In this document: positions 1 through 33,045 of the stretch, in pieces
How the letters are laid out: each line of letters opens with the position of its first letter
Position numbering within the stretch: position 1 is the stretch's first letter
Origin: an archaeon
Lineage (GTDB): Archaea; Nanobdellota; Nanobdellia; Woesearchaeales; UBA11576
Direction: 5' to 3'
Assembly: GCA_020052935.1 (NCBI GenBank)
Contig: JAGVOD010000015.1
Span: forward strand, 1 to 33,045
Length of the DNA stretch: 33,045 bases
Position numbers and translations under genes: made by a program
Notes under the pieces: model-generated
The model's database searches: none
What the model saw: only the letters and a program-made list of their open reading frames with translations
Told to the model about the DNA's origin: nothing

Positions 1-256
1 CTGGAAAATCAGGGACGAACTCTTTATTATTAATCACAATCGTATTAAGACTTGAATCTGGCTTGAGTTTGGCCAGGCCACATAGATTCGAATAAGAATC
101 ATAAGGTAGTTTAGAGTGCTCATCCAGATAAAAGAATATCATGCTCCTATTCACACCTAAAAATGTTGCGAGTTCGTTCCAGGTCTTGCCCGTCTTGTTT
201 TTTACATCTCGCAGAAAGAGGCTTTGCTTGTTTTTGGGAAAAACAACGTAATCCAT
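1..256 (-). CDS. HTH-domain protein, truncated by window edge (possible N-terminus of a LAGLIDADG endonuclease)
   Basis: An open frame on the minus strand begins with ATG at 256 and runs off the left edge, giving 85 codons without a stop. The protein starts MDYVVFPKNKQSLF and continues through a helix-turn-helix-like stretch (TWNELATFLGVNRSMIFFYL, about residues 25-44), followed by SKLPYDSYSNLC. From memory, this arrangement of HTH, 'S(K)LPYxxYxxLC' and a basic linker is common at the N-terminus of free-standing archaeal LAGLIDADG homing endonucleases. The catalytic part would lie outside the window, so that identity is only an inference. A TATA-like box (279-286) lies about 26 nt before the ATG, which suggests a leaderless transcript. 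The gene is AT-richer than the following DHH gene, consistent with a mobile origin. Confidence 0.6.
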   Translation of the reverse strand, partial: MDYVVFPKNKQSLFLRDVKNKTGKTWNELATFLGVNRSMIFFYLDEHSKLPYDSYSNLCGLAKLKPDSSLNTIVINNKEFVPDFP

Positions 257-278
257 GCAAAAAAATAATCCTCAGACA

Positions 279-286
279 TATTTAAA
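279..286 (-). promoter_or_regulatory. TATA box of the truncated HTH gene
   Basis: TTTAAATA on the minus strand is centred about 26.5 nt upstream of the ATG at 256. That is the archaeal TATA-to-start-site spacing, so transcription should begin at the start codon. Confidence 0.55.
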
Positions 287-323
287 CATTTCTACATCAT
301 ATCGTTAGACTTCCGGAAAGAAC

Positions 324-1379
324 TTATGCGTTGCCTTTTATCGCTTCCTTCAGCTGCTCGACGAACCTATCGAAATCCTCTACCTTGACGCAAGAGCCGC
401 AGGCATACTCATGCCCGCCGCCATAGCCATTGATGCCTTTCAACGCAACCTCAATAGCCTTCTGAAGGTTCAAGCCAGGACTGGTGCGCAGGGAGCACTT
501 CATCTCGCCAGACTTCTCGCGAGCTACAAGGATCACCTTACCAGGATATCGGTAGAGCAATTCGTTGGACAATTCGCCAGTGAAGCTCATCTTATCCTCT
601 TTGTAAGTGATCATTATCAGGCGGCTCTCGGAGATCTTGCCTATGGCAAACTTCAGAAGCTGCTCGTACAGCTCATTTATCCTCTCAAAACGCTTCAGTA
701 TAAACTGCGTCTGGGGCGTCTCGCCCTTGAGCAGCTCATAGGGAGATTCGACACGCGTGAATATCTTCACGCACTTCATCACTTCCTGGGTGCTGCCCTT
801 GAGCACAAAATTCATGATCTTGATAAGCTTAGAGAAAGGCGAGTCGAACAACGCCTTTTCAGGACGGTCGATGGAAGCAGGAAGAAGGTCAGGATACTTG
901 GACGCGAAGTCCTTTGTAACGCTGCTGAGCTGCCAGTCCCCGATAATGCCTGCTGCAGCTATCCAAAGGTCCTGAGGGCGCTGGTCCTTCACAACATTAT
1001 AGCAAAGCTCAGAGACACAGGTGCCGTCATTCTGGTTCTCCACGCGCGGATTGAAGTACTTGACACCGGGAAGCTTGAGAGGACCATGATGGTCTATCCA
1101 GATTATAGGCAGGCTGCGGAACTCCTCAACAAATTCGGGCTCGACAATAGCAAGGTCAAGGATGAATATCTTGTCAGGCGCGTACTCGCGGACGACCTTG
1201 AAGAAACGGGAGTCTACTTTTGGGTGAGACTTGACACAGACACCCTTGCCCTCACGCTTGTACCTGTAAAAAAGAAGGAACGAAGAAAGGCCATCGCTGT
1301 CATCATGGAAAAGATAGAGCGGGCGCTGACAATCATCAAGTTCTCCTAGAATATCAGAATATTGTTGTTTTGTCAGCAT
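324..1379 (-). CDS. DHH/DHHA1 family phosphoesterase
   Basis: A 351-residue member of the DHH superfamily of metal-dependent phosphoesterases, which includes RecJ-like nucleases and NrnA-type nanoRNases that cleave short nucleic acids. The motifs are in order: HDDSDG at residues 25-30 (motif I), D75 in the second acidic motif, IDHHG at 95-99 (the family signature) and GGGHEYACG from residue 320, the DHHA1 substrate-binding loop. All metal ligands expected for catalysis are present, so it is probably active. Length and domain order fit the compact archaeal DHH-DHHA1 class rather than full-length bacterial RecJ. The substrate (ssDNA exonuclease, nanoRNase or cyclic dinucleotide phosphodiesterase) cannot be decided from sequence. 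It is transcribed alone; an A/T-rich TATA-like stretch lies about 25 nt upstream, near 1395-1410. Confidence 0.88.
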   Translation of the reverse strand: MLTKQQYSDILGELDDCQRPLYLFHDDSDGLSSFLLFYRYKREGKGVCVKSHPKVDSRFFKVVREYAPDKIFILDLAIVEPEFVEEFRSLPIIWIDHHGPLKLPGVKYFNPRVENQNDGTCVSELCYNVVKDQRPQDLWIAAAGIIGDWQLSSVTKDFASKYPDLLPASIDRPEKALFDSPFSKLIKIMNFVLKGSTQEVMKCVKIFTRVESPYELLKGETPQTQFILKRFERINELYEQLLKFAIGKISESRLIMITYKEDKMSFTGELSNELLYRYPGKVILVAREKSGEMKCSLRTSPGLNLQKAIEVALKGINGYGGGHEYACGSCVKVEDFDRFVEQLKEAIKGNA

Positions 1380-1551
1380 TTTGAAAACCTAGATAAAAAA
1401 AAAATAAAAAGGCTTAATCATTTCCACAACCTAGATATAGCCCATCTTACCTAAACAACAGGGGATATATAAAGCTTTTCATTGACCTGAGAACCCTGAA
1501 AAACGCATCGCCACGGCTTATAGAACGCGGATAAAGCGAGTCTAAAACCTT

Positions 1552-1571
1552 CGTTTCTTACCAGAAGTCAA
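1552..1571. repeat. 20-bp direct repeat, left copy flanking repeat element 1
   Basis: CGTTTCTTACCAGAAGTCAA at 1552-1571 is repeated exactly at 1764-1783, where it forms the last codons of the large membrane protein gene. The two copies bracket element 1. In the left copy the same reading frame would give the same C-terminal residues plus RRF and a stop. This suggests the ancestral gene end was duplicated when the element inserted. Confidence 0.6.
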
Positions 1572-1585
1572 GTTTATGATAGGTG

Positions 1586-1747
1586 GGTTTTGTGCCTGAG
1601 CTCGCCTGCTACGCAGGCTCACTGGCGCCGGCTCGCGTCGCTATGAATCTTATTGAAACGTGACCACCCCCGTATGGGGCAACCCCCGTCACGTGCTAGA
1701 TACCAAACTAAAGGGCACTCGCATATTGGCGCCACCGGCACAAAACC
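1586..1747. repeat. GC-rich intergenic repeat element, copy 1
   Basis: About 162 bp bounded by a perfect 11-bp inverted repeat (GGTTTTGTGCC at 1586-1596, GGCACAAAACC at 1737-1747). It contains a strong hairpin (GCCTGC-TAC-GCAGGC, 1604-1618) and a core at 1667-1693 in which CCCC and GGGG arms enclose a GTAT loop, followed by CAACCCCC. Near the right end is CTCGCATATTGGCG. The core and right end match elements at 3979-4104 and 20221-20374, so this is a dispersed family. I found no convincing coding potential. It could be a MITE-like insertion or a structured RNA. It is flanked by 20-bp direct repeats. The rest of the gap (1380-1585) holds only an A-rich tract and a TATA-like GATATATAAAG near 1464. 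Confidence 0.6.
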
Positions 1748-1759
1748 TGATTGACAGAA

Positions 1760-3970
1760 CTACCGTTTCTTACCAGAAGTCAATCTTCTTATCACTGGAT
1801 AAAGGTCGTATGCGAGCGCTGCCAGAAGAGCTAGTATGCCTGCGAAAACAAGCCAGTGCCTGAGCCTAAGATCAGGCTTGTAGATGAACTCTGCCACGTG
1901 GCTGCCCTCGCTCACTTTGACACCCATGAAGGATGGTGAGAGGGCATATACACGAGACTCGCGACCATCAACATAGGCCTGCCAGGAAGGATGATAGCTC
2001 ATCTTGAACAGCAGATAACAGGAACGGTTCGCAACAAAAGAGGCAGCATAGTAATCCAGGTTACGGTCCTCATCAACAAGCTCACCGCAAGCAGCAAAGG
2101 CAGGAGAAGCGTGCTTGAAACGCTGCTTCAGCTCATCAGCAGAGAGAGCGTTGTTATCTTCATATATGATCTGGCTAAAATCTCCGGCATCAAACTGCTC
2201 GCCATCCTCGAACTCTGAGATGAAATCCTTGTTCTCCATCAAGCCTGTGTTGAGCCAGGCCCAATTCACACCGCGGACAAAGCCAGAGGTCATCCTACCT
2301 TCATAGACCAGCGCAGTGGAAGAGTCCACAAGGTCAAAGTAGCCCGTAGTGGGGATGCTATAGAGAGTGTAGTTGCCAGCGACAAAGACCTGCGTGAAGA
2401 AAGACGATGTAGGCGGCATGCTGGAAGGCACCAAAGCATACTTCACATTGTAGAGATTGAAGAAGCTCGGGCTCGGGAACATGAAGAACTGGATATAATA
2501 GAACGCAAGATTGTCAAGAGAGCTCATCGCAGCAGTAGAGAAGGAATCATGCGATGAATAAAGCGGGAGAAGGTTCTCATAGTACGGCTCTGCGAAACCG
2601 AGTTCGGCCCGCGAGATGAACCTGCCGTCAGGCGAGTCTTTCAGGAAACGCACCAGCTTAGAGAAATCTTCCTTATCAAAACCTGAATTCGCGATAGTGC
2701 AGAGCTTCATATTCGTCAGGAAGACCTGCGCGAAGACAGGCATAGCAAGAAGCAAGATAAGGATGCAAAGCAGGATTGTACGAGAGATACGCAGCTTTCC
2801 GCGCAGAGCATTCTCGACAGACAAGAACAGGAAGTACAGGCCATAACCTATGAAGAACAGGGCGAAGAACTGGAACGCAAACATGAAACGGAACACAGGC
2901 ATGAAACCCATGCCTGGGATGATGTCGAAGACAATGCCCCAGAAAGACCTGCCGAACATGATGGAAAGGAACACGACGAAACCAGATAGTGCAATGTACT
3001 GGGGGAAACCTTCACGACGCCTGAACGCAGCATAGAGACCGATGAATAACAGTATCGTCATCATGGCGAAAGGCACACGATAGAAATCGAGCGTCCTGCC
3101 TGTGAAAAGGTCGAACAGCACAAGAGGCGCACTGCCCTGGTAATACTCAGGCGTATTGACGTAGAACGCACCGCCATAGAAATCCTGGCTCGTCAGGAAA
3201 GGGACATAGAAATGCGAGACTACGACAAACATCAGCGCAAAGATGATGGCAAGGCACAGGAAACGCCACGCAAAGACCTTCAGTGAAGGCAGCTTGGCAA
3301 AAAGCAGCAGCACTGCACAGATGCAGGCAGCGTAGCCCACAACAGGATTGGTCAGAAGAAGCAAAGACAATAGCAGGACTGAGAGGAAATAGCCTCGCCT
3401 TTCAGACAACGTGATGAATACCCTCACAAGCGCTATCGGGAATAAAGACAAAGCAAGAAGATGCGTGAATATGCCATGCGTGATAAGGGAAAAGCCGATG
3501 TCACCATGCCCGACGCTGCTCGAAAGCAAAAAAGAGACCAGCGAGGCGAGAGCGGCAGGAATCTTAGCAAGACCAAGCCGCGTCATTCCATAATAAAGGC
3601 TTAACGGGAACAGGGCTACGCAAAGGACCACCAGGAGCTTCTGGATGGTGAGGATGGAAACAAGCTTGAATGTCAAGAAGTGCAGCAGCACCATGAAGAA
3701 ATGAGCAAAGTACTGGTAATAATCATACGACGGAAAACCCATAGACCAGGCGCTGTTCCAGTTGCCGAAAACACCTTTTCCAGATTCCAACCTGAAAGCC
3801 AGGTCCTGCGCAGAGGCATAATGCGCAGTGCCATCACCGCCGACAAGGCACCAGCCATCGAAAAGAGGCAGCAGAAGGAGGAAATTGATTATGACCGCGG
3901 CTATGAGGATAAGCTTAGCGAGCTTGCTGTCATCAGCTTCAATGTTTCTTACTTTCTTTTTTCTCTTCAT
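1760..3970 (-). CDS. Large polytopic membrane protein, GT-C/YfhO-like (PTPS-related family)
   Basis: A protein of about 736 residues with a basic N-terminus (MKRKKKVRN), a first membrane segment, then an extracytoplasmic loop carrying GGDGTAHY, an acidic motif typical of GT-C glycosyltransferases. Around a dozen membrane segments extend to about residue 410. A large soluble extracytoplasmic part follows, with YHPSWQAYVDG and a terminal membrane helix. This resembles the YfhO and 'PTPS-related membrane protein' groups, thought to move sugars from polyprenyl carriers onto surface glycans or lipids; the substrate is unknown. I prefer ATG at 3970. The longer frame uses GTG at 3988, which lies inside repeat element 2. 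The last codons lie in the right copy of a 20-bp direct repeat, so the C-terminus seems to have been altered by the insertion of element 1. Confidence 0.75.
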   Translation of the reverse strand: MKRKKKVRNIEADDSKLAKLILIAAVIINFLLLLPLFDGWCLVGGDGTAHYASAQDLAFRLESGKGVFGNWNSAWSMGFPSYDYYQYFAHFFMVLLHFLTFKLVSILTIQKLLVVLCVALFPLSLYYGMTRLGLAKIPAALASLVSFLLSSSVGHGDIGFSLITHGIFTHLLALSLFPIALVRVFITLSERRGYFLSVLLLSLLLLTNPVVGYAACICAVLLLFAKLPSLKVFAWRFLCLAIIFALMFVVVSHFYVPFLTSQDFYGGAFYVNTPEYYQGSAPLVLFDLFTGRTLDFYRVPFAMMTILLFIGLYAAFRRREGFPQYIALSGFVVFLSIMFGRSFWGIVFDIIPGMGFMPVFRFMFAFQFFALFFIGYGLYFLFLSVENALRGKLRISRTILLCILILLLAMPVFAQVFLTNMKLCTIANSGFDKEDFSKLVRFLKDSPDGRFISRAELGFAEPYYENLLPLYSSHDSFSTAAMSSLDNLAFYYIQFFMFPSPSFFNLYNVKYALVPSSMPPTSSFFTQVFVAGNYTLYSIPTTGYFDLVDSSTALVYEGRMTSGFVRGVNWAWLNTGLMENKDFISEFEDGEQFDAGDFSQIIYEDNNALSADELKQRFKHASPAFAACGELVDEDRNLDYYAASFVANRSCYLLFKMSYHPSWQAYVDGRESRVYALSPSFMGVKVSEGSHVAEFIYKPDLRLRHWLVFAGILALLAALAYDLYPVIRRLTSGKKR
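1764..1783. repeat. 20-bp direct repeat, right copy
   Basis: Exact second copy of the 20-mer at 1552-1571. It encodes the C-terminal TSGKKR of the membrane protein on the minus strand and lies 16 bp outside the right inverted repeat of element 1. Confidence 0.6.
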
Positions 3971-3978
3971 TTTTTCTA

Positions 3979-4104
3979 GCAGCGCCACGCCAGGCTCGGC
4001 GAGCGCATCTTTTGCCGAAGGCGCTGTCCCCCCGTAGGGGGCAACCCCCGACTACGCGCGTGTGGTTGGGGTGGTATCGCCTCGCGAATTGGCGGTGGCG
4101 CTGC
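3979..4104. repeat. GC-rich intergenic repeat element, copy 2
   Basis: A 126-bp element whose ends are imperfect inverted repeats: GCAGCGCCACGCCA at 3979-3992, and GCAGCGCCACCGCCAA read on the minus strand from 4104. The core at about 4027-4050 has C-rich and G-rich arms around CGTA followed by GCAACCCCC. The right end CTCGCGAATTGGCG matches the other copies. It fills the whole gap between two minus-strand genes. It starts 9 bp upstream of the membrane protein's ATG and ends 3 bp before the stop codon of the ThiI-like gene, so it must be transcribed or carry the downstream promoter. Confidence 0.65.
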
Positions 4105-4106
4105 CA

Positions 4107-4739
4107 CTAAACCTCATCTTCAAGGTCCATCACTTGGGCGGTAGCTATCGCTTCCTTGACAATATTGTCAACATCTATCTTCGACTCCTCATTCTCTATC
4201 CTCGCAAGATGCGCCTTTGTCACAGGCATCTTAGGGACAGCGTTGCAGCACGATGCAGCCTCGACAGAAAGCTGATAGGTACCTATCTTCTTACCCACGT
4301 CGACAATCTCCTGCTTGTCGTTGCACAGGAGAGGCCTGAGTATGGGAATCTTGACTGCTGAAGCCGCGACAGTCATGTTCTCCAATGTCTGCGAAGCGAC
4401 CTGGCCGAGATTCTCGCCAGTCAACAGGAAATCGCAATTCTCCTTCTTGGCTATCTGCTCAGAGACGCGCAGCATCATACGCCTGCACAGGACGCAACGC
4501 ATCTTGTTATCGCACTTGCGCATCAGTTCTGCCTGGACAAGGACGCCATGCTTGACTATGTACAACTTGGGTATGTGGAGATGCCTGCAGATCTCTATCG
4601 TCTTCTCCCTCGGGCTGGAGAAAGCAAGAGGCTCGTTGGAGAAATGTATTCCTATCACTTCGAGGCCAAGCTGCTTCATCTTCCACGCAGCGACAGGAGA
4701 GTCGATGCCTGCAGAGATCAAAGCGAGGACGCGGGTCAT
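4107..4739 (-). CDS. thiI: Stand-alone ThiI-type PP-loop (tRNA 4-thiouridine/thiazole sulfurtransfer) protein
   Basis: A 210-residue protein equal to the adenylating PP-loop domain of ThiI, without the N-terminal ferredoxin-like and THUMP domains and without a rhodanese domain. Visible motifs are SAGIDSP at 9-15 (ATP PP-loop), MRCVLCRRMM with C82 and C85, TGENLGQVASQT at 108-118, RPLLCNDKQE, and CCNAVPKMPVT around C164/C165. C165 corresponds to the ThiI cysteine that pairs with the sulfur-carrying cysteine. ThiI activates U8 of tRNA for 4-thiouridine; without THUMP the tRNA must be bound otherwise, or the substrate is different. The start overlaps the MFS gene by 4 bp, so it is the last gene of an E1-like, MFS, PP-loop operon. 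The stop abuts repeat element 2. Confidence 0.82.
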   Translation of the reverse strand: MTRVLALISAGIDSPVAAWKMKQLGLEVIGIHFSNEPLAFSSPREKTIEICRHLHIPKLYIVKHGVLVQAELMRKCDNKMRCVLCRRMMLRVSEQIAKKENCDFLLTGENLGQVASQTLENMTVAASAVKIPILRPLLCNDKQEIVDVGKKIGTYQLSVEAASCCNAVPKMPVTKAHLARIENEESKIDVDNIVKEAIATAQVMDLEDEV

Positions 4740-5914
4740 CTTCGTGACACTGCCTTAGCAGGCCTCCTGAAAATGAAAAATGACGCAGCGATGCAGCCGA
4801 CGATGATCACGAAGCTGATGATCCACATCAATACCTGTATGCCAAACCACTGAACGATAGCTCCTCCGAACAGGAAACTGATGAGAGGACCAACCATCGC
4901 GATGGACGCGTAGGTGCCCATCACAAAGCCCTGCCTCCCGGTCTCAGCAGCAATACCTGACATGAATGCCCAGGCAGAGACATTCCACAATGCGATGCCT
5001 GCACCGACGCAAAGAAGCATGATGAAGAAGAACACATAACTATGCATGAAAGCAAGGACGATGAAAGAGACGCCGATGACCAATGCGCCAATGATGATCA
5101 GCCAAGGCTGGCTGACCCTGTCGCAGAGCATGCCTGCCGCAAACTGGAACAGCATGAAGAACTCGAGGGCGAAGAACGCGTAACCGACGTAACGGTAAGG
5201 CAGGCCGAAAGACTCGACGATGTAGATAGGGATGAAGACAGATGTTATAGGAGAGGTCGCGTTCATGACTATACCGAGTATGCCCATGCCCCTAAGGCGC
5301 GGGTCGGAGAAGAACATCCTGACCTTGTCGAAGAAATTGAAGTCTGAGGCAGAGAACTTGTGCTTCACCACAAGAGACTCCCGCATAGAGACAAGCCACA
5401 ACATGACGAGGAGGGCGAACATCGAAAGCAGGAACGGAGCCCTGACAAACATGTAGTCTGCGAGGAACCCTCCGATGACCGGAGCGATGAGCTTCCCGAC
5501 ATGCATTATGCTCAACGCAAAGCCAGAATACTTCCCACGGGTCTTTGACTCCAAAGAGTCCTGCAGGCCTGCGAGACCGACGATAACAACCGCAGAGTAA
5601 GCCAACGCCTCCAAGAAGCGGGCGACAATGACCAAGTACCACAGACCAGACAGGTAAAGCGCTATGGCCACTACCTGGACCATTATCCCCGCAATCATGA
5701 CCTTCTTGCGGCCTATCACATCAGACAAAGAGCCGAAAGTCGCGGATGTGATGAGCATGGTGAAAGAGAACAATGCATAGAGTAGGCCGACCTGGAAATC
5801 AGAGAACCCGAGGCTCTTGACATAAGGCGCAAGGACAGGATTGAACAGGAAAACACAGAACATGAAAAATGCAGTAAGCTCTGTCGAGTGCAGATAGCCA
5901 TCTACGTGATTCAT
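4736..5914 (-). CDS. MFS transporter
   Basis: A 392-residue membrane protein with about 12 hydrophobic segments. The major-facilitator motif A (GSLSDVIGRKK, about residues 61-71) lies between TM2 and TM3. A charged central loop (VSMRESLVVKHKF, then residues to about 205) separates two six-helix halves. It has no long N- or C-terminal extension. Substrate cannot be read from sequence. The gene overlaps its neighbours on both sides by 4 bp (ATGA junctions), so it is translationally coupled to the E1-like protein upstream and the ThiI-type protein downstream. This makes import or export of a sulfur compound, cofactor precursor or product plausible, as inference only. Confidence 0.85.
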   Translation of the reverse strand: MNHVDGYLHSTELTAFFMFCVFLFNPVLAPYVKSLGFSDFQVGLLYALFSFTMLITSATFGSLSDVIGRKKVMIAGIMVQVVAIALYLSGLWYLVIVARFLEALAYSAVVIVGLAGLQDSLESKTRGKYSGFALSIMHVGKLIAPVIGGFLADYMFVRAPFLLSMFALLVMLWLVSMRESLVVKHKFSASDFNFFDKVRMFFSDPRLRGMGILGIVMNATSPITSVFIPIYIVESFGLPYRYVGYAFFALEFFMLFQFAAGMLCDRVSQPWLIIIGALVIGVSFIVLAFMHSYVFFFIMLLCVGAGIALWNVSAWAFMSGIAAETGRQGFVMGTYASIAMVGPLISFLFGGAIVQWFGIQVLMWIISFVIIVGCIAASFFIFRRPAKAVSRR

Positions 5915-6903
5915 CCAGCACCACCCACCTTGTAGATCTCCTCAGAGACCTTCCTTATCTTAGCCTCGTCCTTCATGTCCTTGAACAAGAGCTCGCCATA
6001 GTCATGCACTATTATCTCGCCTTCGTGATCTATGACCAGCAGGATCGGCGTGTCCATCACTACCTTGTACTTCTTCCTGATATCTGCCAAGTTGAGCTTG
6101 ATGTTCTTCGCAGGCTTTGCAGACCAGCCCTTCCTGGTCTTGCACTTCTGTACTGTGAAATCACGCTGCTTACCTTCGAGAAGCTCGTACTTTCCAGCGC
6201 AGACATTGCAACTAGGAAGCTTCTTGACCTTTATCTTCTCAATAACGTGGGTGATGGAATCTATGCGGAGCATATCGGGCTCTGCGGGTTTTTTGAGGAG
6301 GATCTTCAACGCTTCTGTGACCTGGATTGAAGCTGTGATGTGGCTTGTCGAGTTGAGTATGCCGAGCTCCTCGCAAGAGCCTTGCTGAGCGACCTTCGGG
6401 AAAACACACTTGAAGCAAGGCCCGCCAGGGAGGAAGTTTATTATGACTCCTTTCTCCTGGACTGCTGCAGAGTGTATCCAAGGCAACTTGGTTTTCACGC
6501 AGAACTCGTTGATGAGAAGGCGAGTATCTATATTATCAGTGCAGTCAAGCACCAGATCAGAGCCAGAGAGAAGAGTTAAGATGTTCTCGAAATTCAGGTT
6601 AGCGTCATGCGCTGTGACCTTGACCTCGCTGTTTATCCTGCCGAGATGCGACTTCAGGCAAGATGCCTTGGGCTTAGAGACATCATCTTCTGTGTAAAGC
6701 GCCTGGCGCTGCAGATTAGACAGTTCAACAACATCGTGGTCTATAATAGTAATGTTGCCTATTCCTGCTCTGGCAAGAAGCTCTGCAGTGACAGAGCCGA
6801 GAGCGCCACAGCCAACTATCGCTATACTGCTTGACGCCAGCATCTTCTGGCCATCCCGGCCTATGAATCCAAGAACCTCTTGACGCGAATAACGGCTATC
6901 CAT
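5911..6903 (-). CDS. ThiF/MoeB/HesA-type E1-like adenylyltransferase with C-terminal extension
   Basis: A 330-residue E1-like enzyme that should adenylate the C-terminus of a ubiquitin-like sulfur carrier (SAMP/ThiS/MoaD type). Seen are GCGALG at 31-36 (nucleotide-binding loop), DHDVVELSNLQRQ with N63 and R66, K79, LDCTDN at 119-124, and two CxxC zinc pairs (C163/C166, C232/C235). C177 in GSCEELG sits where the catalytic cysteine is expected. After about residue 245 there is an extra domain of about 85 residues that I do not recognise, rich in Lys and ending in GGAG; short E1-like proteins normally end near residue 250. First gene of an operon with an MFS transporter and a ThiI PP-loop protein. 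Its TATA box (6925-6932) is about 26 nt before the ATG. Confidence 0.88.
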   Translation of the reverse strand: MDSRYSRQEVLGFIGRDGQKMLASSSIAIVGCGALGSVTAELLARAGIGNITIIDHDVVELSNLQRQALYTEDDVSKPKASCLKSHLGRINSEVKVTAHDANLNFENILTLLSGSDLVLDCTDNIDTRLLINEFCVKTKLPWIHSAAVQEKGVIINFLPGGPCFKCVFPKVAQQGSCEELGILNSTSHITASIQVTEALKILLKKPAEPDMLRIDSITHVIEKIKVKKLPSCNVCAGKYELLEGKQRDFTVQKCKTRKGWSAKPAKNIKLNLADIRKKYKVVMDTPILLVIDHEGEIIVHDYGELLFKDMKDEAKIRKVSEEIYKVGGAG

Positions 6904-6924
6904 GCATCGCGATAAAGGCGATGG

Positions 6925-6932
6925 TTTTAAAT
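6925..6932 (-). promoter_or_regulatory. TATA box of the E1/MFS/ThiI operon
   Basis: A TTTAAAA-type box on the minus strand is centred about 26 nt upstream of the ATG at 6903, predicting a leaderless operon transcript. The remainder of the 210-bp divergent gap (6904-7113) holds a second TATA-like ATTTAAAG near 6962 and a near-identical 12-bp direct repeat (6994-7005 and 7024-7035). Confidence 0.55.
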
Positions 6933-7113
6933 GCTTTTTGGAGGGGAAAAAGGCAAAACATATTTAAAGTACCTCTGAACAACAGAAAAGTATGCATTTC
7001 AAGTTCATATATGCAGAATACGCGCATTTCAGGTTTTGAATAGCTAGTTCTCTGACTTTTTTAATACAATCATCCGATTTAATCCTTATCCAATAAATCA
7101 TAAAGGTGCTAAA

Positions 7114-8172
7114 ATGATAAACGAAGAACACGAAAATAAAGAAGAAAACCAAGAAGGCTACCGCAGTTTCAAGCGGATGAGGCACTGCAACACGCTTGAC
7201 GATTACCCGCAGATAAAAGGATATGATTTCGAGCAGCCATTCGACTTCGACAGGTTCATAGCCTCGTTCGCCACGACAGGCATACAGGCCGCGGAGGTGG
7301 CGAAAGGCATCGACACGATAAACGCGATGATAGACGACCGCGCAAAGATATACCTGTCCATGACCTCCAACATAATCTCATCAGGGATGAGGGAGAACAT
7401 AACGTTCCTCGTAAAGCACAAGTTCGTCGACGTAATAGTCACGGCAGCAGGAGCAATTGAGGAGGACGTGCTAAAGACCATGAGGCCTTTCGTGGCAGGG
7501 TCATTCGACGTGCCAGGAAGGATGCTGTTCGAGCAGGGCGTAGGCAGGATAGGAAACATATTCGCGCCATTCGACAGGTACATCTACCTCGAGAACTTCA
7601 TGAAGCCATTCTTCGAGAAGATGTACACACTGCAGCAAGAGCGCGGAAGACCATTATCAGTCACGGAATTCACGCACGAGCTAGGACTTGCGGTAAATAA
7701 CGAAGAGTCATTCCTATACTGGGCTGCGAAGAACGACATACCTGTGTTCTGCCCGGCGCTGACAGACGGCTCTATAGGCGACCTGTTCTACTTCCTCAAG
7801 AAGAAGCATGACGACTTCTACATAGACATCGTAGAAGACACTAAGAAGATAATCAAACTAGTCCTCCATACAGAAAAGACAGGAGCGATAATCCTCGGCG
7901 GAGGATCAGCGAAACACTTCGTGCTGAACTCCAACATATTCAAAGACGGCCTGGACTATGCCGTGTATATCACGACAGCGCAGGAATTCGACGCATCAGA
8001 CTCTGGAGGGAACCCGCAGGAAGCCATCACGTGGGCAAAACTCAGGGTGAACTCTCTGAACGTAAAGATAAAATGCGAAGCGAGCGTCGTCTTTCCCCTG
8101 ATGGTCGCGGCGACATTCGCGAAGAGATACCATGAGATAAAGAAAACGACAAAAAAAGAACGCTTTGGCTAA
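7114..8172 (+). CDS. dys: Deoxyhypusine synthase
   Basis: A 352-residue cytosolic enzyme of the deoxyhypusine synthase family. It transfers the aminobutyl group of spermidine to one lysine of aIF5A, NAD-dependently, as the first step of hypusine formation. Seen are SNIISSGMRENI (NAD-binding region), VTAAGAIEEDV, CPALTDGSIGD, ILGGGSAKH, and near the C-terminus QEAITWAKLRV. In that last motif K309 matches the catalytic lysine that forms the enzyme-substrate imine, and EASVVFPLMVAATF follows. Length matches archaeal homologues. The start is ATG at 7114, with a GGTG Shine-Dalgarno element at about 7105-7108. The next gene downstream on the same strand is a polyamine-type decarboxylase, which could supply the precursor of the substrate. 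The aIF5A gene is not in the window. Confidence 0.95.
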   Translation: MINEEHENKEENQEGYRSFKRMRHCNTLDDYPQIKGYDFEQPFDFDRFIASFATTGIQAAEVAKGIDTINAMIDDRAKIYLSMTSNIISSGMRENITFLVKHKFVDVIVTAAGAIEEDVLKTMRPFVAGSFDVPGRMLFEQGVGRIGNIFAPFDRYIYLENFMKPFFEKMYTLQQERGRPLSVTEFTHELGLAVNNEESFLYWAAKNDIPVFCPALTDGSIGDLFYFLKKKHDDFYIDIVEDTKKIIKLVLHTEKTGAIILGGGSAKHFVLNSNIFKDGLDYAVYITTAQEFDASDSGGNPQEAITWAKLRVNSLNVKIKCEASVVFPLMVAATFAKRYHEIKKTTKKERFG

Positions 8173-8213
8173 AAAACGGTTTAAATGCGCTTAAAACCCG
8201 CATAAACAGAACC

Positions 8214-8221
8214 TTTAAATA
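8214..8221 (+). promoter_or_regulatory. Promoter of the PLP decarboxylase gene
   Basis: TTTAAATA at 8214-8221 predicts initiation near 8243. The resulting leader of about 34 nt contains GGGAGGAG (about 8253-8260), which is further from the ATG at 8277 than usual for a Shine-Dalgarno site. Confidence 0.5.
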
Positions 8222-8276
8222 AGAGATTGCAGCGAAAGCGCATCTTATCATAAGGGAGGAGTGAGAACAAACAGAA

Positions 8277-9713
8277 ATGGACCACATCGCATTTTCAGGA
8301 CTGCGGAGCCAAGAAGTCCAAGCTTATTCTTATCTACGACCAAGATGGACATTCGCCAGCGTCCATGACGGCATACTGCACATAGAAGGAAAATCAGTAG
8401 AAGAAATCGCAAGAGAACATGGAACCCCATTCTACCTCCTTGTCGAAAATGAGATACGGACCAGGCTAAGGCGTTTCCAGGATGCATTCCCCTACACGCC
8501 ATTCCAGCCGCAATACGCCGTGAAGTGCAACTCAAACCCTGCAATCCTGAAGATCGTACGCGAAGAAGGGTTCGAAGCAGACGCCTCAAGCCTGGGAGAG
8601 ATAATGCTCGCGCTGAAATCCGGCTTCAAGCCAGAACAGATCATGCTCACAAACCAATACAAGTCCCCTGAGGAGCTATGCACAGCAATATCGCTCGGCA
8701 TCAAGGCGCTCGGGATAGACTCTATCGAGGACCTCGAGGACACGATAGACATCGCAGAACGCCTCAACAAGGAAGCGAACATATTCCTCAGGATCAATGC
8801 AAAGATAAGGCATGGTGAAGGATACGACACCACGCAACACCAATACGGAATACCCATCGACGCTGCAGAAGAGGCAATAATGAGAGCGACGAGGGAGAGA
8901 CACGTGAGGCTCGTCGGGCTACACTGGCACGGAGCCTACGTGCCAGACCCTGAAGTCTACTTCGAGGCGATGCGCAAGATAGTACCTCTCGCAGACCTCG
9001 CCAAGAAGGCAGGCAACCCGATAGAGTTCCTGGACTTCGGCGGAGGATTCCCCGCAGAATACGGCGAAGGAAAAGCATTCACTCCCGAAGACATGGGCAA
9101 GGAGTTCGCCAGCAGGCTAGAGAAGATGCTGGAAGAGACCGGACTCGAGACACCGACGCTGATATTCGAGCCAGGAAAGTTCATAGTCGCAAACGCAGGC
9201 ATGGCAGTGATAAGAGTGGTCAGCTTCAAGGACCTGGGAGACAACAAGCTCATAGTAACAGACGGAGGGACATACAACATGCTCCCCGACCCGCTGGTAT
9301 GGGACTGCCATTATGATGTCCTGCCCGCCAACAAGATGGACCAGCCGCCTGAAGTCAGATACTCTGCAATCAAAGGGAACACGTGCGACCACCTCGACGC
9401 CATAGCCAAAGACAGACTCCTCCCGCCGCTAAAAAGAGGCGACCTGCTTGTCGTGACAGACTGCGGAGCATACAGCAATGTACTGGCATCAAACTTCAAC
9501 TGCCGCAAAATGCCGAAGATGCTCATGATAAGAGGGGATGGAAAGATTGACGTGATAAGACGGCCAGAGACCTACGAAGAGATGTTCGCGGCAGAGCTCG
9601 ACACCGAAGAAAGAGAGGAAGACCAGATGGTCGCAGAGATGATATACGACGGCAACCAAAGAAGGACTGCAAGGAGACGTAGAAGAGCAGGAATCCAACT
9701 TCTCAAGTCATAA
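8277..9713 (+). CDS. Fold-III PLP decarboxylase (ornithine/lysine/diaminopimelate decarboxylase family)
   Basis: A 478-residue enzyme of the alanine-racemase-fold PLP decarboxylases. Seen are QYAVKCNSNP with K83 as PLP lysine, HWHGAYV, the phosphate-binding DFGGGFP, EPGKFIVANAG, and GNTCDHLD at 367-374. That last motif resembles the CD-x-LD form of ornithine decarboxylases rather than the CESGD form typical of diaminopimelate decarboxylase. DCGAYS follows. C370 is the equivalent of the catalytic cysteine from the neighbouring subunit. I therefore favour a polyamine-forming basic amino acid decarboxylase over lysine synthesis; this is inference from one motif plus the adjacent deoxyhypusine synthase. 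The C-terminus carries an Arg-rich tail (RRTARRRRRAG), and the first about 35 residues are extra. The ATG at 8277 is fixed by an in-frame stop at 8262. Confidence 0.85.
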   Translation: MDHIAFSGLRSQEVQAYSYLRPRWTFASVHDGILHIEGKSVEEIAREHGTPFYLLVENEIRTRLRRFQDAFPYTPFQPQYAVKCNSNPAILKIVREEGFEADASSLGEIMLALKSGFKPEQIMLTNQYKSPEELCTAISLGIKALGIDSIEDLEDTIDIAERLNKEANIFLRINAKIRHGEGYDTTQHQYGIPIDAAEEAIMRATRERHVRLVGLHWHGAYVPDPEVYFEAMRKIVPLADLAKKAGNPIEFLDFGGGFPAEYGEGKAFTPEDMGKEFASRLEKMLEETGLETPTLIFEPGKFIVANAGMAVIRVVSFKDLGDNKLIVTDGGTYNMLPDPLVWDCHYDVLPANKMDQPPEVRYSAIKGNTCDHLDAIAKDRLLPPLKRGDLLVVTDCGAYSNVLASNFNCRKMPKMLMIRGDGKIDVIRRPETYEEMFAAELDTEEREEDQMVAEMIYDGNQRRTARRRRRAGIQLLKS

Positions 9714-9716
9714 TGC

Positions 9717-10130
9717 TCAGATATCAAGGCTGACCCGGCATACATAGCCATCCTTTGTCTTCTTGAATTCGTACTGGTGATAAGTAACGGCCTTGACGAC
9801 AGTCTTGCCCTTGCTTTGGGAGACAGGCTCGCCATAGACAAATGCAGTGAGATGCGTATCGTCAATACGCGTTATCTTGAACTTAGAGAAGAACATACCC
9901 TCGATGTCGACAGCAGCGATAAGCGACTGCAGCCAGTTCACCATCAGGTCATCTATCGAATCCGCATTCACCTCGAGCTTCTTCTCATCCTTCGGAGCGA
10001 CAGACTCGACTCTGCACATGACAAAGAACAATGCTTCAGCAGCGTTAGAGAACACTTCCTTCAGGTCCTTGCCATACGCCTCGAACATCACGTCAGAGGT
10101 TATCCCTTCGATGAATTTGTATTTCTGCAT
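9717..10130 (-). CDS. Archease (RtcB tRNA-ligase cofactor)
   Basis: A 137-residue protein of the archease family, which accelerates guanylylation and turnover of the RNA ligase RtcB in tRNA splicing. Family features seen are the N-terminal YKFIEGITSDVMFEAYGKDL with D13 as conserved metal-binding acid, FSNAAEALFFVM, DDLMVNWLQSLI, the GEPVSQSKGKTVVKAVTYH segment, and a C-terminal SLDI ending on the conserved Asp-Ile. The usual His of the 'EHTAD' motif is Gly here (EGITSD). It is separated by only 2 bp from the upstream small protein and is the last gene of a minus-strand cluster starting near 12121. An intron-bearing tRNA elsewhere in the window shows that splicing is needed here. Confidence 0.88.
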   Translation of the reverse strand: MQKYKFIEGITSDVMFEAYGKDLKEVFSNAAEALFFVMCRVESVAPKDEKKLEVNADSIDDLMVNWLQSLIAAVDIEGMFFSKFKITRIDDTHLTAFVYGEPVSQSKGKTVVKAVTYHQYEFKKTKDGYVCRVSLDI

Positions 10131-10132
10131 GT

Positions 10133-10474
10133 TCAGTAGAGTTGTATCCTGTCGTCATCAAGTATGTCCTGCGCACTGCTCTTCTTGCCGTCCTCTTCCA
10201 CCACAGCGAGCGTAGGCTGCGGAGCCTGCTGAGGGGAGTCAGAGAATATGGAGAACATCGATGGAGCGGACTGCTGGGACTGCGGCTCGGCGGGCTGGCT
10301 GGAACTGTCGCCGAACATGCCCATCATGCCGACAGAAGGTGAAGGGTCATCGAAGATGTTGCGTGACTTGATCACGACATTGCTAGACGCGGAGCTTGAA
10401 AGCGCCATGAGCATGTTAGCTAGATGACGCAACTCCTCCTTTGAATCAGACTTCGTATCGACCTCAATCCTCAT
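10133..10474 (-). CDS. Small conserved archaeal protein with disordered tail
   Basis: A 113-residue protein of unknown function. The first about 40 residues (MRIEVDTKSDSKEELRHLA...) are compact. The rest is low complexity, rich in Ser, Gln, Pro and Met, and ends acidic. I recall the N-terminal 'MRIExDTKxDSKEEL' form as recurrent in DPANN genomes, without a known role. A good Shine-Dalgarno element (GGTGAGG, about 10482-10488) lies before the ATG at 10474 and overlaps the end of the upstream pilin-like gene, so the two are probably coupled. The downstream archease starts 2 bp after its stop. Confidence 0.7.
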   Translation of the reverse strand: MRIEVDTKSDSKEELRHLANMLMALSSSASSNVVIKSRNIFDDPSPSVGMMGMFGDSSSQPAEPQSQQSAPSMFSIFSDSPQQAPQPTLAVVEEDGKKSSAQDILDDDRIQLY

Positions 10475-10487
10475 CTTTCCTCACCTT

Positions 10488-10865
10488 CTAACCCACAAAC
10501 CAATAATGAAGATAAACGACCTTGTACTGACTGGTCTCATTGGAAGTTATGAAAACAGTCTCGGTATAAATATCCTTTGCCCCTGTCGATGGAGGCGGCG
10601 CATTTATGGATATCCTGAAATCATAATTGTTAGGTATCAACGGGCTTATGAGGGACTCTGCGCAGGTCGCGTTATTGGCGTAGATGCACGCCCGGAAATC
10701 ATCACGCTGCTCCAGCGCAGGAAGGATATCAACCTGCGTCTTCAGAGGCTTGCCCGCAGCGCCCTTAAGAACGACAAAGACCACGAATATGAAAGTAAGG
10801 AAAAATGCGAAGAACGCCTCCAGCGTGAGCAGGTACGCCTTCCGGTTCTTTCTTCTGCTACGCAT
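10488..10865 (-). CDS. Single-pass, pilin-like membrane protein
   Basis: A protein of about 125 residues with a strongly basic N-terminus (MRSRRKNRKAYLLTLEAFF...) followed by one hydrophobic helix of about 22 residues and an extracytoplasmic domain of about 85 residues. That domain has two cysteines (CIYANNATC), which could form a disulfide. A basic stretch leading straight into a helix with a Glu near its start is the shape of archaeal type IV pilin-like proteins, but I see no clear class III peptidase site. I chose ATG at 10865 because GGGTG lies at the right distance; the longer frame starts with GTG at 10874. It lies 2 bp downstream of the larger membrane protein gene and is likely exported with it. 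Confidence 0.65.
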   Translation of the reverse strand: MRSRRKNRKAYLLTLEAFFAFFLTFIFVVFVVLKGAAGKPLKTQVDILPALEQRDDFRACIYANNATCAESLISPLIPNNYDFRISINAPPPSTGAKDIYTETVFITSNETSQYKVVYLHYWFVG

Positions 10866-10867
10866 CT

Positions 10868-12121
10868 TCACCACACCCTCAGCGTCAGCAAGACGCGCTG
10901 CTGCGAGTAATCCTTGCCCAGCATCATGCCCTCGATCCTTCTTGCATATACATCCTCTATGTCTGGCTGGGCGATGCCATACGACGCAGAGACATCATCA
11001 CCAGCCACAGTGATGTTGAAATCCCTCGCAACAGGATAATGGAATACCTGCTTCAGATAATCATAATTCCTGTTCTTGAGAAGAGAGACTTTCTCCGAAG
11101 ACACAGTAGTCAGTGTCTCTGTCACGCCGACAACCGGATGGAGAGGATAATTCAGCACAGACTCTGCTGGACCGGGATGGAGGGATATGAATAATGGGTA
11201 CTCGCGACCTGGAGAGACATCAAATTCAAGCCTGACAGAAGGATTGGTGTCGTTGGTGCAGAGCCTGAGCGTGATGTTGCGGTCGAACGCGACCATGATG
11301 CCTGAGTTAGCGTCGTAAAGGTCGAGGAAGCTTGCGGTGTAGTACTTGCAGGAAGGGGCGATGCTGTAACGCAGCTCGCCCTTATTGAGCTTGTCCATGT
11401 AGAAATAAGTATAGTTATACGCGGCGAACTCTATCGCGACAGAATGGTTCCTGAAGTCGTTGGATACCAGGTAATTGTACAATCTTGAGTTCTCTGAAAA
11501 GAAATACGACGAGAAATTGATGCCATCACCCTCCGTCTGATACTTCGCCAGGAAGGTATGGTTAGAGAAGACGCCATCGCCATCAAGCACAGTGTCATCG
11601 ACCTCTACTTTGAAGCCTGAAAGGCGCGTCTCGCCATCGAAATAGACCCTGTCCAAGAGGACATCATCAAAGAAGGCAGTGAAGTCACCCGACCTAGCCT
11701 GCTGCTCATCCGCGATGACAGGGCGCGGCGAAGACATCCTAAGAGCAGTGTGAGGATAATACATCTGCACATAACTTCGGTTTGCCATGTCTGCCAGGAA
11801 GAACATCTTTCCGCCATCTATTACGAAATAATCTGCAGAGTGGGCTATCTTCGACTCTGCCCAAGACTCTGTGAATGGGATGATGACCGGCTCGTACTGC
11901 TCTGAAGAGCCAGGGACAAACACCTTGATGCGATCGACATCCTGGAACAGCTCGTCACGGACACCATCATCAAGTATATCCAGCAGAACACCCATGTTTA
12001 TCGCAGGGTAGAGCATAGGCTTGACAAATATGAAGAACCAGGCAAGGTACATCAGGAAGACCGCGAGCGACATCGCCCAATCTACATGCGATAGAGCTTT
12101 CTTCGACCTCTTTTTGAACAT
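10868..12121 (-). CDS. Membrane-anchored surface protein
   Basis: About 417 residues: a basic N-terminus (MFKKRSKKALSHVDW), one hydrophobic anchor (AMSLAVFLMYLAWFFIF), then about 370 extracytoplasmic residues rich in beta-forming sequence with many N-x-S/T sites (NRS, NHT, NFS, NHS, NYT, NIT). This suggests a glycosylated surface or pilus-like protein. Function is not recognised. The longest frame begins at 12208, but ATG at 12121 is better. A TATA-like ATTTATTAA on the minus strand (12147-12155) lies about 30 nt upstream, and the extra 29 residues would overlap the TrmB gene. It heads a close cluster with the pilin-like protein, a small conserved protein and archease. Confidence 0.7.
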   Translation of the reverse strand: MFKKRSKKALSHVDWAMSLAVFLMYLAWFFIFVKPMLYPAINMGVLLDILDDGVRDELFQDVDRIKVFVPGSSEQYEPVIIPFTESWAESKIAHSADYFVIDGGKMFFLADMANRSYVQMYYPHTALRMSSPRPVIADEQQARSGDFTAFFDDVLLDRVYFDGETRLSGFKVEVDDTVLDGDGVFSNHTFLAKYQTEGDGINFSSYFFSENSRLYNYLVSNDFRNHSVAIEFAAYNYTYFYMDKLNKGELRYSIAPSCKYYTASFLDLYDANSGIMVAFDRNITLRLCTNDTNPSVRLEFDVSPGREYPLFISLHPGPAESVLNYPLHPVVGVTETLTTVSSEKVSLLKNRNYDYLKQVFHYPVARDFNITVAGDDVSASYGIAQPDIEDVYARRIEGMMLGKDYSQQRVLLTLRVW

Positions 12122-12186
12122 ATTATGAGAGAAATGGCCTGATTGGTTAATAAATGTTGCTGCAGGAATGAAACGAGGAGAGCGGC

Positions 12187-12933
12187 TCATCTTTTCGCAA
12201 TCCCCCACAGGTTATAGAAAAACGTCCTGAAAGACTGCGCTATCTCTGGATTCTTAACAGAGAGGCAAGAAGGCTCCTTACCGTATGTAAGTATGAGGAC
12301 GCAGTTTCCTAGGACATCAACGGCAGAAGGGGTTATCCCGTCAATCACCCGCACTTCGGTGTGCTTCATCTTCTTGAAAGTACTATAATACTCTGTGCTC
12401 CTATCCGAGAATATCGCTTTGCAGGCAATCTTCTTCGCAATCCTTTCCTTGTGCCACTTCTGCCAGGCGAGATTGTACTGTTTTTCTTTCCTTGAGACGA
12501 TGCCCATGGCGAGAACCTCATCTTCGGGAGTAAGCTCATGCAGCGCCTCGAAGATTGCTGTCTGGATTCCCTTGAACCCCTTAAACAAAGTCGTCTCGTA
12601 TTCCTTCTCGCCAGCCTTCTCGATGGCAAGCAACGCTGGCAGCTCTTTTTGCAACTCAGCTTCCTTCTCTCGGACTTCTCTCTCCTTCTCGTGCAGGTAA
12701 TCGGCAATGCGGTTCGGGGAAGCTGCTATGAAGTATTTTGTCTTCTCCTTGATGATGTAGCTCGCCAGGCCTTTTGATATCAGCTTGTTAAGGATCTCGT
12801 AGATCTTGCCGCTTGATATCTGGGCAGCCTCGACTATCTTACCTGTCGTCGTCTCCCCAAGCTTCAGAAGTGTCAGATAGACGGTTATCTCTCCCTTCGT
12901 GAGGCCTATCTCCTCGAGCAGCTTCTCATTCAT
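12187..12933 (-). CDS. TrmB-family transcriptional regulator
   Basis: A 248-residue regulator. Residues 1-75 form a winged helix (LTKGEITVYLTLLKLGETTTGKIVEAA) of the TrmB type. A coiled coil follows (about 80-108), then a PLD-like effector domain with KGFKGIQTAIFEAL and AMGIVSRKEKQYN; the domain ends at LWGIAKR. TrmB proteins sense sugars and control sugar transport or metabolism in archaea, but short versions without the sugar-binding domain are of unknown ligand. A TATA box (12956-12963) is centred 26 nt before the ATG, so the mRNA is leaderless. The adjacent membrane protein and the divergent orphan gene at 13059 are the nearest possible targets. Confidence 0.88.
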   Translation of the reverse strand: MNEKLLEEIGLTKGEITVYLTLLKLGETTTGKIVEAAQISSGKIYEILNKLISKGLASYIIKEKTKYFIAASPNRIADYLHEKEREVREKEAELQKELPALLAIEKAGEKEYETTLFKGFKGIQTAIFEALHELTPEDEVLAMGIVSRKEKQYNLAWQKWHKERIAKKIACKAIFSDRSTEYYSTFKKMKHTEVRVIDGITPSAVDVLGNCVLILTYGKEPSCLSVKNPEIAQSFRTFFYNLWGIAKR

Positions 12934-12955
12934 ACGGCGAGGAAGGATTATCAGG

Positions 12956-12963
12956 TATTTAAA
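12956..12963 (-). promoter_or_regulatory. TATA box of the TrmB-family gene
   Basis: TTTAAATA on the minus strand is centred 26.5 nt before the ATG at 12933. The divergent orphan gene has its own TATA box (TATATATAC, about 13000-13008), so both promoters share this 125-bp gap. Confidence 0.55.
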
Positions 12964-13058
12964 TTTTCCTTATTTACACCTCACCAGGTGGGAGAAAGAT
13001 TATATATACTACAGAAGTTATTTCCAACAAGTAGTTAACAGATACGGTGAGGGTGAAA

Positions 13059-14237
13059 ATGCAGAAAATAATCAGAAGCGAACTTGCGGACTATACCCAA
13101 GAAGAGATATTAGCAGTAGCGGAGGGGCTTTACGGATTCAAGAAAATCCGTGCCTATATGTTGGCGGGAAAAGACGATCGGGTATGTGAAACTGCAAATG
13201 AGGAATTAAGATATGCGGGAGTGAGTGGCGGAAGACATCCTGAAGTATGTTACCCATTTACTGAAGATAATTGGCCTGTGTTACGGGTGAAAAAAGAGTT
13301 CGATGAGCAAGGAATCCCATATAGTGCCGAAGTTGTGCGGGAATCGCTCAAGAAATCCAGGCTATCGCCTTATGCGGATGACCATCCTGTCGATGTCGAA
13401 ACCGTAAAGACAATAGATTCTGTATTGGCAGAGAACGGCCTTGATGAGCAAGAGCGGAATGATTTCTTTGTGAGAGCAAGGGAAGATGCTCGTAAAAGGG
13501 GGGGAGTAGAAACTTTTGGTTTCTGGTATCATAGAAAGGAGACGATGTTCTCAATACTTGCAAAATATACCGGACTGCCGAGGAAGGAAGTTGTGGATGT
13601 GTACCTTGATGCTTTATTCAAAGATGGACATAGCTTTTTTTGGAGTGAGGCCCGTGACAAGTATAAACATCTTGAAGAGTTCTTGGACGCTGAAGGGATA
13701 CCTGTAGACGAGATTGTGCCAAGGGCTATCAAAGCATTAGACGACCTTCGTGATGACTCAGAGAGATTATGGCTAATGAATGGTATAAGTAGTATTGATG
13801 GGGTAGTTCTTCCAAAGACACTTGCCCTGGATTTAGTCACCAAATACATTGCAGAAGGACACCGGTTGAGCGAGGAGGATTACGACAACAAGGATTGCTA
13901 CCCTTTGCTTCACGGACTTAAAGATCACCCGAGAATAAGAAAGCTCCGCGAGAAACTTGTGCTGAGGCGGATAGAAGAGAGTGGTCCATATCCGGGGTTA
14001 ATAAGTACTGCAATCAATGAGTTTGGTCTGGATATCAAAACCAGCCCATTGAAAGAAGTTGTGGAAAAATCATTCAAGAAATGCTATGAAAGTACACGAC
14101 CGGATGAGTTGAGGCATTTTGTAAATGCCGCATACGAGTTGGATATGTTCCACGGGGTCGATCTCCTGCCAGCAAAGGAAAGACAGGCTCTCAGGAGAAA
14201 AGCCAGACTTATCGAAATATTAACATCAGATTGTTGA
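13059..14237 (+). CDS. Orphan cytosolic protein, unrecognised
   Basis: About 392 residues, charged and largely helical in appearance, without membrane segments, signal peptide or a catalytic motif I can name. Repeated short patterns of the type L-x-(K/E)-x-L with basic clusters suggest an alpha-helical repeat fold. The frame opens earlier with GTG at 13047, but GGTGAGG (about 13046-13052) is a Shine-Dalgarno site that places the start at ATG 13059. A TATA box at about 13000-13008 predicts a leader near 28 nt. Codon choice is more mixed (more TTG, GTA, CGG) than in adjacent housekeeping genes, which may mean later acquisition. It is flanked by a divergent TrmB regulator and a convergent radical SAM gene. 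Confidence 0.75.
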   Translation: MQKIIRSELADYTQEEILAVAEGLYGFKKIRAYMLAGKDDRVCETANEELRYAGVSGGRHPEVCYPFTEDNWPVLRVKKEFDEQGIPYSAEVVRESLKKSRLSPYADDHPVDVETVKTIDSVLAENGLDEQERNDFFVRAREDARKRGGVETFGFWYHRKETMFSILAKYTGLPRKEVVDVYLDALFKDGHSFFWSEARDKYKHLEEFLDAEGIPVDEIVPRAIKALDDLRDDSERLWLMNGISSIDGVVLPKTLALDLVTKYIAEGHRLSEEDYDNKDCYPLLHGLKDHPRIRKLREKLVLRRIEESGPYPGLISTAINEFGLDIKTSPLKEVVEKSFKKCYESTRPDELRHFVNAAYELDMFHGVDLLPAKERQALRRKARLIEILTSDC

Positions 14238-14290
14238 GAAGTTTGCAGTGTAACTGCTGGCGCAAAAAGTTTTGGGACCATAGAAAATTC

Positions 14291-15448
14291 TCAAACCCAC
14301 TCCAGCTCTACTATAAGCTCGTCCCAGGTCGGGTATTCTGTGACGATGGCAGGCTTGAGACCTGAGGACTTGATGTCCTTTGCGAGCTCTGAGACGACTT
14401 TTATGTTTGTCAGAAGACGCAGCTTATGTTCATCTATGAAAAGCAGTTCCTTGGGAACATCATAGATACGCATGAGATGGAACTTGAAGATGCTCAGCTT
14501 CTTCATCACTATGCCGCGCTGCTTCGGGTTCAACTCTGATAGCTTCTTCTCATAGCCGATTGATGGACAGAGATAAGGAAGGTATATCGCTCCTCTAGTA
14601 AGCATGCCGCTCTTCTCCACGATGTCAAATGGACGTTTTGTTTTCTTTGCGCGGCGCTGGATACGCTTACTTAACTGGACAGCATCTTTCAACTTTGCAG
14701 TGCAGTAATGCACAGAGTAAGAGAACCTGTTTTTCTGGGCGAACTTCAGAAGCTCCAATGCGAGCGACTCGGAGCCTTTGATACCGTATGACAGACTGTC
14801 CTTGGTCTTGAATCCCAACTTAGAGACCTTGCTTGCCTCTGCGTCAGAGACCTCTAGCTCGTTCAGGTTGAGGAACTTGATTTTATTATTCAGGAACTTG
14901 AGGAGTTTCTCTGTCTGCTTCTTCATGCCAGGGATGACTGGTATTTCGACACCGACATCCCACTTGAACTTGTTCGCTATGTTGATTCTCTGCCACAACT
15001 TGTCATCCTGAAGGTCTGCGTGGAAACGTATCTCATCAAGGCCTGCGACGTAAAGTAGTTTGAGGCGGTCTTCTGTCACCAAGTCAAAAGAGGTGTAGAG
15101 ATGGATGTGGAATGCTTTTCCGAAACGCTGCTTCAACGCGCGTATGTAAGCCACAGTGCGGTTAATCTTTACTAACGGGTCACCGCCTGTGAAGCCAGCG
15201 CCCTTGGAGCTACATAACTCTGCTTCCTTAAGGATGTCGTCGATGTTGCTCGTCGGCCACTCATTCGCGTAAGTGACATCATGCTGATGCTTCTTGTCAG
15301 AGATAGGACAATAGAAACAGTTTCTCGGGCAGAGGCCTGTGACAAATAAAACAGTCTTTTCACCCTTGACGCAGAGCTGGCAGCCTTTGGCGAGAGGGCC
15401 TAGCCTGTAAGAGAAGAAAGGGGTCTTTGTGATGCCCTGCTTTGCCAT
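14291..15448 (-). CDS. Radical SAM protein
   Basis: A 385-residue radical SAM enzyme. CPRNCFYC at residues 40-47 gives the CxxxCxxC ligands of the 4Fe-4S cluster. GGDPLV is the SAM-binding GGE-like motif, and an additional CQLC pair at 23-26 precedes the core. The N-terminus (GPLAKGCQLCVKGEKTVLFVTGLCPRNC) is typical of an archaeal group annotated as pyruvate formate-lyase activase-like, but no partner glycyl-radical enzyme is nearby. The C-terminal 120 residues after the barrel have no cysteine-rich auxiliary cluster that I can see. Reaction unknown; RNA or protein modification is plausible. A TATA-like TTAAAAAA (about 15471-15478) lies about 27 nt before the ATG. Confidence 0.85.
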   Translation of the reverse strand: MAKQGITKTPFFSYRLGPLAKGCQLCVKGEKTVLFVTGLCPRNCFYCPISDKKHQHDVTYANEWPTSNIDDILKEAELCSSKGAGFTGGDPLVKINRTVAYIRALKQRFGKAFHIHLYTSFDLVTEDRLKLLYVAGLDEIRFHADLQDDKLWQRINIANKFKWDVGVEIPVIPGMKKQTEKLLKFLNNKIKFLNLNELEVSDAEASKVSKLGFKTKDSLSYGIKGSESLALELLKFAQKNRFSYSVHYCTAKLKDAVQLSKRIQRRAKKTKRPFDIVEKSGMLTRGAIYLPYLCPSIGYEKKLSELNPKQRGIVMKKLSIFKFHLMRIYDVPKELLFIDEHKLRLLTNIKVVSELAKDIKSSGLKPAIVTEYPTWDELIVELEWV

Positions 15449-15488
15449 GGAAACGATGAAAACCTGCTTGTTTTTTAATCTTCCCTTA

Positions 15489-16517
15489 TCAAAGTATTAT
15501 ATGACCTTTCTTCACAGCGTCCTCAAGATGCTTATCAGGCCAGACGCTAGACTGCACCTCACCTATGTGCGCTTTCTGCAGCAGGAGCATGCAAAGCCTC
15601 GACTGGCCTATTCCGCCTCCGATCGATAGAGGGATTGTGCCATCCATCACACCCTTGTGGAACTCCAATGACTTCCTGTGATGCAGACCAGCCATATCAA
15701 GCTGCTTCTCCATGGACTTGGCATCGACACGTATTCCCATAGATGAAATCTCAAGAGCTTTACCTCTTACAGAGTCCCACACGATTATATCACCGCAAAG
15801 ACCGTGGCCTTTCTCAGTCGCTGTAGACCAGTCGTCGTAGTCTGCTGCCCGCAGGTCATGCGGCTTGCCAGATTTCAGGGGATGGCCTATTCCTATGATG
15901 AATACAGCGCCGTGCTTCTTCGCAATCTCGTCCTCCCTATCCTTCGGACTCAGATGAGGAAAGAGGTCCTCAAGCTCCTCTGTGTGGATGAAAAATATAT
16001 CCTTGGGAAGCAACCTCTTCAACTGAGGGAATGCCTTTGAAACGACCTCCTCAGTATCCAAGACGGCAGCGTAGATCTTCATGACTACTTCCTTCAGGAA
16101 ACCGAGAGTCCTCTGCTCTTTCGTAATGACTCTCTCCCAGTCCCACTGGTCGACGTAGATGCTGTGTATCTCGTCAACATCCTCATCTTTCCTTATCGCA
16201 TCCATATCTGTGTAAAGTCCAGTGCCTGGCTTGAAACCGTGCTTGCCCAGGGTGTAACGCTTCCACTTCGCAAGGCTATGCACAACCTCGACAGGATCGT
16301 CACAGAACTTTGTCTTGAATGAAACAGGCACTTGCGTGCCAGCAAGATCATCCTGCAGGCCTTTGCCGACTTTGAGGAAACGCGGAGCAGTCACCCTAAT
16401 CAGGCCAAGCTTCTCTGCAAGCTTATGCTCGAACGTATCCTTGACCAGCTTTATGGCTCTCTCTGTCTCGAAAAAGCCGAGCTTTGGCTTTGACTCCTGA
16501 ATTGCAACCTGTTTCAT
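15489..16517 (-). CDS. asnA: Aspartate-ammonia ligase (asparagine synthetase A)
   Basis: A 342-residue enzyme forming asparagine from aspartate, ammonia and ATP, on a class II aminoacyl-tRNA synthetase fold. Characteristic segments are FFETERAIKLVKDTFE, LQDDLAGTQVPVSF, YTDMDAIRKDEDVDEIHSIY, VDQWDWERVI, and the ATP-binding C-terminal SIGGGIGQSRLCMLLL. Length agrees with bacterial AsnA (about 330). AsnA is unusual for archaea, which mostly use AsnB or tRNA-dependent amidation, so ancestral transfer from bacteria is possible. The start codon overlaps the stop of a small upstream gene (ATGA). A divergent AsnC/Lrp-type regulator lies about 500 bp upstream, the same pairing as asnC-asnA in enteric bacteria. 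Confidence 0.95.
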   Translation of the reverse strand: MKQVAIQESKPKLGFFETERAIKLVKDTFEHKLAEKLGLIRVTAPRFLKVGKGLQDDLAGTQVPVSFKTKFCDDPVEVVHSLAKWKRYTLGKHGFKPGTGLYTDMDAIRKDEDVDEIHSIYVDQWDWERVITKEQRTLGFLKEVVMKIYAAVLDTEEVVSKAFPQLKRLLPKDIFFIHTEELEDLFPHLSPKDREDEIAKKHGAVFIIGIGHPLKSGKPHDLRAADYDDWSTATEKGHGLCGDIIVWDSVRGKALEISSMGIRVDAKSMEKQLDMAGLHHRKSLEFHKGVMDGTIPLSIGGGIGQSRLCMLLLQKAHIGEVQSSVWPDKHLEDAVKKGHIIL

Positions 16518-16864
16518 TTTATCTCCCTCTCAATACTTGATAATATCATCTCCCTACATCCCTCACCATATCTGACATGGCCCAATCCTTCCAATCGCGC
16601 CCATGCCTGCCTGGCTTCAGGAATTTCTCCTACTTCCAGCGGCGGGTCTCCGACAACGAAGGACATGTCCCTCGCGCTGCAACCTGTCCTCCTCTGCACA
16701 ACATCAAGCATGTCCCTGACCGCATCATCAATGCTTATGTACGTCAGGCTGCCACCGCCCGATCCGATACACTTTTCTCTGCCTTGCTCATGCAGATGCC
16801 AGTCAAAGACAGGCATTTCCTGACCACATATCCTTGTGTATACCGTGTATTTTCCTTCTGACAT
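16514..16864 (-). CDS. Small unrecognised protein coupled to asnA
   Basis: About 116 residues, soluble, with no family I recognise. Near the N-terminus C13, H23, H25 and C32 are spaced so that they could bind one zinc ion. A Gly/Ser-rich turn (IGSGGGSLTYISIDD) follows, then a helical region and a Pro/Glu segment. I take ATG 16864, because GGTGGTGAGAG just upstream is a strong Shine-Dalgarno site; the longer frame uses TTG at 16879. Its stop overlaps the AsnA start by 4 bp, so the two are translationally coupled and likely act together or share regulation. The gene sits between asnA and its probable AsnC-type regulator. Confidence 0.65.
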   Translation of the reverse strand: MSEGKYTVYTRICGQEMPVFDWHLHEQGREKCIGSGGGSLTYISIDDAVRDMLDVVQRRTGCSARDMSFVVGDPPLEVGEIPEARQAWARLEGLGHVRYGEGCREMILSSIEREIK

Positions 16865-16982
16865 TCTCTCACCACCCAATTATGTTATTATGTTGGTCAC
16901 TCTCTTTTGTGATATTTCATACATTCTGCTTGTTCTTAAATCTACTCCATAAATATTGGAAATAATGGCTAAAAATAGAAAG

Positions 16983-16990
16983 TTTTATAT
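16983..16990 (+). promoter_or_regulatory. TATA box of the Lrp/AsnC gene
   Basis: TTTTATAT is centred about 28 nt before the ATG at 17015, placing initiation at or next to the start codon. Confidence 0.6.
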
Positions 16991-16995
16991 AATAA

Positions 16996-17013
16996 ATGGA
17001 ACAATTGTTCCAT
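16996..17013. promoter_or_regulatory. Perfect 18-bp palindromic operator at the AsnC-type gene
   Basis: ATGGAACAATTGTTCCAT is a perfect inverted repeat placed between the TATA box and the ATG at 17015, covering the expected initiation site. Lrp/AsnC dimers bind such dyads and commonly repress their own genes, so autoregulation is likely. Confidence 0.65.
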
Positions 17014-17014
17014 A

Positions 17015-17464
17015 ATGGCTTACGATATGGACGAGAAAGACCTGAAGATTCTGGATATACTGAAAGAACACGGCGATTATACCACCAGGCAGATCGCCAA
17101 AAAAACACTTCTTCCGCCTACAACGATACACAACAGGATACGAAAGCTCAAAGAAGACGGAGTGATAAAGAAGTTCACTGTGCAGCTGGACGGCGAAAAG
17201 GTCGGCAAAGGATTCATGACATACATCCTGATATCCGTAGATATGGGCTTGCTTAAACAGAAGCATAAGACGCAGTATGACATCGTCACTGAGCTGAAGA
17301 AACTCGACTTCGTCGAGAGGGCGGATATCGTGGCAGGAGGGACAGACCTCGTCGCGATAGTCAGGGTGAAAGATGTGGCAGAGTTCGACAAGGTGCTGCT
17401 CGGCAAGATACAGCTGATAGAAGGAGTGGACAAGACACAGTCATTGATAGTGATACACGGATAA
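17015..17464 (+). CDS. Lrp/AsnC-family transcriptional regulator
   Basis: A 149-residue single-unit regulator. An N-terminal winged helix (DEKDLKILDILKEHGDYTTR, then a recognition helix PPTTIHNRIRKL, about residues 5-55) is joined to a RAM ligand-binding domain (about 70-145). The RAM domain holds ADIVAGGTDLVAIVRV, including the turn where amino acids bind in this family. The gene is divergent from the asnA pair, and a perfect palindrome covers its start site. By analogy with bacterial AsnC, an asparagine-responsive regulator of asnA is the leading hypothesis; ligand specificity cannot be read from sequence. T-rich sequence at about 17503-17513 could end the transcript within the convergent HD gene. 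Confidence 0.9.
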   Translation: MAYDMDEKDLKILDILKEHGDYTTRQIAKKTLLPPTTIHNRIRKLKEDGVIKKFTVQLDGEKVGKGFMTYILISVDMGLLKQKHKTQYDIVTELKKLDFVERADIVAGGTDLVAIVRVKDVAEFDKVLLGKIQLIEGVDKTQSLIVIHG

Positions 17465-17496
17465 AATGAGAAAAGGATAATAGTAAGAATAATGCG

Positions 17497-18072
17497 CTAA
17501 ATCTCTTTTTTTCTATCTTCTAAATATTTTAGATAGAGCTTTTTAGTTGTTTCTGTTGAAAACGGCCGCGATTTTGGTTTATCATCATTCTCCAAGTATT
17601 CTATCATTTGCGCACGGTTTTTCTTAAGAATCTTCATCAGAGCAGGAAAACCTTTAGGTGTTGCCATCCACACATAATCTAAGTCATTGAATGTTCCCAG
17701 CACCAGGTCATCCTTGTAAATATCATTCTCGCCAAAAGCCCAATTATCATGTATTGAAACCATGCGGACTATCCTTTTGACCTTGTCTTTTGGGTAAGAA
17801 ACCTCAGCCAGTATTCTTTTGGCAATTATTGCACTCGCTCTCATATGCGCCTCTCTTAGATCCAGTTTGAAAGGGTTGTCTTTAGGCACCTCAGCATAAC
17901 CTACATCATGTAAAATAACCAGCGGGAGCAATAAAGAATCATCCAGGTTTTCCTGCTCACAAACAAAAATCGCGTCCTTCATCATCCATTTGATATGATC
18001 AATATCCATCGGGCGACCTTTTTCATAGTAAAGTTTTGCCAACTTCCAGATTTCAGAGTAGATCTTTTTCAT
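17497..18072 (-). CDS. HD-domain phosphohydrolase
   Basis: A 191-residue metal-dependent hydrolase of the HD superfamily. The ligand residues are in order: H26 (DIDHIKW), H55-D56 (LHDVGY), H76 (EAHMRAS), H108-D109 (SIHDNW), and D130/D132 (FNDLDYVW). The extra histidines suggest a two-metal site, as in nucleotide or small-phosphoester hydrolases. Base composition is more AT-rich than in the adjacent TatD gene, and the Lys-rich C-terminus is unremarkable. It begins 4 bp after the TatD stop and is probably co-transcribed with it. Confidence 0.85.
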   Translation of the reverse strand: MKKIYSEIWKLAKLYYEKGRPMDIDHIKWMMKDAIFVCEQENLDDSLLLPLVILHDVGYAEVPKDNPFKLDLREAHMRASAIIAKRILAEVSYPKDKVKRIVRMVSIHDNWAFGENDIYKDDLVLGTFNDLDYVWMATPKGFPALMKILKKNRAQMIEYLENDDKPKSRPFSTETTKKLYLKYLEDRKKEI

Positions 18073-18076
18073 ATTG

Positions 18077-18856
18077 TCACGTGAACAGTTTCTGATAATT
18101 CATGAAAATATTACTTGCGGTGTCTTCTATCGTCGTGCCTTTTATCTCTGCGATCTTCTTCAATGACTCAATGACGAATGCAGGCTCATTGCGCTGGCCG
18201 GGGAACGGAGAGAGATATGGACAATCAGTCTCGGTGAGGAGCTGGGAGATGTGGACATTCCTGATCATCTCCTGGAAGTGCTCGCTCTTGACGACATTCG
18301 TCGGTATCGAAAAGCTCCAGCCCTTGTCTGCAGCGCGCTTGATGAGGGACTTCTTTCCTGAGAAACAATGAAGCACGACTTTCTTGGCATCGGATGCTTC
18401 TAGCATTTCTATTACGTCTGCTTCTGCTTTCCTTGAATGCACGATGAGCGGGATGTCGAGCTTCTTTGACAGATTTATGAACTTCTGGAACAGTTCTTTC
18501 TGCATGTCTTTGTCTTTGCAGTTCTTATAGTCCAATCCCACTTCTCCGATGGCAATCGGCTTTGCTTTCTCTATCTTCTCAAGCTCAGCATCGACGTCGT
18601 AAGGCAGCATCTTCAACGGATAACCGCCGCAAGTCACCTCTTCCTGCAATGCATCAGGAGGATAGATGCCAAGGGCGGGCTTTACGATGTCATACTTCTT
18701 GGCGAATTGAAGAACATAAGCATTCGTCTCAGGGTCGACCCCGTTGGCTATGATTATCTTTACTCCGGCGGCCTTTGCTCTCGCAACAACCTCATCACGG
18801 TCCTTGGCGAACATCTCGTGGTCGAGATGCGCATGAACATCGACTAAAAGCACCAT
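18077..18856 (-). CDS. tatD: TatD-family metal-dependent deoxyribonuclease
   Basis: A 259-residue TIM-barrel hydrolase of the TatD family, two-metal 3'-5' exonucleases acting on DNA or RNA. The metal ligands are present: H8 and H10 (DVHAH), E105 (GEVGLDY), H140 (IVHSRKA), H163 (LHCFSG) and D211 (TETDCPYLSP). The usual GIHP motif reads GIYPPDA here. Length is standard. A TATA-like TTTAAA (about 18881-18888) lies just upstream, predicting a leaderless or nearly leaderless message. It shares a transcript with the HD-domain protein 4 bp downstream. Confidence 0.9.
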   Translation of the reverse strand: MVLLVDVHAHLDHEMFAKDRDEVVARAKAAGVKIIIANGVDPETNAYVLQFAKKYDIVKPALGIYPPDALQEEVTCGGYPLKMLPYDVDAELEKIEKAKPIAIGEVGLDYKNCKDKDMQKELFQKFINLSKKLDIPLIVHSRKAEADVIEMLEASDAKKVVLHCFSGKKSLIKRAADKGWSFSIPTNVVKSEHFQEMIRNVHISQLLTETDCPYLSPFPGQRNEPAFVIESLKKIAEIKGTTIEDTASNIFMNYQKLFT

Positions 18857-18899
18857 GAGAGAATAGGATTGATAGAGGGGTTTTAAACTTTACTGATAA

Positions 18900-19487
18900 T
18901 CATTCATCAGCACACGGCTCTGGCTTGTCTAACAAATGCCGGATATAACCATCCCAAACAGTGAACCGCGCCTTGTCCAGAGCCAAGCCAGCATCATAGA
19001 AACCCCTCGCCATCCTTGGACTGTTGAATGTCTCTGCAGCTATGACTATGAGATGCTCAAGGACATCAGCATCATCCCTGAAGTTATGCAGAGCATGATT
19101 GACAAAGGCATCTGCCTCAACAAAAGAGAACTGTCCTTTGTCAGCAAGCTTGTGGATATAATAAAGCTTCAGCAATACTGCTTCCTTGGAAAGCGGAGAA
19201 GAGTGCACTGCCTCATTAACATAAAAGACAGCCTCATCATAATCGCCAGCAAGATAGTTCATGAGGGAACGGCCCACAATGGCGATCGGATTCTCTGGGT
19301 CGATGCTCTGGAGCTCCCTCGCAGCAGCCATGTCAAACTCATCGCAATCATAGATGAATGCTTTTACGCGCTGCTCAAGCGCAAGCACTTGCGCCTTACG
19401 ACGCTTCTCCTTCCCAGCCTCAAAAGAGAGCAATACTCCACTTTCTGCAGGCTTGACATCATCTGAATCAGCCATAAAACGCCTCAT
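18900..19487 (-). CDS. TPR-like helical repeat protein
   Basis: About 195 residues. After a basic, charged N-terminal third there are two or three tetratricopeptide-like helix pairs (for example the helix starting AARELQSIDPENPIAIVG, then YLAGDYDEAVFYVNEAV, and a later pair near ADVLEHLIVIAAETF). TPRs mediate protein-protein contacts; no enzyme motif is present. The longest frame starts with TTG at 19508; I prefer ATG 19487 (or 19475), because a TATA box at about 19526-19534 would begin transcription near 19504. The 204-bp gap to the next gene also holds the divergent promoter of the gene at 19692 (TATA near 19600-19608). Confidence 0.7.
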   Translation of the reverse strand: MRRFMADSDDVKPAESGVLLSFEAGKEKRRKAQVLALEQRVKAFIYDCDEFDMAAARELQSIDPENPIAIVGRSLMNYLAGDYDEAVFYVNEAVHSSPLSKEAVLLKLYYIHKLADKGQFSFVEADAFVNHALHNFRDDADVLEHLIVIAAETFNSPRMARGFYDAGLALDKARFTVWDGYIRHLLDKPEPCADE

Positions 19488-19691
19488 AAACCCCCAAAAC
19501 AGCCCCAAAACAGCCCTTAATCCCCTATTTAAAATATTGAAAAACGCCTATTTAAAACTAACTTTCCAAGGCAAAGGCGGTTTAAAAAGCCAACAATAAC
19601 ATTTATAAACAATTCTCTAATAACCAGAACCGCGCAAAATGCGACAGAAAAGGGGGAAATCGAACAAAATCTAGTAGAAGGAAGGTGATTA

Positions 19692-20207
19692 ATGATGGCA
19701 ATAGTAGGCTTTGAATTCACAAAAATAAATGTGAAAAGGCAGGAAGTAGCGCAGGGAAAGATAAACATAAGCAACACAGTAGGCATCGTAGACATAAAAC
19801 GAAACGACATAGTCGCAGGCAAGAACACGCAGAACGGGATAAAGTTCGTCTTTGACTACAAGTCGCTCTACGAGCCGAACTTCGCAAAGATAGAGCTCGA
19901 AGGCACAATCCTATACCTCACAGACGAAAAGAACGCAAAAGAGATACTCGACTCATGGGAGAAGGACAAGAGAGTGAGCAAGGACATAGCTGAGAAGATC
20001 ATCAACACAATACTGACAAGATGCAACATACAGTCAATAATCCTCAGCAACACAGTCAACCTGCCGCCGCCAGTGCCCATGCCCAAAGTGAACATAGCGG
20101 CCGGGCCTGCACAGCCGGCAGGACAAGCAGCCAAGCCAGCTGAGAAGCCCGCAGAGAAAGCGCCAAAGGCAGAGAAGAAAGACAAACAGGAGAGCCTGAA
20201 GAAATAA
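19692..20207 (+). CDS. Conserved archaeal protein, SecB-like (tentative)
   Basis: A 171-residue protein with a folded part of about 135 residues (MMAIVGFEFTKINVKR..., ILYLTDEKNAKEILDSWEK, NIQSIILSNTVNLPPPVPMP) and an Ala/Lys/Pro-rich, probably disordered tail. I recognise the form as conserved in DPANN and some euryarchaeal genomes. The beta-strand order and the 'LPPPxPxP' segment recall SecB-like chaperones, so export chaperone is a guess. A GGTGAT Shine-Dalgarno site (about 19684-19689) fixes the start at ATG 19692; a second ATG follows at once. The TATA box near 19600-19608 predicts a leader near 60 nt. It is followed by repeat element 3 and then cdc48. Confidence 0.65.
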   Translation: MMAIVGFEFTKINVKRQEVAQGKINISNTVGIVDIKRNDIVAGKNTQNGIKFVFDYKSLYEPNFAKIELEGTILYLTDEKNAKEILDSWEKDKRVSKDIAEKIINTILTRCNIQSIILSNTVNLPPPVPMPKVNIAAGPAQPAGQAAKPAEKPAEKAPKAEKKDKQESLKK

Positions 20208-20220
20208 ATGTTCATAATTC

Positions 20221-20374
20221 AGCAGTGCCACGCCAGATTAAACTGGCAGTGGCACGCGAAGCTCGGCGTCTGAGCGTCTGGTTGAAGGGGCTGTGTCCCC
20301 GGATGGGGCAACCCCCCACGACGCCCGCGTTGTTTAAACTGAAACGCCTCGCAAATTCGCGGTGCCACTGCTGC
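20221..20374. repeat. GC-rich intergenic repeat element, copy 3
   Basis: About 154 bp between two plus-strand genes. The left end AGCAGTGCCACGCCAG is followed by its own inverted copy (CTGGCAGTGGCAC), forming a hairpin around ATTAAA. The right end GCGGTGCCACTGCTGC is an inverted copy of the left terminus. The core at about 20296-20318 is CCCC-GGAT-GGGGCAACCCCCC, and CTCGCAAATTCGCG lies before the right end, matching copies 1 and 2. A TATA-like GTTTAAAC (about 20331-20338) lies inside and could serve cdc48 35 bp downstream of the element. Confidence 0.65.
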
Positions 20375-20408
20375 AAGGAATGAGTGGGGCGCTGCTTAAC
20401 CAACAAAA

Positions 20409-22937
20409 ATGAACCCTGAAACAAGCCTGAAAGTCGCGGAAGCCATACAAGACGACGTCAACAAAGGCATCGTACGCATAGACTCCACGCTGATGCACCA
20501 GATAGCAGTCAGGAGCGGAGACATCGTCGAGATAGAAGGCGAACGCAAGACAGTAGGCATAGTAGACAGGGCATACCCTGGAGATATAGGCCTCAACATC
20601 ATCCGCATGGACGGCATCCTGAGAAGGAACGCCAAGACAGGAATCGGGGAAGTAGTATCTGTCAGGAAAGCGGAAGTGAAGCCCGCGAAGAAAGTCATCA
20701 TCGCGCCCGCGCGAAGAGGAATAATGATACGCGCACCGCCCGAGCTGTTCCAGCAAGGGCTGCTGGGAAGGGCAGTAGTGAAGGGAGACATCGTATCCCT
20801 CGGCGGGACAAAACGACGCAGGACAACGATGAGCGAAAGCCCCTTCGAGGACATATTCTCAATACTCGACGAGAGCATGATGGGCTTCGGCCTGGGAGAC
20901 ATAAAGTTCGTAGTCGCAGACACGCTGCCGAAAGGAGCTGTATTGATCTCAAACACCACAGAAGTGGTGTTCAACCCAGAGGCAGTAGAGCTCAAGGAAG
21001 AGGAAAAGGCCCTCGAAGTCACATACGAGGATATCGGCGGACTGAGGGATGAGATAAAGAAGATACGAGAGATGGTAGAGCTGCCGCTGAAGCACCCGGA
21101 GATATTCGAACGCCTAGGCATAGACGCGCCGAAGGGAGTCCTGCTGCACGGGCCGCCAGGAACAGGAAAGACACTGCTCGCAAAAGCAGTCGCGAACGAG
21201 ACAAACTCAAACTTCTCGCTGATAAACGGGCCAGAGATAATGTCAAAATATTACGGACAATCGGAAGAGAACCTGAGGAAGAAGTTCGAGGACGCGCAGA
21301 AGAACGCGCCTTCAATCATATTCATCGACGAGATAGACGCAATCGCCACAAAACGCGAAGAGACCAAAGGAGAGGTCGAAAGACGCGTGGTGGCGCAGCT
21401 GCTCGCACTCATGGACGGACTGCAGTCACGCGGCCGCGTTGTAGTAATAGCTGCATCAAACGTCCCGCACCTGCTCGACCCTGCGCTGAGAAGGCCTGGA
21501 AGGTTCGACAGGGAGATAGAGATAGGAGTGCCGGGCAAGGAAGGAAGACTGAAAATACTCGAAATCCACACACGAAACATGCCGCTCGAACTAGCAATAA
21601 AGAAAGCATACCTTGAAAACAGGATAAAGAACCTGCAGAAAGAGAATGAAGAGAAAGAAAGGATGCTCATCACTGAAGAAAACGAAGATATCAAAATCAG
21701 GACGAGACGAGCCATCCAAGAAAATAAAGAAACACTCAAAGATTACCAGGAACTTTTCGCAAAGCTCACCAATGATGATGCCAAAAATAAAGAAGTACTC
21801 GACAAACACGCACAAGAGCCGGAAAAATACAGGAAGGTATTCCTCGGAGGGATGCTTGACGAGATCGCAAGCATAACGCACGGATTTGTCGGTGCAGACC
21901 TGTCAGCGTTATGCAAAGAAGCGGCGATGATAGTCCTGAGAAATGTCCTTCCAGACCTACAGCTGGAAAAAGACGAGCCGATACCTCCCGAAGTCCTCAA
22001 GAAACTCATCGTAAAAACCAATGACTTCATGGAAGCGCTCAAGACCGTCAGGCCAAGTGCCATGCGCGAAGTGCTCGTCGAGATACCAAACGTCAAATGG
22101 ACAGATGTCGGCGGGCTTGACGACGTAAAGCAGGAGCTCAAGGAAGCAGTTGAGTGGCCGCTCAAGAACCCAGAGGTATTCACGCGCATGGGAGTTACAC
22201 CGCCGAAAGGGATATTGCTCTACGGAGCGCCAGGGACAGGAAAGACGCTGCTCGCAAAAGCGGTCGCGAAGGAATCAGAAGCGAACTTCATACTCATAAA
22301 AGGCCCGGAACTGCTATCGAAATGGGTCGGCGAATCAGAGAAAGCAGTCAGGAAGATATTCGAGAAGGCAAGGCAGACCTCGCCGTCGATAATATTCTTC
22401 GACGAAATCGACTCGCTCGCGCCAAGAAGGAGCGCAGCAGACGACAACAAAGTGACTGAGAGGGTAGTGAACCAGCTGCTCACAGAGATAGACGGGCTCG
22501 AAGAGCTGCACAACGTCGTGATAATCGGAGCCACAAACAGGCCAGACATACTCGATACAGCATTACTGAGGCCTGGAAGGTTCGACCGAATCATACTCGT
22601 CGGGGCGCCAGACGAAAAGACAAGGGAGAAGATACTCGAGATACACACAAAAAGCATGCCCCTATCCAAGGACGTTAACATAAAAGAGCTGGCGAAGAAG
22701 ACAGAAGGCTACGCAGGAGCAGACATAGCGAGCCTGTGCAGGGAATCTGCAATAATCGCGCTCAGGAAAGATATGACTGCCAAAGAAGTCGGCAAGAAAG
22801 ACTTCGATGAGGCGCTGCTGAAAGTAAGAGCGTCGATAACCAAGGAGATAGAAGACTCATACAAGATGCTCAAAGACCAGTTCACGAGGGCACGAGCCAA
22901 AGAGATGAAAGAGGCAAGGCCAAGCTATTTCATGTGA
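20409..22937 (+). CDS. Cdc48/VAT-type AAA+ ATPase with insertion in the D1 lid
   Basis: An 842-residue hexameric unfoldase of the Cdc48/p97/VAT family, which unfolds proteins for degradation. The N-terminal double-psi barrel and beta domain span about residues 1-190. D1 has Walker A GPPGTGKT at 248-255 and Walker B IIFIDEID from 303. D2 has GAPGTGKT at 606-613 and IIFFDEID from 661. Arginine-finger regions ([15 protein letters not shown]) are intact in both. Where homologues have about 10 residues between IHTRNMPL and the THGFVGADL helix, this protein has about 88 extra charged residues (about 394-481) predicted as coiled coil. The total is therefore about 100 longer than typical archaeal members. 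The C-terminus is SYFM. A lipoprotein gene follows after 6 bp. Confidence 0.95.
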
Positions 22938-22943
22938 AAAAAG

Positions 22944-23375
22944 ATGAGTGAAACAAAAATATTGATTGCACTTCTGATAATGCTACTTCTCATAGGCTGC
23001 AGCAGCGGGCCAGAGCAGCAGGTGCAGATAAAGAAAGTAAGCTCGAGAGAGCAGACAACACAGAAGACGCCGGAACAAGCCCTGGTGTCGGAGATAAGCA
23101 GCGGAAAACTCGTCGAGGTCTATGAGAAGGAGATGAAGCTGGGCGGCGCGAGAAAAGAGAACTGGATGATAATAAAAAACGCCCGCGAAGCAGCTGAAGA
23201 GTTCAACATCATTCCCTGCGACGGATGCGCATTCGACGCGGCAAAAGCACAGATAGAGAAAGGACAGCATACTGTGCTGAAGTTCTACGTCGCGACCCCG
23301 GGAGAGAAGGAGATAATAGTCAAGGACAGGCTCAACAATGCTTATGGAAGCGCAAAGATAAGCGTAACACAATAA
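22944..23375 (+). CDS. Small lipoprotein with Cys-x-x-Cys pair
   Basis: A 143-residue secreted protein. Residues 1-18 form a hydrophobic signal ending in the lipobox LLIGC, so it is probably lipid-anchored on the outer face of the membrane. After a polar linker, a beta-rich domain contains NIIPCDGCAF, a CxxC pair that could be redox-active or bind metal, and ends with a strand pattern resembling an immunoglobulin-like or cupredoxin-like fold (TVLKFYVATPGEKEIIVKD). Cupredoxin copper ligands are not evident. It lies 6 bp after cdc48 and 12 bp before gatD, so it is co-transcribed with both, although no functional tie is obvious. Confidence 0.75.
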   Translation: MSETKILIALLIMLLLIGCSSGPEQQVQIKKVSSREQTTQKTPEQALVSEISSGKLVEVYEKEMKLGGARKENWMIIKNAREAAEEFNIIPCDGCAFDAAKAQIEKGQHTVLKFYVATPGEKEIIVKDRLNNAYGSAKISVTQ

Positions 23376-23387
23376 GAGAGGATGAAC

Positions 23388-24680
23388 ATGGAAAAACCAG
23401 GCGACAAGGTCAAGATCATCTGCGAGAAAGAAGAATACGCGGGCGTGCTCGTCGACAAGAAGAAGGACACGACAGTCGTGAAGCTCGACAACGGCTACAA
23501 CATAGGCGTAGAGAACAAGAAGATAAAGAAGATAGAGGTTGTCGAGAAAGGGAAGGAGCTCGAGATAAAGTACTCTGCCAAGGCAGATAAGAAGAAAGGC
23601 CTGCCCAACATCTCGATACTCCACACCGGCGGAACCATCGCCTCGAAAGTCGACTACAGGACAGGGGCAGTGTATAGCTCATTCAAGCCAGAGGACCTAC
23701 TCGGACTCTTCCCAGAGCTCGGCGAGATAGCCAACTTCGAATCAACGCTAATAGCGAACATGTGGTCTGACGACCTGAGGTTCAAGCATTTCTCAGTCAT
23801 AGCCGAAGCGATAGAGAAAGAGGCGAAGAAAGGCGTAGAAGGAGTCATCGTCGGCATGGGCACAGACAACCTCGCAGTAGCCGCCGCGGCACTATCATTC
23901 ATCATAGAAGACTGCCCGATGCCGGTCATCCTGGTAGGGGCGCAAAGAAGCAGCGACCGCGGAAGCAGCGACGCAGCCATGAACCTCATCTGCGCAGCAG
24001 AATTCATAGCCAAGTCAGACTTCTCCGGAGTGGCCATATGCATGCATGATTATACCAGCGACGACAAGTGCGTCATACTTCCAGCTTGCAAGACAAAGAA
24101 GCTGCACAGCTCCAGAAGAGATGCATTCAAGCCGGTCAATGACTCTGCCATCGCGAGGATAGACTACAAGACAAGGAAGATAGAGACAATAGGGAAATAC
24201 CTGAAGAAAGACAAGAAAAAATCCCTCAAGATAAGGCCGAAGCTCGAAGAGAAAGTCGGACTATTGAAGATACATGTCAACATGTTCCCAGAGCAATTCA
24301 GCTTCTTCAAGGGATACAAAGGGCTCGTGATAGAAGGCACCGGGCTCGGACACACACCCGGACAGGTGCCGAACGAGTGGTGCAAAATCCATGAGAACAT
24401 ATATCCTGCGATAAAAAAAGTAACAGACTCGGGCTGCGTCGTGGTGATGACAACGAACTGCATCAACGGCAGGGTACAGCTGAATGTCTACGACAAGGGA
24501 CGCGACCTGCAGAAGCTTGGCGTAGTCAGCGGAGAAGACATGCTCGCAGAGACAGCGCTCGTCAAGCTATCTTGGTTGCTAGGCAACTACAAGTCAGACG
24601 AGGCGAAGAAGCTCATCGGGCAGAACCTGCGCGGAGAGATAAACCCCAGGATAAGCGAGAAAGAATTCTCAGCAGAATGA
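23388..24680 (+). CDS. gatD: Glutamyl-tRNA(Gln) amidotransferase subunit D
   Basis: About 430 residues. GatD is the asparaginase-like glutaminase that supplies ammonia to GatE for converting Glu-tRNA(Gln) to Gln-tRNA(Gln), the archaeal route. In the 23382 numbering, an N-terminal SH3-like domain (about 1-65) precedes the asparaginase fold. T85 in TGGTIAS, T161-D162 in GMGTDN and K240 in KKLHSSRRDAF match the four catalytic residues. The usual GTDTM motif reads GTDNL. GAQRSSDRGSSDAAMNL and TTNCINGRV are further family marks. GAGAGG directly abuts an ATG at 23382, so ATG 23388 has the better Shine-Dalgarno spacing. The partner GatE domain is encoded just downstream. Confidence 0.95.
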   Translation: MEKPGDKVKIICEKEEYAGVLVDKKKDTTVVKLDNGYNIGVENKKIKKIEVVEKGKELEIKYSAKADKKKGLPNISILHTGGTIASKVDYRTGAVYSSFKPEDLLGLFPELGEIANFESTLIANMWSDDLRFKHFSVIAEAIEKEAKKGVEGVIVGMGTDNLAVAAAALSFIIEDCPMPVILVGAQRSSDRGSSDAAMNLICAAEFIAKSDFSGVAICMHDYTSDDKCVILPACKTKKLHSSRRDAFKPVNDSAIARIDYKTRKIETIGKYLKKDKKKSLKIRPKLEEKVGLLKIHVNMFPEQFSFFKGYKGLVIEGTGLGHTPGQVPNEWCKIHENIYPAIKKVTDSGCVVVMTTNCINGRVQLNVYDKGRDLQKLGVVSGEDMLAETALVKLSWLLGNYKSDEAKKLIGQNLRGEINPRISEKEFSAE

Positions 24681-24739
24681 TCACCATAGATGCTCTGGCC
24701 AAAAAGACATCCAATAATCCAGATAAGACAGGTTAAAGC

Positions 24740-27700
24740 ATGTTAAAGTTCTTGAACACAGAGACATTCGAAGAGAAGATCGGCGAGACCAGGGTAGTCA
24801 TAAAGATAGTCTACGGCAGATACACACAAGACGCGTTCAGCTTCGACATACAGCTCCTCGAACTGATAAACTCAAAATCGCTGAGGAACGCGAAACAGCT
24901 CCCCGAGGAAGTCAAGAAGAAGATAAAGAAAGTGGAGAAGTACGAGATATTCTTCAGGAAAGACCTCCACAAACAGCTCAAGAAAGGCATGCTCCTCGAC
25001 AAGAACTACAAGAAGTTCATCAAGTTCACATCAAAGACACTGGCGCAGACCGCCATAGACGTGCTCAAAGACATGCCAAAGATACTCGCAGGGCAGAAAA
25101 AAGTCCTGCTGAAGATAGACATAGTCAACAAATACCTCGGAGACGGCCTGGCAGCGCACGACGCAGAACACTCCACACAGAACAAGATATTCCTCGACCT
25201 GAGCGGATCCGCGCTGACTGGGAGAGCTTACGCGCCATGGCTCTGCAAGAAGAAGATAGACCTCGCGTTCTTCGACAAGCTGCTCAGCCACGAGCTCCAG
25301 CACCACCTCGAACACCTAAGAGGACTATACAAGGCAGAGGACAAGGCGCAGGAGAGGATAGAGAAGTTCATGAAGCTCAACCCTGCAAGATGGAGCGCGG
25401 GATTCCCTCTATTGTTTGAACTGCTCTGCAACCTCTACACAGAAGGCATCGCCGGATTCAGGGAAAGAAGACGCGCCAAAGCAGTGATGTTCGACCTGGA
25501 CCACATCGACAAGCTCGTGAAATCGCTGGAAAGGATAGCAGACGCCAAGACCAAAGAAGATGCAGAAGAGATACTAGAGAAGGAATTCAGGCCGCACAGC
25601 AACACAGGAGAGTACTACCTCGGCCACCTTATGTGCTACTTCATCGGCCTAAACATACTCAAGAACAGCAGGGAATCTAAGCAGATAGAGATAATATCAC
25701 CAAAGAAGAAGATCAAGCCCGAAGAGCTGAACGAATTCCTGCTCAAGAACAAGAAAGCCAAGATGGAACAGCTCGACGCAAAATCATATGAAGACGCGTA
25801 CACGCTGCTGAGCGGAGTGAAGAACCACACAGAATTCCTCAAGATGTACACAGATGCATGCAGCGGCCTGGAACTCACAAAGCCAGTCATGTTCCTAGAC
25901 CAGGAAGCATACAAGCGACTGATAGCAAAGGCGACAAAACGCTACAAAGAACAGCCGGCCGCGGAAGCAGGTGAAAAATTTATAAAGACAGAAGAAATAA
26001 GGAGCGACATGGAAAAGCTCGACTATGAAAGGATAGGGCTGAAGTGCGGCATCGAGATACACCAGAGACTAGACACGCACAAGCTGTTCTGCGAATGCCC
26101 CTCCGTGATGATAGAAGACGAATCAAAGACAGACTTCAAGAAGATTATCAGGGAGCTACGCGCAGTGGCAGGAGAGCTGGGAGACATAGACGTCGCCGCA
26201 AGGCACGAGATGGAAAAATCAGCATACTTCATCTATCATTATTATCCTTCAACAAACTGCCTTGTGGAACTGGATGAAGAGCCACCGCATCCTATGAACA
26301 CTGAAGCGCTGCGGACAGTGCTGCAGGTGTCCAAGATGCTGGACGCGCACATCGTGGATGAAGTCCAGGTGATGAGGAAGACCGTGGTGAATGGTTCGAA
26401 CACATCAGGATTCCAGAGGACAGCGCTCGTCGCAGTCAATGGGCAGCTTAATGTCGACGGCGCGAGAATAGGCGTGCCGACAATCTCTATCGAAGAAGAG
26501 GCAGCAAAAGACATAACAAAAGGAGTAGACAAGGACGGCAGGCAGTTCGTCGCTTACGGCCTCGACAGGCTCGGGATACCGCTCATCGAGATAGGCACAG
26601 ACCCAGACATAAAGACGCCAGAACAGTGCATGAAAGTCGCGGAGCACATAGGCATGATACTACGCTCTACAGGAAAAGTGGCGCGAGGACTCGGGACGAT
26701 AAGGCAGGACGTCAACGTATCTGTACGCGATGGGTCGCGGATAGAGATAAAGGGGGCGCAAGACCTAAAGATGATACCGACGCTCGTCGAATACGAAGCA
26801 AGGAGGCAATTATCGCTGCTCGAGACGAAACGAGAGCTCGAGAAGAGGAAACCAGAATTCGGGAAAAGCAAATCAAAAGATCTTACTTCTGCCTTAAAGA
26901 ATACAGAATGCAAATTCGTGAATAAGGCGATAGCATCCGGATCAGTCGCGCTGGGATTCACACTACCTGGTTTTGCTGGACTGCTTGGGAAGGAGACACA
27001 GCCAGGAAAAAGAGTCGGAACAGAACTATCTGACTATACCAAGGCAAAGACCGGCATCGGAGGGATGATACACTCTGATGAAGACCTCAAGAAGTACAAC
27101 TTCAGCGAAAAAGAGATAGAAGAAGTGAAGAAAGAGCTGTCTGTCAAGGACGAGGGGTTCGCGATAATAGTCGCTGAGAAGAACACTGCTGAATCTGCGA
27201 TGAAACACGTCATTGAACGCGCGAAAGCATGCCTTTCAGGCGTGCCACGCGAAGTCAGGAAGGCAAACCCCGACGGCACTACGACTTACATGCGACCGAT
27301 GCCTGGCGCTGCACGTATGTACCCAGAGACAGACATCCCGCCGATAAAACCAGACGTGAAAGGCATCGAGAAGGTCGAGCTACTGACTGAGAAGAAGGAA
27401 AGGTTCAAGGAGATAGGACTGGCAGAGGATTTAGCACGCGACATATCCAAGTCAGGCAAGAACTCTATTTTCGAAGGATTTGTCGAGAAATTCCCAAATG
27501 TAAAGGCCGCGTTCATAGCAGAGACGATGATATCGATGCCGAAGAATATCAAGAGAAAATACGACGTCGACATCTCCATGCTGAAAGACTCTGACTTCGA
27601 GAAGATATTCTCGCTGCTTAACGACGGAAAGATATCACGCGACAGCATCGAGGAGATCATGCTGAAGACATGCAAAGGAGAGAAGGTCGATTACTCCAAG

Positions 27701-27865
27701 TATGCTCCTATGAAGGACTCAGAGATAGAAGAAGAGCTCAGGAAGATAATAAAGGAATCGAAAGAGCTGGAGTTCAACGCCCTCGTCGGAAAAGCCATGG
27801 GAACACTCAAAGGACGCGCAGAAGGCAAGAAGATAATAGAGATGCTGAAGAGGATGAAGAGCTAA
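24740..27865 (+). CDS. gatE: Zincin-like domain fused to glutamyl-tRNA(Gln) amidotransferase subunit E
   Basis: One uninterrupted frame of 1041 codons. Residues 424-1041 (618 aa) are a full-length GatE: MEKLDYERIGLKCGIEIHQR, KLFCECPS, VDEVQVMRKTVVNGSN, GLGTIRQDVNVS, an AspRS-like insertion, PGAARMYPETDIPP, and the C-terminal tail domain. GatE phosphorylates and amidates Glu-tRNA(Gln) using ammonia from GatD. Normal GatE begins with 'MxYExxGLKxGxEIHQ', i.e. at M424. Residues 1-423 are not part of known GatE. They hold HELQH at 184-188 (HEXXH) with E235 in YTEGIAGF as candidate third zinc ligand, a gluzincin-like layout. The family is unrecognised. An internal TATA box and GGAG lie at the GatE start, so a separate GatE may also be made. 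See findings. Confidence 0.9.
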   Translation: MLKFLNTETFEEKIGETRVVIKIVYGRYTQDAFSFDIQLLELINSKSLRNAKQLPEEVKKKIKKVEKYEIFFRKDLHKQLKKGMLLDKNYKKFIKFTSKTLAQTAIDVLKDMPKILAGQKKVLLKIDIVNKYLGDGLAAHDAEHSTQNKIFLDLSGSALTGRAYAPWLCKKKIDLAFFDKLLSHELQHHLEHLRGLYKAEDKAQERIEKFMKLNPARWSAGFPLLFELLCNLYTEGIAGFRERRRAKAVMFDLDHIDKLVKSLERIADAKTKEDAEEILEKEFRPHSNTGEYYLGHLMCYFIGLNILKNSRESKQIEIISPKKKIKPEELNEFLLKNKKAKMEQLDAKSYEDAYTLLSGVKNHTEFLKMYTDACSGLELTKPVMFLDQEAYKRLIAKATKRYKEQPAAEAGEKFIKTEEIRSDMEKLDYERIGLKCGIEIHQRLDTHKLFCECPSVMIEDESKTDFKKIIRELRAVAGELGDIDVAARHEMEKSAYFIYHYYPSTNCLVELDEEPPHPMNTEALRTVLQVSKMLDAHIVDEVQVMRKTVVNGSNTSGFQRTALVAVNGQLNVDGARIGVPTISIEEEAAKDITKGVDKDGRQFVAYGLDRLGIPLIEIGTDPDIKTPEQCMKVAEHIGMILRSTGKVARGLGTIRQDVNVSVRDGSRIEIKGAQDLKMIPTLVEYEARRQLSLLETKRELEKRKPEFGKSKSKDLTSALKNTECKFVNKAIASGSVALGFTLPGFAGLLGKETQPGKRVGTELSDYTKAKTGIGGMIHSDEDLKKYNFSEKEIEEVKKELSVKDEGFAIIVAEKNTAESAMKHVIERAKACLSGVPREVRKANPDGTTTYMRPMPGAARMYPETDIPPIKPDVKGIEKVELLTEKKERFKEIGLAEDLARDISKSGKNSIFEGFVEKFPNVKAAFIAETMISMPKNIKRKYDVDISMLKDSDFEKIFSLLNDGKISRDSIEEIMLKTCKGEKVDYSKYAPMKDSEIEEELRKIIKESKELEFNALVGKAMGTLKGRAEGKKIIEMLKRMKS
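25979..26004 (+). promoter_or_regulatory. Internal TATA box and Shine-Dalgarno site before the GatE domain
   Basis: TTTATAAA at 25979-25986 is centred 26.5 nt before an in-frame ATG at 26009, and AAGGAG (25999-26004) is 4 nt before that ATG. The ATG is exactly where GatE proteins normally begin. The spacing equals that of other promoters in this window. Confidence 0.5.
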
Positions 27866-27882
27866 TTCTTTCGCTATTCAGG

Positions 27883-28152
27883 CTAGAATATCAGGTCTTC
27901 GATCTCCTTTAGCCTTTTGATGTTCAACTGGTACGCATCGCCGTGCTTTGTCTTTCCATAGAACAAGACCAATTCTTCTTTGATCAGGTCTCCCAGGACA
28001 TCTCTTACAAAACCCTCCAGGTGCGGAGGTATCCCGGATTTGAGCCTTTCGTATAACAGATGGCCCTTGCAGAACGCCTGATTTGAGTATAGCTTCTTAA
28101 GGATGTTCCTCTTGATCTTCATATATTCTGCTCTACTTAATCTCTTTCCCAT
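27883..28152 (-). CDS. Small winged-helix-like protein
   Basis: About 89 residues with a basic N-terminus (MGKRLSRAEYMKIKRNIL) and an alpha/alpha/beta-hairpin pattern typical of a winged-helix domain (GFVRDVLGDLIKEELVLFYG, then KTKHGDAYQLNIK as the wing). Likely a DNA-binding protein; no ligand domain is present. ATG 28152 is preferred over GTG 28158, because a TATA box (TTTATATATGG on the minus strand, about 28173-28183) is centred about 26 nt upstream, giving a leaderless mRNA. It is divergent from another winged-helix gene, with a perfect palindrome between them, and its 3' end converges on gatE. Confidence 0.7.
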   Translation of the reverse strand: MGKRLSRAEYMKIKRNILKKLYSNQAFCKGHLLYERLKSGIPPHLEGFVRDVLGDLIKEELVLFYGKTKHGDAYQLNIKRLKEIEDLIF

Positions 28153-28206
28153 CGACACATCTTTTCAGAAGTCCATATATAAATGCTTCTACTGTAATTG
28201 ATATTA

Positions 28207-28224
28207 ATGGCCAATATTGGCCAT
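28207..28224. promoter_or_regulatory. Perfect 18-bp palindrome between divergent regulator genes
   Basis: ATGGCCAATATTGGCCAT is a perfect inverted repeat in the 116-bp gap between two winged-helix genes. It lies about 55 nt upstream of the minus gene's start and just upstream of the plus gene's TATA box (28236-28243). A dimeric regulator, probably one of the two neighbours, should bind here. Confidence 0.65.
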
Positions 28225-28235
28225 AAATAGAAACA

Positions 28236-28243
28236 TTTATATA
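28236..28243 (+). promoter_or_regulatory. TATA box of the gene at 28269
   Basis: TTTATATA is centred about 29 nt before ATG 28269, supporting that start over the upstream ATG at 28248, which lies too close to the box. Confidence 0.55.
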
Positions 28244-28268
28244 CGGCTTGCGCTTTAATATACATACG

Positions 28269-28598
28269 ATGGAAAACAAAACAGCATTCCTGGAAATATT
28301 CGGCGATTCACCAATACTGAAAGTGCTGGACTTCCTGATAGTCAATGAGGACTTTGACTACAGCATGACGGACATAGCCACCCTCTCAGGAGTCGGTTAC
28401 TCAACCCTCAAACTGTTCTGGGGAAAACTTGAAGAGAACGACATAATAGTCAATACCAGAACTGTGGGGAAAGCCAAGATGTATAGACTCAACCTAGCCA
28501 ACCTCGTAATCAAGAAATTCAGAGATTTCTATTGGGAGACCACAAAACACCAAGTACGTGAAAAGGTCAAAGAAAAAGAAATAACAGTAAAGCATTGA
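28269..28598 (+). CDS. Winged-helix transcriptional regulator (MarR/ArsR-like)
   Basis: About 109 residues. MENKTAFLEIFGDSPILKVL is a typical start for a group of short archaeal winged-helix proteins. The HTH covers about residues 30-60 (YSMTDIATLSGVGYSTLKLF) and the wing VNTRTVGKAKMYRLN follows. The remaining residues form a Lys/Glu-rich C-terminal helix, probably for dimerisation. It is divergent from another small winged-helix gene and has a perfect palindrome just upstream of its promoter, so autoregulation or control of the neighbour is likely. Start chosen from the TATA position. Confidence 0.8.
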   Translation: MENKTAFLEIFGDSPILKVLDFLIVNEDFDYSMTDIATLSGVGYSTLKLFWGKLEENDIIVNTRTVGKAKMYRLNLANLVIKKFRDFYWETTKHQVREKVKEKEITVKH

Positions 28599-28604
28599 AA
28601 TGGA

Positions 28605-29708
28605 TCAATATTTCTTAAGGCTCAAATACTTCGCCACCCACAGCAGAGATTCGTCTGCGTGGTAGAATCTTGTGTGGAAAGGTTCTCCGTCCCTGCGATA
28701 TACCTCTAAGAAATTCCTGTGCTTGAGGATGAGCTGCCTGTATTGTTGCATGTACGTGGTGAAGCGCTTCTTGTCGTACTTTTTCACGACGTCAAGGAAA
28801 CACATCGCGAGATGAGCCCAGATGCTGTCACGCTCGTAATCTCCTGCGAAAATCTCGAGAAGGTGCATACGGTGGATGCGCTCAGGCTTGGTGGTGTACT
28901 TCAGCGGAAACGGCTTTGCCAGCCTGGCCTTCTCAATCGACGCCATGCAGAGCTCGAAAAGATGCTTCGAATCTATCACTCCGCACCAGAAAGGGAAGAC
29001 ATTCGCATCTCCTGTGACGATCTTCTGCTGCGACAGGTCATCATAGAAGTACTCACCAGACCAGAAGTTATGCAGTATCGACCTCTTTATGTCATAATCA
29101 GAGAAAGGATTGTAGAACTTGATTTCCGAGAGGTCATCACTGAGCATCGAGAGCACGCAGTTGTCATAACAGGCAGACTCACGCTTCGAATAATCCTTCA
29201 TCGACGAGAAATACCTATCGTTCCTGACAAGCCGCACACTGTTGTCGAAAACAGTCTCATAGTAATTGTCAAGCTCTTTCACCAGGAAATCCTTGTAACG
29301 CTTCAAGACGTCCTTCGCATTCGAGACGCGTATAGCGTGGATGATGAAAGGCAGGGAATCGACAGCATAGTAAGGGAAGTCAAAGCACTTTCCACTCGGA
29401 GAGATGGAAGTCGTGATGCTGCCGTGCTTCTTGAACCTTGAGAGCGCGTAGTCAAGCGTCTTTATGACCTTTTCTTTGTGACCTAACTTTACCAATGCTT
29501 CTGCGCAGATGCCGAAATCGCGGCAGTAGAACTCATTGAAGTGGCCTGAACTGACCTGGAAGTACTGCTTCTCCTTGTTCCAGCAGGAGTCGATTATCTG
29601 CTCCGCAATCTTGACATCATCGCCAGAATACTTATGGAAGCCATGCTTCCTGACGTAACGAGAACGACGAAACATACGCAGAGCTTCTGAAAGGTGAATA
29701 AATCTCAT
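28605..29708 (-). CDS. Toroid (six-hairpin) glycosidase-like protein
   Basis: A 367-residue soluble protein built of alternating helices, as in (alpha/alpha)6 toroid glycosidases. Seen are FYCRDFGICAEALVKLGH and, later, VDSLPFIIHAIR, FWSGEYFYDDL, FPFWCGVID and FYHADESLLWVAKY near the end. These carry Asp, Glu, Trp and Tyr where toroid enzymes such as glucoamylase- or trehalase-like hydrolases bind sugars. Which acids are catalytic is not certain, and no signal peptide is present, so it would act in the cytoplasm. It begins 15 bp after the stop of the double-Lrp regulator and is probably co-transcribed with it, suggesting that the regulator controls a sugar-related function. Confidence 0.65.
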   Translation of the reverse strand: MRFIHLSEALRMFRRSRYVRKHGFHKYSGDDVKIAEQIIDSCWNKEKQYFQVSSGHFNEFYCRDFGICAEALVKLGHKEKVIKTLDYALSRFKKHGSITTSISPSGKCFDFPYYAVDSLPFIIHAIRVSNAKDVLKRYKDFLVKELDNYYETVFDNSVRLVRNDRYFSSMKDYSKRESACYDNCVLSMLSDDLSEIKFYNPFSDYDIKRSILHNFWSGEYFYDDLSQQKIVTGDANVFPFWCGVIDSKHLFELCMASIEKARLAKPFPLKYTTKPERIHRMHLLEIFAGDYERDSIWAHLAMCFLDVVKKYDKKRFTTYMQQYRQLILKHRNFLEVYRRDGEPFHTRFYHADESLLWVAKYLSLKKY

Positions 29709-29723
29709 ATCCTGAAAACCTCA

Positions 29724-30686
29724 TCAAAAATCGTCTGGCAGGAAAGACATCTTATCCTCTGTCTTGAACGCCACGAACTCGTAAGACTCAATCATGCCCG
29801 GAAAGGCTGTGAGCAACGCCTCCATAATCTCCTCGAAGTGCTGCAGGTCTTTAACTTTCAGCTCTATCTCAAAATCAGCACCGCCAATCGTCTTATTGAC
29901 CGTTATCATGTAAGGGTTCCTCTTGCAGTATTCATATACTCTGGTGTATTCATTCCACCTGTTGAACTTAAGATAGGTCTTATAGAACCTGTAACCCAAC
30001 ATCTTTTCATTGAACCATAGCTTGTATCCGACGATAACCCCTTCTTTCTGAAGCTTTAAAATCCTCTTCTGAATCGTCGCCCGGGATAATCTGAGCTTGT
30101 GTTCCAACTCAAGATAATTGAACCGGGCATTGTTCTTTATCGCATCGAGTATCCGCTTATCGGTCTCGTCGATATCTGTCTCTTTTCTGGAAAGCATCGA
30201 GAACTGCAGGTCATTATTCTTATCATTAACCAAAAACTTAGAAGGGTACCACGTCAAGTCTGCATAATACGTGATGAGATAGTCTTTAAACATATTCCCG
30301 TGCCTGTTCAGCACTTTCTCCCAATACCTATTGAAATCATGGACATCCTTGACTGCCATCGCATAGCAGACGTTCCACGATCCCTCCGCGTGCCCATACC
30401 ACCACACCTCAGGATCTGAAATCATCTGTTTTATCATCGCTTTCCTCTGTTCGTCAGTCATGCTCTTAAGCAGCAGGTTTATCCTGAATGCATGATAACC
30501 CAGAGCAGTCATGTCAATAATAGTGTTGTAGCCAAGAATGACTTTAGATTCTGTCAGTTTCTTGATCCTATACTCAACAAATTGTTTTGACTTCCGTATC
30601 CTTCTGGCAATATCTATCAATGAGACTCTCGCGTCCTTGTCCAGCTCGTAGAGGATTTTACGGTCAATCAGGTCTATCTTTACCAT
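29724..30686 (-). CDS. Tandem double Lrp/AsnC-type regulator
   Basis: A 320-residue protein containing two complete Lrp units. Unit 1: winged helix (KIDLIDRKILYELDKDARVS, about 1-50) and RAM domain (to about 150). Unit 2: winged helix (DIDETDKRILDAIKNNARFN, about 170-225) and RAM domain (about 235-310, with TIGGADFEIELKV). Normal Lrp proteins have one unit and dimerise, so this would be a covalent pseudo-dimer able to recognise an asymmetric site and perhaps two ligands. A TATA-like box near 30707-30716 is about 26 nt before the ATG, giving a leaderless message. The toroid glycosidase-like gene follows by 15 bp. Confidence 0.88.
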   Translation of the reverse strand: MVKIDLIDRKILYELDKDARVSLIDIARRIRKSKQFVEYRIKKLTESKVILGYNTIIDMTALGYHAFRINLLLKSMTDEQRKAMIKQMISDPEVWWYGHAEGSWNVCYAMAVKDVHDFNRYWEKVLNRHGNMFKDYLITYYADLTWYPSKFLVNDKNNDLQFSMLSRKETDIDETDKRILDAIKNNARFNYLELEHKLRLSRATIQKRILKLQKEGVIVGYKLWFNEKMLGYRFYKTYLKFNRWNEYTRVYEYCKRNPYMITVNKTIGGADFEIELKVKDLQHFEEIMEALLTAFPGMIESYEFVAFKTEDKMSFLPDDF

Positions 30687-30842
30687 AATTCCTGCAATTC
30701 ATTACATTATTAATAAATCTTTTGATTAATGTACATAAAAAGGACATATTTATTCTAAATTGTAAAGAAATAAGAAAGAATATTTTATATATTATTACTA
30801 CCACAGAGTAACTAATTAATGATTTATGAAGGTGGTAATATC

Positions 30843-31421
30843 ATGAAACCCAAGCTTTTGGATAAAATAATCGAAAACGCAGACATACAACTAAAAAAAG
30901 ACAAACATGTGAGAGCTCCGCTCGGTGGACACGCAGAGATAACACGTGAAACAAGAACATGTCTCGCAGAATGCTGGACCGATATTCCCACCTCGGTTGG
31001 GGGAAGCAATTCAAGCGTACTAACATACAAGCCAGGTTCCTACGATGAGTATTGGTCTCACTTTCAGAGATATATAGACCGACACGCATACATACTTGAC
31101 AAAGAAGGGAGGATATTAACAAGAGTGAAAGAAGAATGCCATAGATCAATATTCCATGATATTGCTGATAAAGATATTCTAGAAACCATTCAAGGCAAAT
31201 CTGAACGTGTTGAGGAAGCCCTACAAAAAACCCCCAGGAGAAAAGCACGTTACATACTCATTGAACAACACGAGGAAGAGAGATTATTCTACAATCGTGG
31301 AGACCGCGGATATAACCCCGAGCCACCTACCGGGTTCATAGTCTATGACCACTTCGTACTGGTAGTTCCGTTAGAGCTGGCAGAAGAAGATGAAGCCAGT
31401 AGAAGGTGTTTGAGAAGTTGA
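30843..31421 (+). CDS. Orphan protein, unrecognised
   Basis: About 192 residues, charged, soluble, with no motif I can name. The N-terminal helix is amphipathic (KPKLLDKIIENADIQL), the middle is rich in Arg, His and Glu, and the C-terminal region (GYNPEPPTGFIVYDHFVLVV) looks like beta strands. The open frame begins at ATG 30819, but GGTGGT at about 30830-30835 is a good Shine-Dalgarno site for ATG 30843. A TATA box at about 30785-30793 predicts initiation near 30815. Leader layout (TATATAT, about 28-nt leader, GGTG) resembles that of the orphan at 13059. It converges on the tRNA-Arg gene 10 bp downstream. Confidence 0.65.
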   Translation: MKPKLLDKIIENADIQLKKDKHVRAPLGGHAEITRETRTCLAECWTDIPTSVGGSNSSVLTYKPGSYDEYWSHFQRYIDRHAYILDKEGRILTRVKEECHRSIFHDIADKDILETIQGKSERVEEALQKTPRRKARYILIEQHEEERLFYNRGDRGYNPEPPTGFIVYDHFVLVVPLELAEEDEASRRCLRS

Positions 31422-31431
31422 ATGATAATAA

Positions 31432-31570
31432 CGCGGCTGAGGGGATTTGAACCCCCGACCTACTGCTTAGGAGGCAGATGCGCACTCGGCAGATACCTAC
31501 AGAGTTTCGCGCTTTTTGGCGTAAGCCAAAACTCCTAATGGCGCACGTATCCAGGCTGCGCTACAGCCGC
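31432..31570 (-). tRNA. tRNA-Arg (anticodon CCT) with D-arm intron
   Basis: The acceptor arms GCGGCTG (31570-31564) and CAGCCGC (31439-31433) pair fully, with discriminator G at 31432 and no encoded CCA. The T arm is GGGGG-TTCAAAT-CCCCT. The anticodon loop CTCCTAA has anticodon CCT at 31469-31471 and an intact CTGC/GCAG stem. The anticodon loop is uninterrupted. The extra bases lie between D-loop GGATA and the D-stem 3' strand GCGC: removing about 64 nt (31484-31547) leaves a 75-nt tRNA with a perfect GCGC/GCGC D stem. GTGCGC occurs at both junctions, so the exact splice points are ambiguous by a few bases. The 5' exon overlaps the LAGLIDADG gene. Confidence 0.88.
31484..31547 (-). other. Non-canonical tRNA intron (about position 21/22)
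   Basis: About 61-64 nt, containing a stable hairpin (TTTTGGC-TTAC-GCCAAAA) and flanked by GTGCGC on both sides. I could not draw a perfect bulge-helix-bulge motif; the self-complementary GCGC of the two repeats could form its central helix. The stop codon of the LAGLIDADG gene lies in this intron. Confidence 0.6.
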
Positions 31571-32296
31571 ATCTAAACGATTTAAAAGCAGACTCGCTCG
31601 TTTTGCTTTATGCTCTCCGAAGAAACCGACTTCATTTATAAATCTTATTATGTCCGCCCTTTTCCGCATCCTAAGCTCCCAAGTTTCAGAAATATAGTCA
31701 GAATTCGGCGATTTAGCCAATCTCCTGTATGGATTCAAAGTAATAACATTAAAAGTCAATAATGCTTCTCGTATCTCTTCGATGAAGGATTTATCTTTGA
31801 GAGTTATATCTACAAAAGACTGTTTCACTGCAAATGCATCTTTTGGTAAAGTTCCGTCAGCATCAAATAAACCTCGAAGGTACCATACCAATGCCGAATC
31901 ACATCCTTTAATCATTGAAGGGATTGATAAATCTTTTTTCACTCCAACACAAATCTTAAAGACATTCCTTAAAAATTTGTGAATATCCACACTCCCTATT
32001 TCCAATGTATAAACAACTTTTTTGCTCAGCACGGGAAATCTTCTACGAATGTTTCCAGACACACCAAATAATTCAATGTTTATGTCATTAATCAAATTCA
32101 TTTGGTCTAAGTTATCATCTGTGAAATCTATTCTCTTAAGATTTGATTCTAAACAACCGTCGCCCTGTAGATAACCGACATAATATGCCAGCTTTGGCGT
32201 GAGAAATTTGGGAATGAATACCTTCTTGTTCTTAATAGTGGTTGGATAATAATCTAATGTTACCAGCCTCGCTTCCGGAATCCATTGTTTAGTCAT
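31535..32296 (-). CDS. LAGLIDADG homing endonuclease overlapping tRNA-Arg
   Basis: A 253-residue double-motif LAGLIDADG endonuclease. Motif 1 is LAYYVGYLQGDGC (about 36-48) and motif 2 is LVWYLRGLFDADGT (about 136-149); D46 and D147 are the catalytic acids. The C-terminal domain with KRADIIRFINEVGFFGEHK is usual for archaeal intron-associated enzymes. Both motifs look intact, so it may be active. The last residues (AAVAQPGYVRH) are encoded by the 5' exon of tRNA-Arg(CCT), and the stop codon lies in the tRNA intron. A TATA box (about 32317-32325) is 25 nt before the ATG, so it has its own leaderless promoter. It is AT-richer than its surroundings, consistent with mobility. Confidence 0.9.
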   Translation of the reverse strand: MTKQWIPEARLVTLDYYPTTIKNKKVFIPKFLTPKLAYYVGYLQGDGCLESNLKRIDFTDDNLDQMNLINDINIELFGVSGNIRRRFPVLSKKVVYTLEIGSVDIHKFLRNVFKICVGVKKDLSIPSMIKGCDSALVWYLRGLFDADGTLPKDAFAVKQSFVDITLKDKSFIEEIREALLTFNVITLNPYRRLAKSPNSDYISETWELRMRKRADIIRFINEVGFFGEHKAKRASLLLNRLDAAVAQPGYVRH

Positions 32297-32326
32297 GCAG
32301 ACTAATAATCAGATCTATTTTAAATA

Positions 32327-32338
32327 GCTCACGTGAGC
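32327..32338. promoter_or_regulatory. 12-bp palindrome between endonuclease and truD promoters
   Basis: GCTCACGTGAGC is a perfect inverted repeat directly upstream of the endonuclease TATA box, where BRE contacts would lie, and about 30 bp upstream of the truD TATA box. It could be a repressor site; no candidate regulator is adjacent. Confidence 0.35.
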
Positions 32339-32363
32339 ATGTCCAGTGAGCAGTGGATAAAAA

Positions 32364-32373
32364 GATATATAAC
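32364..32373 (+). promoter_or_regulatory. TATA box of truD
   Basis: GATATATAAC is centred about 28 nt before the ATG at 32396, predicting a leaderless or nearly leaderless transcript. Confidence 0.55.
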
Positions 32374-32395
32374 ATCGAAAGGTTTACGATTTTGT

Positions 32396-33045
32396 ATGTA
32401 CAAGCTAAAATCAAAGCCAGAGGACTTCATTGTCGAGGAAAAGATAGAGCTGCATCTTGACTCTGATGGAGATTATGCCTATTTCTGGCTCCGCAAACGA
32501 GGATACACCACTGTAAGGGCTCTGGAAAGGATAGCTGCGTTCCTCAACATCCGGCTGCGGGACATAGGTTTCGCAGGCAACAAGGACAAGGAAGCAGTCA
32601 CGAAGCAGGCGATATCGATAAAAGACCCTGGCAAAAGGACAGGGAAAGACAGGTTTGAGAGGTTCAATTCTGCAGAACTTGGCCTCGAATATATCGGAAG
32701 AGGCAAAGCACAGATTAGCCTGGGAGAGCTGGAAGGGAACAGGTTCGAGATAATACTGCGTGAGTGCGACCATGCGCCGCAGGAAATAAAGCAATTCGTC
32801 AATTATTTCGATGACCAACGCTTCTCAGAGACAAACAAGGACGTCGGGAAAGCGATACTCAAAGGAGAGTTCAAGAAGGCGTGCGAGCTGATCAATGCAG
32901 AGGAAGTATCGCGACACCTCAAAGAGATGCCGAACGACTATGTCGGTGCGATGAAGACGCTTCCATTGAAGATACGGCAGCTCCATATACATGCATACCA
33001 GAGCTGGATATGGAACGAGACAGCAAAGGAATATATCGAGCGAAA
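32396..33045 (+). CDS. truD: tRNA pseudouridine synthase D, 3' end beyond window
   Basis: An open frame from ATG 32396 runs off the right edge (216 codons seen). The protein starts MYKLKSKPEDFIVEE, as TruD proteins do. It carries FAGNKDKEAVTKQ (about 59-71), whose Asp is the catalytic nucleophile that converts U13 of tRNA(Glu) and related tRNAs to pseudouridine. Later GNRFEIILRE, NYFDDQRF and LHIHAYQSWIWNE are conserved TruD segments. The C-terminal half, including the rest of the catalytic and TRUD insertion domains, is outside the window. It is divergent from the homing endonuclease gene. Confidence 0.92.
   Translation, partial: MYKLKSKPEDFIVEEKIELHLDSDGDYAYFWLRKRGYTTVRALERIAAFLNIRLRDIGFAGNKDKEAVTKQAISIKDPGKRTGKDRFERFNSAELGLEYIGRGKAQISLGELEGNRFEIILRECDHAPQEIKQFVNYFDDQRFSETNKDVGKAILKGEFKKACELINAEEVSRHLKEMPNDYVGAMKTLPLKIRQLHIHAYQSWIWNETAKEYIER

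Follow-up and report, generated by a model that had tools for sequence, protein, structure and literature searches.

The reading frame that ends with gatE at this locus raises the question of whether a tRNA-amidotransferase subunit carries a zinc peptidase as an additional domain, or whether two separate genes have come to share one frame. The preliminary description of the DNA, made from its letters alone, had offered both a coupling of translation quality to proteolysis and the capture of an unrelated gene upstream of gatE. The second option fits the present results best. The upstream part is probably a captured, stand-alone gluzincin-like gene without a stop codon of its own, which shares its frame with gatE while GatE is mainly made on its own.

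One frame with two recognisable parts

The stretch of DNA analysed here (the window; 33,045 nucleotides) comes from a 1.64-Mb draft genome (117 contigs, completeness 85%). A single open frame on the + strand, 24740–27865, encodes 1041 amino acids without an internal stop and consists of a 423-residue N-terminal region followed by full-length GatE (residues 424–1041), as the preliminary description had reported. Codon usage is native across the whole frame, junction included, which argues for real coding sequence rather than a spurious ORF. The features of the locus are as follows.

23382–24680, + strand: gatD (432 amino acids), with GatD_N and asparaginase domains (NCBIfam NF003217, 484 bits; Pfam PF18195, PF00710 and PF17763)
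24677–24736, + strand: 19-codon ORF, MITIDALAKKTSNNPDKTG followed by a stop; probable 5′ remnant of an MJ1316-domain (PF04457) gene, judged from a short match
24740–25972, + strand: metallopeptidase-like protein (residues 1–411), equal to the entire unfused homologues of about 400 amino acids and modelled with AlphaFold2
25289–25303, + strand: HELQH (residues 184–188), candidate zinc-binding and catalytic motif, with its H-E-H columns in 17 of 20 homologues
25442–25453, + strand: E235-G-I-A (ExxA), with E235 as candidate third zinc ligand from conservation in 20 aligned homologues
25972–25974, + strand: TGA, one frame off, at the end point of the closest unfused homologues; putative ancestral stop
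25973–25987, + strand: BRE/TATA-like element GAAAAATTTATAAAG, probable gatE promoter, with its TATA at −30 of the GatE ATG
25999–26004, + strand: Shine–Dalgarno-like AAGGAG, 4 nt upstream of the GatE ATG
26009–27865, + strand: gatE (618 amino acids), Glu-tRNA(Gln) amidotransferase subunit E, with its own ATG (NCBIfam NF003107 and TIGR00134; Pfam GatB_N, GAD and GatB_Yqey)

The GatE part matches NF003107 at 699.2 bits (cut-off 456) over profile positions 1–622 of 630 and TIGR00134 at 628.6 bits (cut-off 319.6), and contains the three Pfam domains GatB_N, GAD and GatB_Yqey. It begins where the GatE of relatives begins (MAEKLDY.. / MEKLDY..) and is 74% identical to a same-genus GatE. Among the matches listed from 338 genomes of the order, the other GatE frames span 353–731 codons, compared with 1041–1042 here.

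A separate set of GatE-like frames (L037–L044) is shorter, at about 473–513 codons. These frames match window GatE residues 1 to about 290 and about 412–617, skipping most of the region of about 290–412 where the GAD domain lies, and in L037, L040, L042 and L043 gatD lies next to them or nearby. From their sequences, they may be GatE subunits without a GAD domain.

The junction with gatE

The last 12 codons before GatE (25973–26008, residues 412–423) lie outside the confidently modelled domain and are encoded by the promoter-like and Shine–Dalgarno-like stretch ahead of the GatE ATG. A promoter matrix, built from ten other gene starts in the window with gatE excluded, gave GAAAAATTTATAAAG a score of 14.6, the highest of the 27 gene starts in the window and one reached by none of 22,089 coding positions. 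As the training sites were chosen by a TATA-like pattern, this score reflects how closely a site resembles that pattern and does not gauge promoter activity.

Homologues follow the frame up to about residue 405, and the two closest of them end at about window residue 411, with a loose alignment of the tail. Since these 12 codons, from the domain end to the GatE ATG, hold no stop, the peptidase-like gene runs into gatE. The preliminary description had singled out 25900–26009 as the place where a stop might have been missed; in the given sequence, this region is open in frame, and the other frames contain TGA at 25972, TAA at 25983 and TAA at 25998. With stops present in both other frames, a single-base error could hide an in-frame stop. 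The frame would be explained by a change of one base upstream of 25972, either natural or an error; a stop lost through substitution, or an inserted gene fragment lacking its stop, would be expected to look the same.

It is conceivable, at odds of roughly one in three, that the joined frame is a sequencing or assembly error, in which a base is missing at about 25950–25972 or the contig is chimeric, and that two normal genes are present with a stop near 25972. The fragmented, incomplete state of the draft genome is consistent with such an error, as is the position of the off-frame TGA, directly before the promoter-like element and at the end of the closest homologues. However, the frame agrees with its homologues almost to the junction, and a natural indel or substitution accounts for the same facts.

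An unrecognised family with a gluzincin-type motif

The N-terminal region had been described as an unrecognised domain with HELQH at residues 184–188 and E235 in the context TEGIAGF. The motif is as stated, with E235 lying within NLYTEGIAGF, and the domain is indeed unrecognised by sequence: searches of Pfam, NCBIfam and the PDB returned no credible sequence match, nor did a profile of 11 family members against PDB sequences. Nothing credible was found in PHROGs, PADLOC, plasmids, phages or viral contigs. A T4_Rnl1_C match (E 0.008) was rejected, being under its cut-off and confined to one family member.

The H-E-H and E columns are retained in 17 of 20 aligned homologues sharing 14–42% identity, including one (L062) in which a single residue is inserted within the motif. 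Across the same alignment, E235 is conserved at 90% or more and G236 is invariant. Furthermore, HExxH recurs in distant family members (E-values up to 5e-7). This conservation and recurrence indicate that HELQH is more than a chance occurrence. The three remaining homologues (L006, L010 and L061) no longer carry HExxH and are possibly inactive derivatives, to judge from their sequences.

When 371 genomes of the phylum were searched with the single sequence, 10 genomes other than the source genome gave matches; there, the unfused homologues are mostly ORFs of 400–454 codons. With a profile, matches, distant ones included, were obtained in 40 of 353 genomes of the order. The closest homologues are 412-amino acid proteins of family f10 with 40–42% identity, and three unfused homologues belong to records of Candidatus Woesearchaeota (two) and to one titled 'archaeon'. 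Family homologues occur as unfused ORFs of about 400–430 amino acids at unrelated genomic places; those in related genomes are not fused to GatE. By these sequence comparisons, the N-terminal region is a real, uncharacterised protein family, scattered in Woesearchaeota-related genomes, and its sequence features are those of gluzincins. No conserved gene neighbourhood was seen by eye in 14 loci of family members, and no transmembrane segment was evident by eye in the sequence of the N-terminal protein. A phage or mobile origin is not supported, given the lack of matches in viral collections, the native codon usage and the absence of flanking repeats.

Some distant members reside in larger frames. 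In L075 (2681–5965, − strand), the family domain ends a 1095-codon frame that has a papain-like (Peptidase_C1) region at its start. HExxH members in L076, L079 and L080 lie in frames of 629–702 codons, whose N-terminal regions have no credible Pfam match.

Predicted structure and the question of peptidase activity

An AlphaFold2 model of all 423 residues (pLDDT 85, pTM 0.82) places HELQH on a helix spanning residues 175–193 and E235 on a helix spanning residues 221–242, with pLDDT below 50 for residues 408–423. The first 30 Foldseek matches of the full model are all M1 or M61 peptidases (probability up to 0.96), although the best E-value is 0.015, none is below 0.001 and TM-scores do not exceed 0.28. 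Many of the 30 are repeat entries of IRAP and are thus not independent supports. When folded alone, the catalytic core gave a poorer model (pTM 0.61) and no better fold match; selecase (4qhg) led at E 0.67, and jannalysin (4jix) was listed at E 6.6.

Profile comparison with hhalign gave P 0.09 against archaeal M48 (PF01435), over 20 columns of the HExxH segment only, and a non-significant P 0.017 against Peptidase_MA_2 (PF13485), over 15 columns at the EGIA motif; neither family was matched in the Pfam search. In sum, residues 1–423 match no Pfam or NCBIfam family, and M1 and M61 folds lead weakly in the structure search. The gluzincin-type layout claimed in the preliminary description is supported by the conserved HExxH…E and suggested by the leading M1/M61 folds, though no fold match reaches an E-value below 0.001. 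From sequence and model, the N-terminal protein appears gluzincin-like, and it is placed in no named family.

Alternatively, HExxH may be structural, or the protein may have another zinc-dependent or non-catalytic role. The three motif-less members, the lack of a significant profile match to M48 or Peptidase_MA_2 and the modest fold E-values would be compatible with such a protein. Retention of the H, E, H and E columns in 17 of 20 members as divergent as 14–42% identity, the HExxH of distant members and the place of M1 and M61 gluzincins at the head of the fold matches nevertheless make this reading unlikely.

The gatD–gatE interval and its neighbourhood

At the same-genus loci L016 and L017, gatD and gatE instead flank an 80-amino acid MJ1316-domain ORF, identified in L017 as PF04457 (E 1.2e-18), and the end of this gene overlaps the gatE start. 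The gene is missing from the window, and a search run without a positive control found no copy elsewhere in the genome. In the window, the 19-codon ORF beginning MITI shares bases with the gatD stop, and 3 nt separate its end from the ATG at 24740. It reads MITIDALAKKTSNNPDKTG and a stop, comparable to the start MITIEELINKIR in L017 and to the corresponding slot in L016, and is, on this short sequence comparison, a probable 5′ remnant of the MJ1316-domain gene.

In a phylogenetic tree, the peptidase-like gene of the window groups with members from family f10, and the inner three-row clade has support of 96/94. A single-sequence search did not find the gene in the other genomes of family f1, and the profile search gave distant matches in three f1 genomes (G005, G007 and G008). 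In two genomes of one other family, G047 (L119, contig C39) and G496 (L118, contig C6), a homologue lies about 2–3.5 kb downstream of gatE on the same strand. This proximity is weak support for a link, as the two genomes share a family and the arrangement was noticed after the fact; it leaves some room for a functional connection and, to that extent, counts against simple capture. In G047, the gatD–gatE interval is occupied by a 176-amino acid protein without a Pfam match (L119, 7686–8213, − strand).

Two further genes of the window were noted by eye or by composition. A CDC48/VAT-type AAA ATPase at 20409–22937 contains a long, charged, coiled-coil-like insertion at roughly residues 375–480, in or after the first AAA module. 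A LAGLIDADG-domain protein at 31535–32296 is the lowest G+C gene of the window (GC3 0.34) and is possibly mobile. A link between the peptidase-like gene and the upstream CDC48 gene, an idea taken from Wss1–Cdc48 (PMC4559962), was set aside because G047 likewise has an AAA ATPase fragment upstream of gatD and yet no peptidase gene in its gatD–gatE interval.

The fused product could also be a selected bifunctional protein, in which a GatE-tethered peptidase works on substrates associated with ribosomes or tRNA, or else serves to regulate the amidotransferase. Such a protein would accord with the continuous frame and its native codon usage over the junction, with the homologues near gatE in two genomes of another family and with the larger proteins of distant family members, one of them following a papain-like domain. 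However, the fusion occurs in one draft genome only among the GatE matches listed, family homologues are free of GatE, and the low-confidence tail of the domain holds the promoter-like element and Shine–Dalgarno sequence of gatE. A selected bifunctional protein is improbable on this evidence, and the coupling of translation quality to proteolysis that the preliminary description had entertained is likewise not supported. Also improbable is a mixed state, in which a GatE of 1041 residues, bearing a zinc peptidase of an undescribed gluzincin family, exists beside ordinary GatE from the internal promoter, so that some GatDE complexes would carry a protease.

Origin and expression of the joined genes

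Since the two genes are separate in relatives and gatE is preceded by a promoter-like signal of its own, the join looks like a gene-boundary accident. Taken together, GatE frame lengths, the neighbourhood and the promoter and Shine–Dalgarno signals in the sequence indicate that the gene boundary is still present. It is proposed that a stand-alone gene for a probably cytosolic, gluzincin-like zinc peptidase, from a family patchily distributed in Woesearchaeota-related genomes, replaced the MJ1316-domain gene. The missing stop would represent a stop loss, whether a true mutation or a base error in the assembly. In the encoded protein, zinc would be held by H184, H188 and E235, with E185 activating water in the manner of gluzincins.

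The captured gene is probably expressed as part of the gatD message. GatE would mainly be made unfused, through its own TATA promoter (25973–25987), if used, and through internal initiation at the Shine–Dalgarno sequence on the gatD-operon message. The full-length protein of 1041 amino acids would then be a read-through by-product or a tolerated variant, some of which would be made if the assembly is right. One observation counts against a wholly unfused GatE: the overlap of the remnant ORF with the gatD stop, and its end 3 nt before the ATG at 24740, suggest that the peptidase-like gene is translated, and translation of a gene without a stop would yield the fusion protein.

The fusion is probably without biological importance, and a 'peptidase–GatE' annotation drawn from the frame should not be propagated. 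The main value of the locus lies in the unannotated gluzincin-like family that it reveals, whose HExxH/E[GA] proteins of about 400 residues are patchy in Woesearchaeota-related genomes and include active-looking and motif-lost members, larger relatives and one member behind a papain-like domain. To our knowledge, protein turnover and host interactions in Woesearchaeota-related archaea are poorly known, and the family is a testable candidate protease family in these organisms.

Comparison with known systems

Within the archaeal GatDE amidotransferase, residues 424–1041 correspond to a normal GatE, whereas an N-terminal extension of such size is found in no other frame among the matches listed. 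The M1 (IRAP, ERAP1/2 and aminopeptidase N) and M61 peptidases, gluzincins of clan MA, provide the lead Foldseek matches and share with the present family an HExxH and, on a helix further along, a motif of the E-G-x-A type. Unlike them, family members comprise about 400 amino acids in all, identity does not exceed 12%, and no fold E-value falls below 0.001. M1 peptidases have about 18 residues between HExxH and the Glu (HExxH-x18-E); this spacing is not seen in the family, where HELQH and E235 are separated by 46 residues here and the motifs by 43–60 in other members measured.

The minigluzincins selecase and jannalysin of M. jannaschii are likewise small HExxH proteins and weak matches of the core model, whereas members of the present family carry large additional regions at both termini. 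Wss1 and DVC1/Spartan have been grouped with the minigluzincins (PMC4559962). Gluzincins that combine HExxH with ExxA include the M48/M56, neprilysin and anthrax lethal factor families (PMC6414381), and HELQH with E235-G-I-A238 follows the same pattern. Archaeal M48 differs in that its profile alignment with the family is limited to the HExxH segment (P 0.09).

The junction itself has a counterpart in M. smegmatis, where a single-G insertion abolished the gatC stop and produced a GatC–GatA fusion that was seen by Western blot and raised mistranslation (PMC7541841). In both cases, an adjacent gene of an amidotransferase operon is joined in frame; in M. smegmatis, the upstream stop was abolished by an indel. 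Whereas GatC and GatA are subunits of one enzyme, the upstream partner of GatE here is an unrelated peptidase-like protein.
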